Source: a virus
IMG/VR virus record: IMGVR_UViG_3300017706_001457
Location: 1 to 46,022 of that record
Length of the DNA: 46,022 nucleotides
Direction: 5' to 3' (one strand)
The notes beneath the pieces were generated by a model. The model was not told the origin of the DNA and made no database searches. It saw nothing but the letters and a program-made list of their open reading frames with translations. Numbering within the stretch: the first letter of the stretch is position 1; each line of letters begins with the position of its first letter. Shown piece by piece: positions 1 to 46,022 of this stretch. The position numbers were made by a program, and so were the translations under genes.

Positions 1-30
1 AGTAATATAAATAATTTTTTCATAAGAATT

Positions 31-315
31 TTATCTTAATTTATCAATCTTTTCTTCCATTCTAACAAGGCGTTCTTTTAACTCTTTAACATCATCTTGA
101 GTTGTCATAATAGTTTGTCTAATAAGTTGATCCTTCATATCATATTCCATTCTAGTGACATCAGGTGGAGGTGCAATAGGAAGTTCTTTTGCTTCAGCTA
201 TATCTGCCTGTAATGTAAACCACATACCTACTAGAGTGAAAATTAATACCCCTATACCTACTAATGTTTTTATACTTAATTTTAAAGTTGTATCCTCGTT
301 TAATTCTTTTGCCAT
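31..315 (-). CDS. Small membrane protein with C-terminal coiled coil (unknown function)
   Basis: This 94-aa protein has a short polar N-terminus, one strong hydrophobic segment at about residues 14-36, a proline-rich hinge (PIAPPP, about 46-51) and a charged heptad-like helix at about 56-94. The topology suggests an inner-membrane anchor with a soluble coiled-coil tail. It lies 4 bases after the outer-membrane protein gene, so the two are probably co-transcribed. A single-pass membrane protein at the end of a late gene block could be a lysis component (holin-, antiholin- or spanin-like), but no family motif supports this and there is no lipobox. Function is left open. Confidence 0.65.
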   Translation of the reverse strand: MAKELNEDTTLKLSIKTLVGIGVLIFTLVGMWFTLQADIAEAKELPIAPPPDVTRMEYDMKDQLIRQTIMTTQDDVKELKERLVRMEEKIDKLR

Positions 316-319
316 TTTT

Positions 320-1363
320 TTAAAATATTACGTAATTCATCCCAATAGAAAAATCATGCCATTCTCTATTCCAGTATTTGTTGTATTTACCTTCTGCAAA
401 TACTCCTAAGTGTTTATCAAATTTATATCCTAGTATTAATCCCCCCGAGTAGTCATACCATTGACCTTCATTATATTCATGATATGAAAATTCTCCACCT
501 TGATCTAAATGATAAGGCATTAAATTCCCCCATGAATGTAACCAAAATGTTTTTGTATAATGATAATAATCAAATCCTATTATTAATGAATGTTGTATTG
601 TATTATCTAATTGATTTCTTTTTTTCTCTGTATAATTTGATAACATTTCTGGTATGGCTACTGCTTCCCATACTTCAGTTGAAGTAGCAACAGAGTTTCC
701 TGATGGGTCAAAATATTCTACATTACCTTGTCCATCAAATATAGTAGTGTAACCTTCTTCTAATGCTAAAAATGTATAGTGTAAATTTCCATTTGATAAT
801 TTCCATTCTTCTAAAGGATCATAACCATAAGGTTCAGATAAACGTTGTACTGCGCCTACATTAAATGATAATTTTGGGTTGTGTTTATATCTGTAACGTT
901 GTGATGATTCAAAATATTTAATATCAGCAAAACCATCAGCTAAATACTCAATTTTAGCAATCCATTTATCATCAATATATCTTAAAAAATGATGTTGATC
1001 TACATAATTTTCACCTTGTTGTCTTTTATAATCAACTTCAAATAAAAATTCAAATCCTTTTACTTTACCTATTGTGGTAGCATCAGAAAATGATTTTTCA
1101 GTTCCATCATAAAAGGTATTTGCACGATTTTCATAACCAAATCTAGCTATTTTTCTAATACCTGCAGTTAATGAATAATCAAAAGGAGTTTCAATTGTAG
1201 TTGTTTGTAAACCATTAGTAACAGAATATACATCTACATCAGAAATAGATGTTCCACCATTTGCTGCTGTATAAAATGTTGCAAATTTAAATATTTTCTT
1301 TAAATCTTGACTATTAGAATTAAAAGCACATAAAAGAAAAACTAAAAGTAATATTTTTTTCAT
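320..1363 (-). CDS. Phage-encoded outer-membrane beta-barrel protein with signal peptide
   Basis: The ATG at 1363 gives a 347-aa protein with a classic signal peptide (Lys-Lys, hydrophobic core, then NSNSQ, cleavage probably after Gln19). This start is preferred over the in-frame one at 1441, which would place a charged, lysine-rich stretch before the signal peptide and overlap a better gene. The mature part is rich in alternating aromatic/polar strands (for example YRYKHNPKLSFNVG and HSLIIGFDYYHYTKTFWLHSW) and ends in a strand finishing NYVIF; a terminal Phe is the hallmark of BAM-inserted outer-membrane barrels. It starts one base after the stop of the AT-hook-like gene. It probably goes to the host outer membrane. 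Possible roles are receptor masking, superinfection exclusion or altered uptake. The exact family is not recognised. Confidence 0.75.
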   Translation of the reverse strand: MKKILLLVFLLCAFNSNSQDLKKIFKFATFYTAANGGTSISDVDVYSVTNGLQTTTIETPFDYSLTAGIRKIARFGYENRANTFYDGTEKSFSDATTIGKVKGFEFLFEVDYKRQQGENYVDQHHFLRYIDDKWIAKIEYLADGFADIKYFESSQRYRYKHNPKLSFNVGAVQRLSEPYGYDPLEEWKLSNGNLHYTFLALEEGYTTIFDGQGNVEYFDPSGNSVATSTEVWEAVAIPEMLSNYTEKKRNQLDNTIQHSLIIGFDYYHYTKTFWLHSWGNLMPYHLDQGGEFSYHEYNEGQWYDYSGGLILGYKFDKHLGVFAEGKYNKYWNREWHDFSIGMNYVIF

Positions 1364-1364
1364 T

Positions 1365-1544
1365 TTATTTTTTTTTAGGTCTTCCTCTTCTTTTTTTACC
1401 TTTAGAAGCATCAATAACATCTTTAGATTGAGCTGCAACATTTTTAAGGGCCTTTTTTACGTCCTTAAATTCAGCCATCATTTCAGTAACTCTACTTTTT
1501 ATTTCATTTATTAATGAATACCACAATGTTGTTAGTTTTTTCAT
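1365..1544 (-). CDS. Small basic protein with AT-hook-like C-terminus
   Basis: This is a 59-aa ORF starting MKKLTTLWYS, found by reading the gap between nrdA and the outer-membrane protein gene. The first 40 residues look helical (NEIKSRVTEMMAEFKDVKKAL). The tail KGKKRRGRPKKK contains the RGRP core of AT-hook minor-groove binders flanked by basic residues. The stop codon is one base before the start of the next gene, and a late-promoter-like motif lies at 1557-1565. It could bind AT-rich DNA (phage or host) as a nucleoid-like or transcription-associated protein. That is inferred from the short motif only; an oligo-lysine tail can also arise by chance in such AT-rich sequence. Confidence 0.6.
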   Translation of the reverse strand: MKKLTTLWYSLINEIKSRVTEMMAEFKDVKKALKNVAAQSKDVIDASKGKKRRGRPKKK

Positions 1545-1556
1545 ATAAACATTTTA

Positions 1557-1565
1557 GTATAAATA
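1557..1565 (-). promoter_or_regulatory. Late-promoter-like motif TATTTATAC
   Basis: The coding strand reads TATTTATAC, 12 bases before the ATG of the AT-hook-like gene. It resembles the repeated TAT(T/G)TATAAC motif found before structural genes, but lacks one A. It would drive the last three genes of the window. Confidence 0.4.
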
Positions 1566-1577
1566 TGTGGTAATATG

Positions 1578-3287
1578 CTACCCGTCACAAGAAACACACT
1601 CAGCTGTACGAGATCCTAAATCTCCTTTAATTACTGAATCAGTTCTCAAATAATATAATGTTTTTATACCTAATTTCCATGCTTCCATATGAACCTGATT
1701 AATCCATTTAGGAGAGTCTGTAGGAGGAAAACATAAATTTAATGATTGAGTTTGGTCTATATATTTTTGACGTATTGCTGCTTGCCTAACTAATTCTAGT
1801 TGATTGATTTCTGCAAAAGTTAAAAATACATCTTTATCTTCTTCTGATAAAATATCAGAAGGAATATTTATAACAGAACCATCATCAGATAATATTTGAT
1901 CCCAAACTTTATTTGTATTTTTTCCTTTTTCTATAAGTAGTTTTTCTAATTCTGGGTTTTTAACAATAAATGTTCCTTTAGCACCATTAAATGTGTAAAC
2001 ATTTGCTGGTTGAGGTTCTATACCAGCTGAGCATCCTGCTATTCTTGAATTTGATACTGTTGGTGCAATAGCTAAAACATGAGTATTTCTCATACCTGTT
2101 CCTTTACACCATAAAGGTTCACCATATTCAACTGCTAATTGTCTACTTGCTGCTTCAGCTTCATTTCTAATTTTAGACATTATTGTATGAGTCCAAGCTG
2201 TTGAAGCTATAGAATTAAAAGGAAGATTTTTCTTTTGTAAAAAAGTATGCCAACCCATTACTCCTAAACCTAATGCTCTACCTTTTTTGGCATGTTTATG
2301 AGTACGTTTCATTGCTTCTTTACCATTAGTTTTTTCAACAAATTCTTCCATTACCCCATCTAAAAAGTAAGTTGCAGTTTCAACTACATCTGTATCTTTC
2401 CATTCATCATATTTAGCTAAATTTAAAGAACTTAAACAACAAATAAATGAATGTTCTTCATCTGTGTGTAATGTAATTTCAGAACATATGTTAGTCATAG
2501 AAACATGAAGGTTATTCATCATATAAGCTAAAGGATTATTTTTATTAACATTATCCTCAAACATAATATAAGGTTCACCTGTTTCTACACGTGATTTAAG
2601 TATTTCTAACCATAAAGACATAGACTCAGCATCACGATCATTTAATTTACGCATAAACGCATCATCAACAACTACACATTGATGTAAATTTAAACATTGT
2701 CTATTAGGATCACCCTTTGGTCTTCTAATTTGTAAAAATTCCTCAATATCAGGGTGGTTAATATTACAATTAACTGAAGCTGCTCCTCTTCTTACATTAC
2801 CTTGATTAGTAGCAATAATTGTTGAATCATATATTTTACACCAAGGTACTACACCTTCGCTTTTTCCATTTCCTCTAATTTCTGTTCCTCTAGCTCTTAT
2901 TCTATCAACACTAATTCCAACTCCACCCCCAGATGAAGTTAATTTCATTAATTCTGCATTTGTTAATCCAATTCCTCTAATTGAATCTGGGGTATCAACC
3001 CCAAAGCAAGAAATTGGTAGTCCTCTATCTGTTCCTGTATTTGAAATTACAGGTGAAGCTAAACCAATCCAACCATTCCAAATATATTTAAAAAATTTAG
3101 CTGCTAAATCTGGTCTTTTAAGACGATCTGCTACAGCATTTGCTACTCTCCTATATGCTTTTTTAGGAGTTTCTCCTGGGATTAAATATCCTTTAGATAT
3201 AGTAGATAATGCTACCTCATTCATCCATTCAGGATAATCTCTTCCTTTTTCCCAATTTGTATAATCTGCTATTAAATTATTATCCAT
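1578..3287 (-). CDS. nrdA: Class I ribonucleoside-diphosphate reductase, large (alpha) subunit
   Basis: This 569-aa protein reduces ribonucleotides to deoxyribonucleotides together with the adjacent NrdB. Visible active-site elements are Cys94 (LPISCFGVD, equivalent to E. coli C225), the Asn266-Cys268-Glu270 triad (NICSEI, equivalent to N437/C439/E441), Cys283 (C462 equivalent, CCLSSLNL), the tyrosine pair Tyr545-Tyr546 that relays the radical, and a C-terminal redox pair Cys564-Cys567 (ECVSCDG). It is about 190 residues shorter than E. coli NrdA because the N-terminal ATP-cone is missing: the protein starts directly at the helical domain before NGWIGLASPVISNTG. It should therefore lack dATP overall-activity inhibition, a common phage trait. 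It starts 10 bases after the nrdB stop, in the same operon. Confidence 0.95.
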   Translation of the reverse strand: MDNNLIADYTNWEKGRDYPEWMNEVALSTISKGYLIPGETPKKAYRRVANAVADRLKRPDLAAKFFKYIWNGWIGLASPVISNTGTDRGLPISCFGVDTPDSIRGIGLTNAELMKLTSSGGGVGISVDRIRARGTEIRGNGKSEGVVPWCKIYDSTIIATNQGNVRRGAASVNCNINHPDIEEFLQIRRPKGDPNRQCLNLHQCVVVDDAFMRKLNDRDAESMSLWLEILKSRVETGEPYIMFEDNVNKNNPLAYMMNNLHVSMTNICSEITLHTDEEHSFICCLSSLNLAKYDEWKDTDVVETATYFLDGVMEEFVEKTNGKEAMKRTHKHAKKGRALGLGVMGWHTFLQKKNLPFNSIASTAWTHTIMSKIRNEAEAASRQLAVEYGEPLWCKGTGMRNTHVLAIAPTVSNSRIAGCSAGIEPQPANVYTFNGAKGTFIVKNPELEKLLIEKGKNTNKVWDQILSDDGSVINIPSDILSEEDKDVFLTFAEINQLELVRQAAIRQKYIDQTQSLNLCFPPTDSPKWINQVHMEAWKLGIKTLYYLRTDSVIKGDLGSRTAECVSCDG

Positions 3288-3297
3288 TATTTACTTT

Positions 3298-4284
3298 TTA
3301 AAATATTGATCCTGCATCCCAGTCCTGTGTTCCTTTACTATAATTTGTTACTCTATTTTCAAAAAAATCAGTATGTTGTTTTCCTGCTGATAGATGGTCA
3401 AACCATTTCATTCTTTCAATAGCTGTAGGGTCAATACCATTAACTATAGGTCTATAACCTAAATCTCCCATTTTAGTATTTACTCTATGTTTGATAAAAG
3501 ATATTAAATCTTCTTTACTGCATCCTTCTAAATCACCCATTTCATATACTTTTTCAATAAAATCTACTTCTAGCTTTAATGAAAGTAAAGCAGCTTCATT
3601 AATTGCTGCCTCTAATTCAGGTGTTTTTAATTCCGGTTTTTCTTTTAAAAGTGTTCTAAATAACCAACACCCAGCATCTGAATGCATTGATTCGTCTCTA
3701 ATTGACCATTCAACTATTTGGCCAACTCCTTTTAACTTATTTCTTAATTTAAATGATAATAAAACAGCAAAAGAACTAAATAAATTTACTCCTTCTGTAA
3801 ATGCCGAGAATATAGCTAATGATTTTGCTCTTTCATGCCAATCTACTTCATCACCAAAACTAGCTGCATTTTCAGTTAAAGCTTCTATTTTAGCCATTGT
3901 GGTTTCATCTTCTAAAAACTCAGAAAAATCATCTAAACCTAATTCTTCATTTAATAAACTATAAGCTTCAGCATGAATTGTTTCCATAGCACCAAATACA
4001 GTTGCCATAGCAATAATTTCTGGTTTTCTAAACCATTTTGTAACTAATCCTGTCCAATAATCATTTACTACAGTTTCAGTTTGGGCAAAACCTTTTAAAA
4101 TAGAACCAATAATATTTTTTTCAGTTTCATTTAAGTTTTGCTTCCAATCATTAATATCTGACATCATAGGTACTTCGGTATGTATCCAATGTGCTTGTTG
4201 TTGTTTTAACCAATAGTCAAATGCTACCGGGTATTCAAAGGGTTTATAAACTATTCTTTCTTTTGTAATATCTTTCTTTGCCAT
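3298..4284 (-). CDS. nrdB: Class I ribonucleoside-diphosphate reductase, small (beta) subunit
   Basis: This 328-aa ferritin-like subunit generates and stores the radical used by NrdA. All six metal ligands can be placed by spacing against E. coli NrdB: Glu70, Glu101, His104, Glu164, Glu198 and His201, with the radical tyrosine at Tyr108 (METIHAEAY). The first ligand is Glu (FAQTETVV) where E. coli has Asp84; the 31-residue distance to Glu101 is identical to E. coli's D84-E115. Glu at this position is known from Chlamydia class Ic enzymes, but those lack the tyrosine. No N-terminal ATP-cone is present. The C-terminal tail (DWDAGSIF) is the expected NrdA-docking peptide. The stop of the helicase gene is 1 base upstream of the ATG. 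Confidence 0.95.
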   Translation of the reverse strand: MAKKDITKERIVYKPFEYPVAFDYWLKQQQAHWIHTEVPMMSDINDWKQNLNETEKNIIGSILKGFAQTETVVNDYWTGLVTKWFRKPEIIAMATVFGAMETIHAEAYSLLNEELGLDDFSEFLEDETTMAKIEALTENAASFGDEVDWHERAKSLAIFSAFTEGVNLFSSFAVLLSFKLRNKLKGVGQIVEWSIRDESMHSDAGCWLFRTLLKEKPELKTPELEAAINEAALLSLKLEVDFIEKVYEMGDLEGCSKEDLISFIKHRVNTKMGDLGYRPIVNGIDPTAIERMKWFDHLSAGKQHTDFFENRVTNYSKGTQDWDAGSIF

Positions 4285-4285
4285 T

Positions 4286-5665
4286 TTATTGTTTATTTAG
4301 TTCAAAAAATTTCTTTTTCATTTCACTTCTATCATATTTATCAATCCCACTAAAACTATTAGTTTGTGGGGTTGAAGTATTATCATCTTCATCATTATTA
4401 CCTTCCTGATATAGTTCATTTGAAACTTCAAAATGACCTGTTGATGTATCAGCTTTTACTCCAAATGTTAAACCATCCATACCATATCTATTTTTCATAA
4501 TATGGAATCTTCCAGTTCCTTCTACTTTATCTTTACGTTGTCTAGAAAGAGAAATACAAACATCTGTAATCATTATTTTATCATATGATCCAGCTGCTTT
4601 ATCTCCCTCAACAATATTATCTTTAGCACCAGCTCTATTTACTTGAGAAACACTCCAAACAGGAATATCTAATTCACGAGCTAATCCTTTTGTACTAGTA
4701 TAAATATCATCAATTTCACCTTTTCTATCAACAGTTTTTCTTTTTGAAGAAAGAAGATCTACATAATCAATAATTATTAAATCTGGTTCAATTCCTGTGT
4801 CTTTAACTTTTTGAATGTGTGCCTCTATAGTAGACATTGTTGCTTTTCCTGTTGGAAATTCTTTAATAATTAAATTTCCTTTTAAATCCCCCATTATAGA
4901 TTCAATTCTATCTTTATGTTTTTGAATTTTATCTACACTAATTTTAGAAAAATAAGCATCATATCTTCTTCCTACATATTGTTCACCTAATTCTAAAGTA
5001 TAATGTATAACATTATACCCAAATTTAACAGCATGCCCTCCTAAAGCAACTAATGACCAAGATTTACCACCTCCTGGATTACCAAATATAAGACCAAAAT
5101 CTCCATTTCCGAGGCCTCCTTGAAGTAATTGATTAATTTTATCCCAAGGGGTTTTAATTGTTGTTCTACTATCTTCTCTATATCTTGATTCAACATCTTT
5201 AGTATATTCATGTCCTATATTTTTATCTTGTCCTGCTTTAATAGCATTATTAATTAATGATCTAATAGATTCATAATCCCCTCCTTTTAATAAATCAACA
5301 CTTTGTAATAATGCTCCTTTTAATTGTTGATTTTTACAAAATGAAGAAAACTCTTCCTGAATATATTTTAAATCATCATTAGAAGTTCTATATGCTTCCT
5401 TAAGTTGTTCTTTTATAGATATTTGAAGAACTTCATTACCACATTTTTGTAATTCTACAGCTAATATCTCCATTGAGGGTGTAGTATGATATTTATCATA
5501 ATACCTTAAAATTTCCTTAATTATCCATTTATGAGCTTGATTATCAAAATATTCTTCACTTAACATATCATTTATGTTAACTAAAAATTCTTTATGGGTT
5601 AATAAAGAAGATAATACTTTTATCTGAAATCCAGTACCATAGGAGTTTAAGTTTGTTAATGTCAT
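4286..5665 (-). CDS. 41: Replicative DNA helicase, DnaB family (T4 gp41-like)
   Basis: This 459-aa protein has a helical N-terminal domain (about 1-150) and a RecA-fold helicase core. It shows a Walker A motif GNPGGGKS (about 195-202), a catalytic glutamate in HYTLELGE (about 225), a Walker B motif LIIIDYVDLL (about 295-305), a polar VWSVSQVNRAG segment (sensor/motif H3) and an arginine-containing segment KNRYGMDG near the C-terminal part of the core. This is the DnaB/gp41 family of hexameric 5'-3' helicases that unwind DNA at the fork. The C-terminal 60 residues are acidic and low-complexity and may be a loader or SSB contact. The start follows the RNase H gene by 4 bases, consistent with one replication operon. 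Confidence 0.9.
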   Translation of the reverse strand: MTLTNLNSYGTGFQIKVLSSLLTHKEFLVNINDMLSEEYFDNQAHKWIIKEILRYYDKYHTTPSMEILAVELQKCGNEVLQISIKEQLKEAYRTSNDDLKYIQEEFSSFCKNQQLKGALLQSVDLLKGGDYESIRSLINNAIKAGQDKNIGHEYTKDVESRYREDSRTTIKTPWDKINQLLQGGLGNGDFGLIFGNPGGGKSWSLVALGGHAVKFGYNVIHYTLELGEQYVGRRYDAYFSKISVDKIQKHKDRIESIMGDLKGNLIIKEFPTGKATMSTIEAHIQKVKDTGIEPDLIIIDYVDLLSSKRKTVDRKGEIDDIYTSTKGLARELDIPVWSVSQVNRAGAKDNIVEGDKAAGSYDKIMITDVCISLSRQRKDKVEGTGRFHIMKNRYGMDGLTFGVKADTSTGHFEVSNELYQEGNNDEDDNTSTPQTNSFSGIDKYDRSEMKKKFFELNKQ

Positions 5666-5669
5666 ATAA

Positions 5670-6701
5670 CTATTTTTTTATAACTAAATTTTCAAAGCAA
5701 TCTTTAACCCAAAATTCAACATTTCGAATTAAACCACCTATTTGGTCTTCATTATACATTGCTATAAATTGGTCTGGATGATATGGAAGTTCTTTTGAAG
5801 ATACAACCTCATTTAACCATTCCTTATCTTCTTTACTTAACATGGGATTACTTAAATCCATTATTTTATAATTTTTTTCTAAATCATCTTGACCATGAAT
5901 TATTCTTGCATACACAGCATGATCCGACATTTTATTCTCACAAATATCTAATATATCATCCCAATCCATATCTCTTTCTATTAATTCAGGGAATTTTTTT
6001 AACAATCCTTTTTCACCTAATCCCTTAACACCTTTAATTTTATCAGAATTATCACCTAATAAAGTTTTATGTAAAATAAAATTATGGGGAGACATTTTAT
6101 ATTTATCCATTACAGTTTTTGGAGTATAATATTCTTTTTCCATAGGGCGATATACAATAACATTTTCACTAACTAATTGTAGAAAATCTTTATCTGATGA
6201 TATAATAAATGATTTATCTTTAGGATGAGTAATAACAGATTTACTTAAATATGCTATAATATCATCAGCTTCAACTTTATCAATACTTACTGTTTTAACA
6301 GGTAATGTTTTTAAATATTGAATAATTCTAACCATTTGATCCACTTTAGCATCATCCTCATCATCCTTATCATCAAAAGCATCCCAATTAGTAATACGTT
6401 GTAAATCTCTACCTGATTTATATTCAGGCATAATATTTTTTCTATTATTAGCTGATCCTGCTCCATCAAATACTACATAAACTTGTGTAGGATTAATTTG
6501 GCGAATCATAGCTCCTAAAGAGCGAAAAAATCCACCTAAACCTCCAATATGGATACCTAAGGGATTTACCATGTTTAATACAGCGAAATTCCTAAAAAAT
6601 AGATTTAAACCATCTATAAATAAAATTCTTTCGTGAGTCTCAGTCTCTGGGCCTTGTTCTTGGATGTTATCCAAGAGCTTAAATAGTTCTTTCTGTTTCA
6701 T
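5670..6701 (-). CDS. rnh: RNase H / 5'-3' exonuclease of the FEN family (T4 Rnh-like)
   Basis: This 343-aa FEN/PIN-fold nuclease probably removes RNA primers from Okazaki fragments. Acidic metal-binding motifs occur in order: LFIDGLNLFFRNF (Asp30), VVFDGAGSANNRK followed by MPEYKSGR, VEADDIIAYL, and SSDKDFLQLV. A helix-three-turn-helix DNA-binding motif follows (GDNSDKIKGVKGLGEKGLLKKF). The length is close to T4 RNase H (305 aa) with an N-terminal extension of about 25 residues. It lies between uvsX and the helicase gene; the 52-base gap to uvsX holds a perfect-looking hairpin (6715-6747). Confidence 0.9.
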   Translation of the reverse strand: MKQKELFKLLDNIQEQGPETETHERILFIDGLNLFFRNFAVLNMVNPLGIHIGGLGGFFRSLGAMIRQINPTQVYVVFDGAGSANNRKNIMPEYKSGRDLQRITNWDAFDDKDDEDDAKVDQMVRIIQYLKTLPVKTVSIDKVEADDIIAYLSKSVITHPKDKSFIISSDKDFLQLVSENVIVYRPMEKEYYTPKTVMDKYKMSPHNFILHKTLLGDNSDKIKGVKGLGEKGLLKKFPELIERDMDWDDILDICENKMSDHAVYARIIHGQDDLEKNYKIMDLSNPMLSKEDKEWLNEVVSSKELPYHPDQFIAMYNEDQIGGLIRNVEFWVKDCFENLVIKK

Positions 6702-6714
6702 AGGATTTGATTTT

Positions 6715-6747
6715 ATACCCGAAATATACGAAAGATATTCCGGGTAT
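6715..6747 (-). promoter_or_regulatory. Intergenic hairpin between uvsX and rnh
   Basis: On the transcript, arms 6747-6735 (ATACCCGGAATAT) and 6727-6715 (ATATTTCGGGTAT) can form a 13-bp stem with one G-U pair and a 7-base loop. No T-run follows, so it is not a standard terminator. It sits 13 bases before the rnh ATG and could be an mRNA processing or stability element or a translation control site. Confidence 0.6.
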
Positions 6748-6753
6748 CAAAAT

Positions 6754-7827
6754 TTATTGTGGTTCTTCTCCAAAAGATGTTATATCGGTATAGGCTTGAT
6801 CTTCTTCAACTACTCTAAAATCACCACCACCTAAAATAGCAGCCCAATCATCTTTTCTTGCGTCTTTATAACCTTTTAATTCTCTGTCATTATCATTAAT
6901 AAATCCATGAGGGGTCATTACAATTTTACCTCTAGTAGTAACACCATTAATATGATTTTTATCAATTTGAATATTTACTCTTTTAGCAAATTCAACCTGT
7001 TTACCATCCTTAATAGCTTTAATCTTAGAAGTTCCAGCTGACATAACATTACCAAATGTAACTACAAATGTTGAATCAAACCACATTGCATAACCACCTT
7101 TATTCATTAATTTAGGTTGCCCCATTGGAGATTCTGCTTTTAACGTCCAAACTTTATTAATACATACAAGTGTATTAGTATATGGAGACGATTCTTTACG
7201 TGACAGTGTAATACGTTGATTTACACTATTACCAAACTGGGTTGACATAGCACCTGCGTTCCATTCATTGTTATTTTTATTTGATTTAATTGACATTTCA
7301 CAAGGTACTGAGCCAATTGAATCCCACAAAAATAATAAATCAAAAGGTAAATTTCCTTTCTTTTGTTCATCCATTAAATCTAAAATAAATCCAGCTACAT
7401 CTTCAATAGAATTAATAGTTTCTCTATCTACATAAATAAAATTACCATCATAATTAGTAATTTCACCTGTTTTTTTATCAACAACTTCATTAACTTCCAT
7501 ACCCATCATTTTAGCATGATCCCAAGACCATTTCATTTCTGTAATAATGAATACAGGCATTATACCTCGTTTTTGAGCTGCAACTGCAGCTTCTAAAAGT
7601 GCTGTGGTTTTACCTGTATCTGAATGTCCTCTAAGAAGTACAATATGACCCATAGGAATACCTGGAATAGAAGTAACATCTTGAAACGCTGATGATAATG
7701 GAATCCATTCTTGTTCCTTAAATTTAACATTTTGTTTTAATCCTTTTTTATCTTTAAAGGCATTTAAATCAAATTTAGATCTAAGTTCTTTGGAGGCAGC
7801 CTCCGTAAGTGATTTTCTTTTCGCCAT
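6754..7827 (-). CDS. uvsX: RecA-like recombinase (T4 UvsX-like)
   Basis: This 357-aa protein is a RecA/Rad51-family strand-exchange ATPase used in T4-type recombination-dependent replication. Walker A is GHSDTGKTT (residues 67-75), followed by the helix ALLEAAVAAQKRG and the strand FIITEMKWSW carrying the catalytic Glu. Walker B is LLFLWDSIGS. The start MAKRKSLTEA lies two bases after the SSB gene stop, so SSB and UvsX, which work together on single-stranded DNA, are translated from adjacent cistrons. The acidic C-terminus (VVEEDQAYTDITSFGEEP) resembles UvsX tails. Confidence 0.93.
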   Translation of the reverse strand: MAKRKSLTEAASKELRSKFDLNAFKDKKGLKQNVKFKEQEWIPLSSAFQDVTSIPGIPMGHIVLLRGHSDTGKTTALLEAAVAAQKRGIMPVFIITEMKWSWDHAKMMGMEVNEVVDKKTGEITNYDGNFIYVDRETINSIEDVAGFILDLMDEQKKGNLPFDLLFLWDSIGSVPCEMSIKSNKNNNEWNAGAMSTQFGNSVNQRITLSRKESSPYTNTLVCINKVWTLKAESPMGQPKLMNKGGYAMWFDSTFVVTFGNVMSAGTSKIKAIKDGKQVEFAKRVNIQIDKNHINGVTTRGKIVMTPHGFINDNDRELKGYKDARKDDWAAILGGGDFRVVEEDQAYTDITSFGEEPQ

Positions 7828-7829
7828 AT

Positions 7830-8657
7830 TTAAAATGGTAAATCATCATCAGTTGAAGACTTTTTATCATCAAATAATGAATCAAATTTATCTGATTTTG
7901 AAGTTGTGTCTTTTCCTTCAAGTGAATAATTGTTAGATTTTTCTCCATCAAAAGCTACTGCTGGTTCTGAAGAAATTGAACCTTCTTCTTCACCTTCTGG
8001 TTGTAAAAATGATTCTAAATTAGATTTTACTTCATCAAAAGTAAGTCTTTTAAATACATTTTTAGGATCTGGTTGATCATCTAATACTTTAGAAACTAAA
8101 GATGGATCTGTACTAATTGGTGAAGTACTCATTGATGGAGATATAGTTGTTTTATTATAAGGAGTTCCTGTTACTTCAGGTCCTACTGTAGTTAATTTAA
8201 TATCTCTACCTGCTGATGGTTCAGTATAATCACCAACTTCTGAGTCAGCTGCTAAATTTAAAAATGCTTGATAAACTTCTTTACCAAATTGCCATAATTT
8301 AACACCCTGATCTTCTTCACCTCTTACAACTACAGGAGCAAAAATACGAGTTTTAGCATCTAATTTTTTAGCTAAATACCAATTTTCTTTATCTCCACTA
8401 TCACGTAATTGTTTTGTAAATTCTTGAATTGGGTCTTTTTCACCCCAATTCATTGGAGAGGCCATTACTCTTTGACCTATACCATAGTAAAACATCATTT
8501 CTGTAAATGGGAATGATTTATTATATTTGTTAGGAACAATTCTTATTTGTTGTTTACCTATAGATGGCTTCCAAAATAATGATTTTCCGCCTCCTTTATT
8601 TGAGTTTGATTGTGTTTGAAGTGACTCTAACTTCTGTTTGATTTGGTTTAAATCCAT
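7830..8657 (-). CDS. 32: Single-stranded DNA-binding protein (T4 gp32-like)
   Basis: This 275-aa protein has a short N-terminal helix (cooperativity region), a Gly/Lys-rich stretch then LFWKPSIGKQQIRIVPN, which matches the start of the gp32 OB fold, and FAPVVVRGEEDQGVKLWQFGKEVYQAFLNL, matching the gp32 core strands. The C-terminal 80 residues are acidic and serine-rich and end DDDLPF, very like the protein-interaction tip of bacterial SSB. There is no cysteine in the protein, so the zinc site of T4 gp32 is absent; the equivalent loop reads ASPMNWGEKDPIQEF. It is the first gene behind the flavobacterial-type promoter at 8700-8731, at the head of the replication operon. Confidence 0.85.
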   Translation of the reverse strand: MDLNQIKQKLESLQTQSNSNKGGGKSLFWKPSIGKQQIRIVPNKYNKSFPFTEMMFYYGIGQRVMASPMNWGEKDPIQEFTKQLRDSGDKENWYLAKKLDAKTRIFAPVVVRGEEDQGVKLWQFGKEVYQAFLNLAADSEVGDYTEPSAGRDIKLTTVGPEVTGTPYNKTTISPSMSTSPISTDPSLVSKVLDDQPDPKNVFKRLTFDEVKSNLESFLQPEGEEEGSISSEPAVAFDGEKSNNYSLEGKDTTSKSDKFDSLFDDKKSSTDDDLPF

Positions 8658-8699
8658 AATAACTTTTTTATTTTTTTAATAACTGTGATTAATATACGA

Positions 8700-8731
8700 C
8701 AAATTTATAAAACAACCAAACTATAGTTCAA
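8700..8731 (-). promoter_or_regulatory. Putative host-type (flavobacterial) promoter for the replication operon
   Basis: On the coding strand, TTG (8731-8729), a 21-base spacer and TAAATTTG (8707-8700) match the flavobacterial consensus TTG-N17-23-TANNTTTG. It lies 42 bases before the gp32-like gene and overlaps the 3' end of the preceding gene. The late motif is absent here, which fits early or middle expression of SSB through NrdA. Confidence 0.5.
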
Positions 8732-9194
8732 TTATCTTATGAATTTTTGTTTTCAATTGCTTTAACTCATCATGTTGAGTTAAAAGTACTGAATTTTTAT
8801 AATGTTCCCAAGTTATAGGGAACTTAGTATCAACTACACCACCATTTAATTTTTTAATTAGTTCATTTAAAGCATTAATAGTATAAAGTGTATTTGTTTC
8901 TTTTTTTCTATGTACTAGAATAGTATTTTCTGGTAGATCTGATATATTACCTTGATCGATATTATAAGTGCATACATACTCATCATTTGACTTAATATAC
9001 AAAACAAATATCTTATTATACATAATATTATATTTACCTGTAATAGTACTTAGAAGATTTTCTAAATTTTCTAAGGTTGTAAAAGTACAAAATAACTTAT
9101 TATTCAAATCTCCTAAATTTTGGTTAGTAATGTCTGAAAAATCATCCATTGTATACATATTAGAAGTTTTATTTAAAATTGTAATTGTTTCCAT
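8721..9194 (-). CDS. Unknown protein overlapping the polymerase gene
   Basis: This 157-aa protein is not recognised. It is rich in Asn, Thr and Leu, with a predicted alpha/beta pattern (CTFTTLENLENLLSTI, KIFVLYIKSNDEYVCTYNI) and a C-terminal helix HDELKQLKTKIHKIIEL. There is no membrane segment or obvious catalytic motif. Its ATG lies 26 bases inside the end of the polymerase gene, so translation is probably coupled and the two proteins may act together. A polymerase accessory factor, such as a processivity or exonuclease partner, is possible by position only. Confidence 0.6.
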   Translation of the reverse strand: METITILNKTSNMYTMDDFSDITNQNLGDLNNKLFCTFTTLENLENLLSTITGKYNIMYNKIFVLYIKSNDEYVCTYNIDQGNISDLPENTILVHRKKETNTLYTINALNELIKKLNGGVVDTKFPITWEHYKNSVLLTQHDELKQLKTKIHKIIEL

Positions 9195-10428
9195 AGCACG
9201 TTTTTATTTGTAATTTATGTTTACTAAATAATTTTTTTATTTCACCCAAAACACCAACTTCTTCTTTACTAACATCAAATAAAAATGAATCATAAGTGTA
9301 TAAAACCAATTTAGTTTTTTTATTTTTTAATAACTTTATTATTTCCCACAATATATGAACATTCATTGCTGTCTCCAAATTTTGTAGTAAATAATTTAAT
9401 AATTTTTGGGGTTTCATTTCATCTAATTTTTCTTTTACAAATCGATGTTTTGAAATAGGACACTCTACCCAGCCTTTTTCCTTAAACTCTTTCCATAGAT
9501 TATCAGTATATACTTGAACTTTTTTAAAAAATTCTAAATGTTTATATTGATCAAATACTCCTCCATATAGTTGTTTAAATGTTAATTCTTTTGCTTTTTT
9601 ATATTCAACTCCATACATTTCCGCAAAGGCAGTATGAATATCTTTATTACCAAAATCATAACCCACCAACTTAGCCAACAAAGTAGGGTGATAAGCACCA
9701 ATATCAAACTCAATAAAGCTATCATTACGGGGAATAAAACTTTCTCTACTATTGTTTTCTTTATTAAGTGCCGCATAATTTACTCCTTTAAATTTATTAC
9801 TTGGTCTTCCTGTAAGGGTTTTAAAGTTGTATTGCGTGTAGATGTATTCTCCATCGATAGGGTGAAAATGCGATTCAAATTTTTCTCTATTAACTCGTAT
9901 GCCACTTCTTTCAATGGAGTTGAATACCATTGATAATTTATTATTGTAGAATTCATTGATTGGTTCATTTATTTTATCTTTAAGGTTATTATATATTTCT
10001 TCACAATACTCATAATGTTTTACTATAGGTATTATTTTATTTATGTCTTTTTTATTTGGGTGTCTTTTATTAAATATGTTATGTGTTTGTAATAATTCTG
10101 GTATATATGGAGGATTTTGTTGGTTAATGTCAAAGAGGCCTTTTATTGGTAAATAATGTAAAAATTCTTTTTTATCTCGTACATATATGTTATTAAATTT
10201 ACATAACATTGTGTTTATATCCGTTATATTTACATTTAAAGTTTCACTATGGTGCAGTGGCACAATAAAACCTTTAGTTGATTCTAACGGTCTAATATAC
10301 AAAGCACAAATATCATTTTGTGAAGGATGAATTAAATAACTATTTGGAATTATTTCTATAAAAACATTTTTCCAATTAGCGTTTGAAAATTGTTCAAATT
10401 GAACTTTACTTTCAACTAACCAAAACAT
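9169..10428 (-). CDS. Compact family A (PolI-like) DNA polymerase with degenerate exonuclease region
   Basis: This 419-aa protein carries the family A polymerase signature in the right order. A thumb/palm entry SIERSGIRVN (171-180) is followed by TLTGRPSN...N (205-217). Motif A is EFDIGAYHPTLLAKLVG with Asp242, the O-helix/motif B is KKAKELTFKQLYGG (277-290), and LLNYLLQNLETAMN follows (343-356). Motif C is YTYDSFLF with Asp380, where family A normally has HDE. The N-terminal 150 residues have traces of the RNase H-fold proofreading domain (IYVRDKKEFLHYLPIKGLFD) but no DxE metal motif, so proofreading is probably lost. It is much smaller than E. coli PolI (928 aa) or T7 polymerase (704 aa). 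T4-like phages normally use the family B enzyme gp43; whether this phage also has one cannot be seen here. Confidence 0.8.
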   Translation of the reverse strand: MFWLVESKVQFEQFSNANWKNVFIEIIPNSYLIHPSQNDICALYIRPLESTKGFIVPLHHSETLNVNITDINTMLCKFNNIYVRDKKEFLHYLPIKGLFDINQQNPPYIPELLQTHNIFNKRHPNKKDINKIIPIVKHYEYCEEIYNNLKDKINEPINEFYNNKLSMVFNSIERSGIRVNREKFESHFHPIDGEYIYTQYNFKTLTGRPSNKFKGVNYAALNKENNSRESFIPRNDSFIEFDIGAYHPTLLAKLVGYDFGNKDIHTAFAEMYGVEYKKAKELTFKQLYGGVFDQYKHLEFFKKVQVYTDNLWKEFKEKGWVECPISKHRFVKEKLDEMKPQKLLNYLLQNLETAMNVHILWEIIKLLKNKKTKLVLYTYDSFLFDVSKEEVGVLGEIKKLFSKHKLQIKTCYGNNYNFK

Positions 10429-10460
10429 AACTTTTTGTTTGTAATATATAAAAGTTTTAT

Positions 10461-11354
10461 TTAATATCCACCTCCAGTTGAAGAACGAATAGATCTATAT
10501 TCTATATTTTGTGTTTCCCCTGTTGTAATTACATTACTTTGATTTAAAGAATCAACTATTTCTCCTTTGTAAAATTTTCTATAAAACAATTTATTATGTC
10601 CTACTGCAGTATGAAAGGCACCTACCATAGGTCCTTGAGTTTCATGGATATGATAAAAACCTTTATAATCCTCTCCATCCATAGTTATTAGTAATCCTCC
10701 CTCAGTATATAAATTTTCTTCTTTAGTATATAAATAATATTGTAAATAATTTTGTTCTAAATAAATATCTAATCCTTTTCTTTTAATTTCTTTTTCTTTT
10801 ACAGCAATCATTCCTCTATTTGCCTTAAAAACATTTTCTATATTTCCTTTTATAGTCCACGTAAGGGTAAAAGGAAGATAACTTTCCCATGTCCAAACTG
10901 GGTTTTGAGATTTTATCTCATTATATATTTCTAAGGAAGTTTCTTTATAAATTTGTTCATTAATTTTAACTACAAAATATCTTTTATAGTAATAATTTTT
11001 ATAATCTTCAGGGGTTGGAAATGTTAATATTGTTGGGGGTATTGATTTTATTAAATTATAATTAGTATTTTGTAATATTCCATATCTTCTAAGATCTCTA
11101 CCTTCTGATCCATTCCATAAATCATTATATTCTGAAGTTTGAGGTACTACCCCTGAAGTGTTTGCAGACTCAATAACTGTATATTGGTATATTTCTTCAT
11201 TTGGTGGGTTGTTGGGATTTTTACCTGTGTATGCTTTACCATTAGATAATAAATAATAATATCCTGTGTAAGGGGAATTATCCTTAACATATGACCATTC
11301 TCCTCCTGGAGTAAATTGGTTTTCTTTTATTTGGGATTTAGGAATATATACCAT
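10461..11354 (-). CDS. Putative baseplate or tail structural protein
   Basis: This 297-aa protein starts two bases after the stop of the baseplate hub gene and is the last member of the tail/baseplate block. The N-terminus has TGYYYLLSNGKAYTGKNPNNPP, and the C-terminal part contains DYKGFYHIHETQGPMVGAFH, a Gly-Tyr-His-rich motif that I associate with structural proteins near the baseplate genes of marine T4-like phages. No enzymatic motif is clear. The glycine-rich C-terminus (SSTGGGY) ends the protein. A virion role is inferred from position and style, not from a named family. Confidence 0.55.
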   Translation of the reverse strand: MVYIPKSQIKENQFTPGGEWSYVKDNSPYTGYYYLLSNGKAYTGKNPNNPPNEEIYQYTVIESANTSGVVPQTSEYNDLWNGSEGRDLRRYGILQNTNYNLIKSIPPTILTFPTPEDYKNYYYKRYFVVKINEQIYKETSLEIYNEIKSQNPVWTWESYLPFTLTWTIKGNIENVFKANRGMIAVKEKEIKRKGLDIYLEQNYLQYYLYTKEENLYTEGGLLITMDGEDYKGFYHIHETQGPMVGAFHTAVGHNKLFYRKFYKGEIVDSLNQSNVITTGETQNIEYRSIRSSTGGGY

Positions 11355-11356
11355 AA

Positions 11357-14300
11357 TTAATCATATACACTAGTAGGGACACTATCTACTAATTCAGGGG
11401 TTGATTTATAATAAGCTTGTAGTCTTAATCTTAATTCTTGATTCATATCTAATTCATTTCTACCTCCCCAGAATAAATCTTCTTGTTTAGCTATACCTGC
11501 AATATTTGCCCCTAAACCTGGGTTGTTATTTCTTAACACAACAAAATATTTTCTTGGATTTTTAATTAATCCTGTATCAGTTAATGATAATTTTTTCTTT
11601 TTTACTGTATTTCCAACATTACCACCAATTATTTCAGCAAAGTTCTGATTAAAACCTGGTGATGTAGTAGAATAAGTTTGAGTTAAAGGATCATATACTT
11701 GACTTCCACCAACTGTTGTTACTATATCCCCATGAGAACTACCTTCCCATATTGATGAATTATATGTTAAAGTATTTTTATTTCTATTTTTTACTACTAT
11801 ATCTCCTACTTGTAAAGGTGTAAACTTAGGATCAAATACTCTCCATCCTTGAAAACCATCTCTTATTTTTTGTGAATAAATAGTATGAGCAGAAGAATTA
11901 GGGAATGAAACTCCTGCATTTTCTACTGTCCAACTAATAAAAGCTGCACTCCATGCTACTTCATTTACCCATTCTTCCCATTCACTTCCATTAGGTTCTT
12001 CAACTTCATCTAATTTTTTCTTTGTTGGGCTTGGTACTGGGTCTGCTACTATAGATCCACTTATTGTAGTTTCTATAAATCTAGGTACTGATAAAGTATC
12101 AATTACAGTTGACCATTTTTGAACATCAACACTGTGATTAACACCAAGTAATTCAATATCAACACTATCTTTAGCATAAGATGGTGGAAGTACATCATCT
12201 GTTATTCTAAACTTTTCAAATAATTTCATTCCTGATAGTCCTTCCATTTCTAAATTCAAATTAAAAGGTAAAAAGAAAGGGGGAGGAACTAAGTCTTTTT
12301 GAGTTAATATTCCATGTACTAATTGAATGTAACTTGTATAATTTTCTGTAAGATCACTTATAACTTGTGGTGTAAAATTATAATATATATCATTACTACT
12401 ACCTGCACCATATTGTCCTTCTTTAAAATACATACTTCCTATTGGAGAAACTTTATTTCCACTAGCTGGGTAGTATAATTTTTCTTCTTTTAATGTAACT
12501 GCTTCTTTGATTGCATTTGATCCAGTAGTCTGAGTGTTTGTATTAAGTGTGCTTTCATCTAATTTATCAGGAATAATTCTATCTACTAATCCTTTATTAT
12601 AATTTGAAAAAGATAAAGAATTACCCATAAGATTATTTCCTGATGACTGGGCCCCAATTACTACTTGGGTAGCAAAATCTTCTGGTATTTCAGAATCTAA
12701 CCCAACGTTAGTAATAAAAGAACCTTCATCTTTTTTTACTCCAAAAATATTAAATTTTGAAAATGAAGTTATATTTTCTTTAACTAATCCTGGTTTTGGA
12801 GCTAAATCATATATTTTTATAACACCTTCATATTCATCATAAGAAACAAAAAAATCATTAAGAGAACCCATAGACTCATTTATTCCTTTTAATATGTTTT
12901 TTACATAAGGTAAAACAGGTCTAGCTCCATCACTATTTTTAGGTACTTTAGAAATAGCTTCTGATGCAAATCTTAAGTTTATTAAAACATTACCTAATCT
13001 TCCTACAAAAGGATTATTTTCTACAATAAAATTCTGAGTTGTTGTTAAGTAATTATTTAGTGGGGAATCTATAGGTAAATCAGAAGTATCAAAATTAAGC
13101 ACATCTTTAAAACCCATTACATTATGTGCTACTAAACATTTGTTTGGATCAGTAGAAATATGAGGAGGTATAATTAACATATAATTTTCATCATTTCTTA
13201 AATTAAAATAACTAAAATCAAATTTTATTAATGGAGTTCCTCCTTCACCTTTTTTAGAAAATAAATTACAATTATCCTCAATAACTTTTAATAAAACGCC
13301 AAATTTTATATATACACTTTTGCTAGCTTGAATAGTAGTAGAACCATCTACCTGTGCATTTCTTTTTCCAACAAAAGTATTATCTAAAATAAAAGCACCA
13401 TCTTTAATCCCAAATGCATCTTTAAATGCTCCTCCTTCTGTTACACTTTCATTTTGTAAAAGTTGAGATAATTCATAAAATTTTTTATTTAATTTAGTAT
13501 CATCTTTATTTGATAATATAGGATCACTATTATCATTTTCAATTGCTTGTGACTTTTGTCTTTCATTTAACGCTTCATGTTCTGTTTTTAAAAAATTTCT
13601 AATTTCAGAAATCGGTGATGCTGATGTAAGCCCACTATTCCAATTTTCTAATTTTCTTGTAAAACTTCTTTTTTGAAATCTGCTTAAATCATTTATTGTA
13701 TCATTTTTTATTGCCCTTGAAATAATATACCCAAAAAATTTAACAACAAATACATCATAAGGAGTTAATTTTGTTGTAACTGCATTTTTTCCTTTATTAT
13801 CTTTAATAGGATCAGTTACATTTAATTTTAGTGAATTTAAAACATCACCCATACCAACTAAAGTAATTTCACAATTATAAGAACCATCTGTACTAAAAGA
13901 CCATTTAAAATTAGTTATTTTACCATAACAAGCTTCATAATTACCAAAATATTTTGCCCTTTCTTCTGCTATAAGTTGAAACATTTGATACTGATTTTTA
14001 TCTCCCTCAAAACTACCAGGTTTTAAAAGAAAACTTAGAGGGGAAGATTTAAAACTATCTTGCTCTTCTAAATCTCCAGTATTGTTAAGAAATACAGACC
14101 AACCAAATTCTAATAAAAGAGAATATCCTGGTCTTAAGTATAATGCATCTAATAATGCAAATTGGGTTTTACTATAACATTTTACACTAATTACTGCCTT
14201 ACTTAAAGCACCATTATTATAATATGTAGTTTGAGCTTTTTCAATACCAGGCATAGGAACAAAACCTCTTTCGCTTACACCCCCCCAACCATAAGCTCCA

Positions 14301-14638
14301 TTAAATAAATCATTATTATAATTTAATCCTTTTTGTAATTTAATTTTATCTTCATTTAAAGTAATAGTTCCACCTTGAAGAATAAATTTTTTAGCTAACT
14401 CATCTTTTGTTATTATACTTTTATCAATACCTAAATCAATTAATCTACTTAAAACACTACCATCACCTTCCTCTCCTGTTAAATCAACAGAACTTGCTAA
14501 TCTTAACCAAGGAGTTTTAGTTGTATAATATTTTAAATTTTCAGTACTAATATTACTTCTTTGTCCTAAAGATTTTTGTCTTATTTCTATTTGTTTTTTT
14601 ACAAAATCTTCAAAAGGACTTCCTATTATATTCCCCAT
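11357..14638 (-). CDS. Large baseplate hub protein with C-terminal DUF2272 (putative wall-degrading) domain
   Basis: This 1093-aa protein starts MGNIIGSPFEDFVKKQIEIRQ and has a long structural region (about 1-870) with the segment KAVISVKCYSKTQFALLDAL and LRPGYSLLLEFGW, found in baseplate hub-type proteins of marine T4-like phages. From about residue 888 a separate domain begins: WSAAFISWTVENAG, SSAH, PLQVGDIVV, SHGDIVTTV, then EIIGGNVGNTVKKKKLSL. This series matches DUF2272 (Pfam), an NlpC/CHAP-like fold often tied to cell-wall hydrolysis. The fusion recalls T4 gp5, a hub protein carrying lysozyme, with a different catalytic domain. It starts 4 bases after the gp53-like gene. The hub assignment is moderate; the DUF2272 match is strong. 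Confidence 0.75.
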   Translation of the reverse strand: MGNIIGSPFEDFVKKQIEIRQKSLGQRSNISTENLKYYTTKTPWLRLASSVDLTGEEGDGSVLSRLIDLGIDKSIITKDELAKKFILQGGTITLNEDKIKLQKGLNYNNDLFNGAYGWGGVSERGFVPMPGIEKAQTTYYNNGALSKAVISVKCYSKTQFALLDALYLRPGYSLLLEFGWSVFLNNTGDLEEQDSFKSSPLSFLLKPGSFEGDKNQYQMFQLIAEERAKYFGNYEACYGKITNFKWSFSTDGSYNCEITLVGMGDVLNSLKLNVTDPIKDNKGKNAVTTKLTPYDVFVVKFFGYIISRAIKNDTINDLSRFQKRSFTRKLENWNSGLTSASPISEIRNFLKTEHEALNERQKSQAIENDNSDPILSNKDDTKLNKKFYELSQLLQNESVTEGGAFKDAFGIKDGAFILDNTFVGKRNAQVDGSTTIQASKSVYIKFGVLLKVIEDNCNLFSKKGEGGTPLIKFDFSYFNLRNDENYMLIIPPHISTDPNKCLVAHNVMGFKDVLNFDTSDLPIDSPLNNYLTTTQNFIVENNPFVGRLGNVLINLRFASEAISKVPKNSDGARPVLPYVKNILKGINESMGSLNDFFVSYDEYEGVIKIYDLAPKPGLVKENITSFSKFNIFGVKKDEGSFITNVGLDSEIPEDFATQVVIGAQSSGNNLMGNSLSFSNYNKGLVDRIIPDKLDESTLNTNTQTTGSNAIKEAVTLKEEKLYYPASGNKVSPIGSMYFKEGQYGAGSSNDIYYNFTPQVISDLTENYTSYIQLVHGILTQKDLVPPPFFLPFNLNLEMEGLSGMKLFEKFRITDDVLPPSYAKDSVDIELLGVNHSVDVQKWSTVIDTLSVPRFIETTISGSIVADPVPSPTKKKLDEVEEPNGSEWEEWVNEVAWSAAFISWTVENAGVSFPNSSAHTIYSQKIRDGFQGWRVFDPKFTPLQVGDIVVKNRNKNTLTYNSSIWEGSSHGDIVTTVGGSQVYDPLTQTYSTTSPGFNQNFAEIIGGNVGNTVKKKKLSLTDTGLIKNPRKYFVVLRNNNPGLGANIAGIAKQEDLFWGGRNELDMNQELRLRLQAYYKSTPELVDSVPTSVYD

Positions 14639-14642
14639 AACC

Positions 14643-14969
14643 TTACCTATTTAATTCATTATAACTATCTATTATAGAAGAAATATCTTGTGGTATTCTA
14701 ATTTGTGAACCAACTGGAATAAATAAAGAATCAAAAGGAATAATATTTGGATTTGCAATCGCTATAATCCAATATAATGTTACATCACCATAAAATTGAT
14801 ATGCTAAAGTTTCTAATCTATCACCAAATTCTGATATAGCGTATATATCGTCTTCACTTAAAGGTACTAATGGGTATCTTGAAGTGTTATAATACCTTAA
14901 TCCCCTATTTCTAAGATTATTATTTATAGTTCTAAATGTTTTATTTTCTGAATATCTATTCATCTTCAC
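14643..14969 (-). CDS. 53: Baseplate wedge protein, gp53-like (LysM-type fold)
   Basis: This 108-aa protein contains the gp53/LysM-like signature DIYAISEFGDRLETLAYQF followed by YGDVTLYWIIAIANPNI and then a LFIPVGSQIRIP ending. In T4, gp53 joins baseplate wedges to each other. T4 gp53 is longer (196 aa), so this is a compact version with the conserved core. Its start overlaps the end of the 627-aa baseplate gene by 14 bases, pointing to coupled translation. A start at the second Met (third codon) is equally possible. Confidence 0.7.
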   Translation of the reverse strand: MKMNRYSENKTFRTINNNLRNRGLRYYNTSRYPLVPLSEDDIYAISEFGDRLETLAYQFYGDVTLYWIIAIANPNIIPFDSLFIPVGSQIRIPQDISSIIDSYNELNR

Positions 14970-16839
14970 TATTTTTATTTGGTTGGAAATATTGACCTAC
15001 ACCATAATCTCCAGCATAACCACTACTATAACCAGTATTTAAACTAATAAATCTTTGTTGTCCCATTCTTTTTAATTCTCCATCTTCATAACCTAATGTT
15101 TGTCGTGAAGGTAAGAAATCTTCTATTGGAGTAAACGCTAAGCTAACCTCTATTCTATGAGGTAATTCTTTAACTGATTTATCTGACTTACCATTTTCAT
15201 CAATTGCTATTTCCCATGTAGTATCATCTGGTATAGTATACGTTAATGAAGTTAATACTCCAGGTACTTCATATAAATAACCTCCTACTGTCATTCTTAC
15301 CATATTTCCTCTCATAAACCCTGCTGATGTATAATCTGGAGCTAATGATGAAGCTAAAAAATTTAATTTAGTAAACATAGGTATTAATTCTGCTTTTGAA
15401 GTAGCCATTACAGTAAAACCCATTTGTATGTCTCTAGTAAATCCACTATAGCTTTTAAATTTATTACCTCTACCTACATATTGAACATCACTCCAAGCAG
15501 CTGCAAAATTATCTGTAAAACCATTTATATATGCTCTAAAATGTACATAATCTGCTTTATTTCCTGTACTAACACCATTTTTAACAACTGCTATTCTAAA
15601 TTTTACTAAATCATTTATTGGTAAAGTATGATCTCCCCCAGGACCAGATTCATAAATTTTTAATGCTGTTAATTTATCTAAAGCCTTCATTTCAAATGCA
15701 TCAATTCCATAATTAAATACATTTCGTGTTTCTGTACTTCCACTAACAGCATAAGTAACATGTCTTCCTGGATCTCCTAATCCTACTCTTAATGCTTTAT
15801 TTGCCCTTTGATAATCTGGTGCCTTATGAATTATTTTTGATTGTTCAAATGTTCCTTCAAGTGCTTGTTCAATTACAAAATTACTAAAACTTCTAGGGTA
15901 TGCTCCTCCTTGTTTAAAATATTTATTATTTTTTTGATAATTAGCTAACTCTCCACCTACTAATAGAGGAGTAACACCTCCAGAAGATTTATCTGCTCCA
16001 TTATAAAGACCATCATCTAATACTAAGTTTTTAAAATTTCTTATAGCATTATAGGTAGGTTGTTCCCTAAATATATAAGTTTTACCTATACCTAATATTG
16101 AACCAGGTCCTCCTGAGTATTCCATTAATACAGGATTATCACGAAATCTAGTATTATATTTAAAACCTCCACCTAAATCAGTTGTTGTAAAAGTATTATT
16201 AAAACTATCCTCTTCACTAATTTCATCAACATTATTACCTACATAATCAGAAATAGCAACTAATCTATTTATAGTTTTATCTTGACTGTTTTGTACTACT
16301 ACAGAATAAGGATTTAATGCTCCTGCTCCACCTTGTGCATTTCTATTTGCACCCGCAGGACCACCTAATGAACCTACTGGATTTAAACCATTTTTATTTA
16401 AATGTATACCTGCCCATCCTAAACCTGCATCAAGTAAAGTACCTATAGGTAAATAAGCACCTTGATTCATAGCTCCACCAAAATAACCTAACCCATAAGA
16501 AGCTTGAGTTTTTACACTTGCTTTTGATAGTAAATTTTGTTTTAAAGTAAAAAATAAACCTCTAGGAGATTTAATATCTACAAACATTTGAGCTAATCTA
16601 CTTATATCTTGAATAGCTTTAACTGGTGCTAAAAACCCATCTCTTAGTATAAAATCAGGACCTGATTGAAGAGGCATACCATCTCTTAAATATCCTGTTC
16701 CCTCTGGAATGTCTTTTACTATGTAAGGTTGATTACTTGTACCTGAAGCAGGTCTATCTCCCCCAAACTGTAAACTTTTTAAGTTTGTTTTAAGATTAAT
16801 TAGACGACCCCTAGTATCAGGTGTAAGTGTATTAGACAT
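14956..16839 (-). CDS. Baseplate / tail-tube-cap protein (possible gp48/gp54 analogue)
   Basis: This 627-aa structural protein begins MSNTLTPDTRGRLINLKTNLKSLQF. The first 250 residues are Gly/Asn-rich and include a low-complexity GGAMNQGAYLPIGTLLDAG stretch. The C-terminal third (about 440-600) carries SDVQYVGRGNKFKSYSGFTR, then a helix MATSKAELIPMFTKLNFLAS, then strands VRMTVGGYLYEVPGVLTSL and PHRIEVSLAFTPI; this arrangement looks like the tube-like domain of tail-tube-initiating baseplate proteins. It sits after the tape measure gene, where T4 has gp48 and gp54. That assignment rests on position and fold impression. Confidence 0.55.
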   Translation of the reverse strand: MSNTLTPDTRGRLINLKTNLKSLQFGGDRPASGTSNQPYIVKDIPEGTGYLRDGMPLQSGPDFILRDGFLAPVKAIQDISRLAQMFVDIKSPRGLFFTLKQNLLSKASVKTQASYGLGYFGGAMNQGAYLPIGTLLDAGLGWAGIHLNKNGLNPVGSLGGPAGANRNAQGGAGALNPYSVVVQNSQDKTINRLVAISDYVGNNVDEISEEDSFNNTFTTTDLGGGFKYNTRFRDNPVLMEYSGGPGSILGIGKTYIFREQPTYNAIRNFKNLVLDDGLYNGADKSSGGVTPLLVGGELANYQKNNKYFKQGGAYPRSFSNFVIEQALEGTFEQSKIIHKAPDYQRANKALRVGLGDPGRHVTYAVSGSTETRNVFNYGIDAFEMKALDKLTALKIYESGPGGDHTLPINDLVKFRIAVVKNGVSTGNKADYVHFRAYINGFTDNFAAAWSDVQYVGRGNKFKSYSGFTRDIQMGFTVMATSKAELIPMFTKLNFLASSLAPDYTSAGFMRGNMVRMTVGGYLYEVPGVLTSLTYTIPDDTTWEIAIDENGKSDKSVKELPHRIEVSLAFTPIEDFLPSRQTLGYEDGELKRMGQQRFISLNTGYSSGYAGDYGVGQYFQPNKNSEDE

Positions 16840-16851
16840 AGTTTAGTTATT

Positions 16852-17154
16852 TTATACTCCTCCTACAGATCCAACAGGTAGATTATTTTCATACCTATTT
16901 GATGGTTCTTGTTGTGCTTGAGATGCTTCACCTAATTCAGAAGTTGATGGTGTAGAATAAGCCATAGCAGATGCACCAAAATTAGTATAAGCTGGAGGGT
17001 TAGTTCCTGGAGTACCAATATTAGAGTACTGATTGTGAAGTAAAGAATTACCCACAACACTTATACTATCTGGAATTGAAATGTTTGTATTTGGAGAAAC
17101 AGGAACAGCTAAAGCTGATCCATTATCTTCAAATGATTTTTTAATATCTGTCAT
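16852..17154 (-). CDS. Small low-complexity protein in the tail block (unknown)
   Basis: This 100-aa protein is rich in Ser, Asn, Pro, Gly and Ala, with no hydrophobic segment or recognisable motif, and ends PVGSVGGV. It lies between the tape measure gene and the 627-aa baseplate gene and has its own late-promoter-like motif 29 bases upstream. Its composition and place suggest a minor virion or tail-assembly protein, but nothing more can be said. Confidence 0.55.
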   Translation of the reverse strand: MTDIKKSFEDNGSALAVPVSPNTNISIPDSISVVGNSLLHNQYSNIGTPGTNPPAYTNFGASAMAYSTPSTSELGEASQAQQEPSNRYENNLPVGSVGGV

Positions 17155-17183
17155 TTTTTTATGTTTTTATTAATTAATTGTTT

Positions 17184-17193
17184 GTTATAAATA
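17184..17193 (-). promoter_or_regulatory. Late-promoter-like motif TATTTATAAC
   Basis: The coding strand reads TATTTATAAC directly after the tape measure stop codon and 29 bases before the 100-aa gene. It is an exact match to the motif repeated before tail, fibre and neck genes. Confidence 0.55.
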
Positions 17194-19599
17194 TTACCCC
17201 ATTCTAGAGTTTGCAATTGCTAAAGATTTTCCTACTTTATTTCCATCCATATACACATCACCTCCATTTTCTACTGCTATTAATAATTTAGTTAATAGAT
17301 TTTCTACATTAGAATTATTACCTCCTCCTAAATTAGTTCCTCCCACTAATAAATCACCTTTACCATATTTAATTGGTTTTTGACCTGGTCTTAAAATAAA
17401 ATCTTCAACATTATCAACATTTGATGGAGTATATGTAATTCCTCCTTTATTATCCATTGGAGAAGAAGCTCTTCTTCTATCGTTTTCATAAGTTTGTTCA
17501 ACACTTATTCCTTCTAACTCAGCTCTTTCTACTCTTTCCTTAGCCTCTCTTTCTCTTTTTCTTTCATCCATTTTATCTTTAGCTTCACTACTCATAAAGA
17601 ATCTTAATGGACCATTAATAAAACTCTCTAAACCTGCAGCTAAATCATCTAATAATCCTCCATCAACAAAACCAGCAAATATATCTTTTGCTCTTGCCAT
17701 AGCTTCATTAAATTTCTCTGTTGCTGACTGTTCTGATTTTCTTAAATATATTTGGTCACCTAACATATCTCTTAATTCTTTTTCACTTTTACCTGCTGCC
17801 TCAGCTGCTACTCTGATTTCTTGTAATGAAGCTTTTTCTATATCAAAACCCTTACCAAGAACTAAGTTACCTTCAGTTCTAAGTCTATTTAAAACTTCAG
17901 CATTTTTCTTTGCTAAAGCATCATTTTTAGCCTTTTTATCGTACATATCAGCTAACTCATTAACCTCCATCCCAACAGCTTTAGCTAAAGCTTGTCTTTG
18001 GATAATATTCATTGATAAAAATTCTTCTTGGGTTCCTGCTTGTTTTGAAATTTCTTCCATTAATTTTTCAGTTTGACCCATTAAAGCAAATTCTCTTGCT
18101 TTTTCTAAATTTAACTGTTTACCTGTAAGTAATTCAGCAGCCATTTCATTTTCTATAGAAGATTGGAAATTTAATAAATTACTAGATACTCCTTCCATTT
18201 GAGCTAATTCAAAACCTAATCTTTTTGCATTAAATATACCCTCAGCAATTGCAAATGAACTACCTCTAAAGTTAGCCCTTAAATTTCCTGATACCTTTGT
18301 TGCTTCCTCTAAGTTACCTGTTACATCAGCTGTTAATCCTTCTTGTGAACTTAAAAATCCTACTTGACCAAAATATTCTTTAGTCATTTCTTTAAGAGGT
18401 TTACCTACTTTAACTGACTCTAAAAATAATCTTGCTGATGCTTCAGCACTTAAACCAAATTTTTCTGACATCATTGTAGCTTCTGCTACATTTTGTCCCA
18501 TTTCATCTCCAAAATCTTTCATTAAGTTTACTTGAAAACCTAATTTTTGATTAATAGCAGACATAGTTTTTAACAATGCTTCTTGAGTTATAGCAACACC
18601 ACCTGCTGCTTTAGACATACCATTAAAATCTTCAACTATATCATGAGTAGCAATTTTAAGTTCTTTAGCTGATTCTCTACTAATTAATAAATCATTTGAA
18701 AATTTAGCTGTTTGTTTTGATGCCGCAGTCATTAAACTAACTACAAACTTAATAGCAGATACAACAGTTTGTATAATTGCTAAAGGAACAAATGCTTTTG
18801 ATATAACACCTTTTAATCCCTTAAATCCTGCTTTTAATCCAGCTATACCACTTGAAGCTGATTTATTAGCTTGTAATGTAGATGTTAATTTTTCTTTAGC
18901 TGCATTTTTTGTAAGACCATCAGTAATATTATCAAGTCCCATTTGTTTTAACTTTTCTTTAGTTAAAGTTCGACCATCTAATTTCTGTATGTCTCCTATA
19001 TCTCCTACTTTATCAGCTATTTGATCTTGTAATGCACCAACTTTTGCATTGTTTATTAAAGTTTCTCTTGAAGCTTTAGCTGCATCCTGAAAAGGTCCTG
19101 AAAGTGCTCTTAAACCTGGTATATCACTTACAAACTCAGAAAAGCCAGTAAACCACATTGTATTCCTATCTAATTGTGAAGATGAAGATGCTAATTTCCC
19201 AAACTCATTTGCTAATTCCTGAGCACTGTCTTTTGCAGATCCTAATCGTCTAGCTTGGTCTAAAAGTGCTTTAGCATTTTTTTCATTAGCTCCTATTGCC
19301 CTATTAGTTAAATTATTAATTTCAAGATTAAGAGTTCTTACTATACTTAACTGTTGAGCCTCTTTTTTAATTGCTTCTGTAGTTGCTTTGGCTGATTCTG
19401 CTGCTTTATCTTGTAATTCAGCAAATGATTTTGCTTCTGATGCTACTTTATTAACCTCAGTGTTAAGATTTACAAAGGATTGTCCAAGTTTTTTTAATTC
19501 AGCATTTCCTGCTGTTATTGCAGATTTAACATCTCCAATTGCACTTCGAATCTCAAGTACTCTTTTTAAATCATCTTTACCTAATCCTTCTAAACCCAT
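17194..19599 (-). CDS. Tail tape measure protein
   Basis: This 801-aa protein has a helical, Ala/Lys-rich N-terminal half (coiled-coil-like from about 10 to 160), a hydrophobic segment FVPLAIIQTVVSAIKFVVSLM at about 268-292, further long helices, and a C-terminal motif ENLLTKLLIAVENGGDVYMDGNKVG ending in a short helix; the VYMDGNKVG type of ending is common in tape measure proteins. It sits directly after the frameshifted tail chaperone gene, the standard order in tailed phages. It would set tail length and is probably ejected with the DNA. The late motif lies only 13 bases before its ATG. Confidence 0.85.
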   Translation of the reverse strand: MGLEGLGKDDLKRVLEIRSAIGDVKSAITAGNAELKKLGQSFVNLNTEVNKVASEAKSFAELQDKAAESAKATTEAIKKEAQQLSIVRTLNLEINNLTNRAIGANEKNAKALLDQARRLGSAKDSAQELANEFGKLASSSSQLDRNTMWFTGFSEFVSDIPGLRALSGPFQDAAKASRETLINNAKVGALQDQIADKVGDIGDIQKLDGRTLTKEKLKQMGLDNITDGLTKNAAKEKLTSTLQANKSASSGIAGLKAGFKGLKGVISKAFVPLAIIQTVVSAIKFVVSLMTAASKQTAKFSNDLLISRESAKELKIATHDIVEDFNGMSKAAGGVAITQEALLKTMSAINQKLGFQVNLMKDFGDEMGQNVAEATMMSEKFGLSAEASARLFLESVKVGKPLKEMTKEYFGQVGFLSSQEGLTADVTGNLEEATKVSGNLRANFRGSSFAIAEGIFNAKRLGFELAQMEGVSSNLLNFQSSIENEMAAELLTGKQLNLEKAREFALMGQTEKLMEEISKQAGTQEEFLSMNIIQRQALAKAVGMEVNELADMYDKKAKNDALAKKNAEVLNRLRTEGNLVLGKGFDIEKASLQEIRVAAEAAGKSEKELRDMLGDQIYLRKSEQSATEKFNEAMARAKDIFAGFVDGGLLDDLAAGLESFINGPLRFFMSSEAKDKMDERKREREAKERVERAELEGISVEQTYENDRRRASSPMDNKGGITYTPSNVDNVEDFILRPGQKPIKYGKGDLLVGGTNLGGGNNSNVENLLTKLLIAVENGGDVYMDGNKVGKSLAIANSRMG

Positions 19600-19612
19600 G
19601 TAATAGTATTTT

Positions 19613-19622
19613 ATTATAAATA
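19613..19622 (-). promoter_or_regulatory. Late-promoter-like motif TATTTATAAT
   Basis: The coding strand reads TATTTATAAT, 13 bases upstream of the tape measure ATG and just past the end of the chaperone frameshift ORF (stop at 19633). It is a one-base variant of the common motif. Confidence 0.5.
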
Positions 19623-19632
19623 TTGAAAACTA

Positions 19633-19926
19633 TTATTTCTTCGATTTTTTAGTTACATAACTTGGAGGAGATATTGTTCTTTTACTTGGAATTTTAGATT
19701 TATCAGGGTTAGCAATATCAATTTCACCTTTAGCTTTAGGATTTTGTGCTTTTTCTTTAGCATCAAAAAACTCTTTCATTTTATTAAAAGTTAATTTACG
19801 TAACCAAAGAGGCATATTATACACAGTATGAAAATCATAACCCCCACCACCATGAAAAACTATTTCGTGTATTTCGTGAAATACCCTTACCCGATACTTA
19901 GAAAACTCATTTAAAGATCGGGCCAG
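19633..19926 (-). CDS. Downstream (-1 frame) segment of the tail assembly chaperone
   Basis: This open frame encodes 97 residues from the slippery site to the stop at 19633. It lies in the -1 frame relative to the 242-aa chaperone ORF. It reads LARSLNEFSKYRVRVFHEIH, EIVFHGGGGYDFHTVYNMPL, WLRKLTFNKMKEFFDAKEKA and a basic tail. The only ATG is in the middle (19824), after the clearly protein-like IHEIVFHGGGGYDFHTVYN part, and no good start precedes it. It is therefore best read as the extension of a -1 frameshift product (about 335 aa), like lambda gpGT, and not as an independent 63-aa gene starting at 19824, although a separate internal product cannot be excluded. Confidence 0.8.
   Translation of the reverse strand: MARSLNEFSKYRVRVFHEIHEIVFHGGGGYDFHTVYNMPLWLRKLTFNKMKEFFDAKEKAQNPKAKGEIDIANPDKSKIPSKRTISPPSYVTKKSKK
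19890..19922 (-). promoter_or_regulatory. Frameshift-stimulating stem-loop
   Basis: On the mRNA, CCCGAT (19922-19917) pairs with ATCGGG (19895-19890), 6 bp plus a possible closing G-U, around a 21-base loop that holds the zero-frame stop codon. It begins 6 bases after heptamer A AAT TTT (or 3 after T TTT TTC), the usual place for a -1 frameshift stimulator. Confidence 0.65.
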
Positions 19927-20639
19927 AAAAAATTTACTGTAATAGGAATTGAAATTTCTAATCCCTCATCTGTTGTATAACTTAAATCAATATCAGGACC
20001 AATATCTTTAATATGATTTCTTAATGCTCTAGAATCACGAGCTAATAAAAAATTATCAACATATTTACGAATTCCACTTTTACTATTATCTCCATCTACT
20101 GACACTATTTGATGTTTTAATTTTGTAGTTACCTCAGGTGCTGCTGCTTTTGATAACTTTGAAAATGATAATACTTCTTGAGTAATAGTATCAATGTCTT
20201 TTTCAGTTAAATGTTTATATTCTACTATAGTTCCATTTGAAGGCATTTCAAAAGTACCATAACCATCATCTGATAGAGCTTCAGTGTCAAAAGGTTTATT
20301 TTCAATTGTTGATAAATCAATTGTGTATTCTTTTCCTGCATACTCAAATTTATATTCCGAACCATACCCTAATATTCTGGCTGCTACAAAAATAGCATTT
20401 TTATCTCCTGTATGTATATCTTTTATATCAAATTTATTCATAGTAAGAGCTTCTAATAATTTATCTAATACTAATCCTTTTTCTATATAATTTTGATTAG
20501 TTAAAATATCTTCTTCTTTAGCAGTCATATATTTCATTTCTACTTTTCCAGAGGATAATATGTGATCTTTAGGATAAATTTTACCTTTTGAAGGTAATTC
20601 AACTAATTCTGTTGGGAATTTAAATTTTTCTTCACTCAT
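19911..20639 (-). CDS. 26: Tail assembly chaperone / gp26-like protein, zero-frame product
   Basis: This 242-aa protein contains VEMKYMTAKEEDILTNQNYI followed by EKGLVLDKLLEALTMNKFD and IFVAARILGYGSEYKF, which I recognise as the conserved core of proteins labelled gp26 (baseplate hub) in T4-like marine phages. It lies between tail tube and tape measure, where tailed phages encode tail assembly chaperones. The last codons before the stop (AAT TTT TTC TGG CCC GAT CTT) contain a slippery sequence and the -1 frame continues for 97 codons, giving a second, longer product. The short form probably binds tail tube or tape measure during assembly. The upstream late motif (20668-20677) lies 28 bases before the ATG. 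Confidence 0.75.
   Translation of the reverse strand: MSEEKFKFPTELVELPSKGKIYPKDHILSSGKVEMKYMTAKEEDILTNQNYIEKGLVLDKLLEALTMNKFDIKDIHTGDKNAIFVAARILGYGSEYKFEYAGKEYTIDLSTIENKPFDTEALSDDGYGTFEMPSNGTIVEYKHLTEKDIDTITQEVLSFSKLSKAAAPEVTTKLKHQIVSVDGDNSKSGIRKYVDNFLLARDSRALRNHIKDIGPDIDLSYTTDEGLEISIPITVNFFWPDL
19926..19935 (-). other. -1 ribosomal frameshift slippery site AAATTTTTTC
   Basis: In the zero frame this reads A AAT TTT TTC, offering two overlapping X XXY YYZ heptamers, A AAT TTT and T TTT TTC. It is four codons before the zero-frame stop, and the -1 frame beyond it encodes the conserved-looking HEIHEIVFHGGGGYDFHTVY segment. Confidence 0.8.
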
Positions 20640-20667
20640 AATTTTTATTTTTTAATAACTTAGTTTT

Positions 20668-20677
20668 GTTATACATA
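20668..20677 (-). promoter_or_regulatory. Late-promoter-like motif TATGTATAAC
   Basis: The coding strand reads TATGTATAAC, 28 bases upstream of the chaperone gene and just downstream of the tail-tube terminator, so a new transcript would start here after termination. Confidence 0.55.
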
Positions 20678-20687
20678 TATAACATAC

Positions 20688-20713
20688 AAAAAAGCTTGAC
20701 AAATGCCAAGCTT
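20688..20713 (-). terminator. Rho-independent terminator after gp19
   Basis: On the coding strand, AAGCTTG (20713-20707), an 8-base loop, CAAGCTT (20698-20692) and then a run of T. It lies 25 bases past the tail tube stop codon. Confidence 0.8.
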
Positions 20714-20738
20714 AAATGTAAATTATTTATTTTTTCTT

Positions 20739-21227
20739 TTAGAAATTTAACACGCAATAATCCATTCCTAGTGTTAATGAAATATTCATTGCAGTAGTAT
20801 CATCATCCCAATTCATGTCACCAAATGAAGCATCTTTAATAAATGCACCTTTAATAATCCATTCAGAAACTACATCTCCTACAGGTCCTAATACATCAAT
20901 TGTTAAATCTTTTTTATAAAAATCAGAATAACCATCTCTACCAGTAACTGATTCATGGTGTAATCTTGTCCACTCCATTACAGCTTGTGCTCCTGAAGGG
21001 GTAATAGGATCAAATAATTCCATTGTTAAATCATTCCATCTTAATTTACCTTTTACTTTTCTATAAGTGTTTATATGATTTAATACTATTTCATCCTGCG
21101 CGAACCCCATACCGGTAACTCCTTTAATTATATACGATGGTATACCATCTACATACAATATAAATCTATTAGCTACTTTTGGTTCAAAAGCTGTGAAAAA
21201 TATTTCATTGGGATCTAATACTGCCAT
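20739..21227 (-). CDS. 19: Tail tube protein (T4 gp19-like)
   Basis: This 162-aa protein is the right length for gp19 (T4: 163 aa) and shows its pattern: N-terminal FEPKVANRFILYVDGIPSY, then IKGVTGMGF, a long Lys-rich hairpin with INTYRKVKGKLRWNDLTMEL, PITPSGAQAVMEWTRLHHES, and C-terminal strands WIIKGAFIKDASFGDMNWDD followed by NISLTLGMDYCVL. It polymerises into the inner tail tube. It directly follows the sheath gene, as in T4 (18-19), has its own late motif upstream and a terminator downstream, which would permit the high expression a tube protein needs. Confidence 0.93.
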   Translation of the reverse strand: MAVLDPNEIFFTAFEPKVANRFILYVDGIPSYIIKGVTGMGFAQDEIVLNHINTYRKVKGKLRWNDLTMELFDPITPSGAQAVMEWTRLHHESVTGRDGYSDFYKKDLTIDVLGPVGDVVSEWIIKGAFIKDASFGDMNWDDDTTAMNISLTLGMDYCVLNF

Positions 21228-21246
21228 TTTTGTTTTATTTTATTTT

Positions 21247-21256
21247 GTTATAAATA
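21247..21256 (-). promoter_or_regulatory. Late-promoter-like motif TATTTATAAC
   Basis: The coding strand reads TATTTATAAC, 19 bases before the gp19 ATG. The A-rich leader that follows has no Shine-Dalgarno sequence. Confidence 0.6.
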
Positions 21257-21272
21257 TTATCGTTTTTCATTT

Positions 21273-23051
21273 TTATGCTGGGAAAGTAGCTCCAGTTGGT
21301 AAAATGTTGAAATCTAGGTAAATAAATTCTGCTGTTTTAGTTGGTTGTAAATAAACAGCACCAATTAACTCATTTCTATCAATTACATCTGGTGTGTTAT
21401 TTGAATTGTCCATTACTACTTTAAAAGCATATAAACCTTGTCTTTGTTGTACTGATTCTAAGTAAGGATTAACTTGACTTAAGAATGTATTTCTAGTTGC
21501 TGCTGTATTTTGTTCAAATACTAATGTGTCAGCGATTTGAGAAATATAATTTTTAAGTGTAATTAATAATCTTCTTACATTTACTCTATCTAAAGCTGAA
21601 GCTTTTGTTTGAAGTGTTTTTTGTCCAAATACTACAATTCCAGTTCCTGGGAATGTTGCAATTGGGTTAACTTTTGCTTGATATAAAGTATCTCTATTAG
21701 CATTAGTTAATTTTCTTTCTGCTTGTCTTACAGCTCCTAATCCTCCTCTATTAATACCTGCTGGTGCAAACCAAGGTTCTCCTGCTCTATCATTATATGC
21801 ATAAACTCCTGGAATCATTGTAGAAGCACATACCCAAACTAATTGTCTTGAATCTGGATCTGAAACCATTAACCAAGGCCAATATGTAGCTACATACGAT
21901 GAATCAACAGACGCTGCTGTTGAACCAACCTGTGTAATTGATGAATTATAATTAGATAAATCACCTACAAATATTGCATCACCTCTAGTTTCACAATTAG
22001 ATTGAATTGATGTCCAACCTGCTCCTGTTGAAGCATTATCTAATATTAATCCTGGTGCAGTAATTACATTATATCTAAATTCATCTCTATTTGCTAATAA
22101 ATTAATTGCATCTGTATAATCTGAACCATCTAAACCTTGTTGGTTTGTATTATTTATAGCATCATAATAGTTTTGAGGTTTTTGTGGTGTATCACCTGCA
22201 TTTATAAATCCAACACCTCCAGTTGCACTACCAAATGATCCTGATCCTGCTGCTGGTATTGATGCTGTAAATTCATTTCTTGCATTACCATCATTATCTA
22301 AATAGTTTGGAGTTTGTAGTCCAACTTCTTTTACTCTAACGAATCTTGAAGCATTAGGGAATGAACCTGTTGTTTGTAAATATGGATCAGATGTTCCTGC
22401 TCCTCTTAATACTTGTGTTTGATCACCAATTACTCTAGCTATATAATTTGTAGCTAATGGGTCTAATGATACATTTGGATAAGTTTCAATTACTTGTTTT
22501 GAAGAATTAGTATCATTACCTTGTCTAATTAATACACTAAACGTTCCTGAAGATGTATTTGGAGTTGTTATTTCCCATCTATAATTATCTGCTGAACCTG
22601 ATCCTAAAGTTCCATTAGTTCCAGAAGGTGCTGAAGCATCTCCTAAACCACTATTATAAATAGCACCATCTCCAATTGTTTCTAAAATAAATGGAGAGGT
22701 TCTATCAGCAGCAGCAGCATTTCTATCTGATCCTGTTATTATATAAGATGAAGTTGCAGGTGAAACTGATGCTGAAGTAACTCTAGTTACTAACAACGTA
22801 CTTCCTCCATTTTGAAAATAGTTATATGCCGATATTGATGTAAAATAAGTGTATTCATTTGATCCACTCAAAAATGTACTACCAAAACTAGCTAAATACT
22901 CTGAATAACTTGTTATTAATTTTGGTATTTCATTTTGACCCTTTACTGTAGGACCAATAATTGCAGCTCCTGCTTGAACAGGACCTGCTGTAATTTGTGA
23001 CTGGTCGTTTTCTCTTGCTAAAACACCCGGTGATATTAATACTTCTGCCAT
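21273..23051 (-). CDS. 18: Tail sheath protein (T4 gp18-like)
   Basis: This 592-aa protein begins with the sheath signature ISPGVLARENDQSQITAGPV and AAIIGPTVKG. The middle is Ser/Thr/Asn-rich, likely the exposed insertion domain. The C-terminal third has the highly conserved sheath core: GTGIVVFGQKTLQTKASALD, VNVRRLLITLKNYISQ, FEQNTAATRNTFLSQVNPYL, DNSNNTPDVIDRNELIGAVY, and FIYLDFNILPTGATF. It forms the contractile sheath around the gp19 tube. T4 gp18 is 659 aa. A late motif lies 19 bases upstream of the ATG. Confidence 0.95.
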   Translation of the reverse strand: MAEVLISPGVLARENDQSQITAGPVQAGAAIIGPTVKGQNEIPKLITSYSEYLASFGSTFLSGSNEYTYFTSISAYNYFQNGGSTLLVTRVTSASVSPATSSYIITGSDRNAAAADRTSPFILETIGDGAIYNSGLGDASAPSGTNGTLGSGSADNYRWEITTPNTSSGTFSVLIRQGNDTNSSKQVIETYPNVSLDPLATNYIARVIGDQTQVLRGAGTSDPYLQTTGSFPNASRFVRVKEVGLQTPNYLDNDGNARNEFTASIPAAGSGSFGSATGGVGFINAGDTPQKPQNYYDAINNTNQQGLDGSDYTDAINLLANRDEFRYNVITAPGLILDNASTGAGWTSIQSNCETRGDAIFVGDLSNYNSSITQVGSTAASVDSSYVATYWPWLMVSDPDSRQLVWVCASTMIPGVYAYNDRAGEPWFAPAGINRGGLGAVRQAERKLTNANRDTLYQAKVNPIATFPGTGIVVFGQKTLQTKASALDRVNVRRLLITLKNYISQIADTLVFEQNTAATRNTFLSQVNPYLESVQQRQGLYAFKVVMDNSNNTPDVIDRNELIGAVYLQPTKTAEFIYLDFNILPTGATFPA

Positions 23052-23070
23052 TTTAATTTTGTTTTATTTT

Positions 23071-23080
23071 ATTATAAATA
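23071..23080 (-). promoter_or_regulatory. Late-promoter-like motif TATTTATAAT
   Basis: The coding strand reads TATTTATAAT, 19 bases before the sheath ATG, the same spacing as for gp19 and the 630-aa fibre gene. Confidence 0.55.
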
Positions 23081-23099
23081 TTATGTTTTTTTTTAAAAA

Positions 23100-23354
23100 C
23101 TATTCTATTGGGGTAAATTTTCCAGATTCTAAAGAAATGTTTCCTTTACCATATTTATCTTCTAATTCCTTTGCTATATTAATTTCTTCTTGTTGGATTT
23201 TTGTTAATTCTCCTTCTAATTCTTGTTTTCTTTTTTTAAGATTTATTATTCCTACTTCAACTTCTCCTACTTGTGTTATTAAAATTTGGAAATCTTCTTT
23301 TATTTTTTTAATATTTTCAATTTCTTTTTTTGATAAAACTTTTTCTTTTGACAT
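23100..23354 (-). CDS. Small coiled-coil protein between neck and sheath genes
   Basis: This 84-aa protein is almost all charged helix (KKEIENIKKIKEDFQILITQ, KKRKQELEGELTKIQQEEIN) with heptad spacing, ending in a short GNISLESGKFTPIE tail. No known motif. It lies between the gp15-position gene and the sheath, with its own late motif 38 bases upstream. It may be a tail completion or assembly factor. A plus-strand frame also spans this region, but the minus frame has the better codon and residue pattern. Confidence 0.6.
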   Translation of the reverse strand: MSKEKVLSKKEIENIKKIKEDFQILITQVGEVEVGIINLKKRKQELEGELTKIQQEEINIAKELEDKYGKGNISLESGKFTPIE

Positions 23355-23392
23355 TACTTTTATTTTTAATTAATATTTTATTTTTGTTACTG

Positions 23393-23402
23393 GTTATACA
23401 TA
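23393..23402 (-). promoter_or_regulatory. Late-promoter-like motif TATGTATAAC
   Basis: The coding strand reads TATGTATAAC, 38 bases before the small coiled-coil gene, in the 83-base gap after the gp15-position gene. Confidence 0.5.
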
Positions 23403-23437
23403 TTAATATTTTATTTAAAAATCGATAAATACTATAA

Positions 23438-24427
23438 TTATTCTGGTGTTGGGGTTGGTGGTACTCTATTTGTATTTATTCTATTATTAGGCACTTGTGT
23501 TGATGGAGGATCAGTAAATTCGGTAAAATCTCCATGTTCAATGCTTGTTCTATTTTGAGAAGTTGGAGTTGCTTCGTTAACATCAGCTACAACTTCAGGA
23601 TTAAATGTTAATCTAACTTTACTATGATACTTTTTAATAGAAGCTAAATCTTTTTGTAAAATATTTGGTACTATATACCCATACATTTTTATACTAAAAG
23701 TACTTTTTACTACTCTATCTTGTCCTTTATTTAATTCTACATTAGTTGCAACTGAATCTATTCTAGCTCTAAATTGAAATCTTTCAGGATTACCCCAATA
23801 TGAATCCGATGCATAATTAATAGCTTCTATTATACCATTCATTTGTTCTACATAATAAGTTGATATTATACAATCATAATTTAAAGTTATATAATCAGGA
23901 ACAACTACAGCATACATATCCTTAGTTGGTTTTCTATTATTTAATATGTTAAATTTATCATAAACATTTTTGTTACTATATGATTTTTCATAAATTCTAT
24001 AATTATTAGGAAAATTTGCATCTAATTTATTAGTTATAGATCTATTTTTTTCAATATTAGTTCTTTTAAAAGTAATTAAAGGCATCATTATTCTACCTTT
24101 TCTATCCCTAAAATACCCATCTTTTTGAATTTGATTCCATCTTTCAGAATTAGCATATATTACAGGAACTTCAATTCTTGTACCATTTTGTACTACTGAA
24201 GGTTTAATTACATTATTAAAATAATAAAGTATAGTTGAGTCAATATCTTCTAAACCAACTGTAAAAGGTTTTACTGTGTCTCCTTTAAAAGATACTTGAT
24301 TACTTCTATTAGTAATTTGGTAAGCAGAATCGTTTGGGTTACCAGCTTCTTTAGAATAAGGAGTATGCATCCCTTTACTTATCTGCTTTTGCGATTTTGG
24401 AACTACTTTTCTACCTCTTTCTGACAT
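23438..24427 (-). CDS. Neck / tail completion protein in gp15 position
   Basis: This 329-aa protein has a basic N-terminus (MSERGRKVVPKSQKQISKG), a central region with VPVIYANSERWNQIQKDGYF and RDRKGRIMMPLITFKRTNIE, an aromatic strand region YDCIISTYYVEQMNGIIEAI, and a Pro/Thr-rich disordered tail ending RVPPTPTPE. The gene order gp13-gp14-this-sheath-tube matches T4 13-14-15-(16-17)-18-19, so it is likely the tail terminator/sheath stabiliser analogue. It is longer than T4 gp15 (272 aa) and I do not see a decisive motif. Its start overlaps the gp14-like gene by 17 bases. Confidence 0.55.
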   Translation of the reverse strand: MSERGRKVVPKSQKQISKGMHTPYSKEAGNPNDSAYQITNRSNQVSFKGDTVKPFTVGLEDIDSTILYYFNNVIKPSVVQNGTRIEVPVIYANSERWNQIQKDGYFRDRKGRIMMPLITFKRTNIEKNRSITNKLDANFPNNYRIYEKSYSNKNVYDKFNILNNRKPTKDMYAVVVPDYITLNYDCIISTYYVEQMNGIIEAINYASDSYWGNPERFQFRARIDSVATNVELNKGQDRVVKSTFSIKMYGYIVPNILQKDLASIKKYHSKVRLTFNPEVVADVNEATPTSQNRTSIEHGDFTEFTDPPSTQVPNNRINTNRVPPTPTPE

Positions 24428-24965
24428 CTTTTATACTTGTTATTAATCTTTCTTGTGAAATACCTACTTTATCTGCAGGTACATAAATTGTTTCTGCTAT
24501 TATTGACACTTCATATCCAAAATTCTGTAGATCATAATTTCCTAATGGATTAATACCTCTATCATCTTTATTAGGATATTGTGGGTCTTTTCCTACAAAT
24601 TGTTGGTTTATAATTATATCACCAACTTCATAATATCCATTTTCATACCATATAATATCACCAACTTGAGGAACTACTTCAGCATCTACTAAATCATCTC
24701 TTAAAAATTTAAATGTAATACCCCATTCAAAATTTATACCAATATCTGAGTCGGGATAATTTTGATCTTGTCTATCAATTAATACATTAAATAATACTGG
24801 TGCTTCATAGTATTTTTCTTCAGCAGCTTCTCCATAAATATTAACATTAGTTTCTTCTAATTTAAATTTATAAACAGCACATTCTTGAACTATAATATCA
24901 CCCATTAGTTCTCGGTTTATGCCTCTAAACATACTTATGTCTCTTGCTCCTCCAAATAATGCCAT
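24411..24965 (-). CDS. 14: Neck protein (T4 gp14-like)
   Basis: This 184-aa protein opens ARDISMFRGINRELMGDIIV and contains EAPVLFNVLIDRQDQNYPDS, then VVPQVGDIIWYENGYYEVGD followed by NQQFVGKDPQYP. The pattern of a GDIIWY strand followed by a hydrophobic pair and an aromatic PxYP segment parallels the T4 gp14 motif (GDLIYF, then FEI and PFYQ). It is shorter than T4 gp14 (256 aa). It starts one base after the gp13-like gene stop and overlaps the next gene. Neck proteins join the filled head to the tail. Confidence 0.6.
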   Translation of the reverse strand: MALFGGARDISMFRGINRELMGDIIVQECAVYKFKLEETNVNIYGEAAEEKYYEAPVLFNVLIDRQDQNYPDSDIGINFEWGITFKFLRDDLVDAEVVPQVGDIIWYENGYYEVGDIIINQQFVGKDPQYPNKDDRGINPLGNYDLQNFGYEVSIIAETIYVPADKVGISQERLITSIKDVRKR

Positions 24966-24966
24966 A

Positions 24967-26124
24967 TTATCCTATATAAATTGGGTAAGGTACTGCTGAT
25001 AGTTCAACTAAAGTTGCATTTGTTTCATCAGCTCTTCTTTCCATTAGTGCTTTTTTAGATGTTTCATCAAAATATTCTCTTAATCTTGCAATTTGTGCTT
25101 CTTTTTCAGATGTTGCTGCTGATAGTAAATCTGCTTGATTTAGTTGTGTTTCAGCTCCTGGTATAGGTACTTGTGTATATTTACCTCTAATATATCCTAA
25201 CATTTCTTTACATAAAGATAAAGTATAATCAAATATCCAACTTCTACCAATAGAATTTATTTCATTATAATTAGGGTTTCTAAAGTTTACATTTGAAACA
25301 TTAGTTACAACAAATGATCCTGATGGTGTCTTTGAAATAGGTGAATTTCTTTCAGACATTTTAATATATTGAATTTGTAATTTACCTGAATTTCTTGGGA
25401 TAGGGAATATTCTTAAATTATTATTAATTAATTCAAATGAGTATTGAGATTTTCTAATTTGATCGTTTAATTCTATAGCTTGTATTTTTTGTAAGTCAAA
25501 ACTAATAGGCATTAACATAAAATTAATTGCTGGTGAGTAATTTCCCCACCCAAATGTATCCATCATATTCATCATACCAGTTCCAGTACCAGCATAAGGG
25601 TCAAAGAATTTTACAATGGCAGGAGGTGGCTCATAAAATACTCTTTTAACTTCAATTGAATCTCCTTCTATTAATGATGCTGATGATGAAGCCCAAGATT
25701 TTAAATCATAATCTTGCTGGTTAGCAACTAAAGTTATTGATCCTGAGTACCATGTTGTATTTCCTCCTGTTCCTGCTTCTTCTCCATATTGTTCAGTATA
25801 TCTTACAACACTAGCAAAATTAGGTGTAATTAATTCATGATTTAAATTTGATGAAGTTAATGAACCTTCAATTGATAAATAATTATCTCTTACTTTAAAG
25901 GCATACAATTCATTACCATAAGTAGTTACTGCTTCTTCAAATGCAGTATAAAAATTTAAATCTTGTAATTCAACATCCATTATAGGATAACCTAATCTTC
26001 TTGCACAATATGTTACTACTCTATCAGCATCAGTTTGAAAATCAACTTGTTGATCATAAAATCCAAAAGGTGTGTCTCCAGGAAAAAAGGATGATGAGCC
26101 AGGATAAATAGGAATTACAGCCAT
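24967..26124 (-). CDS. 13: Neck protein (T4 gp13-like)
   Basis: This 385-aa protein has an N-terminal RRLGYPIMDVELQDLNFYTA and FEEAVTTYGNELYAFKVRDN pattern expected of gp13-type head-completion proteins, then beta-rich middle sections (GSITLVANQQDYDLKSW, ELINNNLRIFPIPRNSGKLQ, IQYIKMSERNSPI) and a helical C-terminus with a degradable-looking AATSEKEAQIARLREYFDET. It is the first gene of the neck cluster, with a late motif only 12 bases upstream. T4 gp13 is 309 aa. Confidence 0.65.
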   Translation of the reverse strand: MAVIPIYPGSSSFFPGDTPFGFYDQQVDFQTDADRVVTYCARRLGYPIMDVELQDLNFYTAFEEAVTTYGNELYAFKVRDNYLSIEGSLTSSNLNHELITPNFASVVRYTEQYGEEAGTGGNTTWYSGSITLVANQQDYDLKSWASSSASLIEGDSIEVKRVFYEPPPAIVKFFDPYAGTGTGMMNMMDTFGWGNYSPAINFMLMPISFDLQKIQAIELNDQIRKSQYSFELINNNLRIFPIPRNSGKLQIQYIKMSERNSPISKTPSGSFVVTNVSNVNFRNPNYNEINSIGRSWIFDYTLSLCKEMLGYIRGKYTQVPIPGAETQLNQADLLSAATSEKEAQIARLREYFDETSKKALMERRADETNATLVELSAVPYPIYIG

Positions 26125-26136
26125 AATTTATATTTT

Positions 26137-26146
26137 GTTATAAATA
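26137..26146 (-). promoter_or_regulatory. Late-promoter-like motif TATTTATAAC
   Basis: The coding strand reads TATTTATAAC, 12 bases before the gp13-like ATG, just past the methyltransferase stop codon. Confidence 0.55.
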
Positions 26147-26160
26147 TAGAAAAAAATCGT

Positions 26161-26721
26161 TTAATCGACAGTGATTTTAATACAATAATAATCTTTTCTA
26201 GTAAAATATTTATGTTTCATTTTTTTAACTGGAGGGTTAACATTTATTTTAGTAAGAGTTAGGTTATCATTTTTAAAATTGTGCTCTGTTATATGTTTAA
26301 AATCTGGATTGTAGTATGTTATTATTCCTTTAGGTTTTAAGTAATTTTTAGCTATAGGTATAAAACTATAATAGTTTTTATCTTCCCACGTATCATGCAT
26401 TATTCCATCATATTTTTTATTTTTAGGAATACTATTAAACCAATCACCTTTTATAGGTATTACATTAGGTTTATCTTTAGCCCATTTTAATAATCGCTCA
26501 AAAACTTGATCATGTATTTCAATTATAGTATGAGTATTAATATTAGCTTGTTGTATAAAATTAGAACATATACCCATTCCAAATCCTATTTCTAATATAT
26601 CACCTTTATTTTCTGTTACAATTTTAGCATGTTCTTTCATAATAGGAACCTCCCAATCCATCATTACTTCTTGATTTTTTTCATCTAAAATTTTATCCTT
26701 TAAAAAAGTATACATTAACAA
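26161..26721 (-). CDS. SAM-dependent methyltransferase related to guanidinoacetate N-methyltransferase (GAMT/RMT2 family)
   Basis: This 186-aa Rossmann-fold methyltransferase shows motif I as DILEIGFGMGI (41-51), the acidic end of strand 2 as TIIEIHDQVFERL (65-77), and DGIMHDTWED (105-114). The stretch VMMDWEVPIMKEHA (19-32) matches the GAMT segment VMERWETPYM, and Glu24 and Asp110 fall at the positions of GAMT Glu45 and Asp134, the residues known to hold the guanidino group. The C-terminal part is shorter than human GAMT (236 aa). The substrate is thus likely a guanidino compound (guanidinoacetate, arginine or an arginine side chain). It overlaps the 576-aa tail gene by 7 bases and precedes the neck genes, an odd place for an enzyme. 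Confidence 0.8.
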   Translation of the reverse strand: MLMYTFLKDKILDEKNQEVMMDWEVPIMKEHAKIVTENKGDILEIGFGMGICSNFIQQANINTHTIIEIHDQVFERLLKWAKDKPNVIPIKGDWFNSIPKNKKYDGIMHDTWEDKNYYSFIPIAKNYLKPKGIITYYNPDFKHITEHNFKNDNLTLTKINVNPPVKKMKHKYFTRKDYYCIKITVD

Positions 26722-28445
26722 CTAGCGTAATTTGATACTCTTCCTTCACCACTAATTTGTAAAGAGAAAAAACTTCTACCAGAACCTAGTTTATAAAAGC
26801 TATTAGCCCCACCAAAAGGTTGCTCAAAAGTATCAGTTCGAAATAATACCATTCCGCTAACTGCAGTTGAAGAAGGAGAATATAACGTTATTGAATGGGC
26901 TGTAGTTATTTCTGCACAAGCATCTGCAGCACTACTAATTCCTTCTAAATCTTCATTATATGCATAAATTGTATAAGTGGTTGGACTTGGTAATGTATTA
27001 GCAATTTCATTAGTCATTATCATGTTTGCTTCATCTTTATCACTTGCATCTGTATCTTGATAACCTTGAACTGGTACATTACATACAAAAAAATCACCAG
27101 CATTTGCTGATGTTCCCGTTCCTGAGCCATTTCCAAAATAAGCTGAAGATAAAAATGGTGCTGTTGTATTATTACCACTAAAAGGCTGAGAATCTTGATA
27201 AACACCACTTGAATTAAATCTCATTATTACATCACCATAACTAGGATAGGCTTGAGCAGATCCAGACCAACCTGGTTTTACAAAAGCATTCCAAGCTGCA
27301 CCTCCCCCTGATACACAAATCCTACCCATAGCTGTGTATGCAGTAAATGATGTCATTTCTGTTCCATTACCATCACCTTGTGATTCTGCTGCCATTAAAG
27401 TTGCTGGTCCTCCTTCACCCATAGTTACACTTCCATTATACACAACAGATGCCGCTCCACTAAAATAATTTCCTCCTGTTATTGTGGCAACACCATCAGA
27501 AGTAAAAGTATTTCCATTACCGTCTCCTAAAGTGCCTATGATTGTTACATTTTGATTTTCAACATCTCTACCACTAATAGTATCACCACCACCTACGTCT
27601 GTTCTAGCACATACAGCATTATTTACTGAAAAAGTATGGCCATTTGAAGAATACCAACCATATAAATTTTGATATGTCATAGGATACATCATAACAATGT
27701 CAGACGATGGATAATCTCCACGAACACAGGTAGTTAAACCACTTGTTAAAATATAATAATTTCCTTGAGTAGCTGTTGGTCCATATGAAGCATAAGATCC
27801 CCCAGTTATAGTTCCTGATGCTACTGAAGTCATAGAGGTAACATTTGCATCAGATGTAGATGTGTATAATATAACATATGAAGTACTATTAGAAGGATCT
27901 AAATTAAAAATGTGAAAAGTTATAGTTCGTCTGTCTATTCTTGTAGCAAACACATAACCCATATAACCCCCATATGCTCCTTGAGTACCTGGGTTTGTAT
28001 TATGGTAAAAAACAAAAGGTTTATCACTAGATATTCTATCTCCTACTACTAATGAATTTAATGATAAAGTACCTCGTGCTGAAGTAATTGTTCCTGCTGA
28101 TGAACCATTTTTATAAATTGTAGTAGTACCGGATTGAAAACTTCTAGCTACATAATTTCCATTGTAACTACAAAAATGTGTATTACTATTAGCATCAACT
28201 CCTAAAACATTTTTAAGAGTTCTAGAATGACCTGTAGCTAAATTATTTGCAGAATAAGAATTATCTAAACCCCAAAAATCATTTAAATCATAATTTCCAG
28301 TTACAGCAATACCTGGAAGAGCAGCTCCTGCTCCTATTATATTACAAACTTCTTCTAAATTAAAACTATCTTCAGGAACATTTCCTGAACCTGTTGTTAA
28401 TATATGAGCAGACACTGAAGCTGAATATAATGAAGTTGAAGACAT
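26715..28445 (-). CDS. Putative tail or receptor-binding protein
   Basis: This 576-aa protein is rich in Ser, Thr, Gly, Asn and Tyr, with a beta-strand character (SSDKPFVFYHNTNPGTQGAY, GGYMGYVFATRIDRRTITFH) and Gly/Asp-rich turns (TIIGTLGDGNGNTFTSDG). It carries six Cys residues and ends VSNYASC. No signal peptide or enzymatic motif. It follows the 1460-aa fibre gene by 2 bases and was presumably made with it, so it may be the distal adhesin or a fibre-associated virion protein. The family is not recognised. Confidence 0.6.
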   Translation of the reverse strand: MSSTSLYSASVSAHILTTGSGNVPEDSFNLEEVCNIIGAGAALPGIAVTGNYDLNDFWGLDNSYSANNLATGHSRTLKNVLGVDANSNTHFCSYNGNYVARSFQSGTTTIYKNGSSAGTITSARGTLSLNSLVVGDRISSDKPFVFYHNTNPGTQGAYGGYMGYVFATRIDRRTITFHIFNLDPSNSTSYVILYTSTSDANVTSMTSVASGTITGGSYASYGPTATQGNYYILTSGLTTCVRGDYPSSDIVMMYPMTYQNLYGWYSSNGHTFSVNNAVCARTDVGGGDTISGRDVENQNVTIIGTLGDGNGNTFTSDGVATITGGNYFSGAASVVYNGSVTMGEGGPATLMAAESQGDGNGTEMTSFTAYTAMGRICVSGGGAAWNAFVKPGWSGSAQAYPSYGDVIMRFNSSGVYQDSQPFSGNNTTAPFLSSAYFGNGSGTGTSANAGDFFVCNVPVQGYQDTDASDKDEANMIMTNEIANTLPSPTTYTIYAYNEDLEGISSAADACAEITTAHSITLYSPSSTAVSGMVLFRTDTFEQPFGGANSFYKLGSGRSFFSLQISGEGRVSNYASC

Positions 28446-28447
28446 AC

Positions 28448-31400
28448 TTATTTTTTCTTTAATTCATCAACTTCGGCTTTTAGTTCTTTAACAGCTTCAA
28501 TTAATACAGCTACTAATTTATCGTATTTAACCGCCTTATAACCATTAGCTCTAGTTGTAACTAATTCTGGAAATACTGATTCTATTTCTTGTGCTATAAC
28601 ACCTATATCTGATCCTTCATTAGCATGTATAGCTTTTGTTTTATTAGCTTCAAATTCTAACCAATCAAATTTAATACCATTCATCATTATTACTTTATCT
28701 AAGGCATTTGGTATATTTATAATATTTGTTTTTAATCTTCTATCTGATGTCGCAAATGCTATAACATCATTTTCAGCTTGAATCAAACCATCAGTTGTTG
28801 ATGAAGTTCCTAATGCTAATCCTACATTTAATTGTTCAACATTTAATAATCCAGAAGTATCTTGAAATTTCATATCATTTGATCCTCCTGCTGTACCTCC
28901 ATCATTGTATAAAACTTGAGTATTTGAACCCCCTACTGGACCTGTTGTACCTGTTATACCTTGGATACCTTGTGAACCTGTACTACCTGTACCTGTTGTA
29001 CCTTGAACACCTTGTGTACCTGTAGTTCCTTGTGAACCTGTAGAACCTCCTCCACCTGTAGCACCTTGAGTACCTGTTGTACCTTGTGAACCTGTTCCTC
29101 CTGCTCCTCCTGTTGTACCTTGGATACCTTGTGAACCTGTTCCTCCTGCTCCTCCTGTTGTACCTTGGATACCTTGTGAACCTGTACTACCTGTACCTGT
29201 TGTACCTTGAACACCTTGTGAACCTACTCCTCCATCATCACCTACAGTACCTTGAGTACCTTGAGTACCTGTAGTTCCTTGTGTTCCTTGTGTTCCTGTA
29301 CCACCTGTTGATCCATTATTACCAGCTACACCCTGTTTACCTTGTTTACCTTGAACACCTTGTTTACCTTGTTTACCTTGAACACCTTGTCTACCTTGAA
29401 CACCTTGTACACCTACAGGAATAAACATTATAACTACTGCTTTTCCATCAGCTGGTAAGGCACCATCAGCTCCATCTACTGTATAAGCAACTTGGTTACT
29501 TGCAGTTGATCCTATTTCCTGAATATTAAATCTACAATATATAGTCATATCAGTTGCACCCGTAATTATTAAAGACCCATGATTGTTAGTTTGACCATAA
29601 TCATCAAAAGTTTCTAAATAATCACCTACATTATTACCATTAGCATCTACGTCATTTATGTATACTACTGAAACACTACCTAATGATGCTTCATTAAAGG
29701 CAATTCCACCTGATATTGCACTACTTTGAGCTCCACCTTTAAATGAAAATTCAATTCCTCCTTTATCACCTGTTGTACCTGTTACACCTTGAATACCTTG
29801 AGTACCTGTAGTTCCTTGTGCACCTGTTCCTCCATTATTTCCATTTGTACCTTGAATACCTTGAGTACCTGTAGTTCCTTGTGCACCTGTTCCTCCTGTT
29901 CCCCCAGGATCACCTGTTATTCCTTGAATACCTTGTGTACCTGTAGTTCCTTGTACACCTGTACCTGTTACACCTTGAATACCTTGTGAACCTGTAGATC
30001 CATTTGAACCTGCTGCACCTTGTTTACCTTGAATACCTTGAGTACCTGTAGTTCCTTGTGCACCTGTACCTCCATCTCCACCTGTTATACCTTGAATACC
30101 TTGTGAACCTGTTCCTCCTGTTCCACCTGTTGTACCTGTTGTACCTTGAGTACCAGTTATACCTTGTGTACCTTGAGTACCTGTAGCTCCTTGTTTACCT
30201 TGAATACCTTGTGTACCTGTAGTTCCTTGTTTACCCTGTGCACCTTGAATACCTTGAATACCTTGAGTACCTGTTATACCTTGAATACCTTGAGAACCCG
30301 TTCCTCCAGTAGTACCTGTTGTTCCTTGTTTACCTTGAACACCTTGTGAACCTGTATTTCCAGTAGTACCTGTAGCACCTTGTGTACCTTGTGAACCTGT
30401 TCCTCCTGTTCCACCTGTTGTTCCTTGTTTACCTTGAATACCTTGTGTTCCTTGTTTACCTTGAACACCTTGAGTTCCTGTAGTTCCTTGTCTACCTTGT
30501 ATACCTTGTGTACCTGTTGTTCCTTGTTTACCTTGGGTACCTTGAGTACCTGTATCTCCTTTATCACCTGTAGTTACAAATGATACTATTACTTCTTCAC
30601 CATTACTAAATGGAGCTACTGCTGATGACGCTTGTGAAGCAATATTAATTATCCACCATCCTGTTTGATCTTCAAGATCTGATATTGAAAATAGTATAAA
30701 TTGAGCTGCATCATCTTTGTTAGATATTCTAACATGACCTTTTACAGCAGATGTAACAGCATCTATTGAGGTCATAAATGATGAAATGTCATTTCCATTT
30801 TCATCTAAATCATCAATATACATATTACCTGCTGAAGCTTGAGTTGCTGATGATAATCTAACATCTCCTGCTCCTGGATCTGATGAAGCAGTTGATGTAT
30901 CAAAAGTATAAAAGAAAGTAGCACCACCAAAATTTCCATCTGTTCCTTGTGTACCTAATGTACCTTGTGTTCCTTGAGTTCCTTGTGAACCTGTAGTACC
31001 TTGAGTACCTGTTGTACCTTGAGTACCTGTAGTTCCTTGTTTACCTTGTGTACCTTGTGAACCTGTTCCTCCTGTTGTTCCTTGTTTACCTTGAACACCT
31101 TGTGAACCTGTATTTCCAGTAGTACCTGTAGTACCTTGTGTACCTTGTGAACCTGTTCCACCAGTATTACCTGTTGTACCTTGTATTCCTTGAATACCTT
31201 GTGCACCTGTTGTTCCTTGAATACCTTGTGTACCTGTAGTTCCTTGTGAACCTGTTGTACCTGTTCCTCCTTGTTTACCTTGTACACCTTGTGTACCTGT
31301 AGTTCCTTGAACACCTTGTGTACCTGTATTACCTGTTGTACCTGTTGTACCTTGAGTACCTGTAGTTCCTTGTTTACCTTGTGTACCTTGTGAACCTGTT

Positions 31401-32830
31401 CCTCCTGTTCCACCTGTTGTTCCTTGTTTACCTTGAACACCTTGTACACCTTGTGAACCTGTTCCTCCTGTGTCTCCTGTTATACCTTGTACACCTTGTG
31501 AACCTGTTCCTCCTGTAATTCCTTGAATACCTTGAGTACCTGTAGCACCTTGTGTTCCTTGTGAACCTGTTGTACCTGTTCCTCCTTGTTTACCTTGTAC
31601 ACCTTGTGTACCTGTTGTTCCTTGTTTACCTTGAGTACCTTGAGTACCTGTTGTACCTTGAATACCTTGTATACCTTGTGAACCTGTTGTACCTGTTCCT
31701 CCTTGTTTACCTTGTACACCTTGTGTACCTGTAGTTCCTTGTTTACCTTGAACACCTTGTACACCTTGAACACCAGTTGGTATAAATTCTAAAACACATA
31801 TTTCTCCTGCAGATGGTAAAACCCCAGTTATGTAAGATAAATCAACAGTAAACCAACCTGTATTGTTAGTTACACTTCCTTCAACAGTAAATATTGCATA
31901 AGTATCATCATCATTAGTGTTAGACTTAATAACTAATGTACCTCTATTACTAGATATACCTAAATCATCCCAAGTTAAAATATAATTTCCAACATTAGCC
32001 CCATCATCTGTAGTTTGATTTATGTAAAGTTCGGTAACTGATCCTATTGTACCATTATTTAACCTAAAGTCTCCTGAACCTGGATTTGCTGCTGAAGTAT
32101 TTGCTTCAAACCCATACAATAGTCCACCTTTATCTCCTTGTGTACCTTGAATACCTTGAGTACCTTGAATACCTTGAATACCTTGTGAACCTGTTCCTCC
32201 TGTAGTCCCTTGTTTACCTTGTACACCTTGAGTTCCTGTTGTTCCTTGTTTACCTTGAGTACCTTGAGTACCTGTTGTACCTTGAATACCCTGTATACCT
32301 TGTGAACCTGTTGTACCTGTTCCTCCTTGTTTACCTTGTACACCTTGTGTACCTGTTGTTCCTTGTACACCTTGTGTACCTGTAGTTCCTTGTGTTCCTT
32401 GTGAACCTGTTGTACCTGTTCCTCCTTGTTTACCTTGAGTACCTTGAGTTCCTGTTGTTCCTTGTTTACCTTGAGTACCTTGAGTACCTGTTCCTCCAGT
32501 ATCACCTGTTATACCTTGAATACCTTGAGAACCTGTTGTACCTGTTGCCCCTTGTTTACCTTGAACACCCTGAATACCTTGTGTTCCTGTAGTTCCTTGA
32601 ATACCTTGTGCACCTGTAGCTCCTTGTTTACCTTGTACACCTTGTGTACCTGTAGCTCCTTGTATACCTTGGACTCCTTGTAATGATAAATCAGTTCTGT
32701 ATTTTAAAGCCCCACCATTATTAACAACAACAATTTTGCTTTCACTAGATCCCTCGGGAATACCAGATCCTGTTATTTGATTTAGAATAGCGTTTGATCC
32801 GCTAACTATTACTTTTTTCCAATTTGGCAT
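28448..32830 (-). CDS. Giant collagen-like tail fibre with C-terminal S74 (endosialidase-type) chaperone
   Basis: This 1460-aa protein starts MPNWKKVIVSGS, shared with the 630-aa fibre. Long Gly-X-Y collagen-like runs (GTQGIQGTTG-type, about 51-235, 351-630, 756-1020 and 1139-1296) alternate with three related globular domains (about 236-350, 630-755, 1021-1138; each begins GG, then a YxF-type strand, and includes an LYIN/MYID-like segment). The last 99 residues form a peptidase S74 intramolecular chaperone: SDRRLKTNI (Ser1362, Lys1367), FDWLEF, GVIAQEIESVFPELV, YDKLVAVLIEAVKEL. That domain trimerises the fibre and cuts itself off before Ser1362 in known members. The product is probably a long trimeric collagen-like fibre for host recognition. 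Confidence 0.85.
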   Translation of the reverse strand: MPNWKKVIVSGSNAILNQITGSGIPEGSSESKIVVVNNGGALKYRTDLSLQGVQGIQGATGTQGVQGKQGATGAQGIQGTTGTQGIQGVQGKQGATGTTGSQGIQGITGDTGGTGTQGTQGKQGTTGTQGTQGKQGGTGTTGSQGTQGTTGTQGVQGTTGTQGVQGKQGGTGTTGSQGIQGIQGTTGTQGTQGKQGTTGTQGVQGKQGTTGGTGSQGIQGIQGTQGIQGTQGDKGGLLYGFEANTSAANPGSGDFRLNNGTIGSVTELYINQTTDDGANVGNYILTWDDLGISSNRGTLVIKSNTNDDDTYAIFTVEGSVTNNTGWFTVDLSYITGVLPSAGEICVLEFIPTGVQGVQGVQGKQGTTGTQGVQGKQGGTGTTGSQGIQGIQGTTGTQGTQGKQGTTGTQGVQGKQGGTGTTGSQGTQGATGTQGIQGITGGTGSQGVQGITGDTGGTGSQGVQGVQGKQGTTGGTGGTGSQGTQGKQGTTGTQGTTGTTGNTGTQGVQGTTGTQGVQGKQGGTGTTGSQGTTGTQGIQGTTGAQGIQGIQGTTGNTGGTGSQGTQGTTGTTGNTGSQGVQGKQGTTGGTGSQGTQGKQGTTGTQGTTGTQGTTGSQGTQGTQGTLGTQGTDGNFGGATFFYTFDTSTASSDPGAGDVRLSSATQASAGNMYIDDLDENGNDISSFMTSIDAVTSAVKGHVRISNKDDAAQFILFSISDLEDQTGWWIINIASQASSAVAPFSNGEEVIVSFVTTGDKGDTGTQGTQGKQGTTGTQGIQGRQGTTGTQGVQGKQGTQGIQGKQGTTGGTGGTGSQGTQGATGTTGNTGSQGVQGKQGTTGTTGGTGSQGIQGITGTQGIQGIQGAQGKQGTTGTQGIQGKQGATGTQGTQGITGTQGTTGTTGGTGGTGSQGIQGITGGDGGTGAQGTTGTQGIQGKQGAAGSNGSTGSQGIQGVTGTGVQGTTGTQGIQGITGDPGGTGGTGAQGTTGTQGIQGTNGNNGGTGAQGTTGTQGIQGVTGTTGDKGGIEFSFKGGAQSSAISGGIAFNEASLGSVSVVYINDVDANGNNVGDYLETFDDYGQTNNHGSLIITGATDMTIYCRFNIQEIGSTASNQVAYTVDGADGALPADGKAVVIMFIPVGVQGVQGRQGVQGKQGKQGVQGKQGKQGVAGNNGSTGGTGTQGTQGTTGTQGTQGTVGDDGGVGSQGVQGTTGTGSTGSQGIQGTTGGAGGTGSQGIQGTTGGAGGTGSQGTTGTQGATGGGGSTGSQGTTGTQGVQGTTGTGSTGSQGIQGITGTTGPVGGSNTQVLYNDGGTAGGSNDMKFQDTSGLLNVEQLNVGLALGTSSTTDGLIQAENDVIAFATSDRRLKTNIINIPNALDKVIMMNGIKFDWLEFEANKTKAIHANEGSDIGVIAQEIESVFPELVTTRANGYKAVKYDKLVAVLIEAVKELKAEVDELKKK
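28940..32690 (-). repeat. Collagen-repeat DNA, four blocks
   Basis: About 2.6 kb of this span encodes Gly-X-Y triplets from near-identical 9- to 36-base units (on the plus strand, permutations of accttgtgtacctgtagtt). The three globular domains interrupt it near 31784-32125, 30568-30950 and 29416-29770. Such sequence is prone to slippage and recombination, so repeat number may vary between isolates. Confidence 0.85.
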
Positions 32831-32848
32831 ATTTTTCTTTTATTATGG

Positions 32849-32885
32849 TTGGCTACTTTATAAGTCCACTTCCCTTGCGGGCCAA
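32849..32885 (-). promoter_or_regulatory. Possible structured leader upstream of the giant fibre
   Basis: The 61-base leader between the late motif and the fibre ATG can fold as a small three-way structure: TTGG/CCAA outer stem (32885-32882 with 32852-32849), CCC-GCAA-GGG hairpin (32881-32872) and ACTT-ATA-AAGT hairpin (32865-32855). The helices are short, so it may be chance. Confidence 0.3.
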
Positions 32886-32891
32886 TAATTT

Positions 32892-32901
32892 GTTATAAAT
32901 A
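32892..32901 (-). promoter_or_regulatory. Late-promoter-like motif TATTTATAAC
   Basis: The coding strand reads TATTTATAAC, 61 bases before the giant fibre ATG, the longest leader among the motif-led genes. Confidence 0.55.
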
Positions 32902-32912
32902 TCAAAAAAAAA

Positions 32913-33089
32913 TTATTTATTGCCTTTTTGTTTAATTTTCTCTAACTCTCTGTCTCTTTTAGTTGTTGATTTTTGGAGTTCACTTTCAACTTTATTTTGT
33001 ATATTAACTAAAGCTTTAGCATCTTTACCTTGTATTGTAACACTATCAAGTGCATGACGAATTACCGTCCATTCTTCGGGTATAAACAT
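32913..33089 (-). CDS. Small unknown protein upstream of the giant fibre
   Basis: This 58-aa ORF was found by reading the gap between two annotated-size genes: it starts MFIPEEWTVIRHALDSVTI and ends in a Lys/Glu-rich helix (TKRDRELEKIKQKGNK). It starts 6 bases after the stop of the 60-aa gene, so the two small genes look like one unit. The length, codon pattern and tight packing support it being real. The function is unknown; a small fibre-assembly helper is possible by position only. Confidence 0.6.
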   Translation of the reverse strand: MFIPEEWTVIRHALDSVTIQGKDAKALVNIQNKVESELQKSTTKRDRELEKIKQKGNK

Positions 33090-33095
33090 AATTTA

Positions 33096-33278
33096 TTATT
33101 TAGTATTATTATATTGTAATTGTAATTTATATACAATATTATAAACACTTTCTACCATCTCCCCACTAAAATTAGAAGACTTTATTAGTTGTAATAATAC
33201 TGAAATTTCTTCTTTGGTTAGAAGTAAATTATCTTTTGGATGCTTTGGAGTTTCTACTTTTCCTGCTCTTAATCCCAT
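33096..33278 (-). CDS. Small unknown protein (60 aa) in the fibre block
   Basis: The ATG at 33278 (MGLRAGKVETPKHPKDN) is preferred over an in-frame TTG 27 bases upstream because that would add only a lysine-rich run translated from poly-A. The core LLLTKEEISVLLQLIKSSNF, SGEMVESVYNIVYKLQLQY is helical and looks like a small helix-turn-helix or dimerisation unit, but no family is recognised. It lies between the 630-aa fibre and the 58-aa gene. Confidence 0.65.
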   Translation of the reverse strand: MGLRAGKVETPKHPKDNLLLTKEEISVLLQLIKSSNFSGEMVESVYNIVYKLQLQYNNTK

Positions 33279-33316
33279 AACTTTTTTTTTTAAATAATTA
33301 AACAACTTAACTCATT

Positions 33317-35209
33317 TTATGCATAAATATAAATATCACCATCATCTGTGTCAACATGCATGTTACCATATCCAGTAGCTCCACCAAATTTAGGAGCTGC
33401 TACAGGTACTGCTGTAGATGTTCTAACTGTTACCATATAATCTAAAGGAACAATTGCTCCTGAACTATTACTTAAACTACTTGTTACACCCCATCTACCT
33501 ACTCCACCTGCTGCATCATTAAATCCAAAGGCTTCACCAATTTGTGTAGCACCTGATGCTTGTTGAGCAACTATAATACCCCCATCTGTGGATGTTGTTG
33601 AACCAGATGCTAATGTAATAAATTTATCAGCAATATCCAAATTATCTGAATGAGTAAATGAAGCTGTTCCAGAAACTCTTAAATCACCTGAAATTACTGC
33701 GTTATTAGCAACTGTTAAATTATTTGCAATTGTTACATCATTTGGTAAACCAATTGTAACTGCTCCACCACCACCGACTGTAGTAAATGTGTTTGATGAT
33801 AATTCAATCTCATTTGCAGTGCCTAAGAATGTAACTGCTGTATCACCTTCAGCAGCTGTGTTAGCTGCAGAACCATAATCTACTGCAATTACAGCACTAG
33901 TTGCTGTTAAACCAGTACCTGCAAATAAGGTTGCTACATCTGCAACTGATTCTTTTTTTACTGTGTTGGAATCATTAGCGTCACTAAAAGCAATAGTATC
34001 TGCAGATGCAATTGCTCCAGCAGATAAATTGTTAATATTTAATGCAACTGTTGCTGCACCACCTTCTGCTGATCCATTTGTAATTGTAGTACCACCATTT
34101 GTTGCATTTGCTAATGATTCTACATAATTTCCTGTTGTATCTGTTCCTAAAGCAACTGAATTTGCTTGAACGGAATTTACTGAAGAAACTCCAGCTGCTG
34201 TAATTGAAACATCACCTGTTATGTTTGTGTATAATGATGAAGTTGTATCATTTGCTGATAAAACACCTGATGTTGCAGTTAAACCTGTTCCTGCTATTGC
34301 TGTTACTAAATCTGCAATTGATTCTTTTTTCGTTGGATCACCTGCTGTGCCCTCATCTGAGAATGCTATGAAATCAGCTGCTACATCAATTACTGCTGCT
34401 GATAGATTATTAATATCTATTGCTAATGTAGGATCTGGACCTGTACCATTTGTTACATCTAAACCACCATTAGTAGCATTAGAAATAGATGTTATATCTC
34501 CAGTTGTTGGAGTTGTCCATTCTACTATACCACCAGATGAAACTGATAATACTTGACCTGATGAACCTATTCCTAATTTAGCTAATGTATTTGCTGCTGA
34601 AGCATATAAAATATCTCCAGTAGTATAAGTTGTTAAACCTGTACCACCTCTTGTTGTAGCTAATGTACCTGTAGTACCAGTTCCTAATGGTAAACTTGTT
34701 GCGTCTGATAAATTAAAAGCAGGAGTTGCATCTGTTCCACCTAATGCTAATGAAACACCACCATATGAAACTGTAGAGTTTGTTAATTGAGAATTTGCAA
34801 TTGAACCTAAAGTACCTTCTAATTTAATTTCTGGTGTTGTTGAAGATAGGGTTGAAGTTAATGTTAGTCCATTTTTAGTACCGGATGCTGAAACTGCTGT
34901 TACTGTACCTGAACCTAATCCTGTTGCAGCAATACTAATTGTTCCACCACCATTAGTTACTGTAATATTTGACCCACCAGTAAGTGTTGCTAATACAGGA
35001 TCTGCTCCTGTAGAACCAATTACTAATTGACCATCTGTAGCTTGACCTAATGCTGTTACAGCACCTGTACCACTACCTAATAATACTCCTCCATCAGTTA
35101 ATGTTTTAGCACCCGTACCACCATTTGCTACTGTTAATGCTGTATCTAAACTTAAAGATGCTAGTTCTGCTGCTGAGCCACTAACAATTACCTTTTTCCA
35201 ATTTGCCAT
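33317..35209 (-). CDS. Repeat-containing tail fibre protein
   Basis: This 630-aa protein begins MANWKKVIVSGSAAELASLS, nearly the same N-terminus as the giant collagen fibre, suggesting a shared attachment site on the virion. It is built of degenerate Gly/Thr/Ala-rich repeats (ANGGTGAKTLTDGGVLLGSG, TRGGTGLTTYTTGDILYAS, ISNATNGGLDVTNGTGPDPT), including the NGGTG motif common in phage tail fibres. Its C-terminal domain (about 520-630) has SGTASFTHSDNLDIADKFIT and ends HVDTDDGDIYIYA. No chaperone or enzyme domain is seen. A late motif lies 19 bases upstream. Confidence 0.75.
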   Translation of the reverse strand: MANWKKVIVSGSAAELASLSLDTALTVANGGTGAKTLTDGGVLLGSGTGAVTALGQATDGQLVIGSTGADPVLATLTGGSNITVTNGGGTISIAATGLGSGTVTAVSASGTKNGLTLTSTLSSTTPEIKLEGTLGSIANSQLTNSTVSYGGVSLALGGTDATPAFNLSDATSLPLGTGTTGTLATTRGGTGLTTYTTGDILYASAANTLAKLGIGSSGQVLSVSSGGIVEWTTPTTGDITSISNATNGGLDVTNGTGPDPTLAIDINNLSAAVIDVAADFIAFSDEGTAGDPTKKESIADLVTAIAGTGLTATSGVLSANDTTSSLYTNITGDVSITAAGVSSVNSVQANSVALGTDTTGNYVESLANATNGGTTITNGSAEGGAATVALNINNLSAGAIASADTIAFSDANDSNTVKKESVADVATLFAGTGLTATSAVIAVDYGSAANTAAEGDTAVTFLGTANEIELSSNTFTTVGGGGAVTIGLPNDVTIANNLTVANNAVISGDLRVSGTASFTHSDNLDIADKFITLASGSTTSTDGGIIVAQQASGATQIGEAFGFNDAAGGVGRWGVTSSLSNSSGAIVPLDYMVTVRTSTAVPVAAPKFGGATGYGNMHVDTDDGDIYIYA

Positions 35210-35228
35210 TTTATGTGTGTTTTATTTT

Positions 35229-35238
35229 GTTATAAATA
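35229..35238 (-). promoter_or_regulatory. Late-promoter-like motif TATTTATAAC
   Basis: The coding strand reads TATTTATAAC, 19 bases before the 630-aa fibre gene. Confidence 0.55.
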
Positions 35239-35257
35239 TATTATTTTTTCTTAAAAA

Positions 35258-36565
35258 TTATTCTAACCCCATATAAAAGTTAGATGAAGAATAAACTAAT
35301 CCTCCTGTTACTGCTGTTGGTAAAGTATCTAATGATCCAAATCTTAATACTCCATCACCATTTATACGTAATTTTTCATTTTGACCATTACCATCGTTTA
35401 TTTCTATTAAAAATGGAGTTTCATTAGCTGAAGAAGTAATTAAAAGTGTTCCTGATGAAGTAATATTACCCCCAAAATCAAAACTAACACCATTAGCTAC
35501 TGTAACTGTTGAAGATGAAAATATAACAGAATCTCCTCCTATTATTAAAGGACTATTACCATTTAAATATGAAAATGAACCTGTAGAACCTGATATATGT
35601 CCACTTGCACTTATATTTGTAGTTTTTAAAGTTGAAGTAGATGGGTTAAATGAAAGATCAAGAAGTGTTGGATCCTGACCCATTGATGCTGCTGTTCCAC
35701 TACCACCTCCTTGAGAAATAACAAATGGTAATCTATAATTAGCATCATTATCATCATCTGTAACTACAATTGTAGCACCTCCTACACCAGGAACACCAGT
35801 TGCACCTTGTATACCTTGAGCACCTGTAGTACCTTGAACACCAGTATCACCTTTATCACCTGTTACTTGAAATGAACATATTATATCATCTCCATTTCCA
35901 AATGGGTTTGATGCTGAAGATGCTTCAGCTGTAATGGTTAATATATACCAAGTGTTTGCATCTTGTCCTGCTACTGTTGTTATTTGATACAACACAAAAT
36001 CATCAGTATTTCCTTTTTCTGATACTCTAACATGACCCTTTATTGTTGATGTAGCATTAGATATAGTAGTCATAAATGATACTATACTATTACCTGCATC
36101 ATCTGTTGCATCTATATATAAAGCAGTTGCTGTGTTTTGAGTTGCATTATTTAATTGAACAATACCAGTTCCAGGATCTGCTGGTGGTGCAGGTACTGTT
36201 ATACTAAAAGTATAATCAAATGAAGCACCTCCAAAATTACCAACTGTACCTTGTGTACCTGTAGCTCCTTGAGTACCTGTAGCTCCTTGAGTACCTGTAC
36301 CTGTTATACCTTGAATACCTTGTGTACCAAGAATTCCTTGAATTCCTTGTACACCTGTTATTCCTTGGATTCCTTGTGTTCCTACACCAGTAATACCTTG
36401 TATACCTTGTAAACCTTGTATTCCTTGTAAACCTTGAGTACCCGTTATACCTTGAATACCTTGAGCACCTGTTCTTCCTGGGGAATTTACTTGTACTACA
36501 GAAGTTTTTTCAGAGGTTATTACAACTTGATTAGTGGTAGGATTTATTTTTATTTGATCAGACAT
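35258..36565 (-). CDS. Collagen-like fibre or adhesion protein with one globular insert
   Basis: This 435-aa protein has a short head (MSDQIKINPTTNQVVITSEK), a collagen-like Gly-X-Y run (about 30-105), one globular domain (about 106-235: GGASFDYTF, then QLNNATQNTATALYIDATDD, then DDIICSFQVTGDKGDTG) that is clearly related to the three globular domains of the giant fibre, a second short collagen run, and a beta-rich C-terminus (about 270-435) ending SNFYMGLE. It may be a side fibre or whisker-like protein built from the same modules. It starts 8 bases after the 138-aa gene. Confidence 0.75.
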   Translation of the reverse strand: MSDQIKINPTTNQVVITSEKTSVVQVNSPGRTGAQGIQGITGTQGLQGIQGLQGIQGITGVGTQGIQGITGVQGIQGILGTQGIQGITGTGTQGATGTQGATGTQGTVGNFGGASFDYTFSITVPAPPADPGTGIVQLNNATQNTATALYIDATDDAGNSIVSFMTTISNATSTIKGHVRVSEKGNTDDFVLYQITTVAGQDANTWYILTITAEASSASNPFGNGDDIICSFQVTGDKGDTGVQGTTGAQGIQGATGVPGVGGATIVVTDDDNDANYRLPFVISQGGGSGTAASMGQDPTLLDLSFNPSTSTLKTTNISASGHISGSTGSFSYLNGNSPLIIGGDSVIFSSSTVTVANGVSFDFGGNITSSGTLLITSSANETPFLIEINDGNGQNEKLRINGDGVLRFGSLDTLPTAVTGGLVYSSSNFYMGLE

Positions 36566-36573
36566 ATATATAT

Positions 36574-36990
36574 TTAAAATGAACCAATTGTAACTTCATT
36601 TGAAAGTTGTATTTTACCCATTAATAATCTTGTAACTGTTGCACAATCACCACTTCCAGATACTATTTCTAAATCATAATATGCTTCATTAAAACTTAAT
36701 TGTGATGAAGATGCTGCTGATATGTATATTCCGATAGATCCTGATGATAAGGGTTTTGGATAACCTTCAGCTGATACTGATCCACTTAAATTTAATCCAG
36801 TCCCACAAGGACCTAAACTACTACTTAAAGTCATATATAATTGACTAGTAGAAATTTGAGCTGCTCTAATAGACATTCTTGCGGTATGTCCTGTTAAATC
36901 TATAGGGTTATTAGCACTATCATTATATACTACTTCAAAATCTGTGGTTGCCCCTTGTTCTATAACAAAAGAATATCGACCTGCTGCCAT
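36574..36990 (-). CDS. Small beta-rich fibre adaptor or baseplate protein (BppU-N-like)
   Basis: This 138-aa protein (YSFVIEQGATTDFEVVYNDS, NNPIDLTGHTARMSIRAA, ... YYDLEIVSGSGDCATVTRLL, GKIQLSNEVT) has the pattern of a single beta-sandwich domain of the type found at the N-terminus of receptor-binding baseplate proteins such as BppU: an initial strand, then a PIDLTGxTARMxIR motif. It lies before the collagen-like fibre gene and may attach it to the baseplate. The assignment is from pattern memory only. The late motif is 7 bases from the ATG, giving almost no leader. Confidence 0.6.
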   Translation of the reverse strand: MAAGRYSFVIEQGATTDFEVVYNDSANNPIDLTGHTARMSIRAAQISTSQLYMTLSSSLGPCGTGLNLSGSVSAEGYPKPLSSGSIGIYISAASSSQLSFNEAYYDLEIVSGSGDCATVTRLLMGKIQLSNEVTIGSF

Positions 36991-36997
36991 AATTTTT

Positions 36998-37007
36998 GTT
37001 ATAAATA
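36998..37007 (-). promoter_or_regulatory. Late-promoter-like motif TATTTATAAC
   Basis: The coding strand reads TATTTATAAC, only 7 bases before the 138-aa gene ATG, so the transcript would be near-leaderless if this is the -10 element. Confidence 0.45.
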
Positions 37008-37025
37008 TTATAAAATAAAGTAAAG

Positions 37026-37691
37026 TTAATGGTATCCGTTTAGTAATTCTAATAATTCATCTATTGAATCATGTCTATGATTATCTTGTAAAATACATTT
37101 ATATACATATTTAGAATTTATTAATTTTGCCATATCATGATATGCTGAATAGTTTTTATCTTTTAAATCCATTTGATAAGAATCTCCACAAAATAACATT
37201 TTTGAGTCTTTTCCTAATCTTCCAATAGCCATTGCTAGTTGTGATCTAGTTAAATTTTGAAATTCATCTACTATAACAATAGAATTATCAAATGTACGTC
37301 CTCTAAAATGAGCTAATGAAACTAATTCAATTGACTCTTCTCTTTCCATTCCATTTAAAATATCAGGTTTATTATATACTTTACGCATATTAGATCTAAT
37401 AGGAACTAACCAAGGTTCCATTTTTTCTCTTTCTGATCCTGGAAGAAAACCATTGTCTTCAGTTGAAATAGTAGGTCTTGTAATAATAATTTTATTACAT
37501 TGTCTTTTAAAAAATTGATCTAAAGCTATTTGTACTGCTAATAAGGTTTTTCCACTACCTGCTTTTCCAACTATAAAATTAAAAGGGTGTTTTAATATTT
37601 CTGTTTTAGCTTTTTTTTGTTCTTCTGATAATGATAAAGAAAATCTAATTGATCCTTTAGGTGGTGTTTTAGCTATATTTTTTTTAGGCAT
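37026..37691 (-). CDS. phoH: PhoH-like ATPase
   Basis: This 221-aa P-loop ATPase has Walker A GKAGSGKT (42-49), the conserved ITRPTISTEDNGFLPGSE segment, the middle GRTFDNSIVIVDEFQN with Walker B, and LFCGDSYQMDLKDKNYSA, all typical of PhoH. PhoH genes are frequent in marine phages; the cellular role is still unclear (RNA-related or phosphate-stress ATPase). Its start overlaps the end of the PSD-like gene by 8 bases, so it is translated with it. Confidence 0.92.
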   Translation of the reverse strand: MPKKNIAKTPPKGSIRFSLSLSEEQKKAKTEILKHPFNFIVGKAGSGKTLLAVQIALDQFFKRQCNKIIITRPTISTEDNGFLPGSEREKMEPWLVPIRSNMRKVYNKPDILNGMEREESIELVSLAHFRGRTFDNSIVIVDEFQNLTRSQLAMAIGRLGKDSKMLFCGDSYQMDLKDKNYSAYHDMAKLINSKYVYKCILQDNHRHDSIDELLELLNGYH

Positions 37692-38397
37692 AATTTATTT
37701 TAATTAATTTATCTAACCCTGCATTAACATGCATTGTTTCTTCTAATAAGATATCAAATGTAAATCTTTCATCCAAAGGTAAAACTAAATCAACTTGAGA
37801 ACCCCATCTAATTAAACTAAATCTTTCATTTTGTGTGCAAAGTTCACCTTGTTTTTTAAAAGGAGCTATTACATTTACATCTTCATCTGCAATTTGTATT
37901 ATATGGTATGTGTAATCTAATGAAGGTATATAAACTTTATTAGACATTCTTTCATTAAACTTTAAATAATCCATATTATTTGGATTAATTACTTTGTTTA
38001 ATATATCTTTTTCAACAGCTAACATAGGTTTATTAGTAGATTCAATAGGTTCTAAATTTTTATATTTTAAAATCCCACCGTAAGGAATTCTATTAATATG
38101 AACATCATAAAAAGACATAAATATTCCTATTACTAAGGAGGGTTGATTGTAATCTTTATCACCCATTACATCTTGAATTGTATAATCTATACCTTTAATT
38201 TCAAGTACTTGTTCACCAGGTAATACCATTTTTTGATATAAAATAGTTCCATCTGCTGGGCTATAAAAATGTTCATTATCTATATAAGTAGGTCTTATTG
38301 GGTCTCTAAAGAAAAAAGTATTACTTAATTCTCCAACTGACATTTTAGATAATTCTTTTACTTCTCCATTTAACCAATCTTCTAATTTTTCAGCCAT
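37684..38397 (-). CDS. psd: Phosphatidylserine decarboxylase-like pyruvoyl enzyme
   Basis: This 237-aa protein carries the PSD family signature SPADGTI (Asp49), FMSFYDVHINRIPYGG (His100) and the self-cleavage region LIRWGSQVDLVLP, with Gly199-Ser200 as the predicted site where the pyruvoyl group forms. Asp49, His100 and Ser200 match the Asp-His-Ser residues known to be needed for processing. It lacks an obvious N-terminal membrane segment. Known members turn phosphatidylserine to phosphatidylethanolamine; some act on related serine lipids or soluble serine compounds. Its ATG overlaps the stop of the guanidino enzyme by 1 base, so both are probably made together, hinting at a shared pathway. 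Confidence 0.85.
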   Translation of the reverse strand: MAEKLEDWLNGEVKELSKMSVGELSNTFFFRDPIRPTYIDNEHFYSPADGTILYQKMVLPGEQVLEIKGIDYTIQDVMGDKDYNQPSLVIGIFMSFYDVHINRIPYGGILKYKNLEPIESTNKPMLAVEKDILNKVINPNNMDYLKFNERMSNKVYIPSLDYTYHIIQIADEDVNVIAPFKKQGELCTQNERFSLIRWGSQVDLVLPLDERFTFDILLEETMHVNAGLDKLIKINYA

Positions 38398-39311
38398 TAA
38401 AGAAGAGTTTTAAAATGATCAACTCTATTTAAATGCATTACCATACAACTTAACATAGCTCCAGATTTCATATATTCTGATAGGTTAAATATTACTGGTT
38501 CCATTCCTTCATCAGAGCATATTTTTTCTAATGATGATATTTTATGTTTTTCTCCCTCATAGAATTCATTTGATTTTTTTAATTCTGATATGTTAGAAGC
38601 ACATAATACCATATTTCCTAATCTAACAGAATTAGCCATTCCATACATTGAATCATCAATATCTATGTCTATAATGTTAGTATAACGTGATATTCTATCT
38701 AACTCCGTTTTATCATATAGTTCTGTGCAAACCATAGTTGATCGCGTATTCAACGGAAAAATACTACAATCTAAATGATACATATATTCATCAACCATTT
38801 TAACTTTAATAATATTCATATCAAAATTTTCTTCCATCCAATGATATGCTTTAATATCTGAACGAATGTCATATCCTCCAATATAAACATTATCTTTTAA
38901 ATATTTAATATCTGCTTCACCTTCCCATTTATAAGGAGAAATATGGGTATTATAACCCATTTGTTTAAAAAATTTTTCTCCTACATATTCTTCTCCTTGT
39001 CTAGGAGGTGATGTATAGTTTGATAATAAAATATGATTTTCATCACAAATGTGAGGTAATTGTAAACCTAAATTTGCTACATATATTAAATCTTGAAAAT
39101 TACCTTCTGAAGGTAGTATATTTACTAAAGATTGACCAGCCATAAAATTATAAAGATCCATAAATTGTTTGTAAGCTTTTGGTCTATTTATAGATAATTC
39201 TTTATCAGACATTTCTTTCATCCAAACATTATTTGGATTATCTGTTGAAAAAGTAAATGGAAAATTCATTAAATAACTTTGGATAGGCAACTGTGAGGGT
39301 GTTTCTTTCAT
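38397..39311 (-). CDS. Guanidino-group modifying enzyme (amidinotransferase / arginine dihydrolase family)
   Basis: This 304-aa protein shows the motifs of the Cys-dependent guanidino-modifying superfamily that includes arginine deiminase, dimethylarginase, amidinotransferases and arginine dihydrolase: FQDLIYVANLGLQLP (Asp74), WEGEADIKYL (129-138), GGYDIRSDIKAYH (145-157), YHLDCSIFPL with His179, LSEYMKSGAMLSCMVMHLN with Cys289 as the nucleophile. The closest pattern I know is the cyanobacterial ArgZ/AgrE type (FxANAGL, FYHLDTCFCPL, EFLKSGG..KC). The substrate could be arginine, methylarginine or an amidino donor/acceptor pair. It leads the three-gene cluster with PSD-like and PhoH genes and has a late motif upstream. 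Confidence 0.85.
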   Translation of the reverse strand: MKETPSQLPIQSYLMNFPFTFSTDNPNNVWMKEMSDKELSINRPKAYKQFMDLYNFMAGQSLVNILPSEGNFQDLIYVANLGLQLPHICDENHILLSNYTSPPRQGEEYVGEKFFKQMGYNTHISPYKWEGEADIKYLKDNVYIGGYDIRSDIKAYHWMEENFDMNIIKVKMVDEYMYHLDCSIFPLNTRSTMVCTELYDKTELDRISRYTNIIDIDIDDSMYGMANSVRLGNMVLCASNISELKKSNEFYEGEKHKISSLEKICSDEGMEPVIFNLSEYMKSGAMLSCMVMHLNRVDHFKTLL

Positions 39312-39337
39312 TTTAATAACTTTTTAATTTGTGTTTT

Positions 39338-39347
39338 GTTATACATA
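39338..39347 (-). promoter_or_regulatory. Late-promoter-like motif TATGTATAAC
   Basis: The coding strand reads TATGTATAAC, 26 bases before the guanidino-enzyme ATG and just after the fibre terminator, so it would drive the guanidino enzyme, PSD and PhoH. Confidence 0.55.
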
Positions 39348-39369
39348 TACTAGTTAGTAGTAAACACAC

Positions 39370-39396
39370 AAAAAAGCCCCAAATTAATGGGGCTTT
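39370..39396 (-). terminator. Rho-independent terminator after the 1164-aa fibre gene
   Basis: On the coding strand, AAAGCCCC (39396-39389), an 8-base loop and GGGGCTTT (39380-39373) followed by TTT. It lies 24 bases past the fibre stop. Confidence 0.85.
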
Positions 39397-39419
39397 TATA
39401 ATATTATTTATTAAAAATA

Positions 39420-42400
39420 TTAACTAATTACACCTCCTATAAACCCAACATATGACGTAGTATTATAAGCTGTTAATTGCATAGTTTGGTTTGCTGGTAA
39501 AGTTGCAAATTCATCTTCAGCTAATGGTAATATAAAACCTGCTGAAGGTGGATATATTCTTACTGCTGTTGCTGAAACATTATGAATTGTAAATGTAGAT
39601 CCTCTAGCAACAGTATTTAATGCTGGTAGTATAAATCCTTGGGATGCACCACCAACGGTTGCAAATACAACTCCACCACCTGTTGCTGAAATCGCAGTAG
39701 CACTTCCAGCTGCAGATCCTGCTGAGGTTAAAGATTGGTGTTGGGTTGTATAAATGTTGGCTGAAAATGCACCACTTGCACTTATTGAACTTCCTCCAAG
39801 AAATGCACCACTTGCACTTATAGCACCTTCAACAGTTAATGGTGCTGGGGAAGCATTATTTGCAGTTTTTATTCCAACATTTCCACTAAAATTACCTTTT
39901 AAACCAGTTATATTACTACTTGAACTTATATTACCTGAAGCTGTTATGTGACCGTTTGCAAATGTATCTTTATTAAGAGTAACTAAACTATCTGTAAGTC
40001 TTATTGCAACAACAGAGTTTGGATTTAAATCTATTACATTAGGATTACCTAATTGTATTTGGTTATTAGCGTTTCCTATTAAAAGTGGTGATATTACATT
40101 ACCACTTGCACTTATATTACCTGATGAAGTTATATGGCCACTTTCTAATGTTCCTGTTTCCGTTCTATTTACAACAGATAAAGTATTAGAGACAATTGTA
40201 CCACTTGCACTTATATTCTGTGATGCTGATATTGATGTAGCAGACATTCTTCCTAATACTACTAATCCTGTATCTGGCATTACTAAATTGTTGGTTCCTC
40301 CTGCTGTGTTGCTCCATAAAATTCTTTTACTACCACTTATATATAATTGTTTTGCATAAACAGCTCCACTTGAACTTATTGCATGTGAAGCAGTTAAAGC
40401 ACCTTCAAAAAATGTTTTTCCATTAAAAATAGAATCATTTGTAACTACAAAATTATTCGATGCTGTTAAATTACTACTTATTCTTACTGATGAATTTGAT
40501 GAGGATATAAAGTTTGTAATTATATTACCACTTGCACTTATATTACCTGAAGCTGTTATGTGATTTGTTACATTTAAATCACCTGTTAATGTATCTGATG
40601 TATTTAATAAAAATGAACCTGAAACACTAGCCGCTGTAACATTTCCAGTAGCAGCAGTACCATAAGTTAATTCACCTGTAGTATCATTATAAAATACTGT
40701 ATTTGAAGTTGAATTTGATGATAATCCCGCTTTTATATTACCACTTGCACTTATATTACCTGAAGCTGTAACATTAGTATGGAATTTTGTTGAATTACTT
40801 CCACTTATTAATGATATAGCTTTATCACTAGTATTTCCACTATTGTAAATGTAAAAATTATCATCATTATCACCAGTAATATTACCTAATGTCCAAATAT
40901 GAAAACCATCAGTTTTAAATTTTATCGTACCTAAACCTGTATTAGCTCCTCTATCAATTATAATTCCTGTTCCATTTGAACTACTAAGTAAAAGACCTCC
41001 TCCTGATAAAGTTCCTTGAGCTGTATAATAATCAGTTGGTAATTCACCTGATGTAATATCAGTACCTACTCCAAAATAAGATTGATTACCAGCAGCTCCC
41101 CTCCAAAGAGTAGCTATATTAGTTCCTTTAGTTCTAAACTTCATAACATCAGGAGCTGTTGAATCATCTTCATGAAAATATCTTATACCTCCCACATCTA
41201 TACTATCATGTTTACCAAAGTGTAATTGTGATTTTTTAGAATCAGCTGCTACAATAGAAATAGAAGCATCTTGATCATTATTATTATTTTGGAAAATAGC
41301 TAAATTAGAAGTACCTGCTGTTGGGTTACCTTCTCCATTTGATTTTTGAATTAATAATCCTTTACTTCCTGTTATTTGAGGAGCTTCAATATTATCAGTA
41401 GAAGAAATAGTACCCGTTGCTGCAACAAGATTAGATATAACAGTTAAACTTGCACTTATAGTAGTTGCACTAACCATTTCACTAACATCTAAAGATCCTG
41501 TTAATTCAGCAGATCCAGTCATTACAACTGTACCTACTAATGTTTGTGTGTCTGTAGTATCATCACCTAAGAAATTTGATCCTGATGAAAATACTTGTGA
41601 TGAAGTAACAAATGAAGAAGTAAATTCTGTAGTTGTTATTTTTGACACTGTTAATCTATCATTAGTAGCATCATATGTAAAACCTGCTTCTGTTTGAAGT
41701 ATTCCACCTGTACCAGTATATACTACTCTACCTGCAGTACTACCAGCTGTAATTTGGGCTGAACCACTAATTACACCTGATGGTAAATTTTCAATTACCT
41801 GAGAACCTGATATAAAATTCTGTCCTTGCCATGAACCTGAAACTGTTGCTGCTGAAAGGTTTGAATATGAGGAAGTAATTTGGTTTGAAGAGGAAATTGT
41901 TCCTGATGGTAAGTTTCCAGTTATTTGAGAAGCTGATATGAAATTTTGCCCTTGCCATGATCCTGAAACTGTAGCTGCTGAAAGATTAGAATACGAAGCA
42001 GTAATTTGGTTTGAAGAGGAAATTGTTCCTGATGGTAAATTTCCAATTACCTGAGAACCTGATATGAAATTCTGTCCTTGCCATGAACCTGAAACTGATG
42101 ATGGTGAAAGATTAGAATATGAAGCAGTAATTTGATTAGATGAAGAAATTGTTCCCGATGGTAAATTTCCAATTACCTGAGAACCTGATATGAAATTCTG
42201 TCCTTGCCATGAACCTGAGACTGTAGCAGCTGAGAGATTAGAGTAAGAGGCAGTAATTTGGTTCGAACTACTTAAAGCACCATTAAATGTTCCTATAAAT
42301 TCATTTGCTTCTATAGTTCCACTTGCGCTTATATTAGATGCTGTCATAAACCCTGAAAAACTTGGGTTACTAAATATTGATACTCCTTGTATCATGTATC

Positions 42401-42914
42401 GATTTGCAAATATAGTTCCACTTGCACTTACAGTACCTGAGGCTGTTATGTTATTAGCTAATATAAACCCACTTGAACTAACATTATCTCCTACTGTAGT
42501 TGTTGCTAAACCAAAAGTTCCAAGAATTGCACTTATAGCTGGAGTTCTTATTTGTGATGCTGATATATAACCACTTGCACTTATATTATTTGATGCTGTT
42601 ACATTTCCTACTAAACTAATACCATTATTATATACCGCAATAGAATTAGTATTATTAGCTGATCTAAGAAATATTGAACCTACTTCAGTACTATAACTAG
42701 CTATATATCCTGAAAGAGTGTCAGTATTATCATACCATTGAAGAAATCCTTTTATTGTTTGTGTATTACCTAATGAACCCGTTGTAATATAAGGTCCTAC
42801 TAAATTAGATATTTGAATTCTACTTGTTACCCCATCTTGAACTATTGGTAATGCAGCTCCACCTTCTGGTGCTGTTGTTATTTCAGGTAACTGTGAAATT
42901 GGTAAATTTGCCAT
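39420..42914 (-). CDS. Large repeat-rich tail fibre / structural protein
   Basis: This 1164-aa protein begins MANLPISQLPEITTAPEGGA, a start common to phage fibre proteins. It contains four to five tandem copies of a 42-residue unit (SSNQITASYSNLSAATVSGS, WQGQNFISGSQVIGNLPSGTI; residues about 205-385) and many shorter ASGNISASGNI-type repeats, a beta-helix-like pattern. The middle has a distinct domain (about 520-690). The last 100 residues (QGFILPALNTVARGSTFTIH, ...TSYVGFIGGVIS) look like a globular fibre tip. No chaperone or enzyme motif. It lies between the capsid block and the guanidino-enzyme cluster. Confidence 0.75.
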   Translation of the reverse strand: MANLPISQLPEITTAPEGGAALPIVQDGVTSRIQISNLVGPYITTGSLGNTQTIKGFLQWYDNTDTLSGYIASYSTEVGSIFLRSANNTNSIAVYNNGISLVGNVTASNNISASGYISASQIRTPAISAILGTFGLATTTVGDNVSSSGFILANNITASGTVSASGTIFANRYMIQGVSIFSNPSFSGFMTASNISASGTIEANEFIGTFNGALSSSNQITASYSNLSAATVSGSWQGQNFISGSQVIGNLPSGTISSSNQITASYSNLSPSSVSGSWQGQNFISGSQVIGNLPSGTISSSNQITASYSNLSAATVSGSWQGQNFISASQITGNLPSGTISSSNQITSSYSNLSAATVSGSWQGQNFISGSQVIENLPSGVISGSAQITAGSTAGRVVYTGTGGILQTEAGFTYDATNDRLTVSKITTTEFTSSFVTSSQVFSSGSNFLGDDTTDTQTLVGTVVMTGSAELTGSLDVSEMVSATTISASLTVISNLVAATGTISSTDNIEAPQITGSKGLLIQKSNGEGNPTAGTSNLAIFQNNNNDQDASISIVAADSKKSQLHFGKHDSIDVGGIRYFHEDDSTAPDVMKFRTKGTNIATLWRGAAGNQSYFGVGTDITSGELPTDYYTAQGTLSGGGLLLSSSNGTGIIIDRGANTGLGTIKFKTDGFHIWTLGNITGDNDDNFYIYNSGNTSDKAISLISGSNSTKFHTNVTASGNISASGNIKAGLSSNSTSNTVFYNDTTGELTYGTAATGNVTAASVSGSFLLNTSDTLTGDLNVTNHITASGNISASGNIITNFISSSNSSVRISSNLTASNNFVVTNDSIFNGKTFFEGALTASHAISSSGAVYAKQLYISGSKRILWSNTAGGTNNLVMPDTGLVVLGRMSATSISASQNISASGTIVSNTLSVVNRTETGTLESGHITSSGNISASGNVISPLLIGNANNQIQLGNPNVIDLNPNSVVAIRLTDSLVTLNKDTFANGHITASGNISSSSNITGLKGNFSGNVGIKTANNASPAPLTVEGAISASGAFLGGSSISASGAFSANIYTTQHQSLTSAGSAAGSATAISATGGGVVFATVGGASQGFILPALNTVARGSTFTIHNVSATAVRIYPPSAGFILPLAEDEFATLPANQTMQLTAYNTTSYVGFIGGVIS
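41770..42290 (-). repeat. Four tandem 126-bp repeats in the fibre gene
   Basis: The unit with ttgccatga recurs at 126-base steps (near 41827, 41953, 42079 and 42205), and encodes 42-aa copies that differ by a few bases. The copies begin and end in the fibre coding frame. Confidence 0.8.
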
Positions 42915-42938
42915 TTGTATATTTTACTATTATTATTT

Positions 42939-43241
42939 TTATTCTATTAATATTCCTAAACCACCAGCAACTACTTCAGGATTAGTAACTTGTCCATAGT
43001 TTTCTTGTAAAAGAAAACCTAATTGTTCTGTTAAAAGGAATTCACCATCTAAACTATCAGTAAATTGATCTCCTTTATAAACATTTTCATTTAACCAATT
43101 ATAATATGCTGCTCTTTGTGCTTCTAATTCATCAACATAACCAGTATAAAGTTCTTTTTGTTCTTTTAAAGATAAATTTTTAATATGGTCTAATTGTATA
43201 AAATGAGGCCATAAAATTTCATTAAAAATGTCTATAATCAT
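42939..43241 (-). CDS. Unknown acidic protein after gp23
   Basis: This 100-aa protein reads MIIDIFNEILWPHFIQLDHI, KNLSLKEQKELYTGYVDELE, and ends EVVAGGLGILIE. It is largely helical and acidic, with no signal peptide or known motif. It lies between the gp23 terminator and the large fibre gene; a TATGTATAA motif ends only 2 bases before its ATG. It might be a head or fibre accessory protein. Function unknown. Confidence 0.6.
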   Translation of the reverse strand: MIIDIFNEILWPHFIQLDHIKNLSLKEQKELYTGYVDELEAQRAAYYNWLNENVYKGDQFTDSLDGEFLLTEQLGFLLQENYGQVTNPEVVAGGLGILIE

Positions 43242-43243
43242 GT

Positions 43244-43252
43244 TTATACATA
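43244..43252 (-). promoter_or_regulatory. Late-motif variant TATGTATAA adjacent to a start codon
   Basis: The coding strand reads TATGTATAA then ACATG, only 2 bases between the motif and the start codon. It lies just after the gp23 terminator. If it acts as a -10 element the transcript would begin inside the 100-aa gene, so this copy is an outlier. Confidence 0.3.
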
Positions 43253-43255
43253 TAC

Positions 43256-43280
43256 AAAAAAGCCCCGCTAATGCGGGGCT
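43256..43280 (-). terminator. Rho-independent terminator after gp23
   Basis: On the coding strand, AGCCCCGC (43280-43273), loop ATTA, GCGGGGCT (43268-43261), then five more T. It lies 27 bases past the major capsid stop codon and is the strongest terminator in the window. Confidence 0.9.
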
Positions 43281-43307
43281 TCTTTAAAAATATGTAAGAG
43301 ACTTTAA

Positions 43308-45065
43308 TTATAAAGTTTCTAATCCAGCTACTTTAATTACACCATAGTATTCTGGTCTTAACATTTTCTTAGCGTATCTAGTCAATAGACCTTTACGTGG
43401 AGTAAATGTTGTTGGATCATATACCATAGGAGTCATAATTAATGGAACGTATGGAGCAAATACTGCACCCGCTTCCAAGAATTGTGTACCTCTGTAACCA
43501 AGTAATACTTGATTTTCTGTCATATAAGGATTTTTGTAAACTTGGTATCTACCGTTTAATTGACCTACTTTTTGTACACCAAAAGCGTAGTTCATTTTAG
43601 CAGCATCACCATCAGAATTAGCAGCAAATCCAGGAATTGATTCTAATACAGTACCAACTGTTGGAGAACAAACTAAGAAATTAGCTCCTCCTCTAAGAGT
43701 TTTCTGGTGAATGATATTAGATATCTTTTGGATTTTAGTTCCTAATGTTTGGAACCACTGTCCTTGTGAATTATAGAATCCTAAGTTAGTTTCAGTACCT
43801 GCAGCATCTTGAGCAACTGAAATGTTGTTCTTAGCTGACCAGTTTTCTGTAGAAGCAGCAGACTCAATTAACATATCAAGAATTTCTAAGTCAATTTCTA
43901 ATGAAATGTACTCACTCATAATTGAAGTTAATTCAGCTTCAGCATCTAAAGAATGATAAGCATTTAAATCTTGAGCGAACTCAGGAGTCCAAACAGCTCT
44001 CAGTTTTCTAGTTTTTGCTACAATAGCCTCACTTGTCATTTTAACATTAACTTGTGGAATATTAATTGTAGTGTTATTAGCATTTAGGTTAGTATTTCCA
44101 TCCTCAAAATCACCTCTTTCGTTATCAGTTGGTTGTTGAGAAAATGAAATTGTACTTTGGAAAGTTTGTCCTGCTGATGCAGCACCATCTCTAAAAGTAG
44201 CTGTACCTAATGAACCTGAAGGTACAACAAATTGAACTGCATTAATCACACCATTTGCATCAACCGTAGTTTTAGTAAATGCTGGGAGTGTTGCAATGTT
44301 ACCTCCTACTCCTGCAGTAGATGATTGAGAGTAAAATGTAAATGATCTTACTGCTTCAAAATCTGGGTTAGATGCAAGTATAGGTGTACCTGTTCCAGCT
44401 GCTAATGTTATTACATTATAACTAGTATTTCCGATACCATAATTAATAGTTTGTCCTGTAGCATTTGGATCTGCTGAACCTGACGAATATAATCCATCAT
44501 AGTTTAAATCAGACCAAGATGCTGAAGTAATTGTTGCTGTTACATTTAAGGCACCTGTTAAGTTACTTGAGTACGAGAATCTACCAGCACCATATAAACC
44601 ACCTGTATTTGTGTTACCAAATCCAGCAGCAGCATTTGCAGTAGCAGCTGGGGTTCTTGTACCGTACATAGAATTTCCATCAGCAAATGGATCTTTGTTT
44701 GTTCCGTATTGGAAGTCTAGGAAAAATACTAGACCAGAAGGTAAGTTCATTGGTTGAACCGAAACAAATTCTTTTGCTGCGATTTGACCAAACACCTTTC
44801 TTACTAATGGAAGAGCAACGCCCGCCCACTGTGCTCCTGTACCAGGAGTAAAATTACCTGAATTAGTACCACCACCTGTATTCGAAGTTTCAGTTACTAA
44901 TTGTTTAGCCTGATTTTCAAGTAACATTGACATATTGTTACTTTCATTATCAGATAAACCTTCAAGTAGACCTGTTTTAGCCCACTTGGACGCTAATCTT
45001 GCTGCATCACTTTGTAGTGATTTGTAAGGGTTAGCGCTTTCTAATAAAGAGTTTAATTGTGACAT
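43308..45065 (-). CDS. 23: Major capsid protein (T4 gp23-like)
   Basis: This 585-aa protein carries gp23 hallmarks: a helical N-terminal prodomain (1-59), then WAGVALPLVRKVFGQIAAKE, FVSVQPMNLPSGLVFFLDFQYG, later LRAVWTPEFAQDLNAYHSLD, AEAELTSIMSEYISLEIDLE, and the C-terminal RYAKKMLRPEYYGVIKVAGL. By alignment with T4 (cut after Glu65), the prohead protease should cut after Glu59 (KQLVTE/TSNTGGG), matching the hydrophobic-x-Glu rule. The length is close to T4 (521 aa), with a Gly/Ser-rich insertion in the middle. It follows the scaffold gene directly and is followed by a strong terminator. Confidence 0.95.
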   Translation of the reverse strand: MSQLNSLLESANPYKSLQSDAARLASKWAKTGLLEGLSDNESNNMSMLLENQAKQLVTETSNTGGGTNSGNFTPGTGAQWAGVALPLVRKVFGQIAAKEFVSVQPMNLPSGLVFFLDFQYGTNKDPFADGNSMYGTRTPAATANAAAGFGNTNTGGLYGAGRFSYSSNLTGALNVTATITSASWSDLNYDGLYSSGSADPNATGQTINYGIGNTSYNVITLAAGTGTPILASNPDFEAVRSFTFYSQSSTAGVGGNIATLPAFTKTTVDANGVINAVQFVVPSGSLGTATFRDGAASAGQTFQSTISFSQQPTDNERGDFEDGNTNLNANNTTINIPQVNVKMTSEAIVAKTRKLRAVWTPEFAQDLNAYHSLDAEAELTSIMSEYISLEIDLEILDMLIESAASTENWSAKNNISVAQDAAGTETNLGFYNSQGQWFQTLGTKIQKISNIIHQKTLRGGANFLVCSPTVGTVLESIPGFAANSDGDAAKMNYAFGVQKVGQLNGRYQVYKNPYMTENQVLLGYRGTQFLEAGAVFAPYVPLIMTPMVYDPTTFTPRKGLLTRYAKKMLRPEYYGVIKVAGLETL

Positions 45066-45097
45066 TTTAATTTTTTTTAGTCGTTAATAATCATTTC

Positions 45098-46022
45098 TTA
45101 AATTATACCTGCTAATTTTTTAAATCTGTCTACCATTTCATTAGATTCAACAATTGGTTTTGCATTAACTTTCTTTGGACCAACACCAACAGCTTTTGAA
45201 GCCATCCCTAAACTTTCGTTCATTGATCTTTTTTCCTTTTTAGTTTCTAATCCATCTTTCAATGTTTCATAAACTAATTTAGCTTCTTTTACTGATTCTG
45301 CTTTGTCAAAAGTAGTTAATACTTTAACTTTATTGTTTTCACTTAAGTTTTTAGATTTAAAAATCTTATTAGTATATAATAGTTTTGCATTTAGCAAATT
45401 AATTTCATTTAACTCATCTTTAAGAGTTTTAACAGCAGCATAAGCTTCTTTTAATTCCTCTTCTTTTTCTTCAAGTTTAATTTTATCAACTGCTTTTTTA
45501 GCATCTGCTTTAGCGTCTTTGATACCATCTTTGTATCCTTCTTCTTCAGCATCTGTTCTTGCGTCTTCATCAATAGTTACGTCTTCGTCTATTTCAACTT
45601 CAACTTCATCATCAATTTCGACTTCATCTTCCATCTCAAATTCGTCACCTGCTTCAATTTCTCCAGCAGCAACCATATCTGAGATTACATCTTCGATAAA
45701 GCTTTTTAGATCTTCGTCTGTCATGTCTTCTAAGTCAATTTCCTCGGCATCAAGGTCTTCTTTCTCATCTTTCATTCCATCTTCGTATCCTTCTTCTTCA
45801 GCGTCAGTTCGGTCATCTTCTTCCAATTTGATATCATCTAATTTATCTTCTAAATCTTTTTTAGCATCTTTGATACCATCTTTATACCCTTCTTCTTCTG
45901 CGTCAGTTCTTTTGTCTTCATCTAATTCATCTTTCATTTCTGCTAAAACTTCATCTAAGTCCGAATCATCTTCCTCTTTGATTTTACGCATTTTTTCAGT
46001 TTCAGTCTCAGCCTTATTATCA
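45098..46022 (-). CDS. 22: Prohead core scaffold protein (gp22-like), 5' end outside the window
   Basis: The frame is open to the window edge: ten codons (DNKAETETEK) precede the first ATG at 45991, so the gene is probably cut off, though a start at 45991 (297 aa) is possible. The protein is extremely acidic (Asp/Glu runs) with a helical C-terminal half, typical of T4-like scaffold cores. Three near-identical motifs, RTDAEEEGYKDGIKDAK-like, occur at about residues 28, 61 and 145 counted from the ATG. The C-terminus (NEMVDRFKKLAGII) is the sort of end that interacts with the shell. It lies 32 bases before gp23, the T4 order 22-23. Confidence 0.8.
   Translation of the reverse strand, partial: DNKAETETEKMRKIKEEDDSDLDEVLAEMKDELDEDKRTDAEEEGYKDGIKDAKKDLEDKLDDIKLEEDDRTDAEEEGYEDGMKDEKEDLDAEEIDLEDMTDEDLKSFIEDVISDMVAAGEIEAGDEFEMEDEVEIDDEVEVEIDEDVTIDEDARTDAEEEGYKDGIKDAKADAKKAVDKIKLEEKEEELKEAYAAVKTLKDELNEINLLNAKLLYTNKIFKSKNLSENNKVKVLTTFDKAESVKEAKLVYETLKDGLETKKEKRSMNESLGMASKAVGVGPKKVNAKPIVESNEMVDRFKKLAGII

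Follow-up and report, generated by a model that had tools for sequence, protein, structure and literature searches.

Gene content of the window

The window analyzed here is a complete IMG/VR record of 46,022 bases (IMGVR_UViG_3300017706_001457), which has no end repeats and is therefore probably a fragment. An open reading frame (ORF) starting with ATG on its minus strand (positions 9169–10428) encodes a family A DNA polymerase of 419 aa that has a truncated thumb and a dead exonuclease; it was assigned to divPolA1 on the basis of Pfam, PHROG, AlphaFold2, Foldseek, VIA-align and hhalign. The gene is the first of a fixed cassette on the same strand and is followed there by genes for a 157-aa partner protein (8721–9194), a gp32-like single-strand DNA binding protein (SSB; 7830–8657, Pfam gp32, E = 6.5e-13), a UvsX-like recombinase (6754–7827, Pfam RecA, 3.6e-7; phrog_97, 1.6e-13), a 5'-3' exonuclease of the FEN / T4 RNase H type (5670–6701, PF02739, 1.7e-33) and a DnaB-type replicative helicase (gp41; 4286–5665, phrog_19, 2.5e-80). 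In all 14 loci where 5 kb or more follows downstream, the cassette was complete. The original prediction of a small family A polymerase without proofreading inside a T4-like replication cassette, which gave no strand, is thereby borne out, and inspection of the translation placed Asp242, K277–G290 (KKAKELTFKQLYGG) and Asp380 (YDS) at the predicted positions.

Homologues were compared across 281 loci, six of which had no match to a four-sequence profile. A sequencing frameshift masking a longer N-terminus is unlikely, because the homologues are of the same length: 247 of the 275 proteins matched had at least 380 aa, and none exceeded 465 aa. After the 28 matches shorter than 380 aa were excluded and identical proteins merged, 214 sequences were left, to which four named proteins were added to give the set of 218 used below; some loci share one contig and are therefore partly non-independent. 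Each of three IMG/VR pattern scans yielded at least 563–591 confirmed relatives, and the divPolA1 family is common.

Other genes were also observed in the window. A phosphatidylserine decarboxylase homologue (37684–38397; PF02666, 2.5e-25) adjoins PhoH and an unknown 304-aa ORF (phrog_12759), and the relative G007 has both, with 88% identity. Positions 28448–32830 encode a 1460-aa collagen-like repeat protein, whose GTQGIQG repeats are probably the reason for the long out-of-frame ORFs in this region.

Family A fold and degenerate exonuclease domain

The Pfam DNA_pol_A model matched the window polymerase at E = 1.5e-4, below the curated cut-off, and phrog_17 matched it at 9.6e-8. Because DNA_pol_A matched just 47 of 98 family members at E 0.01, ordinary annotation overlooks approximately half of the family. 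An hhalign comparison of the divPolA1 profile with one single PolA sequence was uninformative (probability 0.5); we therefore used a profile of five canonical PolAs (E. coli, T7, Nibbles, P23-45 and immuto gp199), with which the profile–profile alignment reached a probability of 98 (E = 1.5e-13). The AlphaFold2 model, for which the input was the 98 window and locus proteins, had a pLDDT of 94.1 and a pTM of 0.90. Foldseek searches against the PDB retrieved the apicoplast polymerase and the Klenow fragment (E about 1e-16), and the best VIA-align match was the Bst Pol I large fragment (Z = 26.3, rmsd 3.5, 373 residues aligned). The top Bst rows aligned 373–394 of the 419 residues, from end to end.

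The structural alignment with Bst (model residues 1–419 versus Bst 300–876) covers the N-terminal domain (approximately residues 1–155; 9964–10428, minus strand), for which a structure prediction had been proposed, and assigns it a degenerate exonuclease fold. Traces of this fold, as originally claimed, are accordingly seen in structure but not by sequence, as hhalign found no match between the N-terminal profile and the canonical exonuclease domain (probability 0.4). The further claim that the metal-binding DxE is missing held: the motif is absent from the N-terminal strand, and the weak profile alignment placed no acidic residue at D355 or E357. The 3'-5' exonuclease of this protein is inactivated.

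Conserved catalytic residues and a truncated thumb

Alignment and profile register located motif A at residues 240–250 (9679–9711), motif B, or the O helix, at residues 276–290 (9559–9603) and motif C, YTYDSF, at residues 377–382 (9283–9300), all on the minus strand. With Pol I numbering on the left, the register reads D705=D242, E710=H247, R754=Y276, K758=K280, F762=F284, Y766=Y288, Q849=Q349, H881=Y379 and D882=D380. D242, H247, K280, Y288, Q349, Y379 and D380, together with R208 and N217, were invariant in all 218 aligned sequences, and position 276 was Tyr in 196 and Arg in 20 of them. All five canonical PolAs had E710, R754 and H881.

The thumb would lie at residues 177–205 (9814–9900, minus strand). 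Between the palm motif and TGR, E. coli Pol I has about 125 residues and the phage Nibbles enzyme 127; the corresponding span of all 218 homologues was 17–37 aa (about 30). divPolA1 retains the catalytic residues of the palm and has a truncated thumb, in the AlphaFold2 model as well. When the gene was compared with those of 25 close relatives, the median dN/dS was 0.166 (range 0.124–0.206), and purifying selection acts on the polymerase core with its catalytic residues.

An overlapping partner protein

The first 26 nt of the partner ORF (8721–9194, minus strand) are shared with the 3' end of the polymerase gene. A homologue of the partner was found on the strand of the polymerase in 246 loci, where its start relative to the polymerase stop was negative in 105 (one of which lay far upstream by ORF call), within 200 nt in 50, at 200–2500 nt in 90 and farther in one. 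Overlapping or nearby, its length ranged from 126 to 172 aa. Among loci with more than 2.5 kb downstream, the only one without the partner was L159, where the polymerase match was partial (162 aa); for polymerases of 380 aa or more followed by no less than 2.5 kb of sequence, the partner was present in 188 of 188 loci. Starting from the partner, we found the polymerase in 77 of 80 loci in one set (3 untestable) and in 71 of 80 in another (9 untestable), so that no testable locus out of 148 lacked it; untestable loci were those whose partner was uncalled or lay close to the end of a contig, and the two sets share some contigs. A tblastn search of 50,697 phage records placed both proteins in the same 6 records, which represent only three lineages.

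Eleven partner positions were invariant in an alignment of 90 sequences, all eleven held in one of 200, and dN/dS was 0.061 (26 pairs). Searches of Pfam, PHROG and NCBIfam assigned the protein to no family, all matches having E values of 0.04 or higher. Judged by the order of its elements, the predicted structure looks ferredoxin-like; the pLDDT is 81 overall and about 92 in the core, with residues 1–30 modelled poorly. Foldseek retrieved no PDB entry under E 0.001 (best 0.085), and in BFVD the only match under the same threshold was one uncultured Caudovirales protein of the same kind (3.5e-13). The best VIA-align score, Z = 6.3, was below the trust level, and these rows include the origin-binding domains of polyomavirus T antigens.

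Second polymerase, clamp and loader in relatives

The polymerase had been proposed either to replace gp43 or to be one of two polymerases of the phage. The former is wrong, since close relatives encode a family B polymerase (PolB) besides the small PolA. In G001 (84 kb) and G002 (95 kb), whose small PolA is 85–87% identical to that of the window, and in the colinear G007 (158 kb; 67% identical), PolB lies far from the small PolA. The G007 enzyme is split in two: a protein of 556 aa contains the exonuclease and palm (phrog_262, 2e-116), and a second one has 310 aa (3e-48). Clamp-like (gp45-like) and gp44-like genes lie nearby, and a DnaG-type primase is encoded elsewhere.

This gp43-type PolB occupies two ORFs in G007 (85170–87769, equivalent to L173:5170–7769), G001 (50149–52751) and G002 (53179–55781). 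The ORFs overlap by 4 nt, and the cut is identical in the three genomes, directly before motif C, and YxDTDS lies shortly after the second ORF begins. A split polymerase of the RM378 type was considered and rejected: RM378 has PolB, and there was no match to the 777-aa PolA of immuto described below. Near the main polymerase locus, queuosine-type genes (QueC, QueD, QueE, FolE and DpdA, by immuto annotation) were observed at L035:18607–37015 and at 87762–95764 of G007, suggesting 7-deazaguanine-modified DNA.

PolB matches were also present in Mel-JY01, for which no paper was found by that name, and in LR756508, where they lie at 260623–266900 in two frames (1022 and 625 aa) several kb apart, which suggests an insert or a split. 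Among 12 further large contigs, PF00136 was found in 10, the exceptions being G034 and G036; in a set of 19 records, most of which are fragments below 70 kb, it was found in five, one of which (G025) is a bacterial bin with several matches. PF00136 had no match in immuto, which encodes a 777-aa PolA (gp199) at a second locus while its small PolA keeps its place. The second polymerase of G001, G002 and G007 (split PolB) and that of immuto (PolA) share a GroES/GroEL-adjacent neighbourhood.

The gp44 loader was found in 15 of 19 records searched, and in none of immuto, the window, G034 and G036; a three-clamp profile found no clamp in immuto. The phrog_223 clamp test matched 7 of 19 records and missed G001 and G002, whose clamp orthologues were recovered by blastp and a profile; because phrog_223 is insensitive, clamp absence by this test alone in Mel-JY01 and LR756508 is weak. 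As PolB is replaced by the 777-aa PolA and neither gp44 nor the clamp was found, the main polymerase and its loader look to have been exchanged together in immuto, and the small PolA stayed.

The 46-kb window contains no regular DNA polymerase, including no match to PF00136, and this fragment does not include the second locus. The proposed search for gp43, clamp and loader genes thus recovered gp43-type PolB, clamp and gp44 in relatives, and neither PolB nor gp44 in the window itself. The presence of two polymerases holds for the relatives, in the form of PolB or the 777-aa PolA, and probably extends to the phage of the window, for which we infer it from these relatives.

DISCUSSION

Accessory or main polymerase

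We consider it probable that this divPolA1 member is an accessory family A polymerase that works beside the main polymerase, most likely in short-tract synthesis with SSB, UvsX and FEN. The main polymerase is encoded at another locus, as family B in most relatives tested and as family A in immuto. Because both thumb and proofreading are absent, divPolA1 should be distributive. It would most likely add short tracts on SSB-coated gapped or recombination intermediates, filling gaps after primer removal by FEN and/or extending UvsX-paired 3' ends, and would in effect constitute the polymerase half of Pol I, with the 5' nuclease encoded separately. Two observations favor gap filling: divPolA1 stays in place where the main polymerase belongs to a different family, and its cassette includes a 5' nuclease and no proofreader. 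However, this role is suggested by the neighbours, and a replicative polymerase would have the same ones. Indeed, it is the "regular" polymerase whose functionality is called "less obvious" by Yutin et al. (2024; PMC11348598), who suggest a part for divPolA1 in replication; this counts against an accessory reading. The placement of divPolA1, unlike the other polymerase, in the conserved replication cassette and the failure to find PolB in the 46-kb window would likewise suit a sole or main replicative enzyme that has replaced gp43, yet colinear relatives encode a split gp43-type PolB with an exonuclease domain, a clamp and gp44, and the loss of thumb and proofreading also speaks against such a role, which we regard as highly improbable.

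Lack of proofreading, a reduced thumb and the neighbouring UvsX could also indicate a polymerase for translesion synthesis or damage tolerance that UvsX/SSB filaments recruit; as the steady company of FEN and the helicase suits replication equally, this seems rather unlikely. Since all members have His in place of the steric-gate Glu (E710), the enzyme might instead use ribonucleotides for primer or RNA synthesis. H247 in 218 of 218 sequences, against Glu in all five canonical PolAs, is consistent with this idea, and PMC11348598 raises the possibility that members of another group, divPolA2, act as RNA polymerases; however, a bulky His may still exclude the 2'-OH and relatives encode a DnaG-type primase, so that we think it improbable. 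Slightly less credit is due to a catalytically silent polymerase fold acting as a structural loader: the equivalent of R754 is mostly Tyr (196/218) and that of H881 always Tyr (218/218), whereas both catalytic Asp residues and the Lys and Tyr of the O helix are invariant in all 218 sequences.

For an accessory polymerase of this kind, the partner would provide support. The overlapping protein would bind the polymerase or its DNA and so replace the grip lost with the thumb. A bolder possibility, which we hold to be doubtful, is that divPolA1 is obligately paired with its partner as a two-subunit DNA polymerase, the DNA grip of the thumb having moved to a separate ferredoxin-like protein, and that such a split polymerase hand is widespread in aquatic phages. 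SSB, UvsX, FEN and helicase are as constant as the partner where testable, so constancy alone is no proof of a complex. The strict pairing with an uncharacterised protein nevertheless offers a direct handle on how a polymerase lives without its thumb, and the invariant His gate makes a testable prediction about sugar selection. For this phage group, the small PolA is an extra, stable component, and the replicative polymerase and clamp loader seem to be the parts that are exchangeable.

Comparison with known polymerases

The overall fold, palm, fingers and motifs of the window polymerase are those of Klenow-type Pol I (E. coli, Bst). It differs from these enzymes in lacking about 95 thumb residues, in E710 being H and H881 being Y, and in the loss of the exonuclease residues; Bst Pol I likewise has no known exonuclease activity. 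The thumb subdomain and the motif A Glu (E710) that characterize canonical Pol I are absent from divPolA1. T4 gp43 belongs to another polymerase family, family B, and relatives of the window have a gp43-type enzyme as well, encoded apart from divPolA1; the genomic company of T4 gp43 (SSB, UvsX, RNase H and gp41) is of the same kind.

According to PMC11348598, divPolA2 of barbaviruses is also a second, exonuclease-less PolA beside PolB, and is set apart from divPolA1 by its description, in which the neighbourhood is variable and the N-terminal domain new. The same article describes divPolA1 in 14 phages, including immuto, as having a truncated thumb, a dead exonuclease and retained catalytic residues; these phages also have a regular PolA, PolB or PolC. 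Conserved replication genes lie downstream of divPolA1, and the regular polymerase lies near GroEL/GroES. The name divPolA1 was found in the literature only in that article and its preprint. In tblastn the window polymerase matched Flavobacterium phage immuto gp001 with 37.4% identity over 99% of its length (E = 6e-70), and it shares with gp001 the catalytic residues, truncated thumb, dead exonuclease and downstream replication genes. No defining feature differs, with the second polymerase seen only in relatives of the window. The main text of PMC11348598 has no words beginning with steric, histidine, clamp or processivity, and the sections examined do not name the partner protein, which Fig. 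4b may draw. The present analysis adds the overlapping 157-aa partner, the His in place of the steric-gate Glu and the Tyr in place of the motif C His (218/218), and the loss of gp44 together with PolB in immuto.

Follow-up and report, generated by a model that had tools for sequence, protein, structure and literature searches.

The window analysed here, a virus record of 46,022 bases taken at its full length, carries on its minus strand the structural genes of a marine, T4-like, contractile-tailed phage; it raises the question of whether the two overlapping ORFs that lie between its tail tube and tape measure genes, named G and T below, are separate genes or two parts of one. It is very probable, judging from the sequence features described below, that they form a single gene that makes a short and a long tail-assembly chaperone by -1 frameshifting. 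Frameshifted tail chaperones of the lambda G/GT kind are already known; lambda gpG/gpGT and the tail assembly chaperones of dsDNA phages were reportedly treated by Levin in 1993 and by Xu, Hendrix and Duda in 2004. Like the lambda pair (gene order V-G-T-H), the window pair is located between tail tube and tape measure, combines a short form with a (here predicted) frameshifted long form, and has an in-frame slippery heptamer of the X_XXY_YYZ type, located within the ORF overlap shortly before the first ORF closes, and a 3' ORF without a start. In contrast to lambda gpG/gpGT, with which no sequence similarity was found, the window protein appears to fall into the T4 gp26 family, and its close relatives shift in the opposite direction at the same codons. 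The tail assembly chaperones of dsDNA phages have been reviewed (PMC5009743), and different phages use -1, -2 or +1 shifts (PMC5009743).

Gene order and the G/T junction in the window

The structural genes run from sheath and tube through G and T to the tape measure (Table 1); the tape measure is named by position, and its positional counterpart in Flavobacterium phage immuto is annotated "tail tape measure protein". A cultured Flavobacterium relative suggests that the host probably belongs to the Bacteroidota, whose translation, to our knowledge, has been little studied for frameshifting. Elsewhere in the window, a 1460-aa protein (28448-32830) consists mostly of collagen-like GxQGxxG repeats and has an intramolecular-chaperone-like C-terminal end, and shorter collagen-like repeats of the same kind occur at 35258-36565; a 419-aa ORF (9169-10428) has apparent polymerase motifs (FDIGAYHPTLLAKL, KQLYGGVFD) and is far shorter than usual phage polymerases.

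Table 1. Features surrounding the G/T junction of the window, and the T4 genes to which they are compared.
Feature	Coordinates	Strand	Remarks
Sheath	23051-21273	minus	
Tail tube protein, gp19-like, upstream neighbour	21227-20739	minus	PHROG_4542, E=2e-22; PF06841 below its cut-off
Zero-frame ORF, 242 aa, short product, "G" domain	20639-19911	minus	PHROG_150 (baseplate hub), E=4e-8
Overlapping weaker heptamer A_AAU_UUU	19935-19929	minus	missing from GGT TTT TTT clade members
Slippery heptamer U_UUU_UUC	19932-19926	minus	main -1 site; common to other -1 phages
-1 frame extension, "T" domain, 97 codons (19926-19636) and stop	19926-19633	minus	
Stem, 5' arm CCCGAT	19922-19917	minus	after a mismatch, lengthened by UUU/AAG
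Zero-frame stop UAA, within the loop	19913-19911	minus	
Stem, 3' arm ATCGGG	19895-19890	minus	
801-aa ORF in tape-measure position, downstream neighbour	19599-17194	minus	immuto counterpart annotated so
T4 gp26 and gp51 genes	L124:3803-4429 and 4480-5229	opposite strands	

The match of window G to PHROG_150 is listed in Table 1; window G was not among the matches to PF12322, which are found for 10 of the 48 alignment members (best 3e-7), and no match was obtained in the NCBIfam search, for window T alone against PHROG_634 or the T4 gp51 C-terminal domain, or for the G sequence profile against solved structures. The two halves were folded separately. Among solved structures, the one most similar to the AlphaFold model of G (pLDDT 90.5) is 2ob9, the HK97 tail assembly chaperone (Z 4.9, rmsd 5.6, 83 aligned residues, in a range, Z<8, that can reflect a common arrangement), followed by a PICI protein (Z 3.8) and then by unrelated structures at Z 2.8 or less; the resemblance of the modelled fold to the HK97 chaperone is suggestive only. 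Fold matches of the G model in BFVD include T4-like baseplate hub proteins, with E-values down to 1e-15. The T model is a small helical domain (pLDDT 74), and the fold search with it returned nothing significant. On sequence grounds, the window gene is probably a member of the T4 gp26/gp51 family.

The junction reads GTA AAT TTT TTC TGG CCC GAT CTT TAA. An earlier, sequence-only reading had described it as a 242-aa ORF ending just past two overlapping heptamers, followed by a CCCGAT/ATCGGG stem whose loop holds the zero-frame stop and by 97 codons of -1 frame without a usable start; the coordinates of the ORF and heptamers agreed base for base, those of the stem agreed as well, and in the -1 frame, which is open from 19965 to 19636, the earliest candidate starts (GTG at 19824 and ATG at 19815) both fall within the conserved domain. 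Of the two heptamers, U_UUU_UUC is a far better slippery site than A_AAU_UUU, and it recurs in other -1 phages. A slip at TTTTTTC would join 238 residues to 97, and recomputation again gave the predicted fusion of 335 aa. The probability of a 97-codon open frame arising by chance is about 1.4e-4 at the composition of the window (31% G+C). When the window is compared with its closest relatives, the substitutions at positions 1/2/3 of the -1 frame number, for example, 2/3/13, 10/4/20 and 6/1/17; this bias towards the third position indicates that the frame is translated and under protein selection. The stem of the window has a structure z-score of -2.3.

Shift direction and its signals among the relatives

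Scans of viral contigs and phage records provided 211 distinct loci with a zero-frame stop, and the 3' domain was located by profile in 207 of them; it was found in the +1 frame in 195 loci (for example L031:1808-2804), in the -1 frame in 12 (the window together with L001-L004, L008, L009, L011, L012, L017, L023 and L052), and in frame in none. The layout of the T4 type, a separate in-frame long gene beside a short gene, was not encountered, T being out of frame in the window and its relatives. The domain is preceded by no ATG, GTG or TTG in 9/12 loci of the -1 class and 88/190 of the +1 class (97/202 overall). In both classes the protein ends in NFFWPD(L) or a sequence near it; the sites of the -1 class read AAT TTT TTC TGG CC[CG] GAT or GGT TTT TTT TGG CCG GAT. 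A 3' domain that lies out of frame could also indicate a pseudogene, an assembly indel or a recent frameshift mutation, to which we assign next to no probability; this reading is refuted by conservation, since 12 distinct -1 loci, each assembled independently, and 195 +1 loci share the layout, and the shifted frame shows coding evolution. Two distant members have junctions of other appearance: that of Streptococcus phage record vB_SagM-GXN1 (L083:4001-4727) looks like a +1 site at CGT_CCC_CGA, and that of Stenotrophomonas phage RAS14 (L085) like a -1 site at AGT_TTT_TTT_ATC.

The expectation that heptamer and stem would be conserved among relatives held within the window clade and failed in the wider family, where another, equally conserved signal is found instead; the underlying proposal of a -1 frameshift in a gene of the tail-chaperone type was borne out by gene order, the startless 3' ORF, coding evolution in the -1 frame, and the heptamer and stem conserved in the clade. 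The signal of the +1 class is V_UUU_YUN_UGG_CCU, usually in the form V TTT TTT TGG CCT, with TTT CTT in 29/191 and TTT CTA in 5/191 loci; annotation overlooks this signal, the immuto and Mel-JY01 records listing two genes. Its CCT is invariant because of dual coding, as the +1 frame requires GGC CTN (Gly-Leu). Coding cannot, judging from codon usage, account for the base ahead of TTT: it is T in one of 188 +1 loci, against 103 expected (sd 6.6), and in 12/12 loci of the window clade and 71/71 cyanophage-like loci. A T in this position would create the -1 heptamer T_TTT_TTT; the +1 class therefore avoids the very feature that marks the -1 class. At the second codon, TTC is used in 9/12 window-clade loci and in 71/71 cyanophage-like loci with the heptamer, yet TTT makes up 82-87% of Phe codons; TTC as second codon would hinder a +1 slip.

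RNA structure follows the same division. The +1 class has no structure in the 48 bases downstream of the site (mean z +0.34, n=56; random positions, -0.11), whereas the cyanophages average -3.63 (n=59). Within the window clade a stem is present in 10 of 11 members (z -1.4 to -3.1), the member without a stable stem being L017; it occurs in three layouts, as if it had arisen or been rebuilt more than once. Both arms are invariant within the window's own subclade, and covariation is consequently uninformative there.

These signals also bear on the process by which the frame is changed. Transcriptional slippage at the U run would yield mixed mRNAs and dispense with a ribosomal shift, and the T6 to T8 runs that most loci carry at the site would suit it; yet the run in the window is merely T6, 34/191 +1 loci have the site TTTCTTTGG or TTTCTATGG (or TTTCTATTC) with no run longer than three, and the confinement of the stem to the -1 class, together with constraints specific to codon phase, fits ribosomal slippage, so that we regard a transcriptional origin as highly improbable. 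For the +1 relatives, though not for the window, a shift by -2 would reach the same reading frame. UUU_UUU_UGG would permit a -2 slip in the P site with full re-pairing, and phage Mu uses -2 (PMC5009743); base-pairing considerations indicate, however, that UUU_CUA_UGG sites re-pair well only for the +1 slip from UUU to UUC, and a -2 shift in these relatives appears unlikely.

The -1 class is placed deep inside the +1 family. In the FastTree phylogeny, the window clade is nested in a 53-member clade (support 1.0) that is otherwise +1, and the +1 locus L035 is placed among the -1 loci. The cyanophage proteins are very distant and gave an unstable root, which was rejected in favour of a root within the family; IQ-TREE with this root agrees (13-member clade 98, 14-member clade 90, 54-member clade 100; 53-member node 62). 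The position of the window clade inside the +1 family indicates that the direction of the shift probably switched; a change from +1 to -1 in the ancestry of the window, accompanied either by a reversal in L035 or by a further switch, would be the simplest reading of these trees, and not a proven one. To judge from the papers searched, the use of opposite shift directions at the same codons, each with signals to match, appears to be new.

Cyanophages and the T4 proteins gp26 and gp51

Separately from the window clade, a -1 layout like that of the window is found in cyanophages. P-SSM2 encodes gp26 and the PHROG_634 domain ("gp51") in neighbouring genes (PSSM2_014/015), and the "gp51" frame is open in -1 through AGT TTT TTC GTA TAA; PSSM2_106/107, an overlapping pair, were rejected as the cyanophage pair, since one resembles a glycosyltransferase and the other is a small protein. 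The layout of PSSM2_014/015 recurs in S-RIM2, S-N03, Desulfovibrio phage 7757 and Vibrio phage phi-Grn1 (Straboviridae). In a set of 75 cyanophage-like and related loci, G closes with NNT TTT TTC followed by no more than one codon, three loci excepted. As in the window, the cyanophage pair (P-SSM2, S-RIM2) has U_UUU_UUC near the G stop (one codon before it in cyanophages), T in the -1 frame, and a stem-loop after a 5-base spacer; the cyanophage stem, a helix of 11 bp, is 93% paired across 31 sequences and shows slight covariation (one compensated pair). The proteins themselves are very distant; the T profile of the window family nevertheless matches cyanophage T (prob 83, E 9e-6, score 31.6, compared to a maximum of 15.5 in 150 column shuffles).

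Unlike the window, the cyanophages have T annotated as a gene of its own, and many of their T frames have an ATG 5 bases past the G stop, from which reinitiation may contribute in such cyanophages. These observations, and the separate gene calls for G and T in immuto and Mel-JY01, would agree with two genes in which T is translated alone by coupling or reinitiation past the G stop, and so would the junction of two Vibrio Ackermannviridae (L421 and L425), in which a gp26-like gene and a T ORF are joined by TAATG with no good heptamer, possibly a reinitiation route and a further way to the T domain. On the other hand, no start precedes the domain in the window or in the startless family loci counted above, the -1 frame of S-RIM2 has no ATG, GTG or TTG before the inside of the domain, and separate genes leave the conserved out-of-frame heptamer, its preceding base and the stem unexplained; for the window we consider two separate genes very unlikely, and retain the frameshift as the preferred reading.

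The T4 proteins extend the comparison. PF12322 and PHROG_150 each include both T4 gp26 and T4 gp51; gp26 consists of this domain only, and gp51, longer by about 48 residues, matches PHROG_634 in addition. By profile comparison, the C-terminus of gp51 is matched by cyanophage T (prob 97.7, E 1.6e-12) and, marginally, by the T profile of the window family (score 17.8 vs. a shuffled maximum of 17.4). Since the two proteins are of one family and gp51 carries an extra C-terminal domain, T4 may encode the short and long forms as paralogues. Window G shares PHROG_150 with both T4 proteins; in contrast to the window, the short and long proteins of T4 come from two genes on opposite strands, with no frameshift. 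A review of T4 counts both among the hub assembly chaperones and describes gp51 as needed for assembly and absent from the final particle (PMC3004832), as would be expected by analogy with tail assembly chaperones. A 2016 review described the G-T frameshift as widely conserved in long-tailed phages "except T4" (PMC5009743). No link between gp26/gp51 and frameshifting was found in the open-access papers searched, most of them represented by title or abstract, and the interpretation of gp26/gp51 as a short and long chaperone from two genes looks new among these papers.

Proposed mechanism and implications

In the mechanism proposed for the window, most ribosomes would terminate at 19913 and release the 242-aa chaperone G; the downstream stem would stall the ribosome, and a minority would slip back by a single base on U_UUU_UUC and continue for another 97 residues, so that a GT fusion of 335 aa results. 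If the two products act as in lambda, the tape measure protein would be coated by G, and tail-tube subunits would be recruited by the T domain of GT; that the fusion is produced, in what ratio and in which role, we infer from the features described above. The +1 relatives would resemble known +1 sites, such as influenza PA-X UCC_UUU_CGU (PMC3498833), RF2 CUU_UGA and Listeria PSA CCC_UGA (PMC5009743), in a P-site slip from a UUU- or CUU-type codon to an overlapping codon that still pairs; they differ from these sites in that the A site holds a sense codon such as UGG and no stop, and in that the shift serves a tail chaperone.

For the family as a whole, we favour, with some reservation, the reading that gp26/gp51 is the tail chaperone of T4-like phages and that its short and long forms are made in three interchangeable ways, with the direction of the shift flipped at the same codons. 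They would arise by a -1 frameshift with a stem in the window clade, the cyanophages and a Schizotequatrovirus, by a +1 frameshift without a stem in most marine relatives, and from two paralogous genes in T4, with gp26 as the short and gp51 as the long form. The family represents a natural experiment: one and the same protein junction is reached via -1 or +1, and the expected signals (the base before the run, the second codon, and the stem) are swapped. Its recognition should aid the annotation of many phage genomes that lack a T call or list T as a tiny gene of its own. If true, the three-way model accounts for T4 as the recorded exception to tail-chaperone frameshifting, and two long-puzzling T4 hub assembly proteins, gp26 and gp51, gain a function.

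Follow-up and report, generated by a model that had tools for sequence, protein, structure and literature searches.

In this work we analysed a 46,022-nucleotide stretch of viral DNA (the window, by which we mean the whole stretch), which encodes a methyltransferase with the fold of guanidinoacetate methyltransferase (GAMT). Across the loci examined, the gene for this enzyme almost always lies beside phage tail-fibre genes. Judging from sequence and modelled structure, this putative SAM-dependent guanidino N-methyltransferase is probably a protein-arginine methyltransferase dedicated to the receptor-binding proteins of the phage itself. Its fold, a conserved acidic pair, the fibre linkage, the translational overlap and three kinds of glycine-flanked arginines in neighbouring proteins make this the simplest account. 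The features of the window that concern the proposal, all on the minus strand, are the following:

26161..26715, minus strand: GAMT-like methyltransferase, 184 aa from the probable ATG (186 aa, extending to 26721, if the start is TTG)
26715..28445, minus strand: fibre/adhesin-like protein of 576 aa, directly upstream of the methyltransferase, candidate substrate; weak C-terminal PHROG match of unknown function
26775..26777, minus strand: codon of fibre Arg557 (GSG-R-SFF), an invariant column and the proposed methylation site
28448..32830, minus strand: collagen-like GXX tail-fibre protein of 1460 aa; PHROG tail fiber protein, E 4.4e-145
24967..26124, minus strand: neck / head-tail adaptor-like gene; PHROG "head-tail adaptor Ad2", phrog_211, E 5.1e-10
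21273..23051, minus strand: tail sheath, 52% identical to the sheath of Flavobacterium phage immuto

The collagen-like gene is the next one upstream of the 576-aa fibre gene, and both form one fibre locus. Collagen-like/tail-fibre PHROG matches are present at 28448-32830 and at 35258-36565 (1460 and 435 aa, respectively). By tail sheath, immuto is the nearest isolate, with a similar gene order and no methyltransferase; as far as sequence can tell, the window is placed among the immuto-like contractile-tailed phages.

The reading frame at 26161-26721 described in the first-pass annotation is real; it is on the minus strand and has 186 aa from a TTG. Its relatives begin with MYTFL, so the start in the window is probably the ATG at 26715-26713. 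This ATG and the fibre stop codon have one base in common within a TAATG; the true overlap with the upstream gene is therefore probably one base, and the 7-base overlap originally described would stem from the upstream TTG. It should be noted that residue numbers change accordingly: Glu24 and Asp110, counted from the TTG, are Glu22 and Asp108 from the ATG. Both motifs reported for the protein, WEVPIM and EIGFGMGI, are present, and no specific family for it was found in Pfam, PHROGs or NCBIfam.

The assignment to the GAMT-like enzymes, and the sequence and structure comparison with GAMT that the first-pass annotation had proposed for checking it, gave a clear outcome, with GAMT well above the other matches listed. 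GAMT was the first PDB match of the window protein (phmmer with one sequence, E 1.2e-21), and a profile of the viral proteins matched GAMT with E 9.4e-29, the next protein being at 2.3e-5. The AlphaFold2 model of the window enzyme has a mean pLDDT of 93.7; in Foldseek, five GAMT chains were on top (E 4.9e-15) and the first non-GAMT match had E 1.7e-8. By VIA-align, the model superposed on GAMT with Z 23.6 over 182 residues at 2.0 A, followed by the spermidine synthases as the next family (Z 15.8). The likeness to GAMT (1xcj, 3orh) covers the whole-length fold (Z 23.0-23.6, rmsd 2.0 over 182 residues, 31-32% identity), the equivalents of Glu45 and Asp134, and the motifs VM..WE..M and E-GFGM; in contrast to GAMT, the viral enzyme lacks the first ~20 residues and is encoded beside phage fibre genes.

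Glu45 of GAMT is taken here to hold the guanidino group. Counted along the phmmer alignment, Glu24 corresponds to residue 45 of 1xcj and Asp110 to residue 134, in agreement with the guanidino-site role that had been assigned to them. Asp110 is kept in 166/166 distinct viral copies and Glu24 in 164/166; in the two copies L096 and L097 a Gly replaces Glu24, and these may be inactive or have altered specificity. Asp134 is the proton acceptor in GAMT, according to the parts available of PMC12471008 and PMC12842229. The fold and the conserved guanidino-site residues make the enzyme class well supported, and the substrate of the window enzyme would accordingly carry a guanidino group.

Two protein-arginine enzymes come into consideration for comparison. 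Yeast Rmt2 is a GAMT-like protein arginine delta-N methyltransferase, and the substrate type that we propose would fit it; it differs in having an extra N-terminal domain, and it is likened here by description alone. Rmt2 was absent from the matches listed in the PDB sequence searches. The class I PRMT fold comprises a beta-barrel and a double-E loop; no PRMT chain was seen in the 50 fold-search matches listed, an absence that carries no weight as a test.

Three scans of IMG/VR returned 475, 526 and 449 matching stretches encoding a relative (the scans overlap), and 80 loci were retained from each. In total, 244 loci were examined, all with the methyltransferase gene. Their 400-nt cores come in 166 distinct versions, and grouping at 80% identity gave 76 clusters. 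Ten loci carry two copies in tandem (L207, L208, L209, L211, L213, L214, L215, L216, L218 and L228); in related loci, the same cluster also has a GNAT-like protein and a 2OG-Fe(II) oxygenase, so that it looks like a protein-modification island. Among INPHARED phage records, a full-length relative was found only in one uncultured 634-kb phage (LR745206), where it lies 15 bases after a fibre-like 762-aa protein (L031:12001-12519); this record also has genes on the opposite strand that look ligase-like by inspection. Two hits in genome contigs (L028 and L029) were discarded, as their reading frames encode no methyltransferase, and bacterial relatives are thus barely sampled, being represented by one Streptomyces plasmid protein.

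The gene upstream of the methyltransferase was classified in the 76 clusters as fibre type B in 34, type A in 16, window-like (type D) in 6 and type C in 6, the remaining ones being other genes in 13 and unreadable in 1. Among these 13, the upstream gene of L247 ends like the window fibre, those of L031, L080 and L098 appear structural on inspection, and in L058 and L083 the methyltransferase follows a replication-like gene; in the rest, the enzyme is clustered with a GNAT-like protein, a 2OG-Fe(II) oxygenase or another copy of itself. The type A and B domains match the "tail fiber protein" of Caulobacter phage S2B and of immuto. Elsewhere in these loci, such a domain occurs in 2 of 478 ORFs, a contrast that is partly circular since the profiles were built from the upstream proteins.

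Linkage evidence without this circularity comes from the reverse searches, in which the neighbour was used as bait. With the window-type fibre, the methyltransferase was the next gene in 17/17 loci. With the type A domain (n=80), the enzyme was next in 41 loci and absent in 34, with 5 too short; with type B (n=80), the figures were 29, 49 and 2, respectively. In several type A loci without the enzyme (L290, L297-L300, L304, L306 and L317), the fibre is often followed by a family of ~180 aa, mostly with a MATVNL start, which may serve as an adhesin module of another kind.

Genes are known to be exchanged at fibre loci, and the methyltransferase could be a passenger in a variable, gene-rich region with no specific tie to the fibre. 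The absence of the gene from 83 of 153 informative fibre-domain loci (34/75 of type A and 49/78 of type B) is in line with this. However, a same-strand gene ends within -45 to +60 nt of the methyltransferase in 160 of 166 distinct copies, so that its place immediately 3' of that gene is fixed and often overlapping (the commonest junction, in 51 copies, is a 1-base overlap), and the upstream gene is mostly a fibre, in unrelated phages. We regard a mere passenger as highly improbable.

The gene on the other side is not constant. It may be a neck gene, an 85-92-aa protein together with the sheath, a glycosyltransferase-like gene (Pfam) or a ~225-aa protein, and fibre and methyltransferase stay paired across loci despite this change. 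Large genes directly after the methyltransferase are found in L020 (6611-8710; Pfam Glyco_transf_9 and Glycos_transf_1) and in L080 (6541-8529; glycosyltransferase-like by look, from similarity at its start). The placement between tail and neck genes given by the first-pass annotation is thus correct for the window, with the neck gene at 24967-26124 and a fibre-like gene upstream, but does not hold as a rule, given that the downstream gene varies and the upstream fibre is what is constant. The late, virion-linked role that had been suggested for the enzyme is well supported.

A GAMT homologue in a phage, the subject of the first-pass annotation, is not new, having already been described in ocean phages. 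The available part of a 2024 ocean survey based on Tara Oceans (PMC11360552) reports viral GAMT (K00542) in nine Arctic virus populations, 85.4-fold enriched over microbial homologs and the most virus-enriched, and interprets it as creatine biosynthesis. Through the K00542 assignment, that viral GAMT very probably belongs to the same family as the window enzyme; as far as the survey could be consulted, the differences are its nine Arctic populations and creatine reading, compared with the hundreds of matching, fibre-linked stretches found here. The BFVD entry A0A8D9CBY1 (Foldseek E 4.7e-18, 34% identity), named "putative guanidinoacetate methyltransferase, uncultured marine phage", very probably belongs to this family too.

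According to such an interpretation, the enzyme would be a true GAMT and its gene an auxiliary metabolic gene, making creatine from guanidinoacetate and buffering ATP in the infected cell. Among solved structures, GAMT is indeed the nearest match in both sequence and fold, and the K00542 assignment and enrichment of the ocean copies, as given in the part available of PMC11360552, point in the same direction. Nevertheless, amidinotransferase PF02274 was found in 0 of 22 viral records with the gene (3 of 14 genomes in the control), these records being fragments whose host could supply that enzyme. Furthermore, in the GAMT literature, as far as available, a flexible section formed by residues 1-42 covers the active site, and the Trp20Ser change loses activity. 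Residue 1 of the viral model aligns with GAMT residue 21 or 22, no N-terminal section with the equivalent of Trp20 was found, and about half of the covering section is therefore missing. Creatine synthesis also leaves unexplained the linkage to tail fibres and the arginine that tracks with the gene, described below. We consider it very unlikely.

The available part of a study of Cellulophaga phages (PMC13288928) describes Lys and Arg methylation of structural proteins, including a putative tail fiber; there, in contrast to the present case, the authors know of no methyltransferase encoded by any of the phages and infer host enzymes. In the open-licence literature, outside which most subscription papers lie, we found no paper tying a phage methyltransferase to an arginine of the tail fibre.

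Candidate target arginines were found in the neighbours of several types. In type C (27 distinct cores), the upstream protein, of 95-208 aa, ends in a glycine-rich stretch and a final Arg in 26/26 readable loci, in forms such as GGGGPGR, GGGGGGR and SGGGR. Only 2 of 977 other genes have such an end, and both are the type C gene itself, missed because of an over-long start call. The mixed glycine codons of these tails argue against an artefact of a ribosome-binding site. No relatives of type C were found among isolate phages. In the window type, a hand-picked set of 14 diverse upstream proteins has five invariant alignment columns, Arg557 being one of them, and a Gly precedes this position in 12/14. 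We found no enzyme-less relative of this fibre, and for that reason the support for Arg557 is its invariance alone. For types A and B, the fibre domain upstream was rejected as a substrate; it has no shared Gly-Arg, and in type A it lacks an invariant arginine.

The protein of ~225 aa mentioned above comes directly after the enzyme in types A and B. Its model (pLDDT 84.8) is similar to two CBMs, of which one binds alginate (7vbo, E 2.5e-6) and the other chondroitin sulfate (8wab). In this model, Arg53 (L041 numbering) is located in a turn (52-56) between two strands. We compared 137 different proteins of this kind, 109 with the enzyme and 25 alignable without it, setting aside L374, L378 and L398, which gave no alignment at Arg63; enzyme-less proteins of ~650-720 aa with such a C-terminal domain were excluded from both the loop counts and the tree. 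Any Arg 6-13 residues before Arg63 was considered a loop Arg. This definition replaced a count by alignment column, which had found an Arg in 8 of the 25 enzyme-less proteins and had overlooked others where a shortened loop was gapped in the alignment.

The loop Arg was present in 109/109 proteins with the enzyme versus 19/25 without it, and an Arg-Gly in the loop in 98/109 versus 8/25. In clusters at 60% identity, the loop Arg was found in 66/66 with the enzyme versus 7/12 without (Fisher p 3.8e-5), while every protein, with or without the enzyme, has the strand Arg63. In a tree from which the loop columns were left out, there are 9 changes of state for the enzyme and 4 for the Arg; the latter are all losses and lie on enzyme-less lineages, which account for 10.4% of the tree length. 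Phylogenetically independent pairs gave 2-3 informative comparisons, all in the same direction and none opposite, too few for the sign test to be significant. The clearest case is L294, an enzyme-less sister of L041 (L295 is nearly identical), in which ARGGG has become VKGGG, with a Lys at the site and GGG kept, and the fibre stop directly overlaps the start of the CBM-like protein.

On the other hand, the site is kept without the enzyme in L308, L393, L394, L413, L417, L420 and others. A search without a positive control found no methyltransferase elsewhere in 24 enzyme-less records. The Arg kept in so many of these loci means either that it has another use or that the loss of the enzyme is recent. 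This retention leaves room for a different explanation, in which the adjacent virion protein would be methylated at another residue or group and the conserved arginine would be structural or bind a ligand. Basic residues of CBMs could bind anionic sugars directly, and the resemblance of the ~225-aa protein to alginate- and chondroitin-sulfate-binding CBMs fits with that. We nonetheless find this explanation unlikely: the loop Arg varies with the enzyme and the strand Arg63 does not, glycine-flanked arginines are common to three unrelated types of neighbour, and the acidic pair of the enzyme is conserved.

Alternatively, the enzyme could methylate another small guanidino compound, such as arginine, agmatine or a guanidino sugar, for decoration of the virion or the surface. 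The Streptomyces plasmid relative, the only one examined, lies amid genes of small-molecule arginine chemistry, and the glycosyltransferase-like genes after the enzyme in L020 (Pfam) and L080 (by look only) would also agree with such a role. The conserved Gly-Arg sites of the neighbours and the C-terminal GGGR tails are, however, left unexplained, and we judge a small substrate distinctly unlikely. The Streptomyces relative itself (L032:5944-6579) is distant and adjoins genes for a 2-ketoarginine methyltransferase and a beta-methylarginine aminotransferase; it perhaps adds a further methyl group to a natural product derived from arginine.

Returning to protein-arginine methylation, the course of events may be proposed as follows. 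The methyltransferase would be made from the same late unit as the fibre, with a start codon that overlaps the fibre stop or lies next to it. It would then methylate one exposed, glycine-flanked arginine of the adjacent adhesin. Depending on the group, the exact target would be fibre Arg557 near the C-terminal tip, the C-terminal Gly-rich-Arg tail or the RG turn of the CBM-like protein. In catalysis, Glu22 and Asp108 would hold the guanidinium and the Asp would take the proton as a guanidinium nitrogen receives the methyl group. The methyl mark might alter the binding of the tip to anionic surface polysaccharide. The residues are named here so that they can be tested.

We lean towards regarding this as a widespread marine-phage system, with hundreds of viral contigs, that has until now been interpreted as creatine metabolism. 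The enzyme would then be the first protein-arginine methyltransferase encoded by a phage for which a target site is predicted. If the proposal is true, "GAMT" would no longer count among the viral metabolic genes of the ocean, and phages would methylate an adhesin arginine with an enzyme of their own, adding a post-translational step to host recognition.
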